A stretch of 64,000 nucleotides of DNA from a virus: IMG/VR virus record IMGVR_UViG_3300046810_000256, positions 19,007 through 83,006 of that record; one strand, given 5' to 3'. The first letter of the stretch is position 1. The number at the start of each line of letters is the position of its first letter. Shown here one piece after another: positions 1-64,000 of the stretch. The notes beneath the pieces were generated by a model, which had not been told where the DNA came from, ran no database searches, and saw only the letters and a list, made by a program, of their open reading frames with translations. The position numbers and the translations under genes were made by a program.

Positions 1-252
1 TGGCTTCACCGATCCATTGAGCAGCACCTGATAGATATCACCGGTACTGTTCACTCGCAGGGTGACGGTCTGGCCACTGGCAAGCATCAACATGGCTTCG
101 CGGTAGGTCGTATCGGAACTGCGGCGAGGTTTCTGACTGAATTCAGACGAAACAACGGATTGTCCCGCACGCCCCATCTGCTGACTGATCAGTTTGATTG
201 CCTTGTCAGCACCAGCGGGCGAAGAGAAGTCCAGGGTATTGGTTTTGGGCAT
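1..252 (-). CDS. DarA-like (defence-against-restriction) protein, N-terminal part, partial
   Basis: The first 84 residues are visible; the frame is open through base 1, so the rest lies outside the window. The segment TLRVNSTGDIYQVLLNG and the preceding SGQTVT resemble the N-terminal region of P1 DarA-type proteins, which are co-injected with phage DNA and protect it from type I restriction. That match is from memory, not from a search. The ATG at 252 lacks a clear ribosome site, so the start is uncertain. If the genome is circular, this frame could be the beginning of the giant protein whose C-terminus lies at 61052-64000. It is transcribed away from the structured non-coding stretch on its 5' side. 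Confidence 0.5.
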   Translation of the reverse strand, partial: MPKTNTLDFSSPAGADKAIKLISQQMGRAGQSVVSSEFSQKPRRSSDTTYREAMLMLASGQTVTLRVNSTGDIYQVLLNGSVKP

Positions 253-344
253 GGGGCGAATACTCGGGAGTGTGTGGAAATACCCGATATTTTGAAGCGG
301 AAAAGCGCGGGCGTAATGTGGCGCTTTGCGCCGCAAACCCTCCC

Positions 345-383
345 GCTTGCCTGTTCTTTCGCTGCGCTTCAGAACAGGCAAGC
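345..383. repeat. Perfect 13-bp inverted repeat (hairpin)
   Basis: GCTTGCCTGTTCT (345-357) is followed after 13 bases by its exact reverse complement (371-383). The hairpin is flanked on each side by the short direct repeat ccctccc. No T-run follows on either strand, so it is not a standard terminator. It would sit in the 5' leader of the leftward DarA-like gene. Confidence 0.7.
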
Positions 384-539
384 CCTCCCGGCCCCGTAAA
401 GGTTTCGAGTGGTTCGCCTTGCTACTCACTTTTGGAAGAATCGGCGAGATTCCTGCCCCCATTGCCCGCTGAGTAGACACTTCATAGACCTGCTGCATTA
501 CCGGATCTTGTCCTGTGGGACGATCCCCGCGGCGTTTTT

Positions 540-940
540 AACGTGGTGCCGGTCTATTCCCCTTGCCCACATGGTAATGCCCCCAGGTTGCGAGCCTGGG
601 AAGGCGTGAAGCGCGTCGCACGGTCGGCCCTGTGCAATGAATCCCCATTGGGCCGTACAGTCGCAAAGACGGGTAACAATCGCTTGATATCCAACCCCAT
701 CTATCGCATACGCTTACGTCCATTTCGGGCGCACGAAAACAACTCGGGCGCGCGAAAAAGCGCGACTGCTCGATGAGTGAGGGGGCGAATCTGTAGACAA
801 GGACGCGAGATCGCGCCAGAATTGACCTACAGAGTCGAGTTCCCCCGCCGCCAAAGCAAAGGATTCCCCTCGACTCAAGGCTAAAGGAGTTTGCACCTCC
901 GCATTAGCCCTTCAAGACCCGCTTATAGCGGGTCTTGTCG
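540..940 (+). ncRNA. Candidate P4 cI-like immunity RNA locus
   Basis: The 77-codon frame at 543-776 has the phrase AKTGNNRLISNPIYR, which resembles the 'Ash' frames commonly predicted over P4-type immunity regions. Downstream are paired arms GAGTCGAG (832-839) and CTCGACTC (869-876). Next comes a bulged hairpin at 879-909 (GGCTAA with TTAGCC, GGAG with CTCC, loop tttgca), then a 9-bp hairpin at 914-936. No rightward gene follows, so the product would be an RNA. The P4 comparison is inference; neither promoter nor target pairing is proven. Confidence 0.35.
914..936. terminator. Terminator-like hairpin
   Basis: AAGACCCGC and its exact complement flank the loop ttata. Only short T-runs follow on either strand, so termination strength is uncertain. 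It closes the candidate RNA locus on its right side. Confidence 0.45.
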
Positions 941-1020
941 TATCTGGCGCGCAGAATAACCGCGAGAATCATCAATACGCCATAGTGGCCATTTGTACAG
1001 CCTGTATAAAAACACAAGTC

Positions 1021-1062
1021 TATCCCCGTTTATCCCCGGACAAACGGGGGCGCTGAAGCCCC
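1021..1062 (-). terminator. Tail-operon terminator overlapping tandem TATCCCCG motifs
   Basis: Two hairpins compete for the same bases. One is CCCCGTTT/AAACGGGG (about 1025-1050). The other is GGGGGC/GCCCCC (about 1047-1062), followed on the minus strand by GTTTG. The loop of the first holds TATCCCCGGACA, a motif repeated around the window. It lies just after the last tail gene (ending 1101), so it probably ends the late transcript. The alternative pairing could allow read-through control. Confidence 0.5.
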
Positions 1063-1100
1063 CTATCTGCGCCGTCTCCCGACGAACGGTCGTCCTCTCC

Positions 1101-1631
1101 TTAACTCGGCAATGGCTCACTGGTAGGCGCGTTCAAGCTGTCCTTGTGCGTATGGCGCTGCACGCTGATCCCGTCGCTGGTGATGTCTCCGCCGGTCTGC
1201 GTTACCGGCCCTTTGATGCTCAATGCGGTTGCAATGGCTGCTATTGACTCAGGTGTCAGCACCAGACTGGTACCGCCGACGACAAGCGCAATTTTCTCGC
1301 CCGCGTTGATGGTGAATACCTTGTCGGCGTTGAATTCGAAGTTATCGTGGTTCCAGCGCCGGGTTGATTGCTCGTTGCCGGTGTTCACCGGGCGGTGTCC
1401 CACGATGATCGGGTAACGCTGATCACCGTTGCGGAACGCCACCCACACCGGCATGCCAACAACCACGCGGATTTCCGTGTTGGTTGAGTCGCAGCCAATC
1501 GGGTAGCACATTTCGGCGAGCGGGAACGTCGAGGCGCCGTCGGTGTAGGGCGGGATCTCCACGCGGATCTCCCGGCGTTCACGGTTGGCGTCCACTGAGC
1601 GAACAAAGCCCGGCGCGTAATTAGGTAGCAT
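1101..1631 (-). CDS. Baseplate central spike (gpV/gp5-like)
   Basis: 176 residues. The early part resembles the OB-fold of phage spikes (WVAFRNGDQRYPIIVG). A beta-rich stem follows, and the end carries the HTH pattern in SVQRHTHKDSLN, as in P2 gpV-type tips where histidines bind iron. The protein would pierce the outer membrane at the tail tip. The ATG at 1631 was chosen because it overlaps the end of the hub gene by 11 bases. It is the last gene of the tail operon and is followed by a terminator-like hairpin. Assignment rests on motif and gene order. Confidence 0.7.
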   Translation of the reverse strand: MLPNYAPGFVRSVDANRERREIRVEIPPYTDGASTFPLAEMCYPIGCDSTNTEIRVVVGMPVWVAFRNGDQRYPIIVGHRPVNTGNEQSTRRWNHDNFEFNADKVFTINAGEKIALVVGGTSLVLTPESIAAIATALSIKGPVTQTGGDITSDGISVQRHTHKDSLNAPTSEPLPS

Positions 1632-2520
1632 TGACCAGTTTCCCCATCCACAGGCGGCTGGTGCTCTCCATCGCGCCGGTTTTCTGCATAGCCGCGTGTG
1701 CGGCGGTGATGACCACAAGATTCTCCCCGCCTACCGACAGCACACTACCGGCCTGAATCTGCTGGCACTGCTGGGAGTCGACGGTCTTGGTACGCACGAG
1801 CACGCACGAGGCGTTGCGCAGCTGGCGCTGATCGCCGCGCGGCATCAGATTGATTACCCTCGACTCGCCCATCTGCCCGGTGACGATAGCCCCGGTGTCG
1901 CCCACGCTGTAGAAGCTCGGGACTTGCTGAAGCTCAAGAAACTCGCTGTCCACCTTTGCACTTGAGTCCACCTGGCCGATATCGTCCATCGGTGCCTGCT
2001 TGGCGAGGTCGGTCAAGCGCACAACCTGCAACTTGCCACCGACCAGCACCAGCGCGGCGCCTTCTTCTTGCAGCACCCTGGCCACTCCGTAACTCGGTTG
2101 AGTGCCACGAAAGCAGCTGAAGCGCGGTACCGAAAAGTCGCTACCAATGCGCAGATAGGCGCCGCAACTGCGCAGGATGGCGGAGAATGCCGCGTCCTCC
2201 ATCACCACGGCCTGCGCCAGCGGTTCGGCCAACGGTGCGCAGCTGGCCAGCAACGCGATAACACTCATTGCTTGCTGCTGGTCTTTGCCCTGCACTTCAC
2301 CCAACGGCGGCGCCTTCTGAGTTTTGACGATCTTGTAAGCCAGATTCTCCCGGCCAGACCAGACAGTGACGCCCCGCTTCAGCTTGGCTTCCAAGCCGTC
2401 GATCAGCTTCACTGTGAACTCCAGGCTGCGTGGGATCGGCGTCAAGTCCGACCGGCTCACCCACCGAATAACCACGTCGGTGGGCAGCTGGTCGCCGCTC
2501 TCACTTAAGTAGACGTTCAT
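1621..2520 (-). CDS. Putative baseplate hub protein
   Basis: 299 residues, placed directly before the spike, where myoviruses keep the hub (gp27/gpD-type) that the spike plugs into. The N-terminal part (RSLEFTVKLIDG, KLKRGVTVWSGRENLAYKIV) has the beta-rich look of hub domains. No catalytic motif is visible. The start at 2520 overlaps the upstream stop by 20 bases. The role is inferred mainly from position. Confidence 0.5.
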   Translation of the reverse strand: MNVYLSESGDQLPTDVVIRWVSRSDLTPIPRSLEFTVKLIDGLEAKLKRGVTVWSGRENLAYKIVKTQKAPPLGEVQGKDQQQAMSVIALLASCAPLAEPLAQAVVMEDAAFSAILRSCGAYLRIGSDFSVPRFSCFRGTQPSYGVARVLQEEGAALVLVGGKLQVVRLTDLAKQAPMDDIGQVDSSAKVDSEFLELQQVPSFYSVGDTGAIVTGQMGESRVINLMPRGDQRQLRNASCVLVRTKTVDSQQCQQIQAGSVLSVGGENLVVITAAHAAMQKTGAMESTSRLWMGKLVNAT

Positions 2521-3262
2521 TGCCGTCCACCATGTGTTCGAAGTCGTGGCCAATGCGCTGACGCATGTTCACCGTCTGAATGGTTGGGTAGCCTGGCGGT
2601 ACGTTGGTGCTGCCGTCGTTTGGCTCGCCTTCAGCTGGCGCCCGGAAGATCGGTACAACGCACTTGAGCGCGACGTCGGCGGCCAGGATCTTGATGTTCT
2701 TCTGATCGACGTCCACCTTCATCCAGTCGATACGCTTCGTCTCCAGCTGCATCGGCGCCGGAACTTCGTATTGGCCGAACTTGTATTTGGCATCCATGTA
2801 GCGGCGATGCGGTTCCTGCATGAAAGCGCTCAGCTGCGCCGCCAGCGACTTGGCCGAGTCGCCGTCGCTGGCGACGATCACAAGCTGAATACGTCGGTCG
2901 TGCATGTCTTGCCGGTAGTCGTACCACGAACCGCCTTCAAGGATCTGCACGCGCTCAAAGCCGGTGTGGTGGCCGCCCCAATCGGCGCCGGTACCCAAAA
3001 AATCATCATCGGTGGCCAGCAGCAGCACCGGCAGTTTCGTCGTCGCGCCTGGCGGGCCGTTTTCGTTCTTGCGGTACTGCGCCAGCATGGCTTCAACCTT
3101 GTCCAGCATCCGCCCGGACGCCCATTGCATGGCTTGAGCCGGGCGGCGCTCTTTGAAGTCCCTGACTGCCGAAGTATCCGCGTAAATCGCCTTAAACCAG
3201 TCGAGCAGGTACCAGCCAAACGCCTCCTTTTGCTGGATAAAGCTGCCGTTCATTTCGTTCAT
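2501..3262 (-). CDS. Virion baseplate-associated protein of unknown function
   Basis: 253 residues from an ATG at 3262 with GAGG six bases upstream. The middle is mixed alpha/beta with the phrase DDDFLGTGADWGGHH; the C-terminal part (residues about 170-235) is beta-rich and proline-containing. It sits between a peptidase-like gene and the hub with overlapping or tight spacing, so it belongs to the tail-tip operon. I do not recognise the family. A baseplate or hub-accessory role is inference. Confidence 0.5.
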   Translation of the reverse strand: MNEMNGSFIQQKEAFGWYLLDWFKAIYADTSAVRDFKERRPAQAMQWASGRMLDKVEAMLAQYRKNENGPPGATTKLPVLLLATDDDFLGTGADWGGHHTGFERVQILEGGSWYDYRQDMHDRRIQLVIVASDGDSAKSLAAQLSAFMQEPHRRYMDAKYKFGQYEVPAPMQLETKRIDWMKVDVDQKNIKILAADVALKCVVPIFRAPAEGEPNDGSTNVPPGYPTIQTVNMRQRIGHDFEHMVDGNERLLK

Positions 3263-3273
3263 TGCGAACCTCG

Positions 3274-3756
3274 TTAAGCCACGTCGAGCAGCGTGATGGG
3301 ATGGCCGGACGTCTGCGCAGCGCCTGGCAGCATCCAAAGGTGCTGGGGCGTGATGCGCGCCCCCAGCTCAGACCGTAACAACGGTGTGCCGCCTTCGTTG
3401 AACGCCCAGGCCACGAACTCGGAACAGAAGAATCGATCTTTCGATTGCAGGCGCTTGGAGTGCAGGAGGATCCCCAACAGCCCCAGGTAGTCGTAACCGG
3501 CGCCGATCTTGCTCAGGGCGGCGTCTTTGACTGCCTGAGCGCTGGCACAGGGCATGTTGACCCGAGCGGCGTAGCTGGACTTTGCCAGCCGTTCCTTGAG
3601 CGGTGTCAGCGTCACGCCGCCGAACATGTTGGCGCCAATGACCTGATCGCCAAGAACAATTTCGACATGGCTGAACGCCGACCATGTAACACCACGAATC
3701 AGCAGACTGCCGATCAAGCTGCGCCGGGTGAACAGCACCTGCACCGTTTGCGTCAT
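3274..3756 (-). CDS. Permuted NlpC/P60 (YiiX/YebB-like) hydrolase
   Basis: 160 residues. The order of the active-site residues is permuted: histidine first, in FSHVEIVLGD near residue 30, and cysteine later, in FFCSEFVAWAF near residue 110. This is the signature of the YiiX/YebB branch of the papain-like NlpC/P60 fold. These enzymes act on peptidoglycan peptides or lipid esters. In a tail operon next to hub and spike genes, a role in cell entry is likely. The start overlaps the previous stop in ATGA (3753-3756 side). Substrate cannot be told from sequence. Confidence 0.7.
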   Translation of the reverse strand: MTQTVQVLFTRRSLIGSLLIRGVTWSAFSHVEIVLGDQVIGANMFGGVTLTPLKERLAKSSYAARVNMPCASAQAVKDAALSKIGAGYDYLGLLGILLHSKRLQSKDRFFCSEFVAWAFNEGGTPLLRSELGARITPQHLWMLPGAAQTSGHPITLLDVA

Positions 3757-4589
3757 TGAGCACCTTCCTCTGTAGGTTCCGGCTCAGTGTCTGGTACTGG
3801 CTCGGGCGGAGGAATTATCTCAGGCGTCTCGGCCTCGCTTTGCGCCCACTCTGCATAGGTTTGTGGCCAGCCGGTGGCGTAGTCGTAGGCGGCTGGATCG
3901 TCGACGACACGCATGGCGCGGTTGTGCGCCTCGGCGACTGTGTAAATGGCCATATCGGAGCGAGTGACCGCGGCCACCACGTCGAATGCCAGCTGCGCCG
4001 TTACCGGAGTAAATGAGCCATCCAGCATTTTCCACACAATGGGTTTGTCTTCACTGTCACGCAGCGCGGTGGCCATCGTGCCGCCAGCCGCCAGTGCGTC
4101 ACGGGCGTTGTCTTTCAGACCGAGCCACTGGCTTCGGCTGAACAGATCGGAATGCACCCACTCTGTACCGACGTGAAACCCCGCCAGCACGCGCTGATCG
4201 CGCTCGGCCTTGATCCGCTCCCACGCGAGGTTCTGCGCGTCCTTGTGCAGCTTGGCCACCAGTACCGGGTCAAGCTGCCATGCGCCGTCAGTCCAGCTAT
4301 GTCCAAGCGATGGGCGCGGTTCGCTGGTGAAACCGTCAGGGAGTTCGCCCAACGCAATATGCTCTTGAGGCTCGCCGGTCGCGGTGCTGTAGATCTTGCC
4401 GCGGTAGTCGACCAACTGGCCGGGCGCGCCGTCAACGAGCGCCCACACCTTGCCTTCGTCGGGCGGCAGTAACTTCCCAGGCAACTCAATGGCATCGCTG
4501 GGCAGCTGGGGGCCCACTCCCGGCACTACAGGGAAACTCACAGGGCCAGACAATGCGCCGCAATCGGTGATTAGATAAATCGCAGTCAT
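3753..4589 (-). CDS. Tail fibre-associated protein (assembly/DUF4376-like)
   Basis: 278 residues from an ATG at 4589 with GAGGTG four bases upstream (an upstream GTG is also possible). The central part (KLHKDAQNLAWERIKAERDQR, then DDNARDALAAGG-like text) resembles DUF4376 domains in tail-fibre assembly proteins. The C-terminus is a proline/glutamate-rich tail. It follows two fibre genes and probably helps fold or attach a fibre. The family call is tentative. Confidence 0.5.
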   Translation of the reverse strand: MTAIYLITDCGALSGPVSFPVVPGVGPQLPSDAIELPGKLLPPDEGKVWALVDGAPGQLVDYRGKIYSTATGEPQEHIALGELPDGFTSEPRPSLGHSWTDGAWQLDPVLVAKLHKDAQNLAWERIKAERDQRVLAGFHVGTEWVHSDLFSRSQWLGLKDNARDALAAGGTMATALRDSEDKPIVWKMLDGSFTPVTAQLAFDVVAAVTRSDMAIYTVAEAHNRAMRVVDDPAAYDYATGWPQTYAEWAQSEAETPEIIPPPEPVPDTEPEPTEEGAQ

Positions 4590-4596
4590 AGACACC

Positions 4597-5481
4597 TCAG
4601 ATCAGTTTCAGTCGGCCAGGGTAGGCAATGTTTTTTGGGCGAGTATCGCTGGCCGGGGTGATTACTTGGGACAGCAAGTAGCTGTTAACCATCGTGCCCG
4701 CGGCAGCCCCAGTGGCGGTAAGCGTGCCATTCAGAACCGAACCGCCTAGCGAGGTCGTTGTTTGCGGGCCACCGTTATTAACCGCTAGTAGCGCCATCTT
4801 GATGTCGCCCACACCGTCAGACTGATAGCTACCCGCCGTTCGCGAGGCGTCTAAGCCACGGGCTTCATCAAGAATTCGGATAAACACGCCTCGCCCTTCT
4901 GGCGCTCGGAAAGTCGTCGCACCATCACCGGATGTCCAGCAGCCCTCTTTACCGGCGCGTGCCGCTTCGGTAGTGAGCAATCCAGATTGCTGTGCGTGAT
5001 CCCATACCCAAGGCCATTCAGATCGCACATACAAAAGGCCTGTATGTGCAACCCAGCCGCCTGGCGAAAACGCCATGGTGGTTTCGAACACCGGGCGCCC
5101 CAGCGGCGTGGCGTCCATGCGATCAATCACCCGCCAGTTGCCATTACCGTCACTGCGCAGATGCCAGAAGTCCCCGGCGCCCATCAGAACGAAGAATGGA
5201 TAACCCTCGGGGCGCAGATGGGTGTGGAACAGCACTTTTTCGGCGCCAGCTGCTTGTACCACCAGACGGTTACCGCTGTTGTCCACCCGCTGCACCCGGA
5301 TATCCATCGAGCGGGTCGCGGGCGGCAACGTGAGCGTAAAACCCGCCGCTGTAGCATCCACCAGCAGGAAACCCGTCTCGCTGTCTGTGAGCGCCTTGGC
5401 GGCGGTGATTACTGCATTGTTCATCCCGCGCATGGCGAGCAGGCCGCTTTCGATATCGGCCAAATCATCAGAACGGCTCAT
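4597..5481 (-). CDS. Second, shorter tail fibre / collar protein
   Basis: 294 residues starting at 5481 in an ATGA overlap with the previous gene. The C-terminal third has a collar-like pattern (FRAPEGRGVFIRILDEARGLDASRTAGSYQSDG, given here only as the order of its motifs: FRAPEGRG, ARGLDASR, GSYQSDG), matching the phrase FLRGWDHGRGVDAGRAVGSYQ-type region of the larger fibre at 5923. The end RPKNIAYPGRLKL resembles the RPRN motif that closes collar domains. It likely forms a receptor-binding or fibre-tip subunit. Confidence 0.6.
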   Translation of the reverse strand: MSRSDDLADIESGLLAMRGMNNAVITAAKALTDSETGFLLVDATAAGFTLTLPPATRSMDIRVQRVDNSGNRLVVQAAGAEKVLFHTHLRPEGYPFFVLMGAGDFWHLRSDGNGNWRVIDRMDATPLGRPVFETTMAFSPGGWVAHTGLLYVRSEWPWVWDHAQQSGLLTTEAARAGKEGCWTSGDGATTFRAPEGRGVFIRILDEARGLDASRTAGSYQSDGVGDIKMALLAVNNGGPQTTTSLGGSVLNGTLTATGAAAGTMVNSYLLSQVITPASDTRPKNIAYPGRLKLI

Positions 5482-5915
5482 TGAGCATTTTCCTGTGCGA
5501 TGGAGAGCCATTGCGGAGCGACTGGGCGCTCTTCTTCGGCGGGGAACGTCGACGATTGAGGCCAATCACGCAGCGCTTTGATATACGCCAACAGTTCGAC
5601 GTATTGCTCTGTGGTGATTGTGGTTTCAGCGGACATTTCGAGTTCGTCCCGGTGCCGGTCGCGCAACCACGCAATACGCGCAATCTCAGCATCACGCCAT
5701 GCGCGGGCATCCGCGTCGGGAAACACTAGGGCTTCGGGCAGTGGCTGCTTGACTAGCTCACCGTCAACCAATCGCCAAACGCCATCCGTATCATTCAGCG
5801 TTGAATTCCAAAGCGTTTCTGTGATGCGGATTGCGCCCTTAGGAATGACTGCGTGAAAGCTTGAGTCAAACCGCCCAATGATTTCCCCTGCATCGTTAAC
5901 GACTACGTATTTCAT
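5478..5915 (-). CDS. Tail fibre assembly protein
   Basis: 145 residues. The middle and end carry the fibre-assembly chaperone signature: RDRHRDELE, then TTITTEQYVELLAYIKALRDWPQ, then a P-rich AP.WL end (motifs separated here by order only). These chaperones help trimeric fibres fold and are encoded next to their fibre. ATG at 5915 with GAGG six bases upstream was preferred over a GTG six bases earlier. It follows the large fibre gene by 7 bases and overlaps the next fibre gene. Confidence 0.75.
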   Translation of the reverse strand: MKYVVVNDAGEIIGRFDSSFHAVIPKGAIRITETLWNSTLNDTDGVWRLVDGELVKQPLPEALVFPDADARAWRDAEIARIAWLRDRHRDELEMSAETTITTEQYVELLAYIKALRDWPQSSTFPAEEERPVAPQWLSIAQENAQ

Positions 5916-5922
5916 GCTCACC

Positions 5923-7929
5923 TCAGCGACCGATGGCCAGATAGACGAACGGAATGGCTAGACTTCCCGAAGAACGCACATGCACTACCGACCAGTTGAG
6001 GACGTTCGCCGCAAAAAAATGATCGGTTGTAATGCTGTTGCTGTTCTGCAATTCGGAACTCCGGTAACCCAAAATTCGGAAAACTTGATTTGGAAAGGCC
6101 ATCGGGAATGCGTAGGTATTGGTCACAATCGTCGTGCCCACCTGCGCCGTCTGCTGCCCCCACTGGATAATCACGCCGCCCAGCCACGACGGCAGTGCAA
6201 GCCAGCCGTTGACGCCGAAGTTCCAAGACACACCCATGCGTAGCTTTTTCGGCGTAACGATGGTGGCGTCATCAGCACCTGCATCTGTTAGAGATTGAGT
6301 TGCGATTTTTGCGGTGCCTTGATTTTGTTCAGAGGCTTGCGCTGCGAGATACGCCAATGCTGCGATATCAATCTGCCCCTGATTGACCGGCGCGTTCCAG
6401 GCCTTGATGCACCACATCACCGCCAAGTTGCGCGGGCGCACAGTTCGCCAATATGCCGTGCCAAAGGAACCGGACTGCATCCCTGTCGCCGTGTAGTTGA
6501 TATCCGCAGCGAATCCCGGCGCAGGATCAGCATCAATCTGCGCAACGTTGGCAATTCCTTGAACCGTTGGGCCGACACCGTCGTCACCTTGAACTTTAGT
6601 GCCGACTTGATAACTGCCAACCGCACGTCCGGCATCAACCCCGCGCCCATGATCCCAGCCACGCAGGAACTCGGCGCGCGATTCTGGCAGGCGAAAGTTA
6701 CCTGCGCCCTCATCGCCCTTGTTGAAGATCATGCCCAGGTACGCAGCCAAATCCGGATATGCCGCAATGCTTTGCACGCTGCCATCCACCTCCAAATAGC
6801 CCGGCGGAACGGTGGCGTTCGGCATTGGAAGCATGCTGCCTACTGGCAAGCCAGAAGAGGTTTTAAGCAATTCCAACACTTCGGCTTTGGTGTAGCTGTC
6901 TGCCACCTTGAACGACTTGAACGCGAGGAATTCCATGCGGTCATCGACGTTGCAAGGAATCGCCAACGTGACCTTTGAGCCGTCGGCAGCCGATGCGAAG
7001 TCGTAAACCTCCCGACCGTTACGCAGCGCGATGATGCTGCCGGGAACGTGCGGGAAGGTGAACACTGACTGAGCAACTGCCGCCGTGAAGGAAAACCGCT
7101 CGAAAGCCTTGCCGCTGCCCACGCCGCCGCCCAGCTGGAACACTGCGCCGTCGTAGTTGAGGTCGTACAGCGATCCGGCTTTGATATCGCCCGCATCCAG
7201 ATCCACTAGGCCGGTATCACCGCCCCGCTTCACTGCCTTGACGCCAAGCCCTTCGATGTTGACGGTTACCGGCGTTGTGTTGGTGCTGGCGGCCACGAAC
7301 TGGAAGCGCTGGAATTTCGCCAGCGTAGGCAAAGCCGACTCGGGCGCGTCCAGCTCCAGCAGCAGCGCATTCGCCGCACTACCAGCAGAATGCTTCAGCC
7401 CCATCAGCGGGCCTGCATCCTTCGCCACGTCTGCACGCAACAGGTATTGCGGGTGCGCGTTCGCGGCCCCCTCATGTTCGGACAGGGCTGCCAGCGCCGC
7501 ACTTTGGTCGGGATCGATGACGATGGTAATGCTGTTCGCCGGTACCTGTGCAAAGGCCAGATCCGCGAACATGACGTAGGCCACGCCATTGGTTTTGTAG
7601 GACGCGATTTGTCCGTTGGCTTTCGACCAGACAAACGCAAGGGTATCGCCAGCCCAGAATGCAATCTCGCCAATCGGAACGTCGCCTACGTCCTCTTTCC
7701 ATGCGGCGCTGATCCGCAGCTGGTAAGGCGTAGGGCGGCTACCGCCAGCAAAGGGAACACGGCTACCCACTGGACTGACCAACGCCACCTCGGTGCCGTC
7801 AGGGTCGTAGTGGGCCAAGCCGAACGAAACGCTGTCTACGATGAGTTCAATCCTGGTATTGCTGGCGTTGAACGCCGCAGCCTGACCGGCGAGCGTCAGC
7901 GTGGGATTGAGAATTAAAGGATCTGCCAT
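5923..7929 (-). CDS. Large tail fibre protein with collar and gp53-like C-terminal domains
   Basis: 668 residues. The N-terminus (residues 1-150) resembles the DUF3751 attachment domain of tail fibres (LIVDSVSFGLAHYDPDGTEV region). A collar domain lies around 365-520, with GSMLPMPNATVPPGYLEVDG, FRLPESRAEFLRGWDHGRG and RPRNLAVMWCIKA in that order. The C-terminal 90 residues (WLALPSWLGGVIIQWGQQT, FPMAFPNQVF) match the gp53-like receptor-binding tip. It is the main host-range determinant. A weak hairpin lies between it and the upstream baseplate gene. Confidence 0.85.
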   Translation of the reverse strand: MADPLILNPTLTLAGQAAAFNASNTRIELIVDSVSFGLAHYDPDGTEVALVSPVGSRVPFAGGSRPTPYQLRISAAWKEDVGDVPIGEIAFWAGDTLAFVWSKANGQIASYKTNGVAYVMFADLAFAQVPANSITIVIDPDQSAALAALSEHEGAANAHPQYLLRADVAKDAGPLMGLKHSAGSAANALLLELDAPESALPTLAKFQRFQFVAASTNTTPVTVNIEGLGVKAVKRGGDTGLVDLDAGDIKAGSLYDLNYDGAVFQLGGGVGSGKAFERFSFTAAVAQSVFTFPHVPGSIIALRNGREVYDFASAADGSKVTLAIPCNVDDRMEFLAFKSFKVADSYTKAEVLELLKTSSGLPVGSMLPMPNATVPPGYLEVDGSVQSIAAYPDLAAYLGMIFNKGDEGAGNFRLPESRAEFLRGWDHGRGVDAGRAVGSYQVGTKVQGDDGVGPTVQGIANVAQIDADPAPGFAADINYTATGMQSGSFGTAYWRTVRPRNLAVMWCIKAWNAPVNQGQIDIAALAYLAAQASEQNQGTAKIATQSLTDAGADDATIVTPKKLRMGVSWNFGVNGWLALPSWLGGVIIQWGQQTAQVGTTIVTNTYAFPMAFPNQVFRILGYRSSELQNSNSITTDHFFAANVLNWSVVHVRSSGSLAIPFVYLAIGR

Positions 7930-7978
7930 AAAGCCCCCGGCGGTTATTTATGGCAAAGCGTAAGGCCGAAAAACGGCC

Positions 7979-8704
7979 CTACTTGGTGAAGGTTTGCATG
8001 TCCAAGCGGTCGCGCGAACTGAACAGCAGGTTCGAACCGCCGACCTTGATGCCTGGACCAATGCGGGTATAGGCGCCGACGTCGCGCGGGTGAAATTGCG
8101 ACGTCCCGGAAATGCGGCCTACGTTGAAGCCATAGGCGATACACGCAATCGGGATTGCCAAAGCTGCCCGGCGGGCGGCGCGCAGATCCAGCACGAACCG
8201 CGCAGCCACTGCTGTACGGGCGGCGGTCAGAATCCGCTCCGGAACGATTTCCGTCTCGATGTCCACGCGCAAGCGGCTGGTGAGGAAGTAGTCGGTCAGC
8301 TCCAGCCCGGCCAGCTCAATCTCATGTTCCGTCATCAGGTCGACCGGGTACACGCCCTCCTTTTCAGGCTTCAGGCACCACATCTGATCAATGGTGAAGA
8401 CGTCGCCGAACAGCGCCCGCAGGTAGAATTTCAGGAAGTGCGTGCCACGCTGGGGATTGAGATAGCGCCAGGCCTTGAACAGCATGCGGGTCTTGTCGCT
8501 GGTGGTGTCGTTGAGCAGCGCCAGCCCGTCGTTGTTCAGCCCGCGACTGATAAAGGCGTCCGGCCCAAGGTGCGGCATCCCGAGGGTGTTGGCGTCAATG
8601 ACGTCGCCCGCCAGATTTTTGCGGTAGAGGCTGACAAACAGCGCCTTGAACTCGGATTCAATGGCGTCATATTCGGCGCTGCGCAGTAATGGCTTGAGTT
8701 CCAT
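7979..8704 (-). CDS. Putative baseplate/tail protein upstream of the fibre (gpI-like position)
   Basis: 241 residues. It starts in a one-base TGATG overlap with the gp6/J-like gene, so the two are translationally coupled. The phrase YFLTSRLRVDIETEIVPERI and the RGTHFLKFYLRALFGDVFTIDQ region suggest a fibre-attachment wedge protein in the place occupied by gpI in P2-like phages. I see no decisive motif. A palindromic ggccg-aaaaa-cggcc hairpin (about 7961-7976) separates it from the fibre gene. Confidence 0.5.
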   Translation of the reverse strand: MELKPLLRSAEYDAIESEFKALFVSLYRKNLAGDVIDANTLGMPHLGPDAFISRGLNNDGLALLNDTTSDKTRMLFKAWRYLNPQRGTHFLKFYLRALFGDVFTIDQMWCLKPEKEGVYPVDLMTEHEIELAGLELTDYFLTSRLRVDIETEIVPERILTAARTAVAARFVLDLRAARRAALAIPIACIAYGFNVGRISGTSQFHPRDVGAYTRIGPGIKVGGSNLLFSSRDRLDMQTFTK

Positions 8705-10089
8705 CAGTTCGCTGTCTCCGTGACGACTTCCAGGCTCTCTTCAGTCACGTACCGGAAGTGTTCGGGTAAGTCCGCCGTGTCGTCGCCGATCATGTCGACA
8801 GAGATATCAGCAACGCGCTGTGTCAGCGCCGGAATGTTCTTGCGCAGCAGGTCGTAGATGTCTTTCTTAAGCATCTTCGCTTCGCCGCGCTTGGCCCAGT
8901 CAGATTCGCGCCCGTAATTCTCAAGGATCAGCGCTCGCACGGCCTGCATCGTTGCCGCAGAGTCATATGTCGAGGGAACGTAGAGGGTGAGCTTGAGCGG
9001 TACCGCCTTCTCAATCGCGTCCACGAACTTGATGCGGTAGCTGTTATCGGCAGTGGTGATGATCAGCCTGATTTCGCTTTGCAGCGCGCTCGGGGTTACG
9101 CCGTTCTTCAACACGGACACGAACAGCTTGTTCATGTTCTCGACGCTGGCGGGCCGCACCGATTCCTCTTTCAGCTCGTTCCACACGTTGAGGAACGTGA
9201 CAGCGCCAAGCTTTTTGCGCACCAGAAAGTCGAAGTTGGCCCGGTAAACGGCGTTCTCGCTGTAGATGCCCGGAAACGAGCAGATTTCCCGCATGGTCGT
9301 GACGCTCATGGGCGCCTCACCCGCCTGGCTCACGTCAGACAGCACCATGGTCGCCTTCTCCGTGGCATCGGTGTATTCGAAGTAAAACGCCATGCCCACG
9401 CTCGGGCTGATTTCGCCCTCGGTGTCATAGATGGAGATATTGAGCTTTGTGCCTGTGGCTGGCTGTGTCCCGGCCAGACCGGTAACGCCGAACACCAGAC
9501 TGAGCACCTGATTTTCATCGGTCTGAATGTGATAGACCAGATCGCCATCCAGCACGTTGCAGAACTCGGGGGCGTACTCCCAACCGGTCACAGTTACTTC
9601 AGCGATATAGCCAATATCAGGCTCTGCCAGTTCGACAGGATAAAACGGCTGATTCTGCGCCACCGCATGCGTCACGGTTCGCAGCTCCACCTGGCGGGCG
9701 ACGATGGTGCCAGTGCCACCAGCTGCTACTTGGGCGCCGGTCGTAACCCGCCACATACGCCCATTCTGATCGCGCAGCACGCGCCCGCCGAGGATCTTCA
9801 GCAGTTTCGTGCCGCCGTTCGTGACGGTAATGGCGGCGATGCACGGGCGACCGAATGGCAGAACACCCTTTACCGAGGCGTCCGCCAGCACTGTCACGTC
9901 GCGCGCCTTCAGGTAAGTCTCACCCGCTGTTACCTCCACCTGATTGGCCACGTCGGCGAGCATGGCCGCCATGGACGCCAGCCCTTGCGTAATCAGCGGA
10001 TCACCGATCTGGAAGCGCTTGGTCAAGGTCGGGTAATTGGTGATTTCGTCTACGGCGCTCTGTAGGAACTGGTCTTTAGTAATTGCCAC
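8704..10089 (-). CDS. Baseplate wedge protein (gp6/gpJ-like)
   Basis: 461 residues, the typical size of J-family wedge subunits. The N-terminus has the usual opening (FLQSAVDEI..YPTLTKRFQIGDPLITQGLASMAA) followed by beta-rich domains. The C-terminus (residues about 340-461) contains a SYRIKFVDAIEKAVPLKLTLYVP-type alpha/beta region common to J proteins, written here as its order only. Neighbours on both sides are baseplate-like genes. It would build the ring that carries the fibres and triggers sheath contraction. Confidence 0.65.
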   Translation of the reverse strand: MAITKDQFLQSAVDEITNYPTLTKRFQIGDPLITQGLASMAAMLADVANQVEVTAGETYLKARDVTVLADASVKGVLPFGRPCIAAITVTNGGTKLLKILGGRVLRDQNGRMWRVTTGAQVAAGGTGTIVARQVELRTVTHAVAQNQPFYPVELAEPDIGYIAEVTVTGWEYAPEFCNVLDGDLVYHIQTDENQVLSLVFGVTGLAGTQPATGTKLNISIYDTEGEISPSVGMAFYFEYTDATEKATMVLSDVSQAGEAPMSVTTMREICSFPGIYSENAVYRANFDFLVRKKLGAVTFLNVWNELKEESVRPASVENMNKLFVSVLKNGVTPSALQSEIRLIITTADNSYRIKFVDAIEKAVPLKLTLYVPSTYDSAATMQAVRALILENYGRESDWAKRGEAKMLKKDIYDLLRKNIPALTQRVADISVDMIGDDTADLPEHFRYVTEESLEVVTETAN

Positions 10090-10393
10090 GGGATACCTCT
10101 GACAAGTCGGAAAGGCTCAGCATCTGCCCGGCCACTTCGATATGAACGTTTTTGATCTCGATGCCCTCGGACGTGGCATACAGGTTGATCGTCCCCGGCG
10201 GGAACGCGCCCAACACAGGAATGTCTTTGAGCAGCTTGGCCAGGAACCAATCGGCCAACGGCGAGTTGAGCGGCTTTTGCAGCATTTCCTCGACGGGGTT
10301 GCCGTAGGTGCTGCCGTAGTAGGTGTTCGGCTTGGTCGCCCACCAGTGCGCGATCATGCGAAAAATCAGGTCAGTGTTTAACGTTTCGGCCAT
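10076..10393 (-). CDS. Putative gp25-like small baseplate protein
   Basis: 105 residues from the ATG at 10393, overlapping the next gene by 14 bases. Size and place, immediately before a J/gp6-like gene, match gp25/gpW-type wedge proteins, which nucleate the sheath. The motif EIKNVHIEVAGQMLSLSDLSEV is beta-rich but not diagnostic. The role is by position. Confidence 0.4.
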   Translation of the reverse strand: MAETLNTDLIFRMIAHWWATKPNTYYGSTYGNPVEEMLQKPLNSPLADWFLAKLLKDIPVLGAFPPGTINLYATSEGIEIKNVHIEVAGQMLSLSDLSEVSRGNY

Positions 10394-10432
10394 GACGGGC
10401 GCGCTCAGAATGCTTTGCGGCATCTTGGCAAA

Positions 10433-10461
10433 GAAAACCGCCACCTTTCGGCAGCGGTTTG
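10433..10461 (-). terminator. Rho-independent terminator after the tape-measure-like gene
   Basis: On the minus strand AAACCGC...GCGGTTT forms a hairpin followed by TCTTT. It lies just after the stop at 10466 and before the gp25-like gene, so it may reduce transcription between the long structural gene and the baseplate genes. Confidence 0.6.
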
Positions 10462-10465
10462 CGGG

Positions 10466-13063
10466 TTACAACTGCATGCCAATCCCGCCAGCGGAGACGT
10501 GAGCAATGCTCCTATCCTGTACGTTTTGCGATAGCGGCGTTTCAAGGTTCACCGTCGTAGGGCCTTCTTTGCCCCCACCAGATCCCGGCGGTGGCGCTTT
10601 CACCTCGGCCATGCTTGGAATCTTCACTTGGCTGGCGTCTGCCGCTGCTGGCGCATAGCTCGCCACTTTGGGGGCCGCCAGCGTTGCCGGTATCGCGTTG
10701 TTTGCCACGGACACCGGGCGAACCTGTGAGGGGGCCATGATGCCGATTGGCGTAGCGGCCTGGGCCCCGGCAAGGCTTTTGGGTGACGCCACCGCCGCCA
10801 TGGTGCTGGCCACCGCCGTGCCGACTGCCGCGGGCGCCGCTACCTTCATTTCGTCCGCGCGCCGGGTAGGCGTCAGATCGCCCGCCTTGGCTTGCGCCAG
10901 ATAGGTTTCTTCGTACTTCTTCTGCACGTCGGCCAGGCCGTTGGTGCCGCCGTTCGTGAGCTTGCGCGCCTTGACCATGTCCCCGGCCTGAGCCGCCTTG
11001 TCGGCGCCGGAGCTTTTCCAGTGCTGCACCGCGATCTGCGCCGAATACTTCGGATCCGCCGCCAGCTCAGGGTTGTTCACAAGGTCTACGCCCAGCTTCT
11101 TGCCCATTTCCTCATACTGGGCGCGCCCGGTCAGCTGCAACGCCCCACGCCCGCGAAACTTGTAGCCGTCGCCGGGATCCTTGTTCCCCATACGCCCGCC
11201 ATAGACCTTGTTGGCGATAGCCTCGGGGTTGTTGGCGTCGGCGCGGGCTGACTCGGCATCCTTGTAGTATTTGGGGAAAACCTCCTGCAAGCGCTTGGCG
11301 CTGTAGTTCAGGTTCTCTTCTTTCTTCGTGAAACCGCCCGACTCGTGGTCAACGTTGGCCATCAGCATGGCCTTGGATTTAGGGTCTGTAATGCCGCCCG
11401 CGTCCATGGCCTGAATCAGCTGATCCTTGGCGGCGTTGGAACTGCTCGATCCAAACTTCCCGCCCGTTGCCTTGTAGAGCATGTTTGAACCGGCGTCAGC
11501 GACACTGCTCGCCTTGTCGGCCACGTAATCCTTGCCGTCCTGCACCTTGTCCATCACGGTGTCTTTAACGCCCAGCACCGCATCGGTGGCCTTGTTCCAG
11601 GCGTCTTTGATCCACTGTCCAACAGCGGTGAAGGCTTTGGCCTGTACATCAAGGAAGCCCTTGAAGCCATCCGATACAAAGTTGAATGCAGCGGTGGCCG
11701 CTTCAAGTGCGCCATCCTTCAAGCTGTTGAAGGCATCACCGATCTTGCCCGGGATTGCATCCAAGTCCACGGTCGACAGCCACTCGCCGACCAAACCGCC
11801 CAAGGCATCACCGATAATGCCGCCAGCGATGACGCCAGCAGGGCCGCCGAGCATGCCCACGAGGCCACCAACGATGCCGCCGACACCACTGCCGACGTTG
11901 CCCCACTTGTTTTTCTTGTTCTCCTCGGGAGACAGGTTTGGATCGTCATCTGCCATCGCGTCGGACGCGAGCATTGCGCCACCGAACAAGGCGCCGATAA
12001 AGGGGATCTTTTTCAGCAGCCCCTTGCCCAACTTCGCCGCACCGCCACCCATACTTTTCAGCAGCCCCTTAAGGCCGCCGCCTTTCGTTGCGGATGCGGC
12101 TTTGGCTGCGTTTTTTGCGTCTTTCGCAGCCGCCGCGGCAGCTTTCCCCTTGCCATCAATTGGTGAGCCGTCTGCGCTCAAGGCATTACGGGAGTGGGAG
12201 TTGTCCCGCCCTCGCCCACTGCGCCCACCGACATCCCCACCACGAGAAGAGCGACGGGAGCGACGGCCCGGCAGGAGGCTGCTGGCAGCCTTCAATAGCC
12301 GAGAAGCACCCAAGAGCCGCCCCAGCGCTTTGAACGGCGCCAGCACAGCGCCAACGAGCGCCAGCAGCATCCCGAGCATGCCGCCCATCCCACCACGGCC
12401 CTTACCCTTGTTCGCGTCTTCCTGGCCTCGCCAGATGCGGCGCAGCCAGGTGACGTTCTCCCGGTGCTCTTTGGTTTGCTTGGCGTCCTTGTCGCGCCCG
12501 AACAGGCGCCCCAGCGGCTTGAACAGTGACAGGGCTGGCGACAGCAGGCTGCTCACCTCTTTGGCCGCCTGAATAGCCGGGTCAACATTGTCGACGTCGG
12601 CGGTCAGCTTGCTGCTCATGTCCTTGGCTGCGTCGACAATCGAACTGCCGATTGCCTGGGCGGCGCCTGGGCCCATTGATCCGTCTGCGCTGGCGCCCCT
12701 TGCCGAGCTGCTGCCACCCGTGAAGCGTCCGGAAGCGTCTCGTGTTCCCGCCTGGCGCGGTGTGGCCGCCATGCGCTCAGACACAGGACGGCCCGAACTC
12801 CCGCCACCGGAACGCGAAGGCGAACGCGGTGAGGCTGGATCGTTGGCGGCGGCGCTGGTGCTGATCGATGCGCGGCGAGCGCCAGCAGGTTCGGGCTGCA
12901 CTGCCGGACGTCGCTGGCTCAGGCCGCCCAGGTGCTTGACGATAGCGCTGGTGTTGCTCTCGATCTGGCGCAGCAGCTTCAGCTCTTGCGCCAGCTGCTC
13001 AACCTCATCAGCAATACTCTCGCCGCGCAGAAAGCCGGTCGACGAATCATGTTCGATGGCCAT
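10466..13063 (-). CDS. Tape-measure-like tail protein with GH19 lysozyme domain
   Basis: 865 residues. The N-terminal 300 residues are low-complexity, Ser/Gly/Arg-rich with coiled-coil potential. Residues about 225-260 and 350-430 are hydrophobic and glycine-rich (KKIPFIGALFGGAM, GGIVGGLVGMLGGP), as in tape-measure proteins that reach the inner membrane. Residues about 546-715 form a GH19 chitinase-like lysozyme with the catalytic glutamate in VDHESGGF (about 574) and YKFRGRGALQLTGR downstream. The fold would cut peptidoglycan during DNA entry. The C-terminus is Ala/Pro-rich. It is the largest complete gene of the left tail block. Confidence 0.7.
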   Translation of the reverse strand: MAIEHDSSTGFLRGESIADEVEQLAQELKLLRQIESNTSAIVKHLGGLSQRRPAVQPEPAGARRASISTSAAANDPASPRSPSRSGGGSSGRPVSERMAATPRQAGTRDASGRFTGGSSSARGASADGSMGPGAAQAIGSSIVDAAKDMSSKLTADVDNVDPAIQAAKEVSSLLSPALSLFKPLGRLFGRDKDAKQTKEHRENVTWLRRIWRGQEDANKGKGRGGMGGMLGMLLALVGAVLAPFKALGRLLGASRLLKAASSLLPGRRSRRSSRGGDVGGRSGRGRDNSHSRNALSADGSPIDGKGKAAAAAAKDAKNAAKAASATKGGGLKGLLKSMGGGAAKLGKGLLKKIPFIGALFGGAMLASDAMADDDPNLSPEENKKNKWGNVGSGVGGIVGGLVGMLGGPAGVIAGGIIGDALGGLVGEWLSTVDLDAIPGKIGDAFNSLKDGALEAATAAFNFVSDGFKGFLDVQAKAFTAVGQWIKDAWNKATDAVLGVKDTVMDKVQDGKDYVADKASSVADAGSNMLYKATGGKFGSSSSNAAKDQLIQAMDAGGITDPKSKAMLMANVDHESGGFTKKEENLNYSAKRLQEVFPKYYKDAESARADANNPEAIANKVYGGRMGNKDPGDGYKFRGRGALQLTGRAQYEEMGKKLGVDLVNNPELAADPKYSAQIAVQHWKSSGADKAAQAGDMVKARKLTNGGTNGLADVQKKYEETYLAQAKAGDLTPTRRADEMKVAAPAAVGTAVASTMAAVASPKSLAGAQAATPIGIMAPSQVRPVSVANNAIPATLAAPKVASYAPAAADASQVKIPSMAEVKAPPPGSGGGKEGPTTVNLETPLSQNVQDRSIAHVSAGGIGMQL

Positions 13064-13066
13064 GGC

Positions 13067-13978
13067 TTACTGCCCACCGAGGACGGAACCAACAACCGAC
13101 AGGACTTTCTTGACGCCGCTGGTAACGGTGGCCATGGCGCCCTTGTCGTCTTCCTTCTCCGGCTCAGGCTGGTAGCCGGGCAGCTCAGTGCGGGCCATGA
13201 ATCGGTTCGCGCTGTCGAGCATTGCGGTGCCCGGATCCATGTTGATACCGCGCTCCATCACCGCCGGTGCGCTGTCGAGCATGGGCGCCTCGATCTTCGC
13301 CTGGCGCAGACGTTCCAGCAGCCTGGCGTTGTACTCAGTCAGTTCATCGTTGATTTTGTATTGCTTCAAGATGTCGTTACTGAGCCCTTCGGCGAAGGCG
13401 TCAGACTCTTTGATCATGTTGTCGACCGAATCCAGCAGCGCGGCGCTTTCCGTTGGGAAGGTGTCGACCGGCGCGAATACGCCCGGCGTCACACTGTCCA
13501 GCATCACCGCATAGCCGCGGTTGTTGTCGTAGTTCGGCGCACGCACCAGATCCATGCCGAAATACCCCTTGGGCACGCGCAGGCCGTTCTCTTCAGGCGC
13601 GTAGATTGCCGAACTGAAGCCATAGGCCTTGCTGTCCCACAGACGCGCGCCAACACGCCCCGGCGCGGTATCAAGAAACTCTTGCTCGTGCTCCACGTCA
13701 CCATTTGGGTAGCACTTGAGGTAGAGCGTGCGGCACGTCGGCTCAAGCACTACAGGCACGTTGTCCACCATGACGGTTTCCGGAACGTCCAGCCCGTATT
13801 TCTCCCGGTACTGGTGGCCGATAAAGCCATAGATGTCACCCTTGCGGATCGACTCCTGAAGCGCCGCACCGTTGAACAAGCGCATGGCGGCATCAATGTC
13901 GATTGCGCGCTTCTGCCCGGTGAAGCTGCGCTTGATGTCGTTCAGGTTGTAGCGGATCACGCCCGTGCGCTTACTCAT
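13067..13978 (-). CDS. Possible prohead protease / head scaffold protein
   Basis: 303 residues. It overlaps the end of the portal gene by 8 bases, the usual place for a prohead protease. The N-terminal half has IYGFIGHQYREKYG near residue 50 and GRVGARLWDSKAYGFSSAIY near 110-130, a histidine-then-serine order compatible with U9/S61-like head proteases. The C-terminal half is helical (YKINDELTEYNARLLERLRQ) like a scaffold. No catalytic triad can be proved by eye, so an unknown structural role is equally possible. Confidence 0.4.
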   Translation of the reverse strand: MSKRTGVIRYNLNDIKRSFTGQKRAIDIDAAMRLFNGAALQESIRKGDIYGFIGHQYREKYGLDVPETVMVDNVPVVLEPTCRTLYLKCYPNGDVEHEQEFLDTAPGRVGARLWDSKAYGFSSAIYAPEENGLRVPKGYFGMDLVRAPNYDNNRGYAVMLDSVTPGVFAPVDTFPTESAALLDSVDNMIKESDAFAEGLSNDILKQYKINDELTEYNARLLERLRQAKIEAPMLDSAPAVMERGINMDPGTAMLDSANRFMARTELPGYQPEPEKEDDKGAMATVTSGVKKVLSVVGSVLGGQ

Positions 13979-15596
13979 CTAGATTGTCCTCGTTGTCTTT
14001 GTTGCCGCCAGCGTTCGCGCCTGGTGGTAGATCCATGTCGAAGTCGCCGCCACCGCCTGGCTGTACCGGTGGTTTCGCGTTGGCCAGCCCCTTGGCGAAC
14101 ATTTCCGCGCCCTCTGTGTCCATTTCCGCGACCTTGGCCAGCATGTACACCACGACGTCTTCCGGCAGACCCAGCTCACGCAGCTGCGCAAGGATCTGCA
14201 CGAGAATCGCGGCCTTGTTCATCGCTTTTTCGGAGCTCGACTGTTTCTCGGCCTCAAGCGCCGCGATACCGCCGTAGAAATTGATCGTGTAAGGGCGTTC
14301 GGTGTCCGGCCAGCACTTGCCGTACTTGGCCATCATGTGGCGGTCGATGGTGTCGTTGCAGGTCTTGGTGTAGCTGGTGCGCATCATCCGAGCGCGTTCG
14401 GCGCCCATGGCGCTGGTGCGGTTCGATCCGCCGTCGCCCAGGCCGCCCGACAACTGATCAGCGAAACCCATTTGGGAAATATCGGTACCGAGCGTGCCCG
14501 CCAGCTTCTTGGCGTGAAACATCACGTCTTCAATGCCGAGGTTCTGGCCGTTGGCGCCGGAAGCAATGCTGCTCACTTGGGTCAGCTGCTTGTTGTTGGA
14601 AACCGGAATAACGTTGAAATTACGGGACGTCGAATAAACGCCTTCCTGAATCTGCTTGTGCGCCCGCTCTTTCATGGCGGTGAGCATTTTGGTCAGGTTC
14701 TCGATGGTCTTGGCGCGCTGTTCCTTGGTGGTGTCGGCCAGGTCAATCGTCAGCAGAACCTCTTCGATAGAGCTAGCGATACGCTGCCCCACCAGACCGC
14801 GCAGCGCCGAATACAGGTTGTCAAAGTCCTGCTCAGCGGCCTCCAGCAACGAACCGCCCACCAACCCCGGGAGCGGCATGACATCGCGCAGGTTGACGGC
14901 TTCAAGATTGATCTTCTGCGCGTTCTCAATGATTTTCGTCTGAGGCAGCACCAGCATGCGCGGCATTTTCCAGCGCACGATATCCATGTGGCTGAGCTTG
15001 CTCTGCATCTTCTCGCCCAAGCTCACTACATAACCAACTGTGCGGCCCAGTTCTTCATAGGGCTGCACCAGCGGTGTCCAGAGCGTTTCATGGTCGAACG
15101 CCACAAGCCCTTCGCCCTTGATGGTGTACGCGCGAGCGTAGGAGTCGCCAAACCCGGCAGCGTTGAAACCCATGGAGTGGCAGCTGTCGTTCAGCATCTT
15201 GATGACTGGCGCCAGCTCGTCGACCATCTTCTGATCAGCACGACTGATATGCGGCTTCGCCTCAAGGAAAACGGTTTCCCCGGTGGTTTCGTGCCCGCCA
15301 AGTGCCATCTGGACGTTGTTGCGCAGGGCCGTGGAGATAAGCCCTTCCTGCATCATGAAATGGTATTTCATGTAAATCTGCGAGCGGGTGCGCACCGGCT
15401 TGCCGGAGTTGCCCAGCAACATCTCGACGCCGACATAATCCGCATCGAAGGTGTCCACTTGATCCAGTCGCCGCATCGCGTGCTGATTGGCTTCGCTGGC
15501 GCTCATGTCGGAGAGTTGGCCGCCCATGATCAGGTCACGGGCGCCACCAATGAATCGCGACACCAGCCCTTTTTGGGGTTCAGTTGAATTAGCCAT
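13971..15596 (-). CDS. Portal protein
   Basis: 541 residues, of portal size. Visible features are the N-terminal adaptor-like region, a central region with SSIEEVLLTIDLADTTKEQR, a long helical stem (residues about 300-330, KERAHKQIQEGVYSTSRNFNVIPV order), and an acidic, glycine-rich C-terminus. It would form the dodecameric ring at the head vertex where TerL docks. A terminator lies upstream (15688-15716), so it may have its own promoter between 15597 and 15685, though I see no good -35/-10. The assignment comes from size, domain look and position downstream of the terminase. Confidence 0.75.
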   Translation of the reverse strand: MANSTEPQKGLVSRFIGGARDLIMGGQLSDMSASEANQHAMRRLDQVDTFDADYVGVEMLLGNSGKPVRTRSQIYMKYHFMMQEGLISTALRNNVQMALGGHETTGETVFLEAKPHISRADQKMVDELAPVIKMLNDSCHSMGFNAAGFGDSYARAYTIKGEGLVAFDHETLWTPLVQPYEELGRTVGYVVSLGEKMQSKLSHMDIVRWKMPRMLVLPQTKIIENAQKINLEAVNLRDVMPLPGLVGGSLLEAAEQDFDNLYSALRGLVGQRIASSIEEVLLTIDLADTTKEQRAKTIENLTKMLTAMKERAHKQIQEGVYSTSRNFNVIPVSNNKQLTQVSSIASGANGQNLGIEDVMFHAKKLAGTLGTDISQMGFADQLSGGLGDGGSNRTSAMGAERARMMRTSYTKTCNDTIDRHMMAKYGKCWPDTERPYTINFYGGIAALEAEKQSSSEKAMNKAAILVQILAQLRELGLPEDVVVYMLAKVAEMDTEGAEMFAKGLANAKPPVQPGGGGDFDMDLPPGANAGGNKDNEDNLDE

Positions 15597-15687
15597 TCAC
15601 GTACACACTGAGGCTTGAATTAACCCCCAGCGTACAGGCGCAAAAACGCCTTCCCCGGCGCCGGTTTGCGCGTCAATCGGACACAAA

Positions 15688-15716
15688 AAAGCCCCGGCGC
15701 AATGGCGTCGAGGCTT
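15688..15716 (-). terminator. Rho-independent terminator before the portal gene
   Basis: The minus strand reads AAGCC...GGCTT with a GC-rich inner stem, followed by TTTTTTG. It ends the transcript of the small head genes (15741 upward) and separates it from the portal operon. Confidence 0.7.
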
Positions 15717-15740
15717 ATCGATTTTGCATTGGTCGGCGGT

Positions 15741-16154
15741 CTATCGGGCGCCCTTGCTGTGCTTCTGCCAAGCCTGTAGCGGTGTGGTCACGCCTTCATG
15801 CGTGGTCAACCACTGGTACCGCTCTTGCTCGCTCAGGTCTTGCCACCATTCCGCCGCTTCATCACCGCCTTCCATGGTCAGGTCAATGATCGTCTCTAAG
15901 GTGGGTTCGCCCGGCTCGCGGTGCTCGTTGTACATTTCAAACAACACTTCCGGCGTCATCGGCTTGCGCGGCAGGTTGTCGACAACCTCATAGGTGTAAC
16001 TGCCTTTCCCGCCCAGCAGTGTGCCATTGCCACGCGCGGAACCAAACTTGATGGCATCGACGGCGTTGTCGATCATGTCGCCGATATCCTTTGTCTCGAT
16101 GGCCTCAATCTCAATAACGATCTTCACCTTGAGGCGTTCTTGTTCCGGGGGCAT
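15741..16154 (-). CDS. Hypothetical phage protein
   Basis: 137 residues if translation starts at the ATG at 16154, which has GGAG eight bases upstream; an earlier ATG at 16193 would add a hydrophobic 13-residue leader. The N-terminal part is a beta-strand-rich KVKIVIEIEAIE stretch. The C-terminal half is helical (LSEQERYQWLTTHEG). It is the last gene of the head-accessory operon and is followed by a terminator. Family not recognised. Confidence 0.55.
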   Translation of the reverse strand: MPPEQERLKVKIVIEIEAIETKDIGDMIDNAVDAIKFGSARGNGTLLGGKGSYTYEVVDNLPRKPMTPEVLFEMYNEHREPGEPTLETIIDLTMEGGDEAAEWWQDLSEQERYQWLTTHEGVTTPLQAWQKHSKGAR

Positions 16155-16207
16155 GGGGCGCTCTCCAATGAGCCACAATAATGCGCCCACCATGCCACCG
16201 GCTGGCT

Positions 16208-16717
16208 TTACTCGTCTAGATCCTCGCTCGCCTCTTCGTCTGGCCGAGGGTTCAGCAGGTATTTGCGGGTGTATGGAAAAATGTTCACGTTGCCGGTGAC
16301 GTCGACAATCTCAAAGTTGACGATCACCCCGCCCCCCATCAGCACTGATACCAGCATGCGCTTACCGGGCTGCACATAACCTTCGGTACCGGGATCCGCC
16401 AGCGGCTCAATAGACGCCTCAAGGATGCCATCCGCGTAATCCATCCGGCTATTGTCGTCGGAGGTGTTACCCAAGGGCGCGGCGTACCCTTGGGAAAAGT
16501 GAATCATCGCCTCGCCCGTCTCAACCCACTCGTAAGCCGTTTCGTCCTCATCGCTCATCACGCCCAGCGGGCCGATGGTTGGATAGCCGTCTGCGGTCGC
16601 GTCGTCGCTGGTACGGGTCACCTTCTTGTCGAAGAGCACGCAGGGGATGGCATTGGGTTCGCGCAGCGTGCGCTGGCGGTTTGCCCGGTTGATTTGAATG
16701 GCCACGTTATGAAGCAT
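16208..16717 (-). CDS. Putative head-tail connector-type protein
   Basis: 169 residues from an ATG with GGGG seven bases upstream. The composition is acidic with beta-rich segments (RMLVSVLMGGGVIVNFEIVDVTG). Neighbours are head genes and the spacing is only 9 bases to the upstream gene, so it is probably a structural or connector protein. I do not recognise the family. Confidence 0.45.
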   Translation of the reverse strand: MLHNVAIQINRANRQRTLREPNAIPCVLFDKKVTRTSDDATADGYPTIGPLGVMSDEDETAYEWVETGEAMIHFSQGYAAPLGNTSDDNSRMDYADGILEASIEPLADPGTEGYVQPGKRMLVSVLMGGGVIVNFEIVDVTGNVNIFPYTRKYLLNPRPDEEASEDLDE

Positions 16718-16726
16718 GTTTTACCC

Positions 16727-17830
16727 CTAAGTCTTTTCTACGGCGCTGAGCGCTGCGGCGATCTGTTTCGCGCTGAAGCCTTGAGCCTTCATGGCCGCGG
16801 TCAGTGCCTGGTGCTGGACGGCTGAAACCTTCCTGTTCACCTTGTCGGGCTTGCTGGCACGTAACTTGTCATTGGCAGCCTTCACCCTGCGCGCTTCCTG
16901 CTGGCGCTGGTACGACGGCTGCGCCTGGCGCTGGGCCTTCTTCTCTTCAGACGTGCGGATCACTGAGCCGCGCTTACCCTTTTTGACGTCCTTCAGGGCC
17001 TGCTCAACGAACTGTTGCTGCTCGGCCACGGTGACCAGCGACTTCTTGTTGCTGAGTGTCCGGCGCCCGCGCTCGATCATCGACTTGGCGTAAAGGTTGA
17101 AGGTCGCCCCGGCGGTGATGGTCGCCATCACACGAATGACGTGCTTGCAGGCGATACCCTTCATTGTCGGGTTTCGGATGCGCGGAAAACCGTCCTCGGG
17201 CCGCCCGTAGTTGAAGTTGCCGATGCTCGCGATATAGCGGTACCAGTAGGTGTGACGGCCACAGTCACAGTCAAACTTCAGTTTGCCCGCCAGCATTCGG
17301 CGCGCAGCCTCAAGCGCGTTGTTGCCGTCGGCCAGCACCATGTCGTAGTCGAGGAACTGCACATAGACGTGGTGCCTGGCCACGTCGGACTTTGCGCTGG
17401 CGTTGGTCTGGATATGCACCACGCCGCCGCTGTTGCTGACGGGAATGATTCGGTGAATCTCGCGGGTGGCGCGCGCCCGGTCGTCTGGCGATGACAGGTT
17501 GATCACTTGCTTGGCCAGGATGCCGCCGCTGGCGCCAGACACCGGCACGTTGCCTTTGCGCTGACCGTGACGGCGCTGAATGTCGTGTACTGCCGCCCGG
17601 AATGCGATCAGGTCGTCAACGGTCAGCGGCCTGAACTCACCGCCGAGTGTGGTGAACAGCCCCCGCTTGTGGTCGTACAGCCCCGCCATGTCGTCGGCGG
17701 ACAGAATCGCGCTCTGATCACCGATCCGCTGCTTGCGGTCAGCCTCAAAGCTTTTGCGCGCCTCGGCACTCAACTTGTTCGCTGCTACCACCAGCGGGTC
17801 GCGGGCGCTCGGCCCCTTCTTGGCAGCCAT
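16727..17830 (-). CDS. Head-region protein with a SWIM-like zinc-binding motif
   Basis: 367 residues from the ATG at 17830, which overlaps the upstream stop by one base. Residues 188-190 form CDC and residues 228-230 form CKH, the CxC...CxH spacing of a SWIM-type zinc finger, surrounded by conserved-looking aromatic residues (HTYWYRYIASIGNFNYG). The C-terminal third is very basic (many K/R) and could contact DNA. It may be a head-interior or packaging-associated protein. SWIM motifs bind DNA or protein. The exact role is unknown. Confidence 0.5.
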   Translation of the reverse strand: MAAKKGPSARDPLVVAANKLSAEARKSFEADRKQRIGDQSAILSADDMAGLYDHKRGLFTTLGGEFRPLTVDDLIAFRAAVHDIQRRHGQRKGNVPVSGASGGILAKQVINLSSPDDRARATREIHRIIPVSNSGGVVHIQTNASAKSDVARHHVYVQFLDYDMVLADGNNALEAARRMLAGKLKFDCDCGRHTYWYRYIASIGNFNYGRPEDGFPRIRNPTMKGIACKHVIRVMATITAGATFNLYAKSMIERGRRTLSNKKSLVTVAEQQQFVEQALKDVKKGKRGSVIRTSEEKKAQRQAQPSYQRQQEARRVKAANDKLRASKPDKVNRKVSAVQHQALTAAMKAQGFSAKQIAAALSAVEKT

Positions 17831-18126
17831 CAGCGCACCGACCTTGTAGCGGTAACGATGCCGCATTTCTGCTTGAGGTAGGCCAAGTGCTCTCTGGTAG
17901 GCAGCACCACGTCTTTTTCGATCAGCTCAGAGTCAACCGTCGACAGCCCGGCTGCCGCCATGATCGCCAGCGTCTCAGTGGCGTCACCGTACACGCGCAG
18001 CGCCATCATGGGCAGGTGATAGCGCTCGCTCGGGAAACTGCGCACCACTTGGCGACGGGATGAATACGACGGCTCAGTCAGTGCGAACTTGCGCACCTCC
18101 AGATAAAACCGGGCTTCGGGGATCAT
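17830..18126 (-). CDS. Hypothetical phage protein
   Basis: 98 residues. It overlaps both neighbours (ATGA with the gene at 18123, TGATG with the gene ending 16727), so the three are co-translated. No motif is visible beyond a basic N-terminal half and a helix in EHLAYLKQK. Position in the head-accessory operon suggests a small connector or completion protein, by inference only. Confidence 0.55.
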   Translation of the reverse strand: MIPEARFYLEVRKFALTEPSYSSRRQVVRSFPSERYHLPMMALRVYGDATETLAIMAAAGLSTVDSELIEKDVVLPTREHLAYLKQKCGIVTATRSVR

Positions 18127-18497
18127 GGGATTTCAACTGCCTGTGATGCTAACGCTTTGGTTCGATCCTTAGCGCCCACCGCGACCTCAACCCGCTCAGC
18201 GCTATCCCAGCGCAACCGCGCCGTCACAGTCATCAATGCCGAAGTGTCCCCCCAGTCATAGAACGCGCCAGGCTCACTAATAACAACCCCGCTGAGCGTG
18301 TACAAGACAATGCCTTTTGCGCCCGAAACGATCTTCGCCGTGAGCTTCTTCCCGTGGACGGCCTCAAGGAATTTCCACGCGTGCCCGGCTTCCGTTTCAT
18401 ACATGGCGAACGGCCCGCTATTGCTACCCGGCATCGGAATAGGCGCCTTGAAGCAAAGCAAGCCGATATCTTCGAAGCCATCAATAACAATCATCAT
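18123..18497 (-). CDS. Hypothetical phage protein of the head operon
   Basis: 124 residues from the ATG at 18497, preceded by GGTGG; an earlier ATG at 18563 has no ribosome site. The sequence is beta-rich (AKGIVLYTLSGVVISEPGAFYDW, by order; ALMTVTARLRWDS). It is the first gene of the operon that runs to 15741, and a terminator for the gene upstream lies 128 bases before it. Function unknown. Confidence 0.5.
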   Translation of the reverse strand: MMIVIDGFEDIGLLCFKAPIPMPGSNSGPFAMYETEAGHAWKFLEAVHGKKLTAKIVSGAKGIVLYTLSGVVISEPGAFYDWGDTSALMTVTARLRWDSAERVEVAVGAKDRTKALASQAVEIP

Positions 18498-18622
18498 GTC
18501 CACCGCTACATGCCGAGGCCTGCAATTGCATTTCAATCCAGTCATTACACGGGGCTCCATCAATTGATGGCGGATTATCGCGGCGCCAGCGCTGGCGCTT
18601 ACGGGGCACTTTGCATGCTCCG

Positions 18623-18653
18623 GACAAAATAAACCCCGCTCGGGGGCGGGGTT
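18623..18653 (-). terminator. Strong rho-independent terminator of the LytTR cassette
   Basis: The minus strand has AACCCCGC...GCGGGGTT followed by TATTTT. It is placed 18 bases after the stop at 18671 and isolates the LytTR cassette from the head operon. A partial copy of the dispersed motif (TCCGGACA) lies beside it at about 18620. Confidence 0.8.
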
Positions 18654-18670
18654 ACTGGTTGCTGGTGATT

Positions 18671-19486
18671 CTAGAAATTTCCGTACGTGCCGGGCCGGAA
18701 ATAGGTGTCGCGCGGAAAACCTAAACGTTCATCTTCTTCATCAGCGCTCAGCAGACATATGGCTTCAAGCTCTCGCTCCACTCGTGGGTTCTTTGCTGCG
18801 AGCTCTACAAGGCCTTCGCTATCAACACTCATGTTCAGTGTTGAAACCTGAGACAGCCCTTCCATAGACGGACATTTGATGTCTTTGGTGATAATCCCCT
18901 GCTTGTATCGGTCGATGTATGGTGCGTAGCAGTCCCGATACGTCGCACGCAACAACTCACAGGCGGGACGTGTCTGAAGACAGATTTTACTAAAAAGCAT
19001 GCTTGAGCCCATTTTCCGGAACTCACGCGGCAAAGCGCAGTTAAACGAATGATCTAGGATCATGATCCGAGGGGAGCCCAGCTCGCTGGCGTACGCTTCA
19101 AGGCGCTGCGCGTACTCTCTTTCCTTTCCATGATCGGTGCTGCCGTGAAGTGTGCGCTCACTCAACAGAATTGCCCGACGCCGCCCGCCAGCTTGCCGAG
19201 AGGCGGCGACGATGAAGTGATAGGTGTGGAATCGGTAGTTGTCGCAAACAACCGCCAGAAAGTGTTCAAACGCCTCGCCGTGCTTAATCGGGCCATCACC
19301 AGCCAGCGCATTCTCAACCAACTGAGGGATTTCACTTGCCTTGAGTGAGGCACCGGGATGGCGGATTTTAGTGTTGCCAGAATTCCAAATCTTCACCGTG
19401 GATACGGAATAAGCTGCTTTGCTCAGCTGCCCCATCCGCGCACGGTATTCAAGATTCTCATCGTGACGACTGCGCTTGATAGTCAT
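18671..19486 (-). CDS. Unknown protein partnered with a LytTR regulator
   Basis: 271 residues, starting in an ATGA overlap with the LytTR gene, so the two are coupled. The protein has a basic N-terminus, cysteine-containing patches (KICLQTRPACELL, YRDCYAPYIDRYKQG) and an acidic C-terminal stretch (LSADEEDERLG). No signal peptide or membrane span is seen and I do not recognise a family. It lies between the terminase and head genes with its own terminator, like a moron. Function may be in regulation, host takeover or defence; this is open. Confidence 0.55.
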   Translation of the reverse strand: MTIKRSRHDENLEYRARMGQLSKAAYSVSTVKIWNSGNTKIRHPGASLKASEIPQLVENALAGDGPIKHGEAFEHFLAVVCDNYRFHTYHFIVAASRQAGGRRRAILLSERTLHGSTDHGKEREYAQRLEAYASELGSPRIMILDHSFNCALPREFRKMGSSMLFSKICLQTRPACELLRATYRDCYAPYIDRYKQGIITKDIKCPSMEGLSQVSTLNMSVDSEGLVELAAKNPRVERELEAICLLSADEEDERLGFPRDTYFRPGTYGNF

Positions 19487-19881
19487 GCTGCCACCGCAGA
19501 CGGCAGTTCTTGCTGGCCGAGGTAGGCGGCATAGCGCGGGTAGATGTCGATTTTCCCTCGGCGGGAGACGGAGAACTCGCGCCCGCCTACCAGACAGAAG
19601 TGGTCACGGGTGAAGGACGATTGATTCTTGCGCCGCTCATTACGGGATGTCAGCCCCTCAACCGCTTCAACCCGCACCAGGCTGGCGCGATGGATACGCA
19701 CAAGGCCCGAATCACCGGCCTCGATATCTTTGAGCGTGTGCTTTCCGGTCAGCAGCCACTCAACGCCGTCGGCATCCAGCGCCGACACAAACTTCTGATC
19801 AGCCCAAAACGCAACGAACACAGATGAGTCGACTTTCTCAGGGCGGCGGTGCCAGTTCTTTCTGTAGCGGCGCAGTTGCAT
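19483..19881 (-). CDS. LytTR-type DNA-binding regulator (no receiver domain)
   Basis: 132 residues. Residues about 25-115 follow the LytTR pattern: a beta strand region FVAFWADQKFVSALDAD, then GLVRIHRASLVRVEAVEGL, and GREFSVSRR near the end. LytTR domains bind paired direct repeats in promoters. There is no response-regulator receiver, so activity must be set by expression or a ligand. It is preceded by a 124-base AT-rich leader with the motif TATCCCCGGACA 15 bases before the start. It is coupled to the unknown gene at 18671. Confidence 0.7.
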   Translation of the reverse strand: MQLRRYRKNWHRRPEKVDSSVFVAFWADQKFVSALDADGVEWLLTGKHTLKDIEAGDSGLVRIHRASLVRVEAVEGLTSRNERRKNQSSFTRDHFCLVGGREFSVSRRGKIDIYPRYAAYLGQQELPSAVAA

Positions 19882-20005
19882 AGCATTACCTCAATCTATC
19901 CCCGGACAATAAAAGGCGCTTTTGTGCGCATAAATGGCCGAAAACACGGGGTTTGTTCTCTGCTTTCCGCAGAATATACAACAACAAACAATAAAATGTA
20001 TGTTT
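19882..20005 (-). promoter_or_regulatory. Leader/promoter region of the LytTR cassette with TGTCCGGGGATA motif
   Basis: The stretch between TerL's stop and the LytTR start is AT-rich on its right side (TGTTGTATATTCTGC on the minus strand contains a plausible -10, TATATT). The minus strand motif TGTCCGGGGATA lies at 19897-19908, 15 bases before the start codon. It is one of several copies of this motif, see the dispersed-motif finding. Exact promoter elements are not certain. Confidence 0.45.
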
Positions 20006-21556
20006 TTAAGCGACGTCGGCGAGAAGGTCAGCTGCTTTGCTTAGAGTCGCCTGGGCCCGCGAAGACTGAGCCGCCTCGGTTTCTTCACTGCACGCGATGT
20101 AGTTGACGTCCTCAAGGAAGACCATGCAGATGGTGTCAAACAAGTCCGGGGATGACAGGCCATCGGCGGCCATGCTCTCTTTGCTGGCGATCTTGTAGCG
20201 CCCCAGCTCATCGAACGAATACGGCAGTCGTGAGCCTTGGTCGATCAGGTCGCGCTTGTGCTTCTTGCCCAGCTTGACCACGCCGTCTTTGATTGCCTCG
20301 GTGGCATGCACGGTGCATTGCGCGCGCTGGTTGATGAATCGCTTGCGGTTCTCGTTGGAATGCGGCTTGGCGCCCCACAGAACGCCCTGAATGATCATGC
20401 TGCCCTCTTGCAGCTCTTCCAGTCGGCGCTGGAACTGCTTACCCATGGCCGAGACGTCGATAACGATGGTGACGTTTGGCAGGCGCATGGCGTAATCGCG
20501 CAGCTTGACCGCCAGCGGCGTCCAGTCCTCAGTTGCGCTGTAGATCGGCACGTCGACCACCTCCACCCGGCGGCGGCGCTCGTTCGCCATCCGGTCGCCC
20601 TTGCCGGTGACGCGGAAGTGGGTGGCCACGGTCTTGTCTCGCCCAACGCCAGCCGCGACGTCGACAACGATAATGTGGCCCCACTCTTCGCCTGGCAGGA
20701 TCGGGCTCGCCTGCTCTATCGCCCGTTCGATCAGCACCGAACTCAGCAGGTATTTGCTGAGGTTGGTCGGGAACATGCCCCGCACCTTGATCTGATATTC
20801 CGGCTCCATCGTGCCGCCGTACTGGAGCCGCTTTTCCTTGATGAACTTGAGGCTGACAATCGGGCTTTCTTCGGAGTTGAATACCAGCGGTACCCAGCCA
20901 CCGCCGCGGTAGATGGACTGGCCGTGGTGCGTCTCCCAAAAGAAACCGGTAGAGCGCGTCGGCTGGCTGGCCATGATGAAGCGGTTGCGCTCGTCGGTCA
21001 GTGCGCCACCGATTACGCCAAAGTTCTCGTCTGGAATGCCGGACGCTTCGTCCGCCAGCCATAGCAGGTACTCGCCGTGGGTACCGGCCAAGTTCTCAGG
21101 CGAGCCGCGTGGAGCGGTACGGGTGGTGACGTACCATGTGGCGCTGTTACCGACCACATAGACTTTCTCAGCTTGGATAACCACGTAGTCAGCGATCCAC
21201 GCATGCGGCCCTTTGCGGATCTCCGCCAGCATGGTGGTGATTTCCTTCCACACACCCTCTCGCACCGTCTTGAGCTTCGGCGCGGTTACATAGGTGTTGG
21301 AATTGAGATAGCACAGCAGGTGCCAGAGGCAGATGACCCCGAAGCTGCGGGTTTTACCAGTACCGTGGCCAGACGATACCGACACCCGACAGCCGTAGAC
21401 TGAGGATTCATCAAAGAGCTCTTGTTGTTGCGGTGTGACATCCATCAAACACGCTTCAACCGCAAAGGCGTACAGGTTGAAGGCGTAGCGTTCGATGAAA
21501 GCGGGCCACCTCGGGTCTGTTTCTAAGCGCAGACGCTGGGCTTTCGGCTTGGCCAT
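20006..21556 (-). CDS. terL: Terminase large subunit
   Basis: 516 residues from the ATG at 21556 with AAGGATC upstream. Walker A is GHGTGKT at 63-69, the Walker B region YLLWLADEAS at about 163-172, with an arginine-rich adaptor around 130-160. The nuclease half has the first catalytic Asp in VVDVAAG (299), the second in VIDVSAMG (367) and the third pair in SPDLFD (471, 474). All expected motor and RNase H-like nuclease residues are present, so this should be the working DNA-packaging enzyme. It follows a weak hairpin. A close, degenerate paralogue lies immediately upstream. Confidence 0.9.
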   Translation of the reverse strand: MAKPKAQRLRLETDPRWPAFIERYAFNLYAFAVEACLMDVTPQQQELFDESSVYGCRVSVSSGHGTGKTRSFGVICLWHLLCYLNSNTYVTAPKLKTVREGVWKEITTMLAEIRKGPHAWIADYVVIQAEKVYVVGNSATWYVTTRTAPRGSPENLAGTHGEYLLWLADEASGIPDENFGVIGGALTDERNRFIMASQPTRSTGFFWETHHGQSIYRGGGWVPLVFNSEESPIVSLKFIKEKRLQYGGTMEPEYQIKVRGMFPTNLSKYLLSSVLIERAIEQASPILPGEEWGHIIVVDVAAGVGRDKTVATHFRVTGKGDRMANERRRRVEVVDVPIYSATEDWTPLAVKLRDYAMRLPNVTIVIDVSAMGKQFQRRLEELQEGSMIIQGVLWGAKPHSNENRKRFINQRAQCTVHATEAIKDGVVKLGKKHKRDLIDQGSRLPYSFDELGRYKIASKESMAADGLSSPDLFDTICMVFLEDVNYIACSEETEAAQSSRAQATLSKAADLLADVA

Positions 21557-21574
21557 ATGATCCTTAAACACAAA

Positions 21575-21594
21575 GGGGCCAGTTCCCCGGCCCC
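21575..21594 (-). terminator. Weak hairpin between the terminase-like gene and terL
   Basis: GGGGCC (21575-21580) and GGCCCC (21589-21594) form a stem. On the minus strand it is followed by TTTGTGTTT, so termination would be partial. It could lower terL expression from the upstream operon. Confidence 0.45.
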
Positions 21595-21607
21595 TGTCAC
21601 TCTACGT

Positions 21608-22327
21608 CTACGCCGTTCGCACTTTCAGAGACGGTTTGCGGTCTTGCGTGGCGTTCAGAACGAACGCTTTCCAGCTGCTGCCAGACGCCCAGCAGCTCAA
21701 CGTGGTTTGTGTCGCCCGGAAAAATCCTTTGCGTCGACCTTGGCCAGAGTGCAACACCATGCCGCCACCGCTGCGGGCAAGCCCTTCACGCGCCACCTGA
21801 AAGCTCACCTCCGGCATGGTGCTGGCGTCCTCCATCAACCACATGGGATCGCGCCCACCGAAACCGGCCATGTGTTCCGGGGAATGCGCGCTGGCGGCCA
21901 GAAAGAGCACGCCACAGCCTGAATACTCTGCCTGCTGGCGAAGTCTGATGCTTCTGATGGTGATTCGCAGGTAACCGACCAACCATGCGTGCTCGCCCTC
22001 AATACGCTTGACCAACTTGCTGTATTGCTCACAGCAGCGAAGCATGTCGCCGAAGGGCACGGCCACCATAGTCATCGACTCGGGGCGGCACAGCAGGCGC
22101 CAGAACGCGATAGGCGCCAGCGGGCTGATCATTCCCCGCTCCATCGGATTCATGTCTGACGCCATCGACACCTGGCAGTCAGGCAGCTGCACACTTTCGA
22201 AGGCTCGCGCCAGTTGATCGTCCACTACCATCCCGCACACCTCACGCGCGAACGCGGCCAGGTCGTTGGCGTAGCGCCGGACGAAAGCGGGCCAGCGCTC
22301 GTCATCTTGAATCAGGCTCGTGCTCAT
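21608..22327 (-). CDS. Degenerate terminase ATPase-like protein (split paralogue, N half)
   Basis: 239 residues from the ATG at 22327 in an ATGA overlap. It aligns by eye with the first 220 residues of TerL in this window: RWPAF at 11-15, a RYA..L.AFA.E pattern, CQVSMAS opposite CRVSVSS, HAWL opposite HAWI, and PMWLMEDAS (161-169) opposite YLLWLADEAS. Walker A is lost: the loop reads ASDMNPMERG (56-65) instead of SSGHGTGKT, without the Lys-Thr that binds ATP. There is no nuclease half. A regulatory or structural terminase subunit, or a decoy, is inference. Confidence 0.75.
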   Translation of the reverse strand: MSTSLIQDDERWPAFVRRYANDLAAFAREVCGMVVDDQLARAFESVQLPDCQVSMASDMNPMERGMISPLAPIAFWRLLCRPESMTMVAVPFGDMLRCCEQYSKLVKRIEGEHAWLVGYLRITIRSIRLRQQAEYSGCGVLFLAASAHSPEHMAGFGGRDPMWLMEDASTMPEVSFQVAREGLARSGGGMVLHSGQGRRKGFFRATQTTLSCWASGSSWKAFVLNATQDRKPSLKVRTA

Positions 22328-22923
22328 GCTGCGGCCTCGCTGGCCAGCTGCGCCAACTCGCGCTCGTGTTCGGCGATCAGCAGCGCGCCAGCCTTCTCGA
22401 TGGCGCGAAGTCGTGACTCTTGTTTCATGGGGGCGTGAGGCCATGGCCAGACGGTTGGCGCGAAGTCCGGCACCAGCAGCTGAAGCAAGTAACCCGCCGC
22501 CGCGCGCAGCAGCTCGTCATCGCGATAGCGCAGGTCGCGTTCCGGGTGATACCCCTTCACCAGCAGCTGGCGCTGGCGCTCGCTCAGAATGGCGTTCTCG
22601 CTCGGGCCGGTGATTGGCATGGATGACCACAGCGCCAGCGGCTGCTCCCATCCATTGGCGGCCTTCTGCGCCCATTCAGTTGTGGTCATGCGCGCATATG
22701 GCCGCGTCACGGAAATACCCTGATCACGCCCACGGCGCACCAGAAGCCACGCTTTTGGCTGCTGAGTGGCGTGGCGAGACTGCGCCAGCGATTCCCACAC
22801 CAGAAACGTCTTCTGTGTGTGGGCGTTCACGTACTCGCCCGTCTCGGTGTTGAATGCCAGGTCACTGATACCCGCATGCCGACACGAGCGCTCAAAATGT
22901 TCGCGACTGAAAAAGAGGGTCAT
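22324..22923 (-). CDS. Hypothetical phage protein (Ead/Ea22-like C-terminal motif)
   Basis: 199 residues, ATGA-coupled on both sides. The C-terminal third has the phage motif ERQRQLLVKGY..ERD..YRDDELL.AA, then WPW..AP, then RLRAIEKAGALLIAEHERE. Similar motifs occur in many Ead/Ea22-like and nucleotide-pyrophosphohydrolase-like phage proteins. The N-terminal half (THTQKTFLVWE region) is distinct. It lies between the two terminase-like halves, and its tight coupling suggests a shared role, but no biochemical function is proven. Confidence 0.5.
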   Translation of the reverse strand: MTLFFSREHFERSCRHAGISDLAFNTETGEYVNAHTQKTFLVWESLAQSRHATQQPKAWLLVRRGRDQGISVTRPYARMTTTEWAQKAANGWEQPLALWSSMPITGPSENAILSERQRQLLVKGYHPERDLRYRDDELLRAAAGYLLQLLVPDFAPTVWPWPHAPMKQESRLRAIEKAGALLIAEHERELAQLASEAAA

Positions 22924-23180
22924 GGTGTTGTTCCCGCCGCTGCTGGCTTGAATTGAAAGAGTTCGACAGGCGCCGCCGGTAAGTCGAATACGGCGGCGAG
23001 CCATGGGTGGATAGCATCCGGATCGCTGGCGCCGTCGAAGCGCCAGCGTTCTGCCGGGAAGTGTTCGCGCAGTGCGTGCTCGATCTCGCCCGCGCCATTG
23101 CGCAACCACAACTCATTCCCGCACTCACGCTCAACTGACAGCGTTTCGCCGGTCACAAGGTTCGTCACGGTCTGGCTCAC
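22920..23180 (-). CDS. Hypothetical small protein between the terminase halves
   Basis: 86 residues, overlapping both neighbours by four bases (ATGA). It contains ETLSVERECGNELWLRNG and a central AERWRFDGASDPDAIHPWL region; there is no recognised domain. Its coupling to the terminase-like genes puts it in the packaging operon. Confidence 0.5.
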   Translation of the reverse strand: MSQTVTNLVTGETLSVERECGNELWLRNGAGEIEHALREHFPAERWRFDGASDPDAIHPWLAAVFDLPAAPVELFQFKPAAAGTTP

Positions 23181-23662
23181 TTCATTTCCCCGGTCTTGCG
23201 GTTGATCTCGGTTGGCTTGGTGAAAGCGCGGGAGAATCGGAATTCAGCAATGACCTGATTGAAACTGTGTTCTACCCGGTCGAAATACTGATTCCCTTCG
23301 GCCATCAACGCCTGCGCCAGCCACGCGGCGGGGACGCTGCGCCCCTCTTCCACGTAGGTGGCCAGGCTCCGCACCAGCCGCTGCTCGGCGTAGGTACCGC
23401 TGAAGCCCGGCAGCAAGCGGCCCTTGCCGCGAACCGTCGTCGCCAGATCCACCGGGCGAGCGTCCGCGGTCGGCAGCACCAGATAGAACCCGCCGAGGCG
23501 CTTGGGCTCCAGGCGTGCAACACGGTCTTTTCTGCCAAAGATGCGCAACCCCGCCAGCGCCAGCGAATTGAAAATCAGGTTCGCGGTGTCCAGTCGGTGC
23601 TGCTGGCGCTCAGTCAGCGCGATTGCCGCGGGCGGTGTCAGTTGCACGGGTGCTGCTTGCAT
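23177..23662 (-). CDS. Hypothetical protein of the packaging operon
   Basis: 161 residues from the ATG at 23662, which has AGGGG six bases upstream (another ATG six bases before lacks proper spacing). It is ATGA-coupled to the next gene. The composition is alpha-helical with basic patches (RIFGRKDRVARLEPKRLG, YFDRVEHSFNQVIAEF). No known family is recognised. Confidence 0.5.
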   Translation of the reverse strand: MQAAPVQLTPPAAIALTERQQHRLDTANLIFNSLALAGLRIFGRKDRVARLEPKRLGGFYLVLPTADARPVDLATTVRGKGRLLPGFSGTYAEQRLVRSLATYVEEGRSVPAAWLAQALMAEGNQYFDRVEHSFNQVIAEFRFSRAFTKPTEINRKTGEMK

Positions 23663-23671
23663 ATCCATCCC

Positions 23672-23842
23672 CTAAATCTTGAGCCGCATCTGTGCGCGGT
23701 CACATTCGTTTTCACCGTGCGGGAGCTTGTGGGCCAAGGCTTCACAGTTCCTGCGCCCACAATCACGGCAGTAGGTGTAGGCGGGGGCGCTTCGTGGCCT
23801 CCGCCAGATGACGCGATTGCTTTCGCAAAAACGGCAGTTCAT
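23672..23842 (-). CDS. Small zinc-ribbon protein, 56 residues
   Basis: An ATG at 23842 with AGGA five bases upstream opens a 56-residue frame. The cysteine pairs CRFC (residues 3-6) and CRDC (25-28), with two more cysteines after, form a zinc ribbon or zinc finger. The start is 17 bases after the TGTCCGGGGATA motif. It lies between the nuclease-like half and the small packaging genes. It may bind nucleic acid or be a co-factor of the terminase-like complex. Confidence 0.6.
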   Translation of the reverse strand: MNCRFCESNRVIWRRPRSAPAYTYCRDCGRRNCEALAHKLPHGENECDRAQMRLKI

Positions 23843-23858
23843 CAGTCCTGTCCCGGTC

Positions 23859-23870
23859 TATCCCCGGACT
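23859..23870 (-). promoter_or_regulatory. TATCCCCGGAC motif at the stop of the nuclease-like gene
   Basis: A copy of the dispersed motif (plus-strand TATCCCCGGAC) overlaps the stop codon of the gene ending at 23869 and precedes the zinc-ribbon start by 17 bases. The same placement relative to a start codon is seen before the LytTR gene. Confidence 0.5.
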
Positions 23871-25155
23871 AGGCGGGACGCGCTTCGATCATCGCCTGCG
23901 CGTACACCCATCGGCGATTAGCAAAGGCGGCCATGCTTTCGTCTGATTTTTGCTTCAGCGGGCAGTTGATGGCGAAGTCATCGCGCAGCTCTGTCAGGTA
24001 CAGACCCAGCTTCTTCTCTGGCGCTTTCGGCGCGGTGGCCGGGTCGGCGTAGGCTGGCACGGGTTTTTCGACCGCCAGCGGCAGTTCAACGCTGTGATAC
24101 GCCATGCAGAAGGCATCAAACAGGTCGGCGGCTGGGAGTTGGGCGGCTGCGATGTGCGAAGGCTTGGCCACGAGATAGCGATTCTCGGCGCTCAACTCAT
24201 AAGGGATCTTTGAGCCCAACAGCACCAGCGGATCACTCAAGCCGCAATCGGATGGCAGCAGCAGCTTCAGGTTTTTATTCCGAATCGCCTCGGCAGTCAG
24301 AACACTGCATTCAGTGCGGCGGTTCACGAAACGCTTGCCGTTGCCACCTTTTGGCAGCGCTTGACCCATCGTCATTCCGTAACACCTGACATGGGGACTC
24401 ACAACGTCTTGAAGGTACTTGAGCAACTGCACGCCATCGCCGAAGGCATCCACGAGAATCGTCGTAGGGGCTGATAGCGCATTGACGTGCCGCAGCAACG
24501 CATCGCCGTAGGACTTCAGATCACCGCCGTCTGTGAGGATTGGATAGCTGGCCACCTCGACCAGTCGGCGGGCGTCAGGGCTGTCATACACGCGCATGTG
24601 GGCGGCAACAGTCATTCCTCCACGACCAGCACCGCCGAGACGGACACCGATTACATGCTTCGCCTCGACACCCTCGGGAATCGGGCTTTCGATGGTCAGC
24701 GCCAGGGCGATATCGGCGTCACTGAGCAGGTAGCCGCGACGATCCTGATTCTGCGCCCGAAGAATCGCGGGGACTTCGTTGTTCGAAGCCATCAATGCAG
24801 GCTGTACCTTGCCTTTGACCACCACTTGCAGCTGGCCAGATGAATTAGGACGAACGATGTCTTTGATGGCCGTCGCCACCGGGGAGGCCAGGTAACTGGT
24901 CAGCAGCGGGCGCAGGCGGTAGTGGGTTTGTGCGAATCGCTGTTTACGGCCAAAGCCTTCCTGAACCGACACGGGCTTACAGTTCGGAACATCTACCCAG
25001 TAATGCACACCACGGGCGGCATTAGCGCGATCCGGCGCCGATACCTTGTAACCTTGGGTGATGAGCCATTGCTTGAAGGACGTCACGTTGCACGCCAACA
25101 GCAGATCGGTGTCGTGCGATTGTCCTTTCGGTTTTACTGCGGGGTTCGACATCAT
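23869..25155 (-). CDS. Degenerate terminase nuclease-like protein (split paralogue, C half)
   Basis: 428 residues from the ATG at 25155 (ATGA overlap, AGGAG upstream). Residues about 140-360 align with the TerL nuclease half: GYLLSDADIALAL opposite KYLLSSVLIERAI, KRFVNRRTECSVLTAEAI opposite KRFINQRAQCTVHATEAI, and PAADLFDAFCM opposite SPDLFDTICM. The first catalytic Asp of TerL (299) is replaced by Arg (VIGVRLGG, residue 172); the others remain (D236, D344, D347). The ATPase half is absent; about 135 unrelated residues come first. Together with 21608-22327 it looks like a TerL copy cut into two genes. Function unknown. Confidence 0.75.
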   Translation of the reverse strand: MMSNPAVKPKGQSHDTDLLLACNVTSFKQWLITQGYKVSAPDRANAARGVHYWVDVPNCKPVSVQEGFGRKQRFAQTHYRLRPLLTSYLASPVATAIKDIVRPNSSGQLQVVVKGKVQPALMASNNEVPAILRAQNQDRRGYLLSDADIALALTIESPIPEGVEAKHVIGVRLGGAGRGGMTVAAHMRVYDSPDARRLVEVASYPILTDGGDLKSYGDALLRHVNALSAPTTILVDAFGDGVQLLKYLQDVVSPHVRCYGMTMGQALPKGGNGKRFVNRRTECSVLTAEAIRNKNLKLLLPSDCGLSDPLVLLGSKIPYELSAENRYLVAKPSHIAAAQLPAADLFDAFCMAYHSVELPLAVEKPVPAYADPATAPKAPEKKLGLYLTELRDDFAINCPLKQKSDESMAAFANRRWVYAQAMIEARPA

Positions 25156-25442
25156 TCAGCTCCTAGCGGGTTGGCCGTGAACGGCCTCAGATTTTTTGTG
25201 TTCCCGCGGCGGATGGCCGAGGGACGTTTTTCAACAACAGGCTTGATCCACAGCTGCCCTGTTTTGAACAGGAACAGCTCCCACAGCCCAAGCTTGATTT
25301 TGGTGTCACCCTTCTCGTACAGACGCCACGATTCGCGGCTCACGTAGATCAGCTCCCCCGCAGCGGTTTCGCTCAGGCTCGCGTTCTTGCGGGCTTGCCG
25401 GATGTTTTTTGGGGTCGGTTCGCGGTCGGCGGGGAGCGTCAT
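25152..25442 (-). CDS. XRE-like helix-turn-helix protein
   Basis: 96 residues with a helix-turn-helix region at about 10-55 (NIRQARKNASLSETAAGELIYVSRESWRLYEKG in order; key residues are the conserved glutamate and serine of the second and third helices). It is ATGA-coupled to both the TerS gene and the nuclease-like gene. It could be a packaging-site recognition factor or a small regulator; this is not resolved. Confidence 0.6.
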   Translation of the reverse strand: MTLPADREPTPKNIRQARKNASLSETAAGELIYVSRESWRLYEKGDTKIKLGLWELFLFKTGQLWIKPVVEKRPSAIRRGNTKNLRPFTANPLGAE

Positions 25443-26566
25443 GCGTCACCGCCGTTATCATCCAGCCCGGCGATATCGGCCATACGCTGGGCCATCGCGT
25501 CTCTCTGCGCTTGTGTGGCCTGCATGCCTTTCGCGTAGGCGTCATTCAGCGCAACCGTATCTACAACGGCCACAGGCGCCTGCGCCGGTTCGATATTCAT
25601 GTTGAAGATGCGGCCCAGCATTTCGAGGTAAGGGCGGGCGTCGTGGATCTTCATTTCCAGCCCATCTTTGGTTTCCTTCACGCCGCCGTACAGAGCCAGC
25701 GCGCCAGGCGAAAGGTGCCGGGTGTCTTTGAGCACGAGCTGGCCAATGCCATTGCCATTGCACTCAGGGCATTCCGGGTTAGGGTCGAGGTTGGCGTCGA
25801 AGCCCAGGCCGCCCAGCTCGTCGAGCACCGGTAACGGCTTGCGCTTCGCGGCCTTGGCTTCGGCCAGCGCCTCAGCATGGCGCGCCTTGCGCTCTTCCAG
25901 CTGACGCGGGGTCATCTGGTACCGGAAATCTTTGCCGTGGCAGCACCGGCAGCAGCGGTAAACGTATTCGACCAACTCCCGAGGGTCTGCCATCGCCGCG
26001 CCGTAGATGCGCTGAATGACTCGCCCGGTGATTTCCTCAGTCTTGGCAAACAGCTCCGCACGCTTGGCCAGCGTGTATGGGTGTTCCTTAACCTTCTTTA
26101 ACAGGCGACTGGCTGCTGCTGCCGCCACTGCATCGGATTTGCACTCGTAGCCTGCATCGAGATAGGACTGAGTGCCGTTTTGTGTGACCAGCCAAAGGTC
26201 GACAAACTTCGCCTGACGGGCGTCGAGATCGTGCAGACTCCCGGCCTGCAAGGCTTCCAGCTCTTTCGGTTTCAGCTTGACCGCTTTCTTCACTCGGGTG
26301 CTGCCGCCTGTTCCGCGAGGCGTTTTTGCTTGCGCCGGAGCACCCGGTACCGCCGCAGCAGGTTTTGCAGCACGGGGCTTTCGGGCTAAAGTAGCAGGCT
26401 TTTTAGGTGTCTTTGGAGAGGTGGCTTTTTGAACGCGGCCAGCACTCACCTTAACTTCTGGCTTTTTAGGGGGTGCAAACACAGGTTTGCCAGCCTTGTC
26501 CGGGGATTGATTATCCTCGGCTGGCTTAGCGCGCTCTTCGATACCCTCGATCTTTTTCCGTGCCAC
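25439..26566 (-). CDS. terS: Terminase small subunit-like DNA-binding protein
   Basis: 375 residues from a GTG at 26566 with AAGG about ten bases upstream. After a long Lys/Pro/Ala-rich tail (1-95), residues about 110-190 carry the TerS helix-turn-helix pattern: LDARQAKFVDLWLVTQNG.TQSYLDAGY. Then come cysteine pairs (CCRCCHG, CPECNGNG) forming a zinc-binding region, a common feature of this TerS group. TerS recognises the packaging site and recruits TerL. It starts the packaging operon. The nearest upstream element is a terminator and leader region. Confidence 0.75.
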   Translation of the reverse strand: MARKKIEGIEERAKPAEDNQSPDKAGKPVFAPPKKPEVKVSAGRVQKATSPKTPKKPATLARKPRAAKPAAAVPGAPAQAKTPRGTGGSTRVKKAVKLKPKELEALQAGSLHDLDARQAKFVDLWLVTQNGTQSYLDAGYECKSDAVAAAAASRLLKKVKEHPYTLAKRAELFAKTEEITGRVIQRIYGAAMADPRELVEYVYRCCRCCHGKDFRYQMTPRQLEERKARHAEALAEAKAAKRKPLPVLDELGGLGFDANLDPNPECPECNGNGIGQLVLKDTRHLSPGALALYGGVKETKDGLEMKIHDARPYLEMLGRIFNMNIEPAQAPVAVVDTVALNDAYAKGMQATQAQRDAMAQRMADIAGLDDNGGDA

Positions 26567-26920
26567 TGGTCATCAACCTTAAATGCAAAGTCTTTTGGCT
26601 ATCGGCCACGTAAAAAACGCCAACTTTCTGCGCGTTCGGCGCAAAAAAACCCGCAACTGCGGGCCGGATCCTGAAAGGACTAGCCCGCCGAAACGGGCTC
26701 CCCAATACCGTACAGGGGCCGCCACGGCTGGCGCTGCAATGGTGTCGAGACCATTTCCCCAATTTTGACCGTTATCCAACTCCGAATGCCTGATGGTGGC
26801 TCCCTGTCAGAAGCCCCCAATAACGGCGGAACCGTGTGAACAGCCCCCTCCGCCCAGCACCTAGCGCACGACAGCCCGGCATGGCCACCCTATGCCGGGT
26901 GGCTGGCTTACAAGCCGGTG
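26567..26920 (-). other. Non-coding leader with hairpins and terminator before terS
   Basis: About 350 bases without a gene. A strong terminator (26643-26663) and an adjoining AGCCCG/CGGGCT hairpin (about 26686-26704) lie nearest terS. A minus-strand frame at 26579-26779 (phrases DTIAAPAVAAPVRYWG, SGSGPQLRVFL) resembles spurious 'Ash'-type frames, so this may be another RNA-control leader. A leftward promoter for terS must lie in this stretch or read through from the repressor gene. Confidence 0.45.
26643..26663 (-). terminator. Strong rho-independent terminator
   Basis: CCCGCA/TGCGGG stem with a two-base loop, followed on the minus strand by TTTTTTTGCG. It ends transcription coming from the XRE repressor gene and lies in the terS leader. 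If transcription continues to terS, it would act as an attenuator. Confidence 0.8.
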
Positions 26921-27670
26921 TTAAAACAGGGCGTGTTGTACCGCTTCTCTCACCTGCTGCACCGTGCAGACAGGATGCTCGAATTCAATCAGGGCAGATT
27001 CGCGATGTTTGCGCGAAATGTGGTCTTTCATCACCACCGAAAACTCAGAAATAAGGCGCTCAAGACCTGCTCCGCCACGCAACCCCTCAAAAACAGCGCC
27101 GTGATGCTTGCGGATGACCCCCAGCGAATCGCTCAGCTCAATGGAGAGGCCTGCCAACTTACCCAGCAGCACCCGATCCATGCTCGCGCCTTCGACGCTC
27201 ACGGCCATCACCTGGGCCAAGCCTTCCATATAACGCTGGTTGTATTTGGTGAGCACACCCGTGAGCACGCCGGTGATCAGCGCCTGATTACCCTCTTCAG
27301 GCGCAAGGCCGAGATCGTCAGTGCGGCCCAGCAGGTAGTCAGTGGTGACGCTGTAAAGGTCGGCCAGGATCTGAAGGTTCTTCAGACTTGGCGAGCGGTG
27401 ACCGTTTTCAAAGAGGCTGATCATGGTCAGATTGGAATGACCGAGGCGCATAGCTACTTCAAGATCCTTGAGGCCCGCGGCGCGGCGGGCTTTCACAAGG
27501 CGAGCCGCAACGACATCACGCAGCGCTTGCTCTTCTTCCTTGGAACGGCTGGCCGGGCTCATGCCCTCCCCGCATTCCTCAGAATCGAACATCAGCATGC
27601 TTTCAGGCGCCGCTGCTTGCGCACCTTCCACCGGCATTACCGCGTTTTCGTTATCACCGATATCAGACAC
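26921..27670 (-). CDS. XRE-family repressor-like regulator
   Basis: 249 residues. The start is a GTG at 27670 preceded by AAGGGTG. The N-terminal 45 residues are a loose acidic/alanine-rich arm. Residues about 55-110 form a classic helix-turn-helix (ARLVKARRAAGLKDLEVAMRLG, HSNLTMISLFENGHRSPSLKNLQILADLY in order). The C-terminal part is helical and carries no protease signature (no LexA-type Ser-Lys pair), so it is not an autocleaving repressor. Its upstream region has a TATCCCCG site overlapping a -10-like TACAAT, suggesting autoregulation. It is the best repressor candidate of the left half. Confidence 0.7.
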   Translation of the reverse strand: MSDIGDNENAVMPVEGAQAAAPESMLMFDSEECGEGMSPASRSKEEEQALRDVVAARLVKARRAAGLKDLEVAMRLGHSNLTMISLFENGHRSPSLKNLQILADLYSVTTDYLLGRTDDLGLAPEEGNQALITGVLTGVLTKYNQRYMEGLAQVMAVSVEGASMDRVLLGKLAGLSIELSDSLGVIRKHHGAVFEGLRGGAGLERLISEFSVVMKDHISRKHRESALIEFEHPVCTVQQVREAVQHALF

Positions 27671-27918
27671 TTTGACGTCACCCTTACGACCACTGCTGTC
27701 AGAGCGCCATTAGATTGTATCCCCGTACCATTCGCAACCCCGGAACGCCCAAAAAGTTCCCAGTCACCCACGCGAAAATTGCCAACTTCTGGATTATTGG
27801 CCTGAACTGTTTTGGGAATTAACCGCCTTTTTAACGATGTTTCCGCGTGGATCCAATCAAATAGCACCTAATGACCGTCTGTCAGCACATCGGCGCACAA
27901 TTCAGCATGTAACCGGTT
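27671..27918 (-). promoter_or_regulatory. Upstream region of the XRE repressor gene
   Basis: 248 bases without a convincing gene. The minus strand holds GGGGATACAATC, where a half-site of the dispersed motif (plus-strand TATCCCCG, 27718-27725) overlaps a -10-like TACAAT. No good -35 is at the normal distance. The region probably contains the promoter and operator of the repressor gene starting at 27670. Confidence 0.45.
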
Positions 27919-28203
27919 TTATGCCGCATTTTCAGCGCTCTCCAGCGATTGAGCGCGCTCGTGAATCGCCAGCATTACGACCTTTAGCGCCTCACAGCGT
28001 GCGCGGTTAACCGTTTCCAGGCGTGCAAGGTAGGTACGCCGGGCGTGAAGGTCTTGGCTCATCAGGTACTGGCCGACATACTGGTCATGTAACCCCAAGC
28101 CATTCCAACAATAGCGATTTGTTGGCGGATAGCATGAACCGCAACGAAGTACGTGATTCATGTATCCCTCATGCGCTTGAAACGTGGCGTCGTCGAGCTG
28201 CAC
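27919..28203 (-). CDS. Small cysteine-rich phage protein
   Basis: 94 residues from a GTG at 28203, with GGAGGA six bases upstream; the stop codon of the upstream nuclease lies right before it. Cysteines at CGSC (about 21-24) and RYC (about 32) with YPPTNRYC spacing make a probable small zinc site. The rest is helical. Such small proteins are common in pseudomonad phages, but I know of no function. Confidence 0.6.
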   Translation of the reverse strand: MQLDDATFQAHEGYMNHVLRCGSCYPPTNRYCWNGLGLHDQYVGQYLMSQDLHARRTYLARLETVNRARCEALKVVMLAIHERAQSLESAENAA

Positions 28204-28707
28204 TTAGAATTCCTCCACGCTCCACGTAGGATCCCGGCCTTTGCTACCGGCCACCTTCTTCACAGCGATGAACTTGAATACCGGGAACATCCGCGCGGCC
28301 ACCTTGATTTTCACCCGAGCGTCATCCATCCAGACGCCCTTTACCTCATGCACCTCCAAGTGCCCACTGGCGAGCTGTACGAGGAAATCCGGTGCATATG
28401 TGGTCTTTTCTGCCAACGTCAGACGGAACGGTTCAAACTGGTACCAAACAATCTCACCAGCCATACGGCGCACTTCAAGGTGCGCCCGATAAGCCTCTTC
28501 GGTCTTGTTCAGCTCGCCTTTCTCCAGGCGCCCCAACGCCTGCATAGCCTTCATGCCCCCGCCACGGGCTGGCTTCTTCGCCTCATCGCCCGCCATGCGC
28601 AAGTGCTCCGGAACCGACTTGCTCCCGGTCTGCTTGCCCAGCGCCCGGCGCGTCATGTCCGGTGGCAGCCTGGCCAGATCCTCTTCTGAGAAAATGCGCT
28701 TGCTCAT
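28204..28707 (-). CDS. DUF1064-like nuclease
   Basis: 167 residues. The C-terminal half has the pattern TYAPDFLVQL..GHLEVHEVKGVWMDDARVKIKVAA, then FPVFKFIAVKK, typical of DUF1064 (PD-(D/E)XK-like) phage nucleases, with the D of APDF and the E.K pair of EVHEVKG as the likely catalytic residues. The likely role is in DNA recombination or Holliday-junction cutting. The gene starts in a one-base overlap (TGATG) with the small gene ending at 28707. Confidence 0.75.
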   Translation of the reverse strand: MSKRIFSEEDLARLPPDMTRRALGKQTGSKSVPEHLRMAGDEAKKPARGGGMKAMQALGRLEKGELNKTEEAYRAHLEVRRMAGEIVWYQFEPFRLTLAEKTTYAPDFLVQLASGHLEVHEVKGVWMDDARVKIKVAARMFPVFKFIAVKKVAGSKGRDPTWSVEEF

Positions 28708-28907
28708 CAGGCCACCGCACCGCTACAGCAATGACAGGAACGCACAGAGCCACGCGCCCGCAGCCAGATCATGTATTCGCGCTGCACCCGTTCATCCATG
28801 TAGTCGTCGAGGTCGCGCCCCATCGGGCCTTTCTTGCGTTCAAACGGGCCTTCGTTGTCACTCTCAAAATCACTGCGAGCCTCATCGGCCACTTCAAACA
28901 CGCTCAC
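28707..28907 (-). CDS. Hypothetical small acidic protein
   Basis: 66 residues from a GTG at 28907 with GGAGG seven bases upstream. The N-terminal half is acidic (DFESDNEG), and a short cysteine stretch (CHCCSG) closes it. It is coupled by overlap to the nuclease and its start overlaps the out-of-frame end of a small reading frame at 28926-29018. Confidence 0.55.
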   Translation of the reverse strand: MSVFEVADEARSDFESDNEGPFERKKGPMGRDLDDYMDERVQREYMIWLRARGSVRSCHCCSGAVA

Positions 28908-28925
28908 TGCACAGCCTCCAGATGA

Positions 28926-29018
28926 TCAAACGGGGTACGGAACTGGCCCCTGAATGGCGTCAGCCAATGTAATGGCGCGCACGGCGGCGCCACCCGCAGG
29001 GTTTGCAGGTGTTCGCAT
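28926..29018 (-). pseudogene. Small gene, apparently frameshifted in a C4 run
   Basis: ATG at 29018 gives 30 residues (MRTPANPAGGAA...GPVPYPV) ending in a stop at 28926. If one C of the run ccccg (around 28934) is removed, the frame continues to PYPFDHLEAVQ and its stop TGA overlaps the next start codon GTG in GTGA. The continuation looks conserved for pseudomonad phage small proteins, so a one-base insertion, assembly error or slippage is likely. The start lacks a clear ribosome site, so the gene itself is uncertain. Confidence 0.35.
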
Positions 29019-29039
29019 CAATCAGGGAGAGATTCCGGG

Positions 29040-29840
29040 TCAGGCTTGCAGCTGCTGCTCGGGCTGCTTGTCTACTTGACGGCGCAGGTAGAGCGCGGCC
29101 AGATCCATTGGGTACAAGGATCGCTCACCGGCCTGAATCGCGGTGTCGAGCGTCCACTGGCTGGTGCTCGCATTCAGGCGGTGCCAACCGGTGTTTGGGA
29201 AGTAGCCGAAGTAGGAAAGCTCTTCAGTGGCTTCGCACAGCAGGAAGTGAGTCGCCATCGACTCCGCGCCCATCATTTGCTGAATCTCGTCCAAGTGGTG
29301 CGGACGCAACGCGCCGGGCAGTGCATGGCCGTTGTAGTCGATTGGACGCTCCAGTCCCATGGATTCGCTGCGCTCCAGATGAAACGCCAGTGACCGCACC
29401 GGGCCTGCATCATCGTTTACGGCGAATGCTGCATGCTTGAACAGACGTCGCGCCCGCGGCAAACGCTCTTCTGTCGGCTCTTCTACCGGAACCCGTGGCC
29501 TTGCCACCAGTTTCGGGTGAAACACGCCAGCAGCGGCATCAGAGGGGCTTTGCGCAGGATCGCCAGCAGTTGACGCAGGTGCTTGCCGTGCTCTGGATGG
29601 CTTCAGCAGCTCGGGACGCTCACGCAGCGGCAGAAACTCGTCTTCGCCGACGATCACACTCCCCACCACACGCCCGAGGTCGACTTGATCCAGTACGAAC
29701 TCAACCAGCGCCAGCCCGCGCGCCAGCAACAGATTCAAGTTCTGATGCCCGCAACGCTTCAGCAGACTCTCGACCCGCGCCAAGCTGTTTGGCGTCATAG
29801 AAAACGTAATGTCGTGCCGCTGTAGTGCCTGACCGGTCAT
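29040..29840 (-). CDS. Hypothetical phage protein downstream of promoter A
   Basis: 266 residues from the ATG at 29840, which has GAGG a few bases upstream and lies about 28 bases after the promoter-A start site. The N-terminal part has helical TPNSLARVESLLKRCGHQNLNLL; the middle is proline/alanine-rich; the C-terminal 120 residues are mixed with aromatic residues (SYFGYFPNTGWHRLN). No known domain. It is the first gene of the unit started by promoter A. Confidence 0.6.
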   Translation of the reverse strand: MTGQALQRHDITFSMTPNSLARVESLLKRCGHQNLNLLLARGLALVEFVLDQVDLGRVVGSVIVGEDEFLPLRERPELLKPSRARQAPASTAGDPAQSPSDAAAGVFHPKLVARPRVPVEEPTEERLPRARRLFKHAAFAVNDDAGPVRSLAFHLERSESMGLERPIDYNGHALPGALRPHHLDEIQQMMGAESMATHFLLCEATEELSYFGYFPNTGWHRLNASTSQWTLDTAIQAGERSLYPMDLAALYLRRQVDKQPEQQLQA

Positions 29841-29870
29841 AGAAACCTCTGAACGTGTTGAATTGATATG

Positions 29871-29911
29871 CGACATAATGACATAAAGGCACTGTATCAC
29901 AATAGCGTTTC
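29871..29911 (-). promoter_or_regulatory. Leftward promoter A (one of three matching copies)
   Basis: Minus strand: -35 TTGTGA (29897-29902), 16 bases, -10 CATTAT (29875-29880), followed by GTCG. It shares the upstream element AACGCTATT and the block GTCATTATGTCG with promoters at 33982 and 43304. The leader to the ATG at 29840 is about 28 bases. Confidence 0.7.
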
Positions 29912-29952
29912 TGTGTTTTTGTGCTGTTTGCGCTCTCCCGGTAGCCAGACAC

Positions 29953-29976
29953 GAAAAAGCCCGCACGCGGCGGGCT
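29953..29976 (-). terminator. Rho-independent terminator
   Basis: The minus strand has AGCCCGCCGCG...CGGGCT with a short loop, followed by TTTTTCG. It ends the unit of small genes that begins at promoter B (33950 start), upstream of promoter A. Confidence 0.8.
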
Positions 29977-29998
29977 CTTCAGCGGACGGTATAGCGGC

Positions 29999-30244
29999 CT
30001 ACCCTGCTGCGGCTTCTTCGGCCTCAGCGTCCAGTACCAGCTTGTTCACGCCCCCGATCAACTCACCCACGGCGGTGTTGTAGGCCTGCTCAGCCTGGGC
30101 GCACTCGCGCAGCACCTTGTTGCGCTGCCGGGTTGTCATGCTGGTCAGCTGCTCCAGTGGCTTCATGGCCTTGCGGTGCTCGGCGCTGGCGTCGTTCACC
30201 GGGTTGATGAATTGGCGCAGGGCCACAGTGTCAATCTTTGCCAT
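29999..30244 (-). CDS. Hypothetical small phage protein
   Basis: 81 residues from the ATG at 30244, which has AGGA ten bases upstream and overlaps the previous gene by 14 bases. It is mostly helical with an alanine/glutamate-rich end (LDAEAEEAAAG). It is the last gene of its operon and is followed by a terminator. Function unknown. Confidence 0.55.
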   Translation of the reverse strand: MAKIDTVALRQFINPVNDASAEHRKAMKPLEQLTSMTTRQRNKVLRECAQAEQAYNTAVGELIGGVNKLVLDAEAEEAAAG

Positions 30245-30461
30245 GTCGGGTTTGTCCTGGCTCATCGAATTTGTGGGTTTGCACGTACCGGGCAAGATCG
30301 ATGCAGGCCGGACAGTCCACCAACGCATCCGTGGGCAGCCCCTGCTCGATGTCGCCATGCTTCACGCCGCACAGCGTCACGTATCCCTTGCGGCCAACGT
30401 AATGCGTCTGGTCACGCTCAGGGTGATAGGTCTTTTCAGCCAACGGCAATTGCTTGGCCAT
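30231..30461 (-). CDS. Small zinc-binding-type protein
   Basis: 76 residues. It has TYHPERDQTHYVGRKGYVTLCGVKH and a CPACIDLARYV motif (about 51-60), so it may bind zinc. It overlaps the next gene. The start at 30461 has a weak AGG/GAGA ribosome site. No function known. Confidence 0.55.
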   Translation of the reverse strand: MAKQLPLAEKTYHPERDQTHYVGRKGYVTLCGVKHGDIEQGLPTDALVDCPACIDLARYVQTHKFDEPGQTRHGKD

Positions 30462-30503
30462 CTGTCTCTACCTGTCATGTCATTAACTACGATAACGGCG
30501 CGG

Positions 30504-30734
30504 TCAGTACGCCCCGCCGCCTGCCTTGTGCCAATAGGCGCCATTCGCATCGGGCACCATCGGGTGCCGATCCATACTTGATGGCCAGCTTGCATACAGT
30601 GCTGGGTTACCGTCCTCAAGGAACACCACTGCATCCGGATGGCCACCTTCGTGCAGCTCGTTGATCAGGTCGGCCATGTCCTGACAGATGCTCTCAAAGC
30701 GCCTGATTTGCTTGGCGGTCAGTTTCTTTGCCAT
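30504..30734 (-). CDS. Hypothetical small protein (MAKKLTA family)
   Basis: 76 residues. Its first seven residues, MAKKLTA, and the following Q/R are shared with the gene at 32832-33038, so the two are related at the start. It contains a helical ICQDMADLINELHEGGHPDAVVF region. Role unknown. Confidence 0.5.
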   Translation of the reverse strand: MAKKLTAKQIRRFESICQDMADLINELHEGGHPDAVVFLEDGNPALYASWPSSMDRHPMVPDANGAYWHKAGGGAY

Positions 30735-30748
30735 GGTGGGTATTCCTT

Positions 30749-31027
30749 TCAGTTGCGGCTCACGGCGCGGTACGCCTCATAGGCTTCGAATTGCTCGTTG
30801 AAAGCGTCGGCCAGATCACATTCGGCGGAGACGGGCGCCATGACGTGCTGCACTGCTCGGGCAAAAGTGTCGCCCAGCTCCCGACGAGCCTCGCGGGCCT
30901 CTTTCTTCTCTGGCTGGCCGTTGGCCGGGTGCATCGCTTTGGCATCGGCGCGCAACCAGTCGGCCAGGATGTCCACCACGTAGCCGGGCAGCTCAATCGG
31001 GAACGGGTTGTTCTTGGCGTCGGTCAT
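30749..31027 (-). CDS. Hypothetical small protein
   Basis: 92 residues, helical and alanine/glutamate-rich (EAREARRELGDTFARAVQHV). The gene sits in the run of small leftward genes between promoter B and the terminator at 29953. No motif is recognised. Confidence 0.5.
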   Translation of the reverse strand: MTDAKNNPFPIELPGYVVDILADWLRADAKAMHPANGQPEKKEAREARRELGDTFARAVQHVMAPVSAECDLADAFNEQFEAYEAYRAVSRN

Positions 31028-31042
31028 CGTGGGATTCCTTTT

Positions 31043-31306
31043 CTACTCAAAGCCCAATGGGACGGTTTCAATTTCGAAGCGGTTGGCAGATCCATGACCT
31101 GGCGCCGGGTGCTTGTCCTCCCACTGGCGTAAAAGGCTTTCCCAATCGTCAACCACGTCATCAGCCAGGGTCAGCACGCTTGGCCGCGTGCGGTGATGCG
31201 CCTCTACCACGGCCAGATACGCCTTGGCCTGTTCTGGCGTAGTAAAGGCCCGCACCGGGTCGCGACCTTCATAGTCAACCACCGCCATCACCAGATGAAT
31301 CAGCAT
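31043..31306 (-). CDS. Hypothetical small protein
   Basis: 87 residues from the ATG at 31306 with AAGGA about nine bases upstream (an ATG three codons earlier is too close to its ribosome site). The pattern VDYEGRDPVRAFTTPEQAKAY resembles small phage proteins of the YegR-like sort, but no function is known. Confidence 0.5.
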   Translation of the reverse strand: MLIHLVMAVVDYEGRDPVRAFTTPEQAKAYLAVVEAHHRTRPSVLTLADDVVDDWESLLRQWEDKHPAPGHGSANRFEIETVPLGFE

Positions 31307-31320
31307 GGTGTGCATTCCTT

Positions 31321-31539
31321 TCAGTGCCGCACAGGCGCTGGAATGCCGCCTATGTTCTGCGCCAGCGCGTCGACGCTTTCCAGCGTTTCTTTGATGGCGG
31401 CCAGCACCTTTGCCTTGGCCTCGCTTTCGCGCACGCCCGGTTTCGTTGGGGCTAGCTCAAGCAGCGCCAGTGTGTTTTCTAAGCGCCTTCTGACTAAGGC
31501 CAGATCCTCGCGCGCCTCATCAAGCCCGTCACCATTCAT
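31321..31539 (-). CDS. Hypothetical small helical protein
   Basis: 72 residues from the ATG at 31539 in an ATGA overlap with the next gene upstream. It is a helical, leucine-rich protein (ALVRRRLENTLALLE). No domain. Confidence 0.5.
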   Translation of the reverse strand: MNGDGLDEAREDLALVRRRLENTLALLELAPTKPGVRESEAKAKVLAAIKETLESVDALAQNIGGIPAPVRH

Positions 31540-31799
31540 TGCGGCTCTCCAGGGGTTGTCGACTTTGGTGGGTGCCGGACACAGAACGGACATACCCAAC
31601 CGGCGCGCTTTTTCAGCCATCCGCCATCGCGGGCGTCCTGCTCCAGAGAGCGCATTAACTCCAGCAGGTCAGCCCGGTTGTCGTCGGCCATTCCCATCGG
31701 CCCGGCGTTGTCCGCTGTAAAGCAGCGCTCACCAATATTGCCGACTCCCTCGACTTCATCGCTGCGCTCTTCACAACGCAATTCAACCCATGTGCCCAT
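31536..31799 (-). CDS. Small zinc-motif protein
   Basis: 87 residues. It ends with WVCPFCVRHPP, so it may hold a zinc pair. The start at 31799 has AAGGA seven to eight bases upstream and is head-to-head with the LexA-box gene on the other strand. Confidence 0.55.
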   Translation of the reverse strand: MGTWVELRCEERSDEVEGVGNIGERCFTADNAGPMGMADDNRADLLELMRSLEQDARDGGWLKKRAGWVCPFCVRHPPKSTTPGEPQ

Positions 31800-31857
31800 T
31801 CTTGATTCCTTACTGGTGGGCTGCGCAGATTGGCAATCTCAGCCGCTCGCCAGCATA

Positions 31858-31873
31858 CTGGTTATACATACAG
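31858..31873 (+). promoter_or_regulatory. LexA (SOS) box
   Basis: CTGGTTATACATACAG has the CTG-N10-CAG pattern with an AT-rich centre, as for pseudomonad LexA sites. A -35/-10 pair TTGGCA (31831-31836) and CATACT (31855-31860) with 18-base spacing overlaps it. The next start codon is at 31891, 17 bases beyond. Confidence 0.7.
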
Positions 31874-31890
31874 CTTTAAGGCATTCATCC

Positions 31891-32139
31891 ATGCCCCAGG
31901 TACTACCACCGTTCATTCCGGTGACCCAAGACGAATTGCGCACTCTGTGGGTCAAGTATCCCGCCCCCGAGGTTCGCCGGTTGGCGCTTGAGGTTGCCCG
32001 GTACCGCAACGTGCTGGCCGAGATCGATCGGCTTTACAGAATCACCCATCAAGCTTGGCGGGACACGCAGGGCGGCAACCTCACGGCTCTGCACGAGCTC
32101 CAAGCGCTTATGTATGCAGAGCGCGAGCGGCTTCCTTGA
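31891..32139 (+). CDS. SOS-type small protein, rightward in a leftward operon
   Basis: 82 residues, directly downstream of the LexA box. It has a helical DELRTLWVKYP, EVRRLALEVARYRNVLAEIDRLY pattern. It points against all its neighbours, which points to separate control. In other phages LexA-controlled genes of this kind act on the lysogenic switch (for example Tum of phage 186), but no such function is shown here. Confidence 0.6.
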   Translation: MPQVLPPFIPVTQDELRTLWVKYPAPEVRRLALEVARYRNVLAEIDRLYRITHQAWRDTQGGNLTALHELQALMYAERERLP

Positions 32140-32142
32140 GCC

Positions 32143-32370
32143 TCAGCCGTCAGGACGATCAGTCAGCACTAGATGGCCAAGTTCGATCTGTACGAGGTTC
32201 CGACTGCGCAGACTGTCAAAATCTTTGCGGCGGGCAGGATTTGGAAGCCGTTCCGGAACCCAGCCATTGCGCCCCCAATAAACACCAATGGGCTGAGCCT
32301 CAAGGCGTTTCAGTATCGCCTTTTCGCCATCAGACAGCGGCGCTTCCCCAGCGCTTGCGGTGCGCGTCAC
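32143..32370 (-). CDS. Hypothetical small protein
   Basis: 75 residues from a GTG at 32370, which forms GTGA with the upstream stop and has GGGAAG six bases upstream. It contains ILKRLEAQPIGVYWG. It ends four bases after the stop of the rightward gene at 31891. No function known. Confidence 0.5.
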   Translation of the reverse strand: MTRTASAGEAPLSDGEKAILKRLEAQPIGVYWGRNGWVPERLPNPARRKDFDSLRSRNLVQIELGHLVLTDRPDG

Positions 32371-32612
32371 TGGTGCGCTTCCCACTGCGGGCGGCGCAGC
32401 CAAACGAATTCATGGCAGAACGTCACGAACTGCTGAAGCTCGCCATCTTGCTGGGCGGCCAGCACTTCGTCATAGCCGGTGGCCTTGTCGATCATGGCGT
32501 CAAACGGGCTGCGCGCCAGCTTCTCGCCGAGGTGGCAGCCGGTCAGACGGTTGAAGCCCTGCACAAACTCAGGCATGCCAGCGCACGCCAGGAGGCAATC
32601 GTAGAAAGTCAT
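32367..32612 (-). CDS. Hypothetical small protein
   Basis: 81 residues (MTFYDCLLACAGMPEFVQGF...). It overlaps the next gene by a GTGA and the upstream gene by an ATGA, so it is in an operon. It has a helical N-terminus. No family. Confidence 0.5.
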   Translation of the reverse strand: MTFYDCLLACAGMPEFVQGFNRLTGCHLGEKLARSPFDAMIDKATGYDEVLAAQQDGELQQFVTFCHEFVWLRRPQWEAHQ

Positions 32613-32869
32613 GTCAGCTTCCGATTTGTTGGGTTGATTTCAGGCAGGTCGTCGACCTCGCTGCCGTGTACGTGGCCAAGGCCGACATCGACGCGCAGAT
32701 CCAGAGCGCTGCCGGAATACCAGATTTCACTGCCTTGCACCCTCACCGAACGCTGGCGCAGCCAACGGTAGCGATCAGCGAACAGGCGCAGCTCCGCCAG
32801 TTCGTCCGCTGTCGGCAGTTCAGGCGCCAGCTCAATGGGTTTTTTCACTTTCGGCCTTCCGTGCTTCAT
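32609..32869 (-). CDS. Hypothetical small protein
   Basis: 86 residues from an ATG with GAG upstream. The upstream gene ends inside it (overlap 38 bases). It contains RYRWLRQRSVRVQGSEIWYSG. No function known. Confidence 0.45.
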   Translation of the reverse strand: MKHGRPKVKKPIELAPELPTADELAELRLFADRYRWLRQRSVRVQGSEIWYSGSALDLRVDVGLGHVHGSEVDDLPEINPTNRKLT

Positions 32870-33038
32870 CTGCTCGGGCCAACCATTTGCGGGCCTCTTT
32901 CTTCAGCCACTCAGACATCACCCGCCCTTCAGCGAATTCGCTGGGAACATTCGTCCAGCCCATCAGTAGGTGTTCTGCCGCTTCGTTCAAAGCCTCATAG
33001 CGGCCATCCATCTGTCTGGCGGTCAGCTTCTTGGCCAT
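32832..33038 (-). CDS. Hypothetical small protein (MAKKLTA family)
   Basis: 68 residues from the ATG at 33038. It starts MAKKLTARQ, as does the gene at 30504 (MAKKLTAKQ), suggesting a shared N-terminal module or duplication. The C-terminal part is Ala/Lys/Glu-rich helix. Confidence 0.5.
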   Translation of the reverse strand: MAKKLTARQMDGRYEALNEAAEHLLMGWTNVPSEFAEGRVMSEWLKKEARKWLARADEARKAESEKTH

Positions 33039-33040
33039 GG

Positions 33041-33547
33041 CTACGCTTCCCCGGCGCATTTAAACGCCTTCGCATGCCCTACGCACACCTTCGTCGGGTT
33101 ACCTCTGTCATCCGTCTCCGCGTGACACATGAACCCTTTCTGATCGAATGACATGTAAGCGGCGTCACTGGTGGCCATCGGCGATTGGTTCGCCATTGAG
33201 CCGAGCCGGTAAGCGCAGCCTTCGCAGGCGCCAGCAGGATCACACTGGGCAGCAAGTGCCACACCCTGACACGCGCCCAATATTGTCGGCAGGTTCACGC
33301 TGTCGAACTTATCCGGATGCATTCCCAGCTCACTGATGAGCACCAAATCGGTCATGTCCCGGCAGTTGTCCGCGACAGAGTTCGCCATCCCAATGAACTG
33401 GGCGAATAGCTCAACAAGGCTTTCAGCCCCGTACTGTTCCAGATAGTCACTCAGCCCGGAGATTCGCCCGGCCAGCGGCAGGTTGACCAGCGCGGCAACA
33501 TCCTCAGCCTGGCGCGGGGTCATCGTGTAATCCGTGTGCCCGCTCAT
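33041..33547 (-). CDS. Cysteine-containing hypothetical protein
   Basis: 168 residues with ATGA overlap upstream. Cysteine patterns CDPAGACEGCAYR and KGFMCHAETDD near the C-terminus hint at a metal site. The N-terminal half is helical (GLSDYLEQYGAESLVELFAQF). Role unknown. Confidence 0.55.
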   Translation of the reverse strand: MSGHTDYTMTPRQAEDVAALVNLPLAGRISGLSDYLEQYGAESLVELFAQFIGMANSVADNCRDMTDLVLISELGMHPDKFDSVNLPTILGACQGVALAAQCDPAGACEGCAYRLGSMANQSPMATSDAAYMSFDQKGFMCHAETDDRGNPTKVCVGHAKAFKCAGEA

Positions 33548-33789
33548 GCGCCACCACTGTCGAGATAGATGCCGTAACTTTTCACAGTGTCGGTGTCTTC
33601 GTGGCCAGTGTTGGCGCGCTCAAGAATAGCTTCACAGCTCGACCGGCGGCGGATTTCGTCTTGAAGTGAATCATCTGCAACGGTGACATGCAGGTTGCTA
33701 TCAATGCCTACCAGTACCAGACCCGCCCGCTTGCAGCTCAGTAGCGCGGCTTCCAGCTTCTTGATTGCGGCCAACTGATTCTTCTTCAT
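33544..33789 (-). CDS. Hypothetical small protein
   Basis: 81 residues from the ATG at 33789, ATGA-coupled to the next gene. N-terminus is Lys-rich helix (MKKNQLAAIKKLEAALL). No motif beyond that. Confidence 0.5.
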   Translation of the reverse strand: MKKNQLAAIKKLEAALLSCKRAGLVLVGIDSNLHVTVADDSLQDEIRRRSSCEAILERANTGHEDTDTVKSYGIYLDSGGA

Positions 33790-33791
33790 CG

Positions 33792-33950
33792 CTACTTCAC
33801 TTCGTCGAAGTGCCACTGCACGCAGTCGAAGGCCGCTTGCTTAGCCTCTTCGTCAATCTGTTCTTGGGTCGCATCGTCCGGCACTTCAAACTCAAACTCT
33901 ACTTCTGAGCCCTGGACGTCGGTTTTGATCGTGCCCTGAAAAGTACGCAT
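33792..33950 (-). CDS. Small acidic protein, 52 residues
   Basis: 52 residues from an ATG at 33950, the first gene after promoter B. The pattern VEFEFEVPDDATQEQIDEEAKQAAFDCV resembles a small phage family (DUF7167-like). It begins the unit that runs to 29999. No function known. Confidence 0.55.
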   Translation of the reverse strand: MRTFQGTIKTDVQGSEVEFEFEVPDDATQEQIDEEAKQAAFDCVQWHFDEVK

Positions 33951-33975
33951 CGAATCGCTTCCTGTGAAAATCATT

Positions 33976-34020
33976 AACGACATAATGACACAAAAGCACT
34001 GCAACACAATAGCGCTTTTG
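33976..34020 (-). promoter_or_regulatory. Leftward promoter B (one of three matching copies)
   Basis: Minus strand: -35 TTGTGT (34004-34009), 16 bases, -10 CATTAT (33982-33987), then GTCG. It has the same upstream element (GCTATTGTG) and block GTCATTATGTCG as promoters A and C. The leader to the ATG at 33950 is about 25 bases. Confidence 0.7.
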
Positions 34021-34041
34021 TGTTTGTCTGCCGGGCACTGA

Positions 34042-34692
34042 TCAGAACGATTCTTCAGCCTGAGCCGTCGCACCTGCATAGGTCACGTTCGGCGCTTCGA
34101 AGCGCACAATCAGATCCGTCGACTTGCCGTCATTGAACAGCCTCACTGACGCGCGCCGGACGTCTTCCTGCGCAGCCTTGAGAATGGCGTCGATATCGGC
34201 ATACCCGAGGGTTTCAGGCACTTCAAGGTAGGTGTAGGTGATGTCACCGGTGGCAAGGGCAGCACTTTCGAAGGCCGCGAACTTCTGCACGTACTCGTCT
34301 TGGCTCTTGGCTGTGTTGCGCAGCGTCACCATGTCGATAAACGACTTCGTGTTTTCCATCGAAATGATGTTGAAGGACTTCGACAGCGCGTCGGTAACAC
34401 GCTGGTACATGGCTTGCTGGTACGGCGCGATCAGCGCAACGGCGTCCAGCTTGTTCTCACGGAAGAACAGCGCCACGGTGAATTTCTGGCCGACGAACTC
34501 AAAGTTGTCAGTGCAGCGCCCGGTGTGCTCGGGGTTCGAACAGTCGTAATAGCCCGCCGAGCGCGTGTATTTATCGATGGGCGTGCCGTAGGTGTAGTCC
34601 TTGAAAAGACTCACGCCCGCCGATGCACTTGGAATGCCGGTGAGCAGGCCGAGGCCGGTGGTTAGCGCAAGCGCGATGAGCTTTTTAGACAT
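34042..34692 (-). CDS. Secreted (signal peptide) protein of unknown function
   Basis: 216 residues. The N-terminus is a Sec signal: MSKK, then a hydrophobic core ALALTTGLGLLTGI, then a likely cut after ASA (residue about 25). The mature part has YYDCSNPEHTGRC, which could make a disulphide in the periplasm. It is the only clearly exported accessory protein in the early block, so superinfection exclusion or envelope modification are possible roles. A large hairpin covers its ribosome site (34700-34755). Its GC is like its neighbours. Confidence 0.65.
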   Translation of the reverse strand: MSKKLIALALTTGLGLLTGIPSASAGVSLFKDYTYGTPIDKYTRSAGYYDCSNPEHTGRCTDNFEFVGQKFTVALFFRENKLDAVALIAPYQQAMYQRVTDALSKSFNIISMENTKSFIDMVTLRNTAKSQDEYVQKFAAFESAALATGDITYTYLEVPETLGYADIDAILKAAQEDVRRASVRLFNDGKSTDLIVRFEAPNVTYAGATAQAEESF

Positions 34693-34697
34693 CAAGA

Positions 34698-34757
34698 AAG
34701 TCCCTTTCGGTATCAGTGTTGGCGGTATATCGCCGAACGATACTATGAAAGGGACAG
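34698..34757 (-). promoter_or_regulatory. Large imperfect hairpin over the ribosome-binding site
   Basis: Arms GTCCCTTTC (34700-34708) and GAAAGGGAC (34747-34755) are exact complements. Inside them GTATC pairs with GATAC and GGCG with CGCC. The minus-strand arm next to the start codon contains AAAGGG, the probable Shine-Dalgarno site for the ATG at 34692, 8 bases away. Translation should depend on opening this hairpin. Confidence 0.7.
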
Positions 34758-34766
34758 GGCCGGTTA

Positions 34767-35132
34767 TCAGGCGCCTGCGGTGGGCCTGGGCTTCTTGGCG
34801 GTCTTGAGCCGGTAGTTTCGGCAGCAGCTGGTGCAGAACACACGCATGGCACCGGACCGGGTTTGCTTGAGCAGGCCGCCGCACTCGCACCGGTTAGTTT
34901 CCAGATACTTGGACACCGCGACGTTGATCGCGGCACCGTTGTTTCGCCTCGGGCGGGTAAGCCCCAGCGCCTTGCAAACCCGCCGGTAATCCTGCGCTAT
35001 CCACTCTTCACCTGGCTCGTGGCCAAGGCCGTCGCCAAGCATGTCGCCCAGTTTGATCAGCTGGTCATACAGGTACTTATTTGGATCTTCCGGGGGCGTA
35101 GGCTTGTGCTCTTCAAACAGGTCTGACTGCAT
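34767..35132 (-). CDS. Zinc-ribbon protein
   Basis: 121 residues. Cysteine pairs CECGG and CTSC (about residues 82-86 and 101-104), between which is a basic QTRSGAMRVF stretch, make a zinc ribbon. The N-terminal part is helical. Such small proteins may bind DNA. It overlaps the NinX-like gene by 20 bases and ends the operon before the hairpin. Confidence 0.55.
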   Translation of the reverse strand: MQSDLFEEHKPTPPEDPNKYLYDQLIKLGDMLGDGLGHEPGEEWIAQDYRRVCKALGLTRPRRNNGAAINVAVSKYLETNRCECGGLLKQTRSGAMRVFCTSCCRNYRLKTAKKPRPTAGA

Positions 35133-35532
35133 GGGCGGTCACCTCTTCCGGCGTCACCAGCACTGCCGGTACCAGCACTACGTCGCCACGGTGCAGCCTC
35201 ACCAGCGCCCGGCAGAACGCTTGCAGGAGCGTGGAACCACCGGCAATTCGACAAAACCCCTCGGGGCTGTTTCTCTTGGCAAAGACGCGAAACTCAGCAG
35301 GATCGCTGTCGGTAACCATGCCGAAGCACTTCGCATACTTGTCCATCAACGGCCCGCCCTGATTCCAGTCCATCCAAGGCCGGAATGCGTAGCCGGTCGA
35401 CGCTAGGGCAACACGCCAGTAGGTGCCGTTGTGCGGGGGCGACAACTTCACTTCAACCCCCAACACCTGCGCCACCGCCCAGCCTAGCGCCCACCCTTCC
35501 AAGTCGCGCAGCGCCACCTCGACCATGTTCAT
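35113..35532 (-). CDS. NinX-like (DUF2591) protein
   Basis: 139 residues. The pattern VALRDLEGWALGWAVAQVLG at the N-terminus, with later WNQGGPLMDKY, fits the lambda NinX/DUF2591 family. The family is found in the early region of many phages, and its function is not known. ATGA overlap with the gene upstream. Confidence 0.7.
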   Translation of the reverse strand: MNMVEVALRDLEGWALGWAVAQVLGVEVKLSPPHNGTYWRVALASTGYAFRPWMDWNQGGPLMDKYAKCFGMVTDSDPAEFRVFAKRNSPEGFCRIAGGSTLLQAFCRALVRLHRGDVVLVPAVLVTPEEVTAHAVRPV

Positions 35533-36209
35533 GATTGGTCACCGGGTGCGCTGTAGTCCTTGATAACCGGCCATTGCGGTTCGCGGTACAGACCGTGCCC
35601 CTTGTAGAACTCAATTTCAGCCGGGGTTAGACGGTTGGCGTCACGTCCCATCATCGACACGATGCCTTCCAGCGCGGCGCGGGTTTGGTCAATAGCATCC
35701 GGCGCCGCAACCGCTGTACCAACCTGCCCCATCACTACCCAACCGCGTATCCAGTCCATCAACGTGTAAGGAATGGCGAAAGTTTTGCCCCCGTATGAGA
35801 GCAGCGCTACCGGCTCGTGCTTTGGCTGCATTGGCGCTTTCCAAAGCAACACCGGCTTGACGTTACACTTTTCTACGGGGGCAGGCAGCTTGCGATCTTC
35901 AGGCACCGGGGGGTGCGTGAAGGGCGTGAACAACTCGCTGTCCGACAGAGCGATTTGTATGTCCTTCACAAGATCATCCATGTTGCTGTATTCGTCCCGC
36001 ATGCCGTCGCTTTCGTCGATGGCTCTTTGCAGCAGGATATCCCGCTCCGCGATCTTGGTAAGCAACTGCTTACGATCCAGCCATGGTGTCGGGCACTCGC
36101 CAGGCGGGCGCGTTCCAAGCGCTCCGGACGCCTTGCACCCGAAGCATATGTGCCAACCGCCGTCATCCATCTCAACCACTTCCATGTGATGCTTGTCTGG
36201 CCCGTTCAT
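35529..36209 (-). CDS. Hypothetical accessory protein with cysteine pair
   Basis: 226 residues. The N-terminus has CFGC and a later cysteine in the GECPTP context. The middle is helical (ITKIAERDILLQRAIDES-type region), and the C-terminal half has the LTPAEIEFYKGHGL segment. It is ATGA-coupled to both neighbours. No function known. Confidence 0.5.
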   Translation of the reverse strand: MNGPDKHHMEVVEMDDGGWHICFGCKASGALGTRPPGECPTPWLDRKQLLTKIAERDILLQRAIDESDGMRDEYSNMDDLVKDIQIALSDSELFTPFTHPPVPEDRKLPAPVEKCNVKPVLLWKAPMQPKHEPVALLSYGGKTFAIPYTLMDWIRGWVVMGQVGTAVAAPDAIDQTRAALEGIVSMMGRDANRLTPAEIEFYKGHGLYREPQWPVIKDYSAPGDQS

Positions 36210-36550
36210 TCGTTTGCACCCTCTGGCATCGTCTCCACCACAATCACGCCGTATTGCCTCAGCGCCTCGAATAGATCGCTCACATACGCTCCGCCATTGA
36301 ATTCCGGCCCGCCGTCAACGTCCTCAAACGTCTCGTGGTACTTCGGATCATTCCGAGACGGCACGCGGACGTAGCGCAGGTAGGTGTCTGCTGGCCGGGC
36401 GTACAGCGGTGCTCCATCTGGCAACGCTCGCCCAGCAGTGTTGAGATAAGCCCGCACAGGTAGAGGATCGTGATAAACGCGCCCCACTGTCTGATCAGGC
36501 ACCAGCGCCAGCTTGCTCAGCGGCCCAGTACCGTCGCGTGCGGCGGTCAT
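36206..36550 (-). CDS. Hypothetical protein
   Basis: 114 residues from the ATG at 36550 in ATGA overlap. It has PLSKLALVPDQTVGRVYHDPLP and a C-terminal EALRQYGVIVVETMPEG. No domain is recognised; the beta-rich look suggests a small modular phage protein. Confidence 0.5.
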   Translation of the reverse strand: MTAARDGTGPLSKLALVPDQTVGRVYHDPLPVRAYLNTAGRALPDGAPLYARPADTYLRYVRVPSRNDPKYHETFEDVDGGPEFNGGAYVSDLFEALRQYGVIVVETMPEGANE

Positions 36551-36795
36551 GACTTCACCTTCTTGTCTTGCGCACACTTCGGGCACCCGCCATCCGCTAC
36601 AAAATCAAGAAAAGTGTGTGTGCAGTCAGACGCCAGCCAATCAGGAATAGTCAGTTCCGGCGTTCGCAGGTCAGGTGACGCAGGTATTTTCCCCGTCCCG
36701 TTGCAAGGGTCGCAAATAGTTGTAGGTGATTCTTCAATGCCGGTGCCGACCGTTCCGTAACCGCCGCAGCGTTTGCACAGAATATCCTTGCTCAT
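36547..36795 (-). CDS. DnaJ-type cysteine motif small protein
   Basis: 82 residues from an ATG at 36795 with GGAG six bases upstream; an earlier ATG at 36840 is less likely. It has two CxxCxGxG-like motifs (CKRCGGYG, CDPCNGTG), as in the cysteine-rich region of DnaJ, and a later CPKC. It likely binds zinc. There is no J-domain. Confidence 0.6.
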   Translation of the reverse strand: MSKDILCKRCGGYGTVGTGIEESPTTICDPCNGTGKIPASPDLRTPELTIPDWLASDCTHTFLDFVADGGCPKCAQDKKVKS

Positions 36796-36842
36796 ACATT
36801 GCTCCATGGGTACAGGCGAGATCCGCTTATTGTCGGTCATCG

Positions 36843-37697
36843 TCAAACATCCCCCTTGCCCTTGTTCGCTGATACGGCGGCGCTTATCAGATCGCGTAGA
36901 TGCTCTATCAGTGGCTTGTGTTTACCCGGTCGCCAGTCGATTGCCCACTCGTTAATGGTGCCTCCGTTGTGCAGCATCCACTCACTGCGCGCGCGCTCCT
37001 TGGTCAGTTGTTCATGCAGATCGTCAATCAGGTGGAAGTCCGGCGCAGCGCCAACTGGCGGCTTCCACAGTTCGGCGCCGTTGTAGGTGTACCCCTTGGC
37101 CTCCAGCGTCCGGACGGCGGCCAGTGCCGCAGTAAATGTTTCGAGGGTATAGACCGGTGTTTTTTTGCACATGCGGTCAGTTATCTTTTCCGCCAAGTCG
37201 CGATCAAACACAGCCTTGCCGCCGCCACAAGCGGCGTAGTCGCCGATCCAGGCGAAAGGCTCTATGGCAGCAGCTCCACCAGAAACTGCTGCATGGAATG
37301 CGGAGCTAACACACGCTGCCTCGGGGTCAATGATTTTCAATAGCTGTGAGTATTGAGCTTGGGTGATTGTCGCGTCTGCCGCCGAGCGCCCGTCTTTCCA
37401 CAACACGTTCAGTTGGCAAAGCCCGGTACCGTGCTCGAGTTTTTTTCGCAGCTGCTGCACGTCGTCATCGTCGTTCGCAGCCGCTTGCATAGCCTCGACC
37501 AGCGCCAGCCCGGCATCCGTGAATTCGTAGCGACCGAAGCCGAGCGAGCGAACAAGGCCTACACGCGCCAGCGACTTCATACGCGCTTTGGGCACGTCGT
37601 AGCCTTGGTCGTCTTCACAGGTTTCGTGGAACCGAAGGACGTCGGTACGCTGCTGCTCAGTGATCGCCAGCGGCAATTCGATTGTTTGCTCAGTCAT
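36843..37697 (-). CDS. Accessory protein with a winged-helix-like N-terminus
   Basis: 284 residues. The first 70 residues (MKSLARVGLVRSLGFGRYEFTDAGLAL pattern, written in order) look like a winged-helix domain. The rest has no known pattern. It is ATGA-coupled to the gene at 37694. A regulatory role is possible. Confidence 0.45.
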   Translation of the reverse strand: MTEQTIELPLAITEQQRTDVLRFHETCEDDQGYDVPKARMKSLARVGLVRSLGFGRYEFTDAGLALVEAMQAAANDDDDVQQLRKKLEHGTGLCQLNVLWKDGRSAADATITQAQYSQLLKIIDPEAACVSSAFHAAVSGGAAAIEPFAWIGDYAACGGGKAVFDRDLAEKITDRMCKKTPVYTLETFTAALAAVRTLEAKGYTYNGAELWKPPVGAAPDFHLIDDLHEQLTKERARSEWMLHNGGTINEWAIDWRPGKHKPLIEHLRDLISAAVSANKGKGDV

Positions 37698-38401
37698 ACC
37701 GCGCTCCCCGCGGACTGACCAACGTCGGCATCCGCAACCAGTTCAAATTCGTCGCCGTGCTCGTCGCAGCGGCATTCAACCTCATTCGTTTCGCCAACCG
37801 GCTCACACTCGCAAAACTGGGAAACCAGCTTTTCAAACAAGGTGTCCGCCATGTCTTCGGCAACTTCGGCTCTTGTCACACAGACGCTGCGCAGCTCGTT
37901 GGTAGATCGATGACGAAATTGGAAGGTCAGCGGGTCAGCGTGTGTTTTGAGGCGAAGGCCTTCTACCGCCTTGCTGTAAATGAACTTGATCTGATCCCAG
38001 GAAATTGTGTGGCTCTGGCTGTACTCGCCTTCACCGTCGCAAATCTCGCAATACTGGTTCGGCTCATCAAGCTCGCCGCAGTCGGGGCATTCTTTGGTTG
38101 CCGTCACCTTGAATTCCCCCAGCAGCAGCGCTTTCGCTCCATTCTCAGCGGTCAGCCTTCTAGGCATGATGCAGTAGCCTTCAGGTATCGCGACCGGATC
38201 TTGCCGGGCGGGCACAGGCGCATCGAGAAGAGCGCGCAGCTCCCGCGCAGTCGGGTCACCCGCCATCATGTATTCGGGCGTATCACTCTGGCCGCCCGCT
38301 TCTAGGATTCGGTCATAGCCCGCCTGATAAATTCGTTTCATGGCGAGCAGCGCTTGCTCAAGAGCATTCCGCGAAACACCGTCAATCGTTGGGTTATTCA
38401 T
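37694..38401 (-). CDS. Zinc-binding accessory protein, paralogue of 38394-39371
   Basis: 235 residues. The N-terminus MNNPTIDGVSRNALEQALLAM resembles that of the neighbouring gene (MNNSMIGNLSRDTLTTALRAI). In both, a RELRALL/EIRALL helix follows. Cysteine motifs are CPDCGELD, CEICDGEG and CECEPVG. It overlaps the upstream gene by 8 bases. The repeated N-terminal module suggests duplication. Confidence 0.55.
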   Translation of the reverse strand: MNNPTIDGVSRNALEQALLAMKRIYQAGYDRILEAGGQSDTPEYMMAGDPTARELRALLDAPVPARQDPVAIPEGYCIMPRRLTAENGAKALLLGEFKVTATKECPDCGELDEPNQYCEICDGEGEYSQSHTISWDQIKFIYSKAVEGLRLKTHADPLTFQFRHRSTNELRSVCVTRAEVAEDMADTLFEKLVSQFCECEPVGETNEVECRCDEHGDEFELVADADVGQSAGSAV

Positions 38402-39371
38402 CAAGCTCACCATCCTGTTCGGGCGCTACGAACTCGCAGGAATCGCAGTGCCATGCGTAGTTGTTCTCTTTCAGGTTTCCGGCGTCGCAATTGGGGCACT
38501 TGTGGCCATCCGGCTTTTGAATAGACGCGGGCAACGCTTTCAGCCAGTTGCGCAGCGACTGATATTCCGCGTTCCGAAAGCTGCCGAATGCGTAGATGAA
38601 TGGCTTAGTGTGGTTGTGGCCGTCACGAGCCAGGAAGTCGATACAGCCTTGCTCGGTAAAGCAGGCGGTTACGAACACGTCGATATCCTTCATCGCGTAG
38701 CGCTCCCAGTGGCTGGGATAGTCTTCGCTGGATTGATATTTCTGCTCCAGCGTTTTCGCGTATGACGGTGACGCCTTGTTGTAGTCTCCAGATTGCGTTT
38801 CGACCCACACAATGCGGTCATGGTCGTGCGTGTCCAATGTGACGAATTCGCGCTTTTCCATCACTGCGAACAAAGGCTGATCGGTGCCGCGGTTGTCTTG
38901 GGTGTTGATCAGTCGGCCAATCCCCGCAGGCAAGGCCAGCTGTGCGCGGAGGCTTTCACTCTCATCGCGCGCTGCGCTCACCCGGTTAACCGCACGATCA
39001 TACTCGCCCGTTGCTTGGCCAAGCTCGGCCCGCAGTCGCTCCACTTCGCTGGCTTCGGCGTAGGTGTAAAGCTTCCGGACTTCGTACTCAGCCGGATCTG
39101 CCTGACAGAGCTCAAGACTTTCGCCGCTGACCTCTTCCCAGCAGCTGGAGCCATGGGTGCGAACCATGTACACCGGCTGCGCATCAACTTGCGATTTTGC
39201 GCAAGCTGCCATTTCCTCTTGGCTCTTCAGCAGCGCGCGGATTTCATCAGCAGCAACCTTATGACGCTGGATTGCTGCGCCATTGGCCAGCGTATCCAAG
39301 TCTTGAGTGATAGCACGCAGGGCAGTGGTTAGGGTGTCTCGCGACAGGTTGCCGATCATTGAATTATTCAT
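38394..39371 (-). CDS. Zinc-ribbon accessory protein with duplicated N-terminal module
   Basis: 325 residues. After the shared module (1-60), residues about 110-160 are a coiled coil (AEASEVERLRAELGQATGEYDRAV in order). The C-terminus is a zinc ribbon (CPNCDAGN..WHCDSCEF). The MNN start at 39371 overlaps the upstream stop by 8 bases. Function unknown; shares structure with the gene downstream. Confidence 0.55.
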   Translation of the reverse strand: MNNSMIGNLSRDTLTTALRAITQDLDTLANGAAIQRHKVAADEIRALLKSQEEMAACAKSQVDAQPVYMVRTHGSSCWEEVSGESLELCQADPAEYEVRKLYTYAEASEVERLRAELGQATGEYDRAVNRVSAARDESESLRAQLALPAGIGRLINTQDNRGTDQPLFAVMEKREFVTLDTHDHDRIVWVETQSGDYNKASPSYAKTLEQKYQSSEDYPSHWERYAMKDIDVFVTACFTEQGCIDFLARDGHNHTKPFIYAFGSFRNAEYQSLRNWLKALPASIQKPDGHKCPNCDAGNLKENNYAWHCDSCEFVAPEQDGELDE

Positions 39372-40419
39372 GGCGGCCACTTCCCGCGGGTGCGTTGCTG
39401 AACTGGATAGGCGCATTACACGGGCAGCGGATCTCTTCGTGCATGATCGACATGCAGAAGCCTTCCCCGTGGCAGTCGTTGCACGGGCTTTGGGTGGACA
39501 GGGGATTCTTCAGCGCCTCGATCACTGCCTGTACGACCATCACGCCGCTGTCGCCGGTTGAGTCTGCGGAGAACCCCGCCAGCGCGTAATGAACGCCGGG
39601 CTTATTGGCGATCCGCTGGAAGTCTTCCCACTGGAAGCCGGTGCCGTTACCAGACAACGCGTCGGCCATCGCAGCAGCTGCGAACTCGGCAATGGGCAAT
39701 GTCACTGGCACCTGTCGGGCGGCGATTGTTTCCATGTCGGCAAGTAGTCGGTGATGACGGGCTTGAAGCTCAGCCAACGCGGTTTCGACCTCACTGGCGA
39801 CCGGTGCCACCGGCTGTTCGCCAACCTGCGCCAGCGAGTCGATAGCCTGGCGCCAAGTCCCGAAGGTCTGGCCGTCGTGTTGATCATGGTCTGCCGGTGG
39901 GATAAACCATTGGCCCACGCTGTCGTCGAAGTACGGCACCAGCGCGAATTCCTGCATGTGCAGGCGTTCGTACAAATCCACTCGGGCGGTGTCGATCAAA
40001 CCAATGGCCTTGATATCCACCCCCGGCGCTTCCGGGTTGTTGATGTAGTGGCTGGCCAGCAGATGCCAGCCCGACGTTTTTCCGTCTTGGCCATCCATCA
40101 GGCGCCACGCTTCACGAATCAGCTCATCGGCCAGGTGCAGACGCCCCTGCAACTCATCGTTGTAGAGAGTGACCTGTGTGGTGTTCTTGTAATGCTCCGT
40201 GCGTGCCGTCTCGGCAGCGCCGCCAAATACCTTGGCCCGGATTTGCTCAAGCTGGCTAATCAGGAAGGCCAGGGATTGCAGGCCGACCAGCTTGGAGCGC
40301 TTGCCATTCAGGTGTACCCACAAAGCGCCGTCGCTGTGCTCGATCTTGTCCAACGTGCCGACGGCTTCAGGGTAGGCGTCGAGCGCGTCGATTGCGTAAA
40401 ACTCTGGTTTCTGGCTCAT
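39364..40419 (-). CDS. Large accessory protein with C-terminal cysteine motif
   Basis: 351 residues. It has helical and mixed segments (ELQGRLHLADELIREAWRLMDG; SEVETALAELQARHHRLLADMETIA) and near the C-terminus CNDCHGEGFC and CPC cysteine clusters. The Cys motifs are like those of the genes at 36547 and 37694. It is ATGA-coupled to the gene at 40416. No known function. Confidence 0.5.
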   Translation of the reverse strand: MSQKPEFYAIDALDAYPEAVGTLDKIEHSDGALWVHLNGKRSKLVGLQSLAFLISQLEQIRAKVFGGAAETARTEHYKNTTQVTLYNDELQGRLHLADELIREAWRLMDGQDGKTSGWHLLASHYINNPEAPGVDIKAIGLIDTARVDLYERLHMQEFALVPYFDDSVGQWFIPPADHDQHDGQTFGTWRQAIDSLAQVGEQPVAPVASEVETALAELQARHHRLLADMETIAARQVPVTLPIAEFAAAAMADALSGNGTGFQWEDFQRIANKPGVHYALAGFSADSTGDSGVMVVQAVIEALKNPLSTQSPCNDCHGEGFCMSIMHEEIRCPCNAPIQFSNAPAGSGRHE

Positions 40420-40625
40420 AGGTGCAATCTTCCTTTGATCTCGGTGTACTGGTCGGCGCTGAGCTTGTTGTGGTGAATTGCGTCACGCAGCAGGGTTTGT
40501 GCTGCATCGACATGGGCAGCGGTCTGGCCTGCTGAGAGCTTTTCGACTGTCTGCTCAAGGTGGACGCGACTGGTGAAGACGATCCCGTGCGCCTTCCACG
40601 GGAATTTCTGTTGGCCGGTGCTCAC
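40416..40625 (-). CDS. Hypothetical small protein
   Basis: 69 residues, ATGA-coupled on both sides. It is helical with HVDAAQTLLRDAIHHNKLSADQYTEIKGRL. It may be a partner of the GntR-like protein encoded just before it. Confidence 0.5.
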   Translation of the reverse strand: MSTGQQKFPWKAHGIVFTSRVHLEQTVEKLSAGQTAAHVDAAQTLLRDAIHHNKLSADQYTEIKGRLHL

Positions 40626-41014
40626 TGGTCACCGCCTTGGCCTTGATTTGCGACGAGGAACGCGGCGACCGCGGGCGCAAGGGCGTCATTTGGGCGATCC
40701 AGACGCAGCAGGCACTTTTCCAGCAAGCGCAGAGCCTGGGCCAGCTCCGAATCATCATTGGCCGCTCGCTCCACCACTTGCGGAGTGTGGTGCGGCTTGC
40801 CGTATGCCAGCCCTTGAGCTTGGACGCAGCGCAGCGCCTCACGCACCGGCATGCGGCTGGTGCCGTAGTGATTGGCGATAGCCTGCTGATTCAGCTTGGT
40901 GCCGACCGGCAGTGTTCCGTCATTGATGACTTGGGCGAGTTGTGCAGCGATAAACAATCCATCTACAGGGCCATCCGGACGCGGCCCCAGCGCTTTCAGC
41001 AGAACTTCACACAT
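40622..41014 (-). CDS. GntR-type winged-helix regulator
   Basis: 130 residues with the GntR DNA-binding pattern LAQVINDGTLPVGTKLNQQAIANHYGTSRMPVREALRCVQAQGL (conserved elements: the PVGTKL turn, GTSRMPVREAL recognition helix). The C-terminal part is helical and short, without a ligand domain, so it could act as a dimer. GGAGG lies before the ATG. It may regulate genes in the accessory block. Confidence 0.75.
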   Translation of the reverse strand: MCEVLLKALGPRPDGPVDGLFIAAQLAQVINDGTLPVGTKLNQQAIANHYGTSRMPVREALRCVQAQGLAYGKPHHTPQVVERAANDDSELAQALRLLEKCLLRLDRPNDALAPAVAAFLVANQGQGGDQ

Positions 41015-41061
41015 ACAACCTCCGTGTTGGCGCCGCCACCGTGCAGGCGGCGCCGCAATGA

Positions 41062-42069
41062 TCAGGCCTTGGCCCGCTTCAGTTGATCCAGCAACACCGT
41101 CGGCAGACCTTTCAGGGTCAGCGTGCCGCTCTCTTCATCGAATTCGATCTTGGTGCCGAGCAGGTGCGCTTCGAAGCTGATCGACAGCCCCTCAGTGCGC
41201 CCGGTGAAGCGACGGAATTGATTGAGGGTGCGCTTGTCGGCGGGGATCTCAGGCGACAGGCCGTAAGCAGCGGCGCGGGCGAAGTCGGCGAAGGCCTTCG
41301 GGTTTTCTTCGTCGATCACCTCGGAAAGCTCGTCCAGCGTCACCAGCCCGCCGATCTTGGCTTGACTGCTGGCGTAGTCGAGCAGCGTGAGGGTCTTTTC
41401 CCTCACGCTTTCCTTGGGCAGATCCTCTTCTTTCACAAAGTCGGAAAACGCCTTGAGCAAGGTGCGGGTTTCGCCGGGGCCGTCGACGCCTTCCTGACAA
41501 CCGATGAAGTCGCGGAAATAGTCCGTCGCCTTGCGCCCGTTCTTGCCCTTGATGAAGGAAATGTACTGCCTGGAATTCGGGTTGCTCTGCCACTCGGAAA
41601 TATTGATCCGCGCCGCCAGGTGCAACTGGCCGAGGTCGAGGTGGCGCGATGGGGTTACGTCCAGTTCGTCGGTGACCGACACGCCGTCGCTGTGATGCAG
41701 CAACGCGATGGCCAGATAGTCGGTCATGCCTTGCTGGTAGTGCGCGAACAGGGCGTGGCCACCCACGGACAGATTCGATTCTTCCATCAGTCGCGTTAAG
41801 TGCTCTACGGCGTCCCGAGAGAAGTCGACAAACCCATAACCGCCAGACAGGTAGCGTTTCAGCCAGCCACTGAACGGAAAGGCGCCAGACTCAGCATGGA
41901 ACAACCCCCACGCCTTGCCCTGCTTGCCGTTGTAGGCCTCGTTCAAGTCGCCCAGCAGGTTCTCAGTGGCATCCGATACAACCAGCTCAGTGTCGCGCGT
42001 GTGCAGCATGGCCGGGGAGCCGTCCGGCTTCTTGTCGATGTGGTAAACGATGGCGTGGCGCAGTGGCAT
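41062..42069 (-). CDS. yejK: Nucleoid-associated protein YejK/NdpA
   Basis: 335 residues from an ATG at 42069. It follows the YejK/NdpA family along its whole length: [14 protein letters not shown] at the N-terminus, [49 protein letters not shown], and C-terminal [15 protein letters not shown] (each given separately). NdpA binds the bacterial nucleoid. A phage copy could coat or manage phage or host DNA, or counter host control, but its role in phages is not established. It stands alone in a long leftward operon. Confidence 0.85.
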
Positions 42070-42117
42070 ATTCAGATTCCTTGATGGATGGCGCACCTAC
42101 AGCGGTGCGCCAGCGGC

Positions 42118-42891
42118 TCAGTGGCCGTAGGTGTGGTCGCCTTCACGGCAGTCGATGATCAGTTTCGCGGCGCCGAAATACATGGCTGCGATGTACCGTT
42201 TCCACTTCGATGTCATGCCGAAGTGGCGACCGATTGGCTCGCCTTCCAGCAGAGCGGCGAACACCTCGCCGTACTCAAAGCCGCGGTCTGTGTGGCCGGT
42301 GATGCGGACGCTGATGCGGTTGGCATAGTCAAAATCTGAGCGCGGGCGCTCTTTCAGGCCATGCGCGGCTCGATAGCTGGTTTCTGGCTCGGCATCGAAA
42401 AGGATGTGGATGTAGCGCTGACGAGTGCCGTCGCCTTCGGTGATGGTGATGTGGGGAACGTGCCAGCCCTTTTCGGTGGCCTTCTCCTGATTCACTTCGA
42501 CGAACGCATCCAGCAGCTGATTGAGGCTGATGAACTCCGGAATCATGTCGTCGTGCAGAACCTCATTAATCGCCTGCTCTGCGCGCCGAAGCATGTCGCC
42601 GGTCACGCCTGCATCCATCCAGCGGTCTTTGAGCGCTGTAATGATTAGGTCGTTGTAACGCGGCAGCTCGATCACGCTGGCAATATTCGCCGGCAACGCA
42701 TGGGCGATTTCTTCGCGCACTTTGCTGCTGAAGGAGCCGTGTGGGGCAAAAGCGTCTTTCAACACCTCAGTAAACAACCGCTCTACACACGACTGGATGA
42801 TCTCGCCCGGGCGGTCGCTGGTAGCAAAGGCCGTGACATGTTCTGTCAGCACCTCTTCAAGCGTCTTTTTCTTCTTCACTGCTGCACACAT
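42118..42891 (-). CDS. Hypothetical accessory protein
   Basis: 257 residues from an ATG with GGAG eight bases upstream. The N-terminal region is Lys-rich (MCAAVKKKKTLEEVLTEHV); the rest is mixed alpha/beta. No known domain. Position next to yejK in the unit from promoter C suggests an early role. Confidence 0.55.
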   Translation of the reverse strand: MCAAVKKKKTLEEVLTEHVTAFATSDRPGEIIQSCVERLFTEVLKDAFAPHGSFSSKVREEIAHALPANIASVIELPRYNDLIITALKDRWMDAGVTGDMLRRAEQAINEVLHDDMIPEFISLNQLLDAFVEVNQEKATEKGWHVPHITITEGDGTRQRYIHILFDAEPETSYRAAHGLKERPRSDFDYANRISVRITGHTDRGFEYGEVFAALLEGEPIGRHFGMTSKWKRYIAAMYFGAAKLIIDCREGDHTYGH

Positions 42892-42922
42892 AGTGCTACT
42901 CCCTACTTCACACTTGTGAAAA

Positions 42923-43270
42923 TCAGTCGGCGGCGTGGGCGATGTCGAGCATCACCCGGCGCCCTATGAACGGTTCCAGACGGCGCGCCAGCAGCGTGGC
43001 CAATTCCTGCCACCCCGCCTTTGTGCCGATCCGGCTGCCCTCCAGCGCCTCAACAAGAATCACCGTGTTGATTCGATCCATTTCCACCGCCAGACCGCCT
43101 TCCAACCGCTGCGCAAGATCGGCAGCAGCGCACGCCCAAACATCAGCGCAAAACACCGGCTCTTCAGCCGCTTGAAAGGTTTCGAGCATCACCTGAGCGG
43201 TGGCCAAGAACCGAAGCCGGTCGAGCAGGACACCCGCTGCGACTCGGCTGATAAGCATTGGTGAATTCAT
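42923..43270 (-). CDS. Hypothetical protein, first gene after promoter C
   Basis: 115 residues from the ATG at 43270 with AGGG eight bases upstream. It is helical (MLISRVAAGVLLDRLRFLATAQVMLETFQ in order). It is the first gene of the unit driven by promoter C (leader about 27 bases). Role unknown. Confidence 0.55.
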   Translation of the reverse strand: MNSPMLISRVAAGVLLDRLRFLATAQVMLETFQAAEEPVFCADVWACAAADLAQRLEGGLAVEMDRINTVILVEALEGSRIGTKAGWQELATLLARRLEPFIGRRVMLDIAHAAD

Positions 43271-43299
43271 CGTCAAAGCCCTGAATGGCTAACCGTCGA

Positions 43300-43342
43300 C
43301 GACATAATGACACAACATCACAATAACTCAATAGCGTTTTTA
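43300..43342 (-). promoter_or_regulatory. Leftward promoter C (one of three matching copies)
   Basis: Minus strand: -35 TTGAGT (43326-43331), 16 bases, -10 CATTAT (43304-43309), then GTCG. The same GTCATTATGTCG block and AACGCTATT upstream element are seen in promoters A and B. It is likely an early promoter, possibly repressor-controlled. Confidence 0.7.
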
Positions 43343-43369
43343 TGGTGTTGTGCGCCGACTACTGCGCAG

Positions 43370-43789
43370 TCAGGCCGCGCCCCGGTTCTCATGGCCCTGA
43401 TACTGTTGGCTGGCGTACCACTTGCTCAGCAGCGCCCGAACTTCGCCAGGCACTTCCCGGCCCGCCACCTCAACCATCTGCACGCACGACTCCAGCAGCA
43501 CAATCTCCCGGTCGTACTCGGCGATAAAGTCCGCCTTGTTGCCGTGAACCGCTTTCATCGACTTCAGTGGGCCGGTACCGGGCTGGTGATGACCGGCACA
43601 GAGCGGCAGCACGTACCAGTGCGCGTGCTTCTTCGTGCGTCCGTCACAGTGATGGATCGACACATACGCCTGTTCTTCGTAGTTGCGCGGCCTGCCGTCC
43701 AAGATGCAGCAGATACAGCCACACACGTCCGCCACGGTGTCATGCCACCGCTGTTCGCCCTTCGTCTTGCTTCTTCCGTCCATTGCCAT
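43370..43789 (-). CDS. Ref-like HNH nuclease
   Basis: 139 residues. The pattern SIHHCDGRTKKHAHWYVLPLCAGHHQ is that of phage P1 Ref-type HNH nucleases, which cut DNA near RecA-made displacement loops. Paired cysteines (CGCICC) near residue 25 would bind zinc. Its role is recombination or DNA damage processing in concert with host RecA. It lies between the replication gene and promoter C. Confidence 0.75.
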   Translation of the reverse strand: MAMDGRSKTKGEQRWHDTVADVCGCICCILDGRPRNYEEQAYVSIHHCDGRTKKHAHWYVLPLCAGHHQPGTGPLKSMKAVHGNKADFIAEYDREIVLLESCVQMVEVAGREVPGEVRALLSKWYASQQYQGHENRGAA

Positions 43790-43801
43790 GTCTCACCACC
43801 C

Positions 43802-44893
43802 CTACGCGGTCAGTCGCTCTTTCATCGGGCCGCCAACGAGTTTCCCGAGCAATACTCTGGCCTCTTTGGCAGCGTTGGTAATTTCGGGCTTGGCGCCAGT
43901 CTTTGGAGCGGGCGCGACAGGTTTGGGCGCGGCCTTGGCGGCGGCTTCCACAACTCGTTCGGCCTCTGCTCGGCGTGTGCGCTGCTTTTCCTGCGCCTGC
44001 GCTTTCACCACGTAGGATTCGCAGTGGCGAAGCAATGAGCTGACGGGATGGCAAGTGTCGACAATGGCGTGATGCGTCACAGCCTCGACGTAGTAGCGGA
44101 CGGTGATGGGGGCGATGTCTTGCCCGATGCGCTCGACCACCTTGGCCATCTGGCCGCCGACGGTGGCGTTGTAGATCGGCCACTGGTGGTATTTGGCGTT
44201 GAATGCCATGGCGTAGGCCAGCCAGGTGCGGAATGTCTTGCTGGCTGGGTTTTGCGGGTAGTTGTCCGGCGCCAGCGACAAGGCTTTGCGCTCTACGTCG
44301 CTCAGCGTAGCGGTCGCTCCCACAGGGTCACCCAATGGGGCCGGGGCGCTGGCCACCGAATGCGCAGGCTTCGCTCCCGCAGGATCGTCTGTGAGATTTT
44401 TAACTGCTCTTTGAATGCTAACTGCTTGTTTATTATTAACTAAAGCGTCGGGCTTTGCCGGATCCGGCTTAGCCGTATGCGGTGAATCCGTCCCCGGCGC
44501 CACCGTTTCCGGATTTGCCGTAAACGGTTTCTCTTTGTCCTTTTTCTGGCTGGCGATGAAGGCCGAGCCAGCGTCTAGATCAGGGGTTTCCGACACTTCG
44601 TAAGTCATGCCTTTGAATGAACCGCCCACGCGGTCGTACTGGCGCACCACGTAACCGGCCATTTGCAGCTCTTTGAGGATGCCGTAGACCTTGTCACGGC
44701 CCGAGCGCTTGCCCAGGCAATTGCGAGTGCGCGCCAGCAAATCCTCTACACGGACTTCCCAATGGTCGGGCTTGCTCAGCAGGTACACGAGCATGCCGCG
44801 CGCCTCCCAACTCAGCCGGTTGTCTTCGATTGTTGTGGTCGGCAGGACGTAGAACTGGGTTTTGCGGACGGCGCGAATGATGCTCACAGGCAT
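43802..44893 (-). CDS. Replication protein (helix-turn-helix, O-like)
   Basis: 363 residues. Residues 1-95 form a winged-helix domain (LSWEARGMLVYLLSKPDHWEVRVEDLLA..KVYGILKELQMAGYVVRQ, key elements only). The middle is a low-complexity Ala/Pro/Lys linker. The C-terminal half has a helical domain (FRTWLAYAMAFNAKYHQWPIYN) resembling phage replication initiators. It likely binds the origin and recruits host helicase. Followed by the Ref-like gene. Its start is near a short rightward frame on the other strand. Confidence 0.6.
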   Translation of the reverse strand: MPVSIIRAVRKTQFYVLPTTTIEDNRLSWEARGMLVYLLSKPDHWEVRVEDLLARTRNCLGKRSGRDKVYGILKELQMAGYVVRQYDRVGGSFKGMTYEVSETPDLDAGSAFIASQKKDKEKPFTANPETVAPGTDSPHTAKPDPAKPDALVNNKQAVSIQRAVKNLTDDPAGAKPAHSVASAPAPLGDPVGATATLSDVERKALSLAPDNYPQNPASKTFRTWLAYAMAFNAKYHQWPIYNATVGGQMAKVVERIGQDIAPITVRYYVEAVTHHAIVDTCHPVSSLLRHCESYVVKAQAQEKQRTRRAEAERVVEAAAKAAPKPVAPAPKTGAKPEITNAAKEARVLLGKLVGGPMKERLTA

Positions 44894-45006
44894 CCCCCGA
44901 ATTGGCAGGTTGCATGGGCAATAGGCGAGCTGATTGCGTCGATCCGGCGCGAACGCCTCTCAAAAATCGCAAAAAGAAGGATTGCAAAGCACAGGGAGGC
45001 TTTGCT

Positions 45007-45114
45007 ATGGAAGCAATTATGGTAAAGTCGGGGCACGGTGTTCGACATCTCCTGATGTTATTGGGCGATGCGGCAGTTCCCACGGCTGACAGCTTTGATA
45101 AAAAGCAGGCCTAA
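45007..45114 (+). CDS. Possible small rightward gene, 35 residues
   Basis: ATG at 45007 has GGGAGG seven bases upstream. The frame ends at 45114 and is followed by a strong terminator at 45163-45207. The protein (VKSGHGVRHLLMLLGDAA) has no known match. Rightward orientation against the replication gene and a good ribosome site support it, but length and composition do not prove it. Confidence 0.35.
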   Translation: MEAIMVKSGHGVRHLLMLLGDAAVPTADSFDKKQA

Positions 45115-45162
45115 AGCATGGAAGGCTTTGTGGTGCAAATGGTCTAAACATCGTATGCGTCT

Positions 45163-45207
45163 AAAAAAAGAACCTTCGCTTGCAGGCGGGATAGGTTCTT
45201 TTTTTTT
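45163..45207. terminator. Bidirectional rho-independent terminator
   Basis: Arms AAAAAAAGAACCT and AGGTTCTTTTTTTTT form a hairpin with U-runs on both strands. It isolates the replication unit from the repressor-like region, and could end a small leftward RNA starting near 45245. Confidence 0.85.
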
Positions 45208-45330
45208 GTCCTGAATTCGGTGGATCTTGGATAAGCTGGGCGCTGTATACCATACAGGCGTATTGCCAGCCAATTAATCCCGCATCCCCGGACATTGTAA
45301 ATACTGTTCTTTTGAACAGCCCTCCCCCGA
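45208..45330 (-). promoter_or_regulatory. Operator-like dyads and possible leftward promoter
   Basis: CTGTATaccATACAG (45243-45257) is a symmetric dyad overlapping a -10-like TATACA on the minus strand, with TTGGCT as a -35-like element 18 bases upstream. CTGTTCttttGAACAG (45304-45319) is a second perfect dyad right after the stop of 45331. TGTCCGGGGATG (45283-45294) lies between. The first dyad is one base short of a LexA box. The regulator that binds is unknown. Confidence 0.5.
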
Positions 45331-45807
45331 TCAGAGCTTCCGAGGCAGTTTTTTCAGCTTCGCAACAGCCTTTTCGTAGAACGCTTCCGACACGCCCCGC
45401 AGCCCTAAACAAGCCTGCTCCATCTGGGCAAAATTACGCTTTCCCACAGCCTCTACCGCCGCCTCGCCGCGCGCGTCCGCCATGCGCTTTAGACGCTTGG
45501 CTCGATACAGTGACGCCCGCAATTCTGGATACGGATAAGGCTGATCCAGATAGCCAAACGGCAGCCCTGCGGCCTCTTCGACCTTATGCGCCAGGAACTC
45601 GGGGAAGCCTCCCCGGTCTTGCATCGCCTGAGTGATTTGGTTCGCAAGGGAGTGGCATTCCGTCTCTGGAAGATGCGTAAACAGCGCACGGATCCCCTTT
45701 GGACTGTGCAGGTCTGCATACAGACTAAATCGCTGTTGTCGTGCCCGCTTCCCGGCGTCAACCGCTTCCTTCGCGGTGCTGGCGCCTTCAAACACTTCTA
45801 GGTTCAT
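45331..45807 (-). CDS. Repressor-like protein (divergent C1/Cro type)
   Basis: 158 residues from the ATG at 45807 with GGAA nine bases upstream. The segment LAHKVEEAAGLPFGYLDQP resembles the end of the helix-turn-helix in lambdoid repressors, and the preceding LANQITQAMQDRGG could be part of the same domain. The C-terminal half is basic and helical, and lacks a protease motif. It lies divergent from rdgC with an operator-like dyad between, so it may control both directions. The family is uncertain. Confidence 0.5.
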   Translation of the reverse strand: MNLEVFEGASTAKEAVDAGKRARQQRFSLYADLHSPKGIRALFTHLPETECHSLANQITQAMQDRGGFPEFLAHKVEEAAGLPFGYLDQPYPYPELRASLYRAKRLKRMADARGEAAVEAVGKRNFAQMEQACLGLRGVSEAFYEKAVAKLKKLPRKL

Positions 45808-45855
45808 GCTCAAGATTCCATAAGTAAACCGAGGGTAATTTACGCGCAACCCCAT

Positions 45856-45889
45856 AAAAACGCTATTAAAGTTTGGTAAACCTGTTTAC
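45856..45889. promoter_or_regulatory. Intergenic dyad GTAAAC-ct-GTTTAC with promoter-like upstream element
   Basis: GTAAAC (45876-45881) and GTTTAC (45884-45889) form a dyad with a two-base centre. Just before it on the plus strand is AAAAACGCTATT, matching the upstream element of promoters A, B and C. It may be the operator of the divergent pair 45331/46044. Confidence 0.5.
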
Positions 45890-46043
45890 TCTGCGCGATC
45901 TGGAAAAGCGAGCCGCAAACAGTACCGTCCGGGGATCATTCAGGACAGGACAAGATAAGAACGGCTCCGATTGAGAGGGGCCATTCCCAGTCAAGTTCGT
46001 GCGCGGCTCAAGGCCATGCAGCCACCATCAGTAAGGAAACAGC

Positions 46044-47216
46044 ATGTTTTTCACGAATCTTTTGCTCTACCGCATCACCCAAGCCGTCGACCTGTCTGCC
46101 GACACTCTGGAAGCGGCCCTGGCCAACACACCGGCCCGAGCTTGTGCTAATCAAGAATTGACCACCTACGGATTTACCGCCCCCTTCGGCAAAGGCGAAG
46201 ACGCCCCGCTGGTGCATGTCAGTGGTGACTTCCTGCTGGTGAGCGCCCGCAAGGAAGAACGCATTTTGCCGGGCAGCGTTGTGCGTGATGCGGTGAAGGA
46301 AAAGGTCGAAGAGATCGAAGCCGATCAGATGCGCAAGGTGTACAAAAAAGAACGTGACCAGATCAAAGACGAGATCATTCAGGCCTTTCTGCCGCGGGCG
46401 TTTGTCCGCCGCTCCAGCACGTTCGCCGCGATTGCGCCGACGCTGGGCCTGATCATCGTCAACAGCTCCAGCGCCAAGCGCGCCGAGGATCTGCTGTCGA
46501 CATTGCGCGAAGTGATGGGCTCGCTGCCGGTGCGCCCGGTGACGGTGAAGATGTCCCCTACTGCCTCCCTGACTGACTGGGTGCGGACGCAGAAGGCTGC
46601 CGATGACTTCTACGTGCTCGATGAGTGCGAGTTGCGCGACACCCACGAGGACGGCGGCATTGTCCGCTGCAAGCGCCAGGACATGACCGGCGAAGAGGTG
46701 CAACTGCACGTCAGCACCGGGAAGATCGTCACGCAGCTGTCGATGGCCTGGCAGGACAAGCTGTCGTTTGTGCTCGACGACAAAATGGTGATCAAGCGCC
46801 TGAAGTTTGAAGACTTACTGAAGGATCAGGCCGAAAACGACGGTGGCGACGATGCCCTCGGCCAGCTCGACGCCAGCTTCACCTTGATGATGCTGACCTT
46901 TGCCGACTTCATCCCGGCATTGATAGAAGCGCTGGGCGGTGAAGAGTTGCCGGAAGGTATTTACGCGGTCGACCACGCTGCTGGCGTGTCGATGACCATC
47001 AGCACCCCGGAGGGCGTGACGATGACAATCGGCGCCGACGACGAGCTGCTGGCCGAAGCAATCGCCTTTGTCCGCGAATCGGGCCGCGCTTCCACCAGCG
47101 CAGTGCAGCGCAAATTCAAGATCGATTACAACCGGGCCGCGCGCCTCATTGAGAGCATGCAGGCTGAAGGCATCGTGAGCGCGATCAACGAGAAAGGCGC
47201 CAGAACCATCTTGTAA
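46044..47216 (+). CDS. rdgC: RdgC recombination protein fused to an FtsK-gamma domain
   Basis: 390 residues from an ATG with AAGGA seven bases upstream. Residues 1-300 follow RdgC ([12 protein letters not shown] start; [50 protein letters not shown]). RdgC binds DNA as a ring dimer and limits RecA. Residues 331-390 are the FtsK gamma winged helix ([17 protein letters not shown] then [18 protein letters not shown]), which in FtsK reads KOPS sequences on the chromosome. A normal RdgC stops at about 300. The fusion could aim RdgC at particular sites. It is the first gene of a rightward group. A TGTCCGGGGAT-like motif lies about 110 bases upstream. Confidence 0.85.
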
Positions 47217-47268
47217 CAGCACTGCCAGGCGGGACACAGCGCCCGCCACTACGCCAAGGATTAGCGAA

Positions 47269-47532
47269 ATGATCGTGAATTTTGATGGCCGCCGGGAAAC
47301 CACCAGCGGCGAGAAACCGAACAAGCCAGTGAAATGGACAGGCAGTTTTGTCGTAACCGACGCGGCTGGAAACACCCTTGAAACGGAATGGGAATCCAAC
47401 AGCGTCCCTCGCATGAATTATCAAGGCGCTCGCAACCGCGCTACGCAAGTAATCAACAGCATGACGGCGCGACTCTTCGAACAACACAAGCAGCCAATCC
47501 GAAAGGCGGCTTACAACCTGACGACGCGATGA
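47269..47532 (+). CDS. Hypothetical small protein
   Basis: 87 residues from an ATG with AAGGA eight bases upstream, 52 bases after rdgC; a GGCGGG/CCCGCC hairpin lies between. The protein is polar (MIVNFDGRRETTSGEKPNKPVKWTG). It is coupled by ATGA to the next gene. Function unknown. Confidence 0.55.
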   Translation: MIVNFDGRRETTSGEKPNKPVKWTGSFVVTDAAGNTLETEWESNSVPRMNYQGARNRATQVINSMTARLFEQHKQPIRKAAYNLTTR

Positions 47533-48008
47533 GACATTACGAGATAGAAGGCGCTGACCAGCGACTGCCGCAGTTTCTGGTTACACCGCAAGTCGGTACC
47601 CGGATTCAAAGCGGCAAAGCGTGCCTGATGATTTTGCCGTTTCGCCCACAACCGTCGGTGTGTATGCACTCACTGGAACGTCTTGGGCTCGAGAGTTTTT
47701 CGGAAGACGATTTGCTGTCGGCGGCGCGATTGGCCTTCAGTTGGGGGTTCATCGCGCCACCGATTCGCATGGGTTACGCCTTCGAACTAGCGCACGAATT
47801 CGTACCAGAAAAGTGCCAGAAACTTGGTACGGGGATAGTGCGACAAATGGGCATAACACGCCTACTTGATATAACGGCTAAGCACTGGAAGTTATGCGGC
47901 TACGCCAGTCGAGAAGACTTTAATTCGTACTGGCATCAGGCCGCCGCAGATTTGAATGAGCACCCTAACCCGTGGTGCTGGCTCATCGAATTCACATATA
48001 AGGGGTGA
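47529..48008 (+). CDS. Hypothetical protein
   Basis: 159 residues from the ATG at 47529 (ATGA overlap with the previous gene). It has FGLESFSEDDLLSAARLAFSWGF and WCWLIEFTYKG at the end. No known domain. Codon use looks less GC-biased than the virion genes, and the region may be variable. Confidence 0.5.
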   Translation: MRHYEIEGADQRLPQFLVTPQVGTRIQSGKACLMILPFRPQPSVCMHSLERLGLESFSEDDLLSAARLAFSWGFIAPPIRMGYAFELAHEFVPEKCQKLGTGIVRQMGITRLLDITAKHWKLCGYASREDFNSYWHQAAADLNEHPNPWCWLIEFTYKG

Positions 48009-48011
48009 GAT

Positions 48012-48305
48012 ATGGCTATACCTGTGATCGCCGCGTTGTTGCTCCACGTCATATGGCTCGCGCGTCGTTACGAGCACGCTAAGCCTGGCGTAATGAAGTG
48101 GGTACGCACGCTCGCCGCGTTCGCTTCACTGACGCTGACCACAGTTTTGTTCTGTTTGATCTATAACAATGTGAGCCAATTGGCACAGCGAAATATTTAT
48201 TTCGAGGTCGGTTCAGTCGGCAGACAGGCATCACCTGTCACATCTTCTCCTGATAATTCAATTTGTTACACCGAGAGCAGCAATCTTGACGATAATGGTA
48301 AATGA
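48012..48305 (+). CDS. Small membrane protein
   Basis: 97 residues. Hydrophobic segments at about 2-17 (AIPVIAALLLHVIWLA) and 33-52 (LAAFASLTLTTVLFCLIYNN) predict one or two membrane helices; the C-terminus is polar. Small phage membrane proteins of this type can act in superinfection exclusion, but that is a guess. GGGGTGAG precedes the ATG. Confidence 0.5.
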   Translation: MAIPVIAALLLHVIWLARRYEHAKPGVMKWVRTLAAFASLTLTTVLFCLIYNNVSQLAQRNIYFEVGSVGRQASPVTSSPDNSICYTESSNLDDNGK

Positions 48306-48613
48306 CAACTACCGTCCGTCGTCTAATTGCAGTGCTATTGGAACTTAGCTTTTCGCTTGATACCTTAGCGAGTGTGGGGCGCAGTGTGGGGTCAGCTTTT
48401 TCGGATATCCGGAAAACCCTTATTCCACAAGGCTTACAGGCCGATCCTGCCGGGGATACACCATCCCCGTAGCTTTCGGTAAAATCTGCGCCTCTAACCC
48501 CCAATGAAGTACGGACTGGGAAAGCTCCCACAACCCCTGTCACTCAGTCCGAGAATGGAAGCTGCAAGCAATGCGAACCCATACCGTTACACCCTGCAAA
48601 AAGGTCGAAAACT
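48306..48613. other. Candidate attP/arm-site region upstream of the integrase
   Basis: 308 bases without a convincing gene. Two AGTGTGGGG repeats lie at 48371 and 48383 (12-base spacing). A near-perfect palindrome TTTTTCGGATATCCGGAAAA is at 48397-48416. A dyad CGGGGATacaccATCCCCG is at 48451-48469. P4-type integrases act near their own promoter, so the attachment site is expected here. No tRNA-like end is recognised. Confidence 0.4.
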
Positions 48614-49828
48614 ATGCCGCTCAATCAAAAGGTTATCGCGACGATAACAGTCCCCGGCGTCTACCAGGATAAGAACGGACTGAGCCTTAAAGTCAGATCC
48701 GCCAGTTCTAAATCTTGGATCTTTCGCTACACATCACCCTCTGATGGCGAACGCCATGACATGGGCGTAGGGTCGTTCCCTGAAGTCAGTCTGACTGACG
48801 CCAGGAAGAAAGCGACCGAACTTCGCGCCATGGTTAACAAAGGGATTGATCCTCTTGAGCAACGCAAGGAAGCGTCGAATGCATCGGTAACCTTCAAAGA
48901 CGAAGCGCTAACTTTCATTGAGCGCCATCGTGCAGGGTGGTCGGATAAACACGCCACTCAATGGCTGAACTCGCTGACCGAATACGCCTTTCCTGTCATC
49001 GGCAACTTACCAATCGGCTCCGTCGAAACGGCGGACGTGATTAAGGTGCTTGACCCTATTTGGCTGGAAAAACCTGAAACGGCGCGCCGCGTGCGCAACC
49101 GTATGGAGCGCGTGTTTGATCATGCCAAGGCCTACGAACGTCGCGACGGTGAAAACCCGGCACGGCTGAAAGGCCATCTGCAAAACCTCATGCCGAAGAA
49201 TCAGAACACGGTCAAGCAGCTGGAAAGTATGGAGTTTTCCCGCCTGCCGTCGTTCATGTACGTGTTGGAAGGTGAAGACTCGCGCACCGCCCGATGCTTG
49301 CAGTTCCTGATTCTGACTGCCTGCCGTACCAGCGAAGCGCTGGGCGCAAAGTGGGAAGAAATCGACATGATCAACCGCGTTTGGACGATTCCGGCGGCGC
49401 GGATGAAAAACGGCGAAGAACATCAGGTGCCATTGAGCGAAGAGGCGTTGCAGGTGCTCCGCGATACCGGCTCTAAAGGCCGTAGTGAGTACGTGTTTCA
49501 CGGCCCGCGGTCGACTTCGATGCTGCCGGACAACTCACTGCGCCGTCTGCTGCGCAAGCTGGGCGAGCACTGCACGCCTCACGGCTTCCGCTCGACGTTC
49601 CGCACCTGGGCCGATGAGAAAACCGCGTTCTCGTTCGAACTGTGTGAAATCTCACTGGCCCACGTCGTGGGCAACACCACGTCGCGCGCCTACGTGCGCG
49701 GTAACCAGCTCGAAAAACGCCGTCCTTTGATGGCGCGCTGGTCTAAGTACGCAATGGAGCGGGTGACACCGCAGCACCCGGTAATGGCAAAAAAAGCCGT
49801 CTCCGAGCAATCCGCGCGTCTTCAGTAA
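48614..49828 (+). CDS. int: P4-type tyrosine integrase
   Basis: 404 residues. The N-terminus is a DUF4102 domain (MGVGSFPEVSLTDARKKATELR). Catalytic residues are R238 in TACRTSEALG, a Lys near 265, H323 and R326 in PHGFRST, H350 in SLAHVVG, and the nucleophile Y360 in TSRAYVRG. This matches P4-like integrases that use tRNA or similar sites. It is followed by a strong terminator. It stands in the middle of phage genes rather than at the edge of host DNA. Confidence 0.9.
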   Translation: MPLNQKVIATITVPGVYQDKNGLSLKVRSASSKSWIFRYTSPSDGERHDMGVGSFPEVSLTDARKKATELRAMVNKGIDPLEQRKEASNASVTFKDEALTFIERHRAGWSDKHATQWLNSLTEYAFPVIGNLPIGSVETADVIKVLDPIWLEKPETARRVRNRMERVFDHAKAYERRDGENPARLKGHLQNLMPKNQNTVKQLESMEFSRLPSFMYVLEGEDSRTARCLQFLILTACRTSEALGAKWEEIDMINRVWTIPAARMKNGEEHQVPLSEEALQVLRDTGSKGRSEYVFHGPRSTSMLPDNSLRRLLRKLGEHCTPHGFRSTFRTWADEKTAFSFELCEISLAHVVGNTTSRAYVRGNQLEKRRPLMARWSKYAMERVTPQHPVMAKKAVSEQSARLQ

Positions 49829-49842
49829 CTGGTGACGCACTA

Positions 49843-49872
49843 AAACCCGGCGGCATCCTCGCCGCCGGGTTT
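49843..49872 (+). terminator. Rho-independent terminator after the integrase
   Basis: AAACCCGGCGGC and GCCGCCGGGTTT form a stem with a six-base loop atcctc. T-run is short (TTT). It ends the rightward unit that contains the integrase. Confidence 0.8.
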
Positions 49873-49911
49873 CCCCTTACAACACCACTCCATTCCCTGA
49901 GCTAGACTGTT

Positions 49912-49936
49912 AAAAACGCGCTTTTTTGGGCGTTTT
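49912..49936 (-). terminator. Rho-independent terminator of the leftward lysis operon
   Basis: Minus strand AAAACGCCC...GCGTTTTT forms a hairpin with U-run. Together with the AAGTGAC/GTCACTT stem at 49987-50007, it ends transcription coming from the lysis genes. Confidence 0.65.
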
Positions 49937-49961
49937 GCAGGCATTTGGCCATCAAAAATAC

Positions 49962-50007
49962 TATCCCCGGACACTTTTTGTCAGAAAGTGACGTTGCGTG
50001 TCACTTG
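49962..50007 (-). terminator. Second hairpin at the end of Rz1 plus dispersed motif
   Basis: AAGTGAC (50001 side) and GTCACTT pair around the Rz1 stop, followed on the minus strand by TCT. The TATCCCCGGACA copy at 49962-49973 adjoins it, as motif copies sit near ends of other units. Confidence 0.5.
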
Positions 50008-50315
50008 GTCTGCGCGCTGGTTACCGGCAGTGGGCCACGTCCCTGCATACCCTTCGCAGCGTTCTGCATGTTGATGCAGTCAATCACCTGACTTGCACAT
50101 GCGGTCAGCGCGGCTTCCGCCTCATCAATGGCGCGGTACGGATCCTCATTGAGCTTGAGCGGAGGACGCCCCGGCAGCGGGCACGGCACCAGACTCGCGC
50201 AGACCGGTGGCGGCGGCGCGATAGGCAACGGGGTCGGTGGTTGCGGGTCTTGCGTAGCGCAGCCCGAGAGCAGTAGGGACAGGCAGGCGGAAGTAATCAG
50301 TAATCGCTTTGTCAT
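50001..50315 (-). CDS. Rz1: Rz1-like outer-membrane spanin lipoprotein
   Basis: 104 residues from an ATG at 50315. It has a lipoprotein signal, LLLSGCA, with the lipid Cys at residue 19 (in the MTKR start). The mature part is proline-rich (TPLPIAPPPPVCASLVPC), as for Rz1. It is nested out of frame over the end of Rz. Together they disrupt the outer membrane at lysis. Confidence 0.85.
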   Translation of the reverse strand: MTKRLLITSACLSLLLSGCATQDPQPPTPLPIAPPPPVCASLVPCPLPGRPPLKLNEDPYRAIDEAEAALTACASQVIDCINMQNAAKGMQGRGPLPVTSAQTK

Positions 50316-50601
50316 TGCGTTTGAGCTCTTCAAAGTTGCGGTTGATCTGCACCGACTGGGTGGCCAGCGTGTTGTTCAACAGGCGAGTCGCCTGGCTGAC
50401 TTGCGCCAGCTGTTCCTGCACCAGCGTGCGGTCATTCAGCGCCTGCGCCAGCAGCTCGTTGCGCTCGGTCAGCGTGCTGACGTTTTTGGCCAGGGTGTCG
50501 ACCTTCTGCTGTGCTGCGTTCTCGCTCTGCCGGTAGTGATCGGCTGCCCACAACGACACCACCACGACCAAAGCACTGCCAAACAAGCCGTATACGTTCA
50601 T
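50146..50601 (-). CDS. Rz: Rz-like inner-membrane spanin
   Basis: 151 residues. An N-terminal membrane helix (LFGSALVVVVSLWAA) is followed by a long coiled coil (DTLAKNVSTLTERNELLAQAL...QEQLAQVSQATRLLNN, as pattern). The C-terminal third is proline-poor but alanine-rich. It overlaps Rz1 by about 170 bases. It is preceded by the holin. Confidence 0.8.
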   Translation of the reverse strand: MNVYGLFGSALVVVVSLWAADHYRQSENAAQQKVDTLAKNVSTLTERNELLAQALNDRTLVQEQLAQVSQATRLLNNTLATQSVQINRNFEELKRNDKAITDYFRLPVPTALGLRYARPATTDPVAYRAAATGLRESGAVPAAGASSAQAQ

Positions 50602-50630
50602 ACCTACCTCTTTAGCGCCTCGGCGCTCAG

Positions 50631-50951
50631 TTATGCCTTGTCGGGTTCATCACGGGGCGCCAGCTCCTTGCGCGGGCGCTCTACCGCTTTACCGGCGACG
50701 TAACCGGTGGTGACAGCCCCCAGCACCATGCCGGAAATAACCTCCAGCGAACCGGCGATGATCCGCACCAGCTCAGTGGCTTGCGGGCTGCCCTGCGCCA
50801 TCCAAACCACGCCGCCCATCACGCCGCCGAACACACACATGATTGCCGACAGCACAGTCACGCACAGCGCGAAGCCGAAGCGCTTCACCGACGGTCTGCC
50901 GGTGGTGCCTTCTTCGACAAATCGGCCCAGCCAGCGCAGTAGTTCGTTCAT
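50631..50951 (-). CDS. Phage holin-like membrane protein
   Basis: 106 residues, ATGA-coupled to the endolysin. Two predicted membrane helices (about 28-50, FALCVTVLSAIMCVFGGVMGGVV region, and 62-84, LEVISGMVLGAVTTGYVAG region) with charged ends (DEPDKA) fit a class II holin. It would open the inner membrane to release the endolysin. Confidence 0.75.
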   Translation of the reverse strand: MNELLRWLGRFVEEGTTGRPSVKRFGFALCVTVLSAIMCVFGGVMGGVVWMAQGSPQATELVRIIAGSLEVISGMVLGAVTTGYVAGKAVERPRKELAPRDEPDKA

Positions 50952-51643
50952 GCCTGCATCGCCTTTTGTGCCCGCGCCAGATACGCCACGCGCGAGTCAT
51001 ACCCGATCAACCCGCCGTTAATCTTTTTGGTGATCAATTCGAAGCTACCGACGTCGGCCAGCGCATTGAGGCCGCGGCTGTGCCAGAACCACGCTGCCGA
51101 TTGCGCGGCACCTTCTGGCAGGCGCAGATAGTCCGGCACCAGCGACAGCTCCAAGCCAATCGCCTTGCCGAATTCCAGATGGTTGGCTTTAAACGTCAGC
51201 TGCTTGAGCCCGGCGCCGCGATAGCGCCAGCCGTCGCCGCTTTCTTCCGTGCCGTTGCTGAATCGATTGGCATAGACGTTGTTGGCGATGGCTTCCGGGT
51301 TGCGCGCCAGCTTCAGCCCCAGGGCGTTCGGCTTGTTGCGCCACTTGTCGTCAATCATCACCTTCACATAACCGCCCTTCCCGTCTGGCACGGCGTACCG
51401 GCTGGCCCAAGTGTTGGCCAGGCCGTCGGCGCTGTAATTCAGCCCCTCGGTCACTCGCGTGAACTCCATCGACTCGTGGGCGATCTGTGCCAGGAATGCG
51501 GTGATGCGGTGAAAGGTGTTGATCTGCCGGGCGCGCATGGCCACGTTCAGCGGTGCCAGGTACTGGGCGCAAGCATCGCGCCCCTTTTGCGTGGTGCAGA
51601 CCGCTTTGAGCTGCGCCAGTGTCACCAGTTCTTTATCGGCCAT
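50948..51643 (-). CDS. GH19 endolysin
   Basis: 231 residues from the ATG at 51643 (11-base overlap with the upstream gene). The GH19 pattern includes AHESMEFTRVTEGLNYSADGL with the catalytic Glu, then a middle motif ANNVYANRF and GDGWRYRGAGLKQLTF. GH19 enzymes cut peptidoglycan glycan strands. It sits in the lysis cassette with holin and spanins. The tape-measure protein at 10466 carries a second GH19 domain. Confidence 0.85.
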   Translation of the reverse strand: MADKELVTLAQLKAVCTTQKGRDACAQYLAPLNVAMRARQINTFHRITAFLAQIAHESMEFTRVTEGLNYSADGLANTWASRYAVPDGKGGYVKVMIDDKWRNKPNALGLKLARNPEAIANNVYANRFSNGTEESGDGWRYRGAGLKQLTFKANHLEFGKAIGLELSLVPDYLRLPEGAAQSAAWFWHSRGLNALADVGSFELITKKINGGLIGYDSRVAYLARAQKAMQA

Positions 51644-51947
51644 TGCCCCGCTCCCGTTCCAGTTGTTCAACCTTGAAACCGAGGCGAGCGGTCAGCTGCT
51701 CAAGCGTCTCCGTCTTGTCTTCCAGCTTGCCCACGCGCTGCGTCAGCGACGCCACGTCACGGTCTGTCAGCGTCTGTTTAGCGGCGATCTCGCCGATGGA
51801 CTTCGCCACGCCATCCAGCTTTGTGCTGAAGGCCGTAACCGAAGAGCCGATATTGCTGCCCAGCCAGCAGAGGACGGTGAAACACAGCATTTGCGCCAGA
51901 TTCATCACCCACTTCACCGCCGGTCTTTCCCAAACCTGAGAGGTCAT
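51633..51947 (-). CDS. Membrane-anchored coiled-coil protein
   Basis: 104 residues. A membrane helix at about 14-34 (MNLAQMLCFTVLCWLGSN) is followed by a coiled coil (SLTQRVGKLEDKTETLEQLTARLGFKVEQLERE, as heptads). It may be an accessory lysis or holin-regulating protein, or the first gene of the lysis unit. Its stop overlaps the endolysin start. Role unknown. Confidence 0.55.
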   Translation of the reverse strand: MTSQVWERPAVKWVMNLAQMLCFTVLCWLGSNIGSSVTAFSTKLDGVAKSIGEIAAKQTLTDRDVASLTQRVGKLEDKTETLEQLTARLGFKVEQLERERGNGR

Positions 51948-51973
51948 ATCCGGATCCCATTACCCATAAGCAC

Positions 51974-51998
51974 ATGGCCATCATTTTCCGATGGCCAT
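51974..51998. repeat. Perfect 9-bp inverted repeat between baseplate and lysis genes
   Basis: ATGGCCATC (51974-51982) and GATGGCCAT (51990-51998) are exact complements with a 7-base loop. No U-run follows, so this may be an RNA processing or regulatory hairpin rather than a terminator. It is located at the transition from tail to lysis genes. Confidence 0.55.
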
Positions 51999-52024
51999 GC
52001 AGGTAATCCGGGAGGGGGTTTGCG

Positions 52025-52255
52025 CTATCTGCGCCGCGGGGCGCTGACTTTGGCGATGATGTTCAGGCCTTTGATGACGTTGTTGATGCCGCCGATGATC
52101 GAAGACAGTCCTTTGCTTTGATTCTCCTGGCCCTTCTTCCAGTTTTGGTAACTGGGGGACTCAAACAGCGCAACAACTTCGCTTTGCGGCATTTTGGCTG
52201 CGGTGATCAGGTCTTGATGGAAGTACAAGGCCAAGTCAGCCTTCGTGTTCGTCAT
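52025..52255 (-). CDS. Hypothetical small tail-region protein
   Basis: 76 residues from the ATG at 52255 with GGAAG five bases upstream; a GTG at 52273 is an alternative. The protein is helical (TKADLALYFHQDLITAAKMPQ) with a basic end. It overlaps the previous gene by 20 bases. Probably structural. Confidence 0.5.
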   Translation of the reverse strand: MTNTKADLALYFHQDLITAAKMPQSEVVALFESPSYQNWKKGQENQSKGLSSIIGGINNVIKGLNIIAKVSAPRRR

Positions 52256-53036
52256 CTGCTTCCAGTAGTTCACACGTCCCTCTGCTGATTCCGGTACGGG
52301 GGTGAAATCGGGCAGGCCCCAGCTCGGGTACCTCCTTTCCGCCTTCCAGAACCGTGCCCGGCTCAGTCACCTGCGCCGCCAGCACACCCTGCGCGTTGAA
52401 CACAGCGTGAACAAAGTGCTGAAGCTGCTGCGCGGCTTGTGAATACGCATCAAACAGCTGCAAAAATTCGCTCTCCGGAGCGGTGCGCAGCAGGTCAATA
52501 CGAGCCTTCAGCGCTTTTCCATACGACACCGGGTCGACGTACTCAATCGGCGCCTCATTCACGCCACGGATACAGGCCGACATGACCCCAATCTGCCAGC
52601 TGAAATAGGTCTTGGACAACGAGCCCGTTTCTACCAGCGTCTCAATCGCTTCGGCTTGGTAACCATGCAGCGGCGTGCAGATATGCGGCTCGCCCAAATG
52701 GTCGAACTCGATATGCTCCACGTAGTCAGCGCCAGCCAGCAGGTAGTCGTGCAGATGACCTTCGCCCAGCTTGAAGTCAGGCCCGTCGTCGAGCACCGCC
52801 GCCAGGTAGAAAATCACGACGTTCATGCGCTCATTCACCGACCAAAACAGTGGATCGGTTACTGTCTCGTGACCCGGTGGGCGCGGTAGGTGCTCACAGA
52901 CGGCATTGAGAAACGCGGTGATCGTGCGCTGTGAAAACCGGTATGGGATGGCGCACAGTTCCTGCACCTGGCCGATAGTGAGCTCGCGGGGCTGCACGGA
53001 AATGCGCAACGAATGCACGGGTTGGATTGACTTCAT
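52236..53036 (-). CDS. Putative tail or baseplate protein
   Basis: 266 residues from the ATG at 53036, ATGA-coupled to the gene upstream. It is helical with a beta region (RISVQPRELTIGQVQELCAIPYRF, as pattern). The neighbours are tube and baseplate-like proteins. No exact family is recognised; a gp28-like or chaperone role is possible. Confidence 0.45.
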   Translation of the reverse strand: MKSIQPVHSLRISVQPRELTIGQVQELCAIPYRFSQRTITAFLNAVCEHLPRPPGHETVTDPLFWSVNERMNVVIFYLAAVLDDGPDFKLGEGHLHDYLLAGADYVEHIEFDHLGEPHICTPLHGYQAEAIETLVETGSLSKTYFSWQIGVMSACIRGVNEAPIEYVDPVSYGKALKARIDLLRTAPESEFLQLFDAYSQAAQQLQHFVHAVFNAQGVLAAQVTEPGTVLEGGKEVPELGPARFHPRTGISRGTCELLEADDEHEG

Positions 53037-53737
53037 AGAGCCCCAAACGATTCGTACTGAGTGAAAGTCAGGTTCAACGCCGAAAACTCTTCGACTTGCC
53101 GGTTTTGCGCCACTTGGCAGTTCACCGGGACAAGAACCCACGATTTTGAATAGCCCCGGCCCTCTTCAATGGCGCCGTGGGTAATGGTGAAGGTGTTTGC
53201 GTAGTCGCCCGGCAGGCCAAAGGTGCCATCCGGATGCGCGTGCTGAAGCTTCAGCTCTTCGAACCACGTCTTGATTTCGCCGTCGACGTCGTAGCAGGTC
53301 AGCGTCAGTTCGACCGGGTCGGCGCCGCTCGGCACCTGTACGAACCCGGAGCCAATCTTTTTGGTTTCGTACCCCAGCTGCACGCCGTTGTAGCTGAACT
53401 CCGTGGCCAGCAGGTTCACACGCGGGGCCCCGACTTTGCCGATAGGCTCTACCAGCACATGCCACAGGTTGGAGCGCTCGCGCAGAACGCTCATGGATTC
53501 CTCATACATTGCGTACAAGGTCGCCCAGGACGTGCCCGCAAGCGCGACGTTGCCGCTGCCGTAGGAGCTCGTCGGCCCGAGGAAGTTGTCCATCAACCCG
53601 TTCGCCGCTGCCGAGAGGTTGCCGTTAAGCAGGTTCCCGGCAATCTTGGTGAACTTGACGACCGGCGCCGACGCACTGATTGCGCCCAGCGCCTTATCCA
53701 TCGCCTGGTTGCCGAGGCGTTCGAAGATGCTGGCCAT
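53033..53737 (-). CDS. Tube or baseplate protein (T4 gp54/gp19-like)
   Basis: 234 residues. Residues about 80-230 are beta-rich, with ATEFSYNGVQLGYETKKIG..VQVPSGADPVELTLTCYDVDGEIKTWFEEL, like the tube fold shared by gp19, gp48 and gp54. It may be the tube initiator at the baseplate. It has a one-base overlap with the gene upstream. Function from fold likeness only. Confidence 0.5.
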   Translation of the reverse strand: MASIFERLGNQAMDKALGAISASAPVVKFTKIAGNLLNGNLSAAANGLMDNFLGPTSSYGSGNVALAGTSWATLYAMYEESMSVLRERSNLWHVLVEPIGKVGAPRVNLLATEFSYNGVQLGYETKKIGSGFVQVPSGADPVELTLTCYDVDGEIKTWFEELKLQHAHPDGTFGLPGDYANTFTITHGAIEEGRGYSKSWVLVPVNCQVAQNRQVEEFSALNLTFTQYESFGAL

Positions 53738-54126
53738 CAGATGGTTACCCAGTCTTCACAGAAGCACAGCTGAGGCAGCGTCCGCAGATACTCTGCGATT
53801 CCCATTTCCACCTCGGCAACAGACCGACCGAATAACTCGGCACCCTGCGTGCGGGACGCCTCCAGCGCCATGCTGTTCTCTTTCTCCAGATACAGCAGCC
53901 ACAGCGGGCGGATGATCGACAGTTCACTGGTGTTCAGGTCGACGTCTTGCTCTGCGTTGGCGCCGACCAGCGCCGTGGCGTCCACATCCACGCCACTTTT
54001 CAGGTCGGCATATCCGCAATACTGCCGCGCGGCATCCCGCAAGCTGCGCTCCACCTGTTCATCAGTGAGCACGCAGCCAATCGGCAGTTCGGCCATGTGC
54101 TGCGCGGTCAGTTGGCGGATCTTCAT
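53737..54126 (-). CDS. Tail completion or structural protein
   Basis: 129 residues, located directly after the tube gene. It is mainly helical and acidic. No motif. Tail completion (terminator) proteins of this size often lie here, but the role is not proven. Confidence 0.45.
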   Translation of the reverse strand: MKIRQLTAQHMAELPIGCVLTDEQVERSLRDAARQYCGYADLKSGVDVDATALVGANAEQDVDLNTSELSIIRPLWLLYLEKENSMALEASRTQGAELFGRSVAEVEMGIAEYLRTLPQLCFCEDWVTI

Positions 54127-54135
54127 GCCCGCCCC

Positions 54136-54606
54136 TTACTTGTTGGCAAACCAGTGGAAGTGCAGCGTGCCCGCCAACAGCAGCGCCGTATCGTTTTCCC
54201 AGTCGCGATCAGGGGTATCCATCACCATAAAGGCGCCCTTGATATCGTGGCTGTAAGCGTTGTCTTCTGGACGTCCAGCGTATGCCGTCGCTTCGAACAC
54301 GCCGCCGTTCTCGATCATCTTGATCAGCTCTTCGCCCACGGTGCCTGGCTGCACTTCATAGAGCGCAATTGGGCCTTCGAATTTGGTTTTGTTGTTCTGC
54401 GGCTGCGCCATCGCCTGCCCGTTGGGGCCAAAAAATTCCATGGCATCTTTGACCGTCGCCACCGGCCACGGGAACTGCTTGCACAGCAGTTGGATTTTTT
54501 CGTGACCGTGAATGACCAGCACCGCGTCGGCGGTCGAGGCTTTGCGCCCCAGGTCTAGCGTGTTTTGAAAGGTCTGAGAAAGCACCTGATGCGTGTTGAC
54601 TGTCAT
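54136..54606 (-). CDS. Tail tube protein
   Basis: 156 residues from the ATG at 54606 after a terminator. It is beta-rich with a tube-like pattern (LVIHGHEKIQLLCKQFPWP, GPIALYEVQPGTVGEELIKM). It sits between the sheath group and baseplate genes, as tubes do. It would form the inner tube through which DNA passes. Confidence 0.7.
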   Translation of the reverse strand: MTVNTHQVLSQTFQNTLDLGRKASTADAVLVIHGHEKIQLLCKQFPWPVATVKDAMEFFGPNGQAMAQPQNNKTKFEGPIALYEVQPGTVGEELIKMIENGGVFEATAYAGRPEDNAYSHDIKGAFMVMDTPDRDWENDTALLLAGTLHFHWFANK

Positions 54607-54649
54607 CGGGGACACCCCTGAGTGTGTGTATTCAGGGCAATCATCGGGC

Positions 54650-54678
54650 AAAAAAAACCCCGCACAGCGGCGGGGTTT
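54650..54678 (-). terminator. Rho-independent terminator between gp48-like gene and tube
   Basis: Minus strand AAACCCCGC/GCGGGGTTT with a five-base loop, followed by TTTTTTTGCC. It carries the same GGTTTGCATGGTTTT (54674-54688) flanking block as the terminator at 60999. Confidence 0.8.
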
Positions 54679-54696
54679 GCATGGTTTTGCAAGGCG

Positions 54697-55854
54697 TTAC
54701 CGGGCAAAGAATCGCTTGATGTCCGCTCGATCCAGCGCCGTGAGCGTGGCCATGCTGACCTGCACCGTCAGATGTATGAAATTGCCTTGGGAGTCCTTCG
54801 GGCCATGCAACGGATAGCTGATCGACTCCACCACCATCGGCGAATAGGTCTGTGCCGCGTAGGTCAGCCCGAGCAGCTTCGGCGCGAAGGATGGAAACAG
54901 CGCCTTGATAAAGCTGTCGACGTCGCGCGCGGTTTGCACCACCTCGGACAAAATCCCCTCTTCGGCCAGCTCTTGCGGGAATACCCACTCCAGCAAGCGC
55001 TGCAATGGCGCCATCACTTCTTTGGCCGCGTCCGTAGTCGCGCGGAACTCCATACTGAAGTTCATTCGCACGGGCGGCGCCCCGCTGAACACCTGGCGCG
55101 AATTCAGCTTGGTCATGCCGGTGCGGCCTTCCAGCTCTTTCACCGCGGCCTTGAGCTTGTCGGCGCCCGCATCGATCATGCTGCCGATTTTGCCATTCGG
55201 GTCAGGGTTTACAGCCTGTAGCGCATTGAGTACCGGCACCAACGAACCGCTTTGAATCATTGCCGTCAGTGCAGGGGCTTTGGTTTCCGGCCCCATGTTT
55301 TCGAACGGGCTCTGCCAGTTCATTGGGGCTTCAAACGAACCCTCTTCCATGGGGCCAAATACCCCTTCGTATTCAGTGATGTCGGCCACGCCTTTGGAGT
55401 CGCACACGAATATGCGCGCCATCAACAGGGGCGACATGCTCCCCCAGTCGCTGCCCAAGTCATTGCTGGACATTCGCATGCCCAGCAATGAATCAACGGC
55501 GCCGCCAATCCCGAGCCCGGCAGTGTCGCCGTCGAGCAGGGCATTCACGGAACCGCTGATCTTCTCGCCAACTTCGGAAAAGGTGGTTTCCCCATTCCAC
55601 AGCGCCGAGACGGTACCGGTGACCGTCTCGGCGCCGCTTTTGAGCAGGTTCAGGTTCTCTTTGCCGCCGACGAACCCCGCAAGCGTGTTTTCCGCTTGCT
55701 TGGCCGCGCCAGTGATAAGACCCCCACCAACCCGGCCAGCAGCATTTGCAGCAGACCCCAGCAGTTTGTTCGACGTGCTCCCTGCCAGGGTGCCGGTCAC
55801 ACCCTTGAGGGAGCTGGACGCCCACTCGGCGCCCTTGTCGATGCTGAAGTTCAT
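54697..55854 (-). CDS. Tube-cap-like baseplate protein (gp48-like)
   Basis: 385 residues. The N-terminal 130 residues are low-complexity and helical. The C-terminal 150 residues include SFAPKLLGLTYAAQTYSPMVVESISYPLHGPKDS and DRADIKRFF, resembling T4 gp48-type tube caps. It lies between the sheath region and tube. A baseplate role is likely, but exact identity is tentative. Confidence 0.55.
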   Translation of the reverse strand: MNFSIDKGAEWASSSLKGVTGTLAGSTSNKLLGSAANAAGRVGGGLITGAAKQAENTLAGFVGGKENLNLLKSGAETVTGTVSALWNGETTFSEVGEKISGSVNALLDGDTAGLGIGGAVDSLLGMRMSSNDLGSDWGSMSPLLMARIFVCDSKGVADITEYEGVFGPMEEGSFEAPMNWQSPFENMGPETKAPALTAMIQSGSLVPVLNALQAVNPDPNGKIGSMIDAGADKLKAAVKELEGRTGMTKLNSRQVFSGAPPVRMNFSMEFRATTDAAKEVMAPLQRLLEWVFPQELAEEGILSEVVQTARDVDSFIKALFPSFAPKLLGLTYAAQTYSPMVVESISYPLHGPKDSQGNFIHLTVQVSMATLTALDRADIKRFFAR

Positions 55855-55857
55855 GGC

Positions 55858-56583
55858 TTACAGGCCCATTTTCCGGCGCAGGCGCATGGACTTCGCACGC
55901 TTGATCTTCGCCGCGCCACTGAAGGCCTTGCGCTGCATCTTGCGAACTGCCGCCTTCTGCGCCGCGTTGAGGCGAATGGTGCCCGCGATACGCTTGTTGA
56001 TGCGGATCTTCTTGCCGCCACGCACCACCACTTTTTTGCGGTAGGTTGCGTCCAGCATGTTGTCGTCGGTTTCATCACCGTCAACAAAGCGACCGGCATC
56101 GTCCAGCATGGCTTCTTCGCCATCCGGCAGCTTGTCCAGCAGCGCTTCATGCACGCGCTCGGCCACGTCATTGTCGAAAGAGGCATCGCCCAGCAGCGCG
56201 TCGATATCGTCGGCTGCAATGCCCTTGTCTTCCAGATAGTCGCCCACGACTTCAGCGACCATACCCGCGTATTGCACTTCGTCTTCGGTCAGGTCGTTTT
56301 CGCTGTGCGCGGCGGTACCGACGATCAGCGCCAGCAGGCGATCACCGTAGCCCTCATCACCGTCGAGGTCATCGGTTTGCGCCCACTCGGCGATCACGCG
56401 CGTGGCATCCAGGCGCATGTCCTCGGTGTACACAATGTCCGGCACTTCGTCGTTGTTGTTATTGTTCGGCAGTGCCGCGTTGTCGAGCATGTTGCCGTTA
56501 TTTTCGACTTGACCGGCAGCGGCCTTATGCACGGCGTCCGCCACGGCGTTCGAGTTTTTCAAGATGTCACTGATCAGGTACAT
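55858..56583 (-). CDS. Charge-polarised protein, unknown virion function
   Basis: 241 residues. Residues 1-170 are strongly acidic; residues 190-241 are very basic (KKIRINKRIAG, RKMQRKAFSGAAKIKRAKSMRLRRKMGL). Such a basic tail might bind DNA or RNA, or be a cleaved head peptide. It lies between the sheath and gp48-like genes. I do not recognise the family. Confidence 0.5.
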   Translation of the reverse strand: MYLISDILKNSNAVADAVHKAAAGQVENNGNMLDNAALPNNNNNDEVPDIVYTEDMRLDATRVIAEWAQTDDLDGDEGYGDRLLALIVGTAAHSENDLTEDEVQYAGMVAEVVGDYLEDKGIAADDIDALLGDASFDNDVAERVHEALLDKLPDGEEAMLDDAGRFVDGDETDDNMLDATYRKKVVVRGGKKIRINKRIAGTIRLNAAQKAAVRKMQRKAFSGAAKIKRAKSMRLRRKMGL

Positions 56584-56593
56584 GTAAGCCCCC

Positions 56594-58249
56594 TTAAGAC
56601 TGGCGAACGATGGTTTGTTGAGCTTTGGTGATGCGGTTGGTGCCCTGGTAGCAGACGTCGTACATGACCGACATGATGTCGTAAGGCGCCGATTCGTCCG
56701 GTTGAGTCAATGTCTGCCAAGCAGCACCATTCAGCTCACCGGTACCGTTGAACCAACCCGCCGACTCACAGGCTGGCAGCAGGTTTTTAGCCATGAAACG
56801 GGTCATCATGGTGATGGCGTCGTTCATTGGCTTTTGCAGCGTTTCCTGACCGTAGGCCGAAACCTTGTCGTCAAGGAACGTCGCCATTTCGGCCACGGCG
56901 ATCAACTTGCTGGCGCCAGTGGTTTGCGCACCGGTCAGCGAGTCGAGCCAGGCGTATTTGCCGCCGCTGGTTGGGTAGTCCTTGAAGATGCACGGGTTGA
57001 TCTGGTTTTCCGCCAGCAGCTCCAGGTCATCCACTTCGTTCACGTCATACGTCTGCGTGATGTTGGTACCGCTCAGGCCGTAGTCGCTGCCTGCGATTAC
57101 ACGGTTACGCGGTGCGATGCCTTTGGCGTTCACCTGAGCATTACGCGCGCAGCGCAGGCCGATCTGCTGGCCGGAGGTACCGAAAAACGCCTTACCACCG
57201 GCAATCGGGTTGTCGCGCTTGAGCGGCGCCCAAAAGCACTGGCCGTACAGCGTTTTGACGCTGGCGCCAATCGACTGCACGAATACCACCGCCGCTTCCG
57301 GCGAGAGCCGGCCAGGCACGTCGAACGGGAACTGTTTATTCAGCTCTTTGCCCAGGTCAGCCATCAGCGCCAGCAGCGCTACGTTTTCGGTACCGCCAGC
57401 ATTCAGGTAGGTGAAATTCGGCTTCGCGCGGCGCAGACGATCCGCTGCGGCGGCCATTTCTGCCGCGGTGTAGACGGTTCGGCCTTCGGTGAAGTACTTC
57501 AACAGCGCCGAAGTGAACTTGTCCTGATTATTGGCCTTGCCGTAGAAGCCACAAGCCACCGGTACCGAGGCGTCAGCGGCGACCTCGATCACGTCCAGAT
57601 CGTCGGTACCCTTGTCGATGACGTCAGCGATGTAGCTGCTGTTACCGAACTCATCGGTAGCCCGCGGATCCAGCGAGCCGGTGAACGGCCCGATGATGGT
57701 CTTGCCGCTTACCTGATCAACGAACTGCACGGTGATGATCTTCGACGGCGCTGGCGCCCCCTGCTCCGTCTCAGCCGCTTGCGCGTTGATTTCACAGGTC
57801 AAGCCATCGTTAAAGCATTCGTGGTGCTTGAACGCGATCAGAGCGCCGTCTGGCAGACCATCGCTTTCAAGGCCAGTGCTCCATACAGCCGGTGCAGCAC
57901 CACCGTCCTCCGCCGGAATGCCCGTGCTCACGATCAGCAGCTTGTTCACGGCATCGGTGGCGATCAGGCGCGAAACGACAGCCTGCTGCATGCCATAACG
58001 CAGTGCTTCGTAAACTTGAATCTGCGCTTCACCCAATGGGGAAACGGTCAGGCTCACAGCGGCACCCAGCTTGCGGTCGAGACGTTCAAGCGATACCAGG
58101 GAGACTTTATCGACACGGCCACGGGTAAAGCGACCGATGAAGCCGCCGTTGTAATCCGAAGCGACAGAACCAATCTCGGACTTGTCCGCGATGTAGTTCT
58201 GCTGGACGCCGGAGCGCTTATTGATGGCGCGGGACATGTTTACAGTCAT
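56594..58249 (-). CDS. Tail sheath protein
   Basis: 551 residues. The start resembles contractile sheaths (GGFIGRFTRGRVDKVSLVSLERLDRKLGA), and the C-terminal third has a sheath fold look (NQINPCIFKDYPTSGGKYAWLDSLTGAQTTG; SVMYDVCYQGTNRITKAQQTIV). Contraction of the sheath drives the tube. Its presence defines the phage as a myovirus. Confidence 0.85.
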   Translation of the reverse strand: MTVNMSRAINKRSGVQQNYIADKSEIGSVASDYNGGFIGRFTRGRVDKVSLVSLERLDRKLGAAVSLTVSPLGEAQIQVYEALRYGMQQAVVSRLIATDAVNKLLIVSTGIPAEDGGAAPAVWSTGLESDGLPDGALIAFKHHECFNDGLTCEINAQAAETEQGAPAPSKIITVQFVDQVSGKTIIGPFTGSLDPRATDEFGNSSYIADVIDKGTDDLDVIEVAADASVPVACGFYGKANNQDKFTSALLKYFTEGRTVYTAAEMAAAADRLRRAKPNFTYLNAGGTENVALLALMADLGKELNKQFPFDVPGRLSPEAAVVFVQSIGASVKTLYGQCFWAPLKRDNPIAGGKAFFGTSGQQIGLRCARNAQVNAKGIAPRNRVIAGSDYGLSGTNITQTYDVNEVDDLELLAENQINPCIFKDYPTSGGKYAWLDSLTGAQTTGASKLIAVAEMATFLDDKVSAYGQETLQKPMNDAITMMTRFMAKNLLPACESAGWFNGTGELNGAAWQTLTQPDESAPYDIMSVMYDVCYQGTNRITKAQQTIVRQS

Positions 58250-58260
58250 TTGCAGCCCCC

Positions 58261-58617
58261 TTATTCAGCCGCATCGCTAGCGGCTTTATCAGCTGCTTTG
58301 CGTGGCGAAGTTTTTTCTTTAACGACATCCGGGACTTCGATAACCACAAAGTCTTCAGCGTCGCTGTTATAGCGGGCCGCCAATGCCGCGCTGTCGGTGA
58401 CCAACACCCATGCCTGCTCAAAGCTCTTGACCTTGAACGGCACGGCGATTTCGCCCGGCGCGATAACGTCATTCAGGCCCGTCGACGGCACCAGCAGAGG
58501 CTTGAACGACTTGTGGGTGATGGTTGCAGCAAATGGGAATACCCCAACTGCGCAGATGGCTGCCGCCAACTTGCTCGGGTCATCCCCGTCACCCTTCTTG
58601 ATTTGAATCTTCGCCAT
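58261..58617 (-). CDS. Hypothetical virion-region protein
   Basis: 118 residues. The N-terminal part is beta-rich (FPFAATITHKSFKPLLVPSTG); the C-terminus is Lys/Ala-rich. It overlaps the gene upstream by 29 bases. It may be a head-tail joining or minor capsid protein. Confidence 0.5.
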   Translation of the reverse strand: MAKIQIKKGDGDDPSKLAAAICAVGVFPFAATITHKSFKPLLVPSTGLNDVIAPGEIAVPFKVKSFEQAWVLVTDSAALAARYNSDAEDFVVIEVPDVVKEKTSPRKAADKAASDAAE

Positions 58618-59239
58618 ATTTCACCTGTAAGCCCTTGTCTGAATCCCAGCGCTCTCGCAGCGCACGGCCAGCGAATTCGCGTTTGATTGCGTCGTATTGC
58701 TTGGCCGTCGGGCACTGCACCGTTTTCTGAGCGAACTGCAAAAGCCTGGTGTTCAACGGGCGCACCACAAGGATGTTCCGGGTGTTGTTCACAAGGGTCA
58801 GTTCGGCAGGAAATTCGGCAATGTCCGGCAAACCCCACACCGAAGACTGTACGGCCTCGGCGGCACCTTCTTCGGCGGTGGTTTGCGTGCCTTCGGCGTC
58901 GTCAGCGTCATCGCTTTCAGGCGGCGGTTTCGGCTTCCAGTCCGCCGGGAATCGCCCCATGCCGGGGAAGAAAACCCGTTCCCGCACCACAAGCTGCGCG
59001 GTCGGCTGATCTGCCTGGCCAGCGCCATCACCCGGCGGCGCATCGGCAGCTGGTGCAGCGGTGGAATTCGTTACGGTTGAGGTGTCACCAGTTGCTGCCT
59101 TATCGACGGGTGAAGAAACGGGCGCATTCGCGCCCGTTTCTTTGGTGTCGAGGGCATCACTGGCTTTAGCAGCAGCCTGCCGAGGTGCCCGAGGCTTTTT
59201 AGCCCCGGATTCGCTGGCGGGTTTAGTTGGCTTAGCCAT
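58589..59239 (-). CDS. Hypothetical virion-region protein with low-complexity arm
   Basis: 216 residues. The N-terminal 90 residues are Ala/Pro/Ser/Lys-rich. The C-terminal part (RNILVVRPLNTRLLQFAQKTV; YDAIKREFAGRALRERWDSD) is mixed alpha/beta. Next to the capsid gene, it may be a head decoration or completion protein. No known match. Confidence 0.5.
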   Translation of the reverse strand: MAKPTKPASESGAKKPRAPRQAAAKASDALDTKETGANAPVSSPVDKAATGDTSTVTNSTAAPAADAPPGDGAGQADQPTAQLVVRERVFFPGMGRFPADWKPKPPPESDDADDAEGTQTTAEEGAAEAVQSSVWGLPDIAEFPAELTLVNNTRNILVVRPLNTRLLQFAQKTVQCPTAKQYDAIKREFAGRALRERWDSDKGLQVKYGEDSNQEG

Positions 59240-59251
59240 GTCGCCCCCTTA

Positions 59252-60934
59252 TCAGTCCACCAGTGTGTCGACGTTTTTGACGGTGATCAGCGCGCAGCCC
59301 ATTGCGGACAACTCGTGCGGGTTGATCTCGGTCAGGTTGCGGCCATACAGCGCCGCGCCCGACTTCAGGTCGCTCAGAATGCCCAGCGGGATCAGCGTCG
59401 GCGCCATAGCGTCGGAGAACACGATTGGGTTACGGGCAACCTGCGCCGCACGACCGATTGCCAACATTTCCAGGTCGGTGTCGGTTTCGTTGACGTGGCG
59501 CGGGGTGTAGTAGACGTCGTACTGGTTTTTGTAGCGGCCTACGCGGTACACACCTGGACGAGCCTGTACGCCCGACGGAGTGAAGTCATCCGCGCCCATG
59601 GTGCGGAAGTTGGAAGCGCCCTTGGCACCCACGAACAGGTAGGAAATACCGTATTCCATGGTGTTGTTGGCGACTTCTTGATCCACCTCGCCCATGAAGG
59701 CGGCGAAGTCGCGCCAGCGTTGAGCACGGGACTTTTGCAGCAGCTGGTTGGCCGCGTCGAAGTCGAACATCTTGCCGGTGATTGCCGCAACTTCACGCAG
59801 CTTTTCCAGTGCAAGGTAATAACGCTCGTTCGCCTGTTGACGACGGGCAGAGTTCACAGCAACGGTCAGGAAGTCCGCGCCCAGCTCGTTCTGCGCCTGG
59901 CTGCGCGCGCCTGGCGCGGTTTGCATCAGCACGCGGTATTCAGCGCAATACAGGCTGAAGCTCTCGGCCTTGGTCTTGATCGAAGGCGCCAGCTCAGGCT
60001 TGGCTTCGTAGTCGATGAAAGCCACGACTTTCGGGGAAACACCGGCAGGCAGAGCCGGGTTGAACGCCAGCGTACCGGTACCCACCTTGTAGCTGACAGA
60101 ACCCGAAATGGCGTATTTCGCGCCTTCGAAAGTCAGTTGACCTGCAATCTGGCGGTCATCGGTGTTGGCGTTAGGGTTGATTTCAATCGCCACCTTCAGA
60201 CCGTTGACCTTGACGTAAGTGCGAGTCGGCAGCAGCGGAACGCCTGCGCCAGCACCGGCCAAATCAGTTTTGAATGCGAAAGTCGCAGAAGCGCGGTCGC
60301 CAGCGATTTGCGGAACCACAGTGCGCTCAGGGCTGATGTAGTGCTGGCCGCTGTTCACGCCATCCAGAATGTCGCCATCTTTGTGCGCGCCGAAGTTGGA
60401 GCCCGCGGTAGTGTTGACGATGGCCAGCTTCGACTCGTTCGACGAGAGGTCAGACGGCAGATAGGCACCGATTGGCAGCGACTCTGCCAGACCACCACAA
60501 ATAGCCACGGCGATGCGGTTCGGCTGGTGAGACAGCGGGGTCGATTGCATCGAGCTGCTGACGCTATCCAGGGTCACGCCATTGAGCAGGACTGTCGAAC
60601 CTTCGGCAACCGACAAACCTTGCGCCAGTGCCGAGTCGATCATATCCGCCGACGGAACGAAACCATGCTCATACTCGAAACGACGGATACCGTCGAGCAA
60701 GGACGCGAGAACCTGCGGGCGGTGCTTTTCGTCCACAGCGGCCATCAACGGCGCCATACGAGCCGGAAGCATGTCATCGGGGTTTTTCAGCGCTTCGCCG
60801 ATGGCGGTAACTGCCGTTGGCGAGGTGCTGTCGAGCATGGCGCCACCAGCGCGGCTCAGGCGCAACAGCTCGTTAACCTTCTGCTCGTCCGCTGCCAGAG
60901 TCGTGTCGGGCGCGTAAATATTGCTCTTGCTCAT
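59252..60934 (-). CDS. Major capsid protein
   Basis: 560 residues. The C-terminal segment TDLEMLAIGRAAQVARNPIVFSDAMAPTLIPLGI, and the whole alpha/beta pattern, are like HK97-fold capsids of large myoviruses. The N-terminal 110 residues are helical, possibly a removed scaffold arm. It is isolated by a terminator on its 5' side (60999-61025), fitting high expression. It lies between the polyvalent gene and tail genes. Confidence 0.75.
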   Translation of the reverse strand: MSKSNIYAPDTTLAADEQKVNELLRLSRAGGAMLDSTSPTAVTAIGEALKNPDDMLPARMAPLMAAVDEKHRPQVLASLLDGIRRFEYEHGFVPSADMIDSALAQGLSVAEGSTVLLNGVTLDSVSSSMQSTPLSHQPNRIAVAICGGLAESLPIGAYLPSDLSSNESKLAIVNTTAGSNFGAHKDGDILDGVNSGQHYISPERTVVPQIAGDRASATFAFKTDLAGAGAGVPLLPTRTYVKVNGLKVAIEINPNANTDDRQIAGQLTFEGAKYAISGSVSYKVGTGTLAFNPALPAGVSPKVVAFIDYEAKPELAPSIKTKAESFSLYCAEYRVLMQTAPGARSQAQNELGADFLTVAVNSARRQQANERYYLALEKLREVAAITGKMFDFDAANQLLQKSRAQRWRDFAAFMGEVDQEVANNTMEYGISYLFVGAKGASNFRTMGADDFTPSGVQARPGVYRVGRYKNQYDVYYTPRHVNETDTDLEMLAIGRAAQVARNPIVFSDAMAPTLIPLGILSDLKSGAALYGRNLTEINPHELSAMGCALITVKNVDTLVD

Positions 60935-60998
60935 GTCTTACCTCGTTGCCAGTTTTTTGGGCTGCGCCCGATCTGTGTCAGCAACGATTTTGGGACGT

Positions 60999-61025
60999 AA
61001 AAAACCCCCATCTGGATGGGGGTTT
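60999..61025 (-). terminator. Rho-independent terminator after the polyvalent gene
   Basis: Minus strand AAACCCCCATC/GATGGGGGTTT, then TTTACG. The flanking block GGTTTGCATGGTTTT (61021-61035) matches the terminator at 54650, so the two are related elements. Confidence 0.8.
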
Positions 61026-61051
61026 GCATGGTTTTCGCGCCGCCGGGTCGC

Positions 61052-64000
61052 TTACTTGTGCAACACGATCAAGCGGGCATTTGCCGAGGTTTGCGCCAAA
61101 AGCGCATTGTCTTGGAACGTTCCGCCATCCAGCTTTTCGACATCGGCGTTGTGAGTGTCCAGCCAGGCGCGGAACTGCTCGGCCTTCTGATCCTGCCCAA
61201 AGAACACGCCCTCACCCGCAATCGCCACCAGCGTGCCGCCGCTGGCCAACATGCCGTAGGCGCGCATGATGTGCTCGGCGTCCTGGCGCTTGGAGAACGG
61301 CGGATTCATCAGAATTGCCTTATAGGGCTCGTCTGGCGTGAAGGTGTTGAAGTCTTGGGCGACCGCCGTATAACCCTTGAGCGTGAGGATGTCGCGCAGC
61401 TGACTGCTGATCTCGACCACGTCCACTTCGCCACCGGCAGCCGCTGCCGCGTCGGCAAGGTTGCCATTGCCCGCGCTCGGCTCCAGTACGCGCATGCCTT
61501 TACTGATCCGCGCCAGGCGCGCCATGCGGTGAGCCACGGCAACCGGAGTCGGGAAAAAGTCGATCCCTACTTTCTGGCCGACAATGGCACGCTCTGCTTT
61601 GACCACTGCGCTCTCTTCCTGCTTTTCCGCCAGATGCGGCAGCAGCGCCCTGCAAGCATCCTGCAACTGCGCGTCATTGGTGATGCCCATGCGGTTCAGA
61701 CGGTCGATCCGCGCCAGCATTTCCATCACGTCTTTCAAATCCCACTGTTCCTTGACCGTCCCCAGCACCTTGTATGCCTTGCGGGTGATGGCGATATCGC
61801 CGTCATTCACCAACGGCCAGCGCTCGACGCGGGCGCCCAGCTTGCTCAGGGCCGCGATCAATTTAGAGTTGCCCGCCGCGGCTTTCTTGGCCAGCGTCGT
61901 CGCCGCGCTCTTGTATCGACCAGACCACACCAGCCGCGGCGGCATGGTGACGTGTTGCAGCAGCTCGGGCCCAAACGGCTGGCCACGGCGCGCCAGCTGA
62001 TCGCTGTAGGTCAGTTGGCGCTCTGAGTCGTACTTTGCCCGGACAAGCGCATTGTTCAGCTCCTGTAACTGCGCGCGACTGTTGAGACTGGTCAGCGGCC
62101 CCGCCGCGCCGATTTCTATGGCGTCGGCAATGCTGTTGAGCGTCCTGCCGTCGGCCTCATCGGCAGCTGCTCGTGCATAGGCGCTCGCCGCCATCCCGGC
62201 CCGACGGTGCGTGTTGGTCTTGCGGTCAGCGTTCATGCCTTCCTGGCCACCGGCAATAGCCTTGTCACCGGCTGCGCGCAGTTTCTCCACCTGGTGGGAA
62301 ATGGCTTGCTGCTGTCGCTCCAGCGCCGCGCGAGTGTCACGTTCCTGCTTTTCCGCTTCCTGTTCCGGACTGAGCACTACCGGCGCCGGGGCGGCCTGAA
62401 TCGCGCTCGTGTCGCCCGCCAAGTGTTTTTCGCGGATGAAGTAACCGCCGTTCATGCGCCAGGTATAAGGATCGATGGCCTTCGCTTCGGCCAGCGTCAA
62501 ATCTGTGCGGATGATCCCGCGCAGCACCTTTTCGCGCTTGGTCGTGTACTCAATGATTTCGTACTGGGGCGCTGGCGCCGTGGGCGAATTTTTGACGCGC
62601 TCGGCCAGATGATCGTCTGCCCACTTGCGCACATAGGCCACGTACTCGTCTTTGTTGGCAGATATGCGCCCGCCCTTCTGCCGCTCAAACTCGCCCGCGC
62701 GGCTCCCGGCCCAACCGAGGAACCCGGCATTGCTGTTGTTGGTGGGCAGCTCTTCAAGCGTGTCGAGATAGGCCTGATAGATCGGGTTTTCGGATACCCC
62801 GGCGCCGATTGTCCGGTCAAACTTGGCCTGTTCTTGCGCATGGCGCTCAGCAACGATCCGGGCAGTTTCTTCGGCTACAGCTTGTTTGCGTTCCGCGTCC
62901 TGCTCTTGCGACTGTTGCTGTGTGGCCAATGCCTGCGCAGCGGTATCGATACTGTCCTGTTTGCGCTGTGCAATGGCGGCCTGTTCGTCCTGGTAGGCTT
63001 GCACGTCTTCCGGTGCTGCATCCTCACCGAACACCGTGCGGTACTTCTCCGCCCCCCAGCGCTGCGCCATCAGGCTTTTCAGCTCTGGCAGGTTGCGAGC
63101 AATGCCGGACAGCTCCCCGTCCGCCGCCACCGAAACACCGCCCTCGGCGTAGCTGTAGATGATCGCGCCCGATGGCAAAACCTCTTGTGAGCTCGGCAGA
63201 TACTGCGCCAGCCGCGCCTGGCTCTTGCTCAGCAAAAGCCCCGTCGACGTCTTGGAGTACTTCGCCTGATCAAGATAGGCATGCGCGTAGGCATCCAGCG
63301 CCGCAACGTCGCCCATCACCAGCACACCGCCATTCTTCTGCGGCAATAACCCGGTGATCAGCTGCTGACTTTTGGCCGGGGAACTGTGATCGTTTGCCGC
63401 TGGCGCGCTCGCGTCAACGGCGACCACTGCCAGTATGGTGATATTGATATCATCGTCTGCTACAGTGTCCTCGACGGCGTTTGGCTCCTGCACTTGAGGC
63501 AGAGCGTCAAGCATCCCGTTGGCGGCGTCATCGGAGCGGGGCCCTACCCCTGCATAATCCGTGACGCCGTTTTTGTATGCCTTCCAGCTACCACGCTCGG
63601 CGTGAGAAACGCTGTAGAACAAATTCCCCTTGCCGTCCTCGGCCACCGTCACACCCGCCGTCACCAGCAGATCGTCGACCTTCACCTGTTTCTGAATGAA
63701 GTAGAACGCCACAAATGCGTCATTGCGCTCTTTGTGCGGCTCCTGGCGCGCGCCAGCGGTACCGGTTTCCAGAATTTCACGCACGTACTCGATCAGACGG
63801 GCCTTGAGCACGTCCGATTTCATGCCCTGCTTGGACTTCTTCCAGCCGGTGCTGTTAACGCTCACCGGCCCCACCACGGACTGGATCAACTGCCCCTTCA
63901 GATGCTCCTGATAGAACTGCCGCGCCTTCTCAAACGCGACTTGGCCAGCCTCCGCGTCTGGCTTCTGTGGCTGGCCCAGCAGTGCGCGAATCGCCAGCCC
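61052..64000 (-). CDS. Giant polyvalent protein ending in an N6-adenine methyltransferase domain, partial
   Basis: 982 residues are visible and the frame is open through base 64000, so the start lies outside the window (an internal TTG at 63889 is not the start). Order: an LPD3-like domain near the edge (FYQEHLKGQL, SVNSTGWKKSK), a Gln/Ala-rich coiled coil (DTAAQALATQQQSQEQ), a domain with REKVLRGIIRTDLTLAEAKAIDPY, helical regions, and a C-terminal methyltransferase with EPSAGNG (SAM site) and NPPF (catalytic motif IV). The architecture is like P1 DarB-type and other 'polyvalent' proteins packed in the head and injected to protect DNA from restriction. It lies directly before the capsid gene. 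Confidence 0.75.
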   Translation of the reverse strand, partial: GLAIRALLGQPQKPDAEAGQVAFEKARQFYQEHLKGQLIQSVVGPVSVNSTGWKKSKQGMKSDVLKARLIEYVREILETGTAGARQEPHKERNDAFVAFYFIQKQVKVDDLLVTAGVTVAEDGKGNLFYSVSHAERGSWKAYKNGVTDYAGVGPRSDDAANGMLDALPQVQEPNAVEDTVADDDINITILAVVAVDASAPAANDHSSPAKSQQLITGLLPQKNGGVLVMGDVAALDAYAHAYLDQAKYSKTSTGLLLSKSQARLAQYLPSSQEVLPSGAIIYSYAEGGVSVAADGELSGIARNLPELKSLMAQRWGAEKYRTVFGEDAAPEDVQAYQDEQAAIAQRKQDSIDTAAQALATQQQSQEQDAERKQAVAEETARIVAERHAQEQAKFDRTIGAGVSENPIYQAYLDTLEELPTNNSNAGFLGWAGSRAGEFERQKGGRISANKDEYVAYVRKWADDHLAERVKNSPTAPAPQYEIIEYTTKREKVLRGIIRTDLTLAEAKAIDPYTWRMNGGYFIREKHLAGDTSAIQAAPAPVVLSPEQEAEKQERDTRAALERQQQAISHQVEKLRAAGDKAIAGGQEGMNADRKTNTHRRAGMAASAYARAAADEADGRTLNSIADAIEIGAAGPLTSLNSRAQLQELNNALVRAKYDSERQLTYSDQLARRGQPFGPELLQHVTMPPRLVWSGRYKSAATTLAKKAAAGNSKLIAALSKLGARVERWPLVNDGDIAITRKAYKVLGTVKEQWDLKDVMEMLARIDRLNRMGITNDAQLQDACRALLPHLAEKQEESAVVKAERAIVGQKVGIDFFPTPVAVAHRMARLARISKGMRVLEPSAGNGNLADAAAAAGGEVDVVEISSQLRDILTLKGYTAVAQDFNTFTPDEPYKAILMNPPFSKRQDAEHIMRAYGMLASGGTLVAIAGEGVFFGQDQKAEQFRAWLDTHNADVEKLDGGTFQDNALLAQTSANARLIVLHK

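Follow-up and report, generated by a model that had tools for sequence, protein, structure and literature searches.

Partial, catalytically degenerate paralogues of the large terminase beside an intact TerL in a viral packaging operon

The packaging operon and its intact large terminase

The stretch of DNA analysed here (the window) comprises 64,000 nucleotides, corresponding to bases 19007–83006 of the 83-kb virus record IMGVR_UViG_3300046810_000256. All genes described below were checked at their positions and lie on the minus strand. In order of transcription, the packaging operon begins with the gene for the small terminase TerS (25439..26566; family match to Terminase_2), followed in the interval between TerS and the C piece by a small HTH protein (25152..25442) with weak HTH matches and a position conserved in relatives. 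Next come a 428-aa protein that we call the C piece (23869..25155) and a 56-aa zinc-ribbon-like protein (23672..23842; CxxC...CRDC), which is assigned from its sequence and weak family matches and is conserved in relatives. Two small genes of unassigned function encode 163 aa (23177..23668; absent from the relative L013) and 86 aa (22920..23180; absent from some relatives), and a gene of ~200 aa (22324..22923) lies immediately before the motor piece or terL. The operon then continues with the 239-aa N piece, hereafter the motor piece (21608..22327), the intact TerL (20006..21571), a 132-aa protein and a 271-aa protein (18671..19486). The zinc-ribbon gene and three small genes that the first-pass annotation placed between the two pieces are thus present as described. 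The ~200-aa protein has a C-terminal module, of unassigned function, that is common to eight PHROG families whose proteins are otherwise different, as in a roaming domain.

The nearest relatives of the window are all from Pseudomonas: P. fluorescens DR133 (80,993 bp, complete), a P. azerbaijanoccidentalis contig, P. putida pKF715C and P. atacamensis SM1. Plasmid records together with the PacB-type terminase suggest that this group of elements consists of phage-plasmids. The arrangement found in the window recurs in the complete DR133 plasmid and in three other contigs; this agreement, together with the piece order (C, then N), rules out an assembly error or a frameshifted full-length TerL. Among 400 sampled genomes around G001 (P. 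azerbaijanoccidentalis), only one further TerL, a distant one, was found. Elsewhere in the window, a 945-aa protein (61052–63889) matches large PHROGs annotated as DNA methyltransferase or unknown, and might be the counterpart of an anti-restriction protein like DarB of P1.

The intact TerL is of the P1 PacB type (35–37% identity to P1 PacB and Xanthomonas phage Rb1) and retains all catalytic residues, with the motifs SSGHGTGKT (Walker A), LADEAS (Walker B) and ASQPT (motif III) and the nuclease residues Asp304, Asp372 and Asp476. Residues are numbered from the GTG start; if translation starts at the ATG of codon 6, the first nuclease Asp becomes residue 299. In this group, TerL is often interrupted by an intein-like insert placed exactly within the Walker A loop (SGHG^C...HN^TGKT), as seen in L017 (8450–10744), L021 (7380–9371), L040 (9013–11307), L041 (8995–11307), L046 (1372–3960), L047 (8989–10962) and L048 (5341–7929). 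Because these inserts occupy the Walker A loop of several TerLs, terL can be regarded as a repeated homing target. The motor pieces are without the intein-like insertion site.

TerL-derived genes with lost catalytic sites

The motor piece preceding terL is read as 239 aa from the ATG at 22327, the longest open reading frame extending to 22444. It aligns with TerL residues 16–242 (30% identity, E 3e-28), with a local score of 242 where 1000 shuffles reached at most 59, and at the top of the PDB list for its predicted model (pLDDT 77) stand only terminase ATPase domains (P74-26, HK97, T4). The resemblance to the N-terminal part of TerL that had been aligned by eye is therefore confirmed by sequence and by an ATPase fold match, and so is the loss of Walker A: the loop is replaced by ASDMNPMERG (residues 56–65; 22133..22162), with GTGKT giving way to NPMERGM-type loops. 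In addition, the Walker B DE reads ED and the motif III SQPT is lost, so that by its motifs we classify the protein as an ATPase-dead, motor-only TerL paralogue. Its best-kept part is the N-terminal segment corresponding to TerL 18–45; across TerL 18–30, motor pieces reach 63% identity as compared with 73% among TerLs. Motor-piece genes occur in 13 of 19 operons, being absent in six, and these 13 form a single clade (100/100). In L031 (8740–9000) and L036 (8760–9020), a 54-aa open reading frame with FIE(L/V)VAGKPLTP is a motor-gene tail left after loss of the motor domain.

The C piece has a different architecture, which alignment and comparison with relatives resolve into a frame protein with a nuclease-dead TerL domain in its linker. 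This TerL-nuclease-like insert (residues 140–358; 24082..24738) aligns with TerL 274–485 (34% identity, E 2e-21; local score 225 against a maximum of 58 in 1000 shuffles), in agreement with the proposed likeness to the TerL nuclease half. The replacement of the first catalytic Asp by Arg172 (24640..24642) was also read correctly, the TerL residue being Asp304 here and 299 with the ATG start, and Arg stands at this site in all five alleles. The predicted model of the C piece is poor (pLDDT 55) and too weak for surface arguments; its best PDB matches are terminase nucleases. The shuffles and the fold matches of the pieces rule out chance similarity to TerL.

Both ends of the C piece are unrelated to TerL, a feature that the first-pass annotation had not noted. 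The N-terminal domain (residues 1–130; 24766..25155) and the C-terminal tail (residues 378–428, RDDFA..ANRRWVYAQAM; 23869..24024) each occur without a nuclease domain in relatives. In L013, whose TerL is 86% identical, the C piece has only 196 aa, with the N-terminal domain fused directly to the tail; the bare frame is likewise found in pKF715C, SM1 and other Pseudomonas relatives. Since such bare frames exist, we take the accessory protein to be older and the TerL nuclease domain to have been inserted into its linker. In the tree, the insert is placed next to the TerLs of the clade that includes the window (89/84), and it has in common with them an extra residue before VEV, while the TerL of L013 falls inside or beside this clade and all more distant frames are without the insert. 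Neither the C piece nor the bare frame protein had a match in the phage collection.

Beyond the two pieces, the region downstream of terL holds a third TerL-derived gene, which the first-pass annotation had missed. The 271-aa protein (18671..19486) had no family match; its profile aligns with nearly the whole TerL nuclease domain profile (hhalign probability 96.6, E 6e-10), identifying it as a far-diverged dead nuclease paralogue. Control comparisons of this profile with reversed TerL, the TerL motor and unrelated operon profiles gave nothing. L030, L031 and L036 have less diverged genes of this type, likewise downstream of terL. Upstream of terS in L035 (1678–2739), DUF1382 (PF07131) is joined to a dead TerL nuclease domain. 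Dead TerL nuclease domains are found in three settings, namely inserted in the frame protein, encoded downstream of terL and fused to DUF1382; a common origin of all nuclease pieces is neither supported nor rejected (AU p = 0.44).

Across homologues, catalytic loss separates the paralogues from the TerLs. All 13 motor pieces lack the Walker A GK(T) and carry Glu in place of the Walker B Asp, whereas both motifs are intact in 26 of 26 TerLs. The first nuclease Asp is absent in all 15 nuclease-type paralogues, and the nuclease Asp is intact in 26/26 TerLs. At this site, Arg occurs in the in-frame inserts (5/5), Val in the downstream pieces (3/3) and other residues in the rest, which include g271 and U_L035, where the Asp is missing in alignments that are less certain at the site. 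In the in-frame inserts, the second and third Asp (Asp372, Asp476) are retained together with many core residues, and the Arg could pair with the two remaining Asp in the metal site.

The central claim of the first-pass annotation, a catalytically degenerate terminase paralogue beside an intact TerL, is therefore upheld: the degeneracy is conserved across homologues, and Walker A, Walker B and the nuclease Asp residues are all present in the neighbouring TerL. By descent, the pieces belong to the terminase fold superfamily, given their significant sequence and fold matches to TerL domains. They are not functional TerLs, being single domains without Walker A/B or the full acidic triad (D304/D372/D476). 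In conclusion, each piece is a partial paralogue in its own right of the TerL type that the phage itself carries, and the catalytic site has been lost in each.

Distribution, selection and exchange of alleles

The first-pass annotation had regarded the two larger pieces as a TerL cut into halves and had suggested an accessory pair of a tripartite terminase. The two do always occur together in the five genomes with an in-frame nuclease piece, as a jointly obligate pair would. However, the C piece is transcribed before the N piece, the two have separate origins, with the nuclease domain inserted in an older frame, and 8 of the 13 genomes with a motor piece have no in-frame nuclease piece. One ancestral split gene is ruled out by this order, by separate trees and by separate occurrence, and a split (bipartite) terminase is rejected because both active sites are dead and motor pieces occur without the other part. 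The motor piece is moreover present in L028, L039 and L040 and absent in L034 and L041, beside TerLs that are ~97% identical, so it is not an obligate packaging subunit, which also disposes of a tripartite terminase with obligate accessory subunits; in L034 and L041, ~50 bp separates the preceding gene from terL. With L013, L016, L028, L034 and L041 already largely refuting it, we consider one TerL split into a jointly obligate accessory pair very improbable.

Instead, TerL-derived domains come and go as cassettes, as indicated by the bare frames, the motor pieces in 13 of 19 operons, the in-frame nuclease accompanying only 5 of 13 of these and the 54-aa tails. Such a pattern invites the explanation that the pieces are by-products of recombination, terL being prone to breakage and partial duplication and the pieces being either relics in slow decay or inserts that hitch-hike in accessory genes. 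Consistent with this, L032 has a 115-aa remnant, L031 and L036 retain only the 54-aa motor-gene tail, the L013 frame has no nuclease domain, and intein-like inserts occupy the Walker A loop of several TerLs. On the other hand, the reading frames stay open across strongly divergent alleles, for which three tests gave neutral probabilities of 0.017, 0.005 and <0.001. The dN/dS values of the pieces are well below 1 and indicate purifying selection (~0.1–0.4, compared with 0.04–0.11 for TerL), although dS is saturated in many pairs and some values are rough. The replacement residues are likewise conserved (Arg in 5/5 inserts, Walker B Glu in 13/13 motor pieces). Weighing both sides, we regard decaying by-products as decidedly unlikely.

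Between the near-identical phages L005 and L012, the flanking genes are 88–98% identical at the DNA level and the nuclease insert 59%, with a dS of 1.8 for the insert as against 0.15 for TerL. The motor pieces of L006 and L005 are 53% identical, compared with 91% for TerL and 84% for the upstream gene. The trees disagree accordingly: the C pieces pair the window (W) with L012, whereas TerL pairs L005 with L012, and L006 and L013 have motor pieces that lie outside the clade of their TerLs. Motor and C pieces are thus exchanged between phages as divergent alleles, and TerL does not change with the swaps. The pieces therefore behave as accessory (moron-like) genes in being dispensable, variable in presence and absence, and subject to mosaic allele exchange.

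Candidate roles and comparison with known systems

Purifying selection, rapid divergence and the exchange of divergent alleles between near-identical phages suggest that the pieces are dispensable accessory proteins of a conflict type. Their expected co-expression with TerL, their variable presence and rapid change, and allele swapping without a matching change in TerL suggest a variable partner outside the phage's own motor. We tentatively favour, with somewhat less than even confidence, the reading that the pieces are non-catalytic TerL mimics that would bind something TerL also binds, as a decoy or in interference. The mimics would be made together with TerL from the packaging operon and would engage either a host sensor that recognises TerL, Avs-type proteins being the known kind, or the DNA-packaging apparatus of a rival phage or satellite. 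The dead active sites would allow a mimic to be present without DNA cutting or waste of ATP, and the small accessory parts joined to the dead domains may supply an effector or targeting function. Large terminase is known to activate AVAST/Avs immunity (PMC12931631; PDB 8dgc), so a TerL mimic would have a target. The variable presence and the allele swapping would also fit an anti-defence decoy better than an obligate packaging subunit.

Several considerations temper this mimicry reading. A dead mimic might trigger an Avs sensor instead of dampening it, and a position in the terS–terL interval would suit a packaging regulator just as well. The strongest counterpoint is the best-kept N-terminal TerL segment, which could equally bind the phage's own TerS, TerL or portal. 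The pieces might accordingly be non-catalytic regulators of the phage's own terminase, in which case the dead domains would attach to TerL, TerS or the portal and modulate initiation, cutting or headful termination. Tight gene packing in one operon with terS and terL, the conserved segment 18–45 of the motor pieces, and the Asp372, Asp476 and many core residues kept in the C insert all point in this direction. Against it stand the presence or absence of the pieces beside a nearly identical TerL and the allele swaps to which TerL shows no matching change, and we consider such a regulator, the leading alternative to mimicry, possible but somewhat unlikely. A broader version of the mimicry reading, which we rate as rather unlikely, holds that phages repeatedly copy their own terminase domains, kill the active sites, join them to accessory parts and trade them as decoys against TerL-sensing immunity or the packaging of competitors.

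TerL drives DNA packaging and at the same time acts as a danger signal to bacterial immunity. If true, dead and swapping TerL mimics would represent either a new control of packaging or a new escape from defences that sense TerL; gene deletion in complete plasmids, for instance that of P. fluorescens DR133, makes the question testable.

Dead paralogues (pseudoenzymes) are common in biology, but we know of none for a phage packaging motor, and the open-licence literature searched describes no phage TerL decoy, terminase paralogues or dead TerL-domain family. No such genes were found in the stretches examined beside terL in P1, Xanthomonas phage Rb1, and Ideonella, Burkholderia and P. psychrotolerans elements. 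The closest comparison is the window's own P1 PacB-type TerL, which the pieces resemble in fold, sequence family (30–34% identity) and operon; they differ from it as single domains without Walker A (motor piece) or the first nuclease Asp. In SaPI, Ppi mediates satellite interference with helper packaging and shares with the pieces the idea of a small protein that acts on the terminase, although by description it is satellite-encoded and not a dead TerL domain. Finally, truncated forms of T4 gp17 are made from internal starts in gene 17 and likewise place partial TerL proteins beside the full TerL; those forms derive from one gene with active sequence, whereas the pieces described here are separate, dead and fast-evolving genes.
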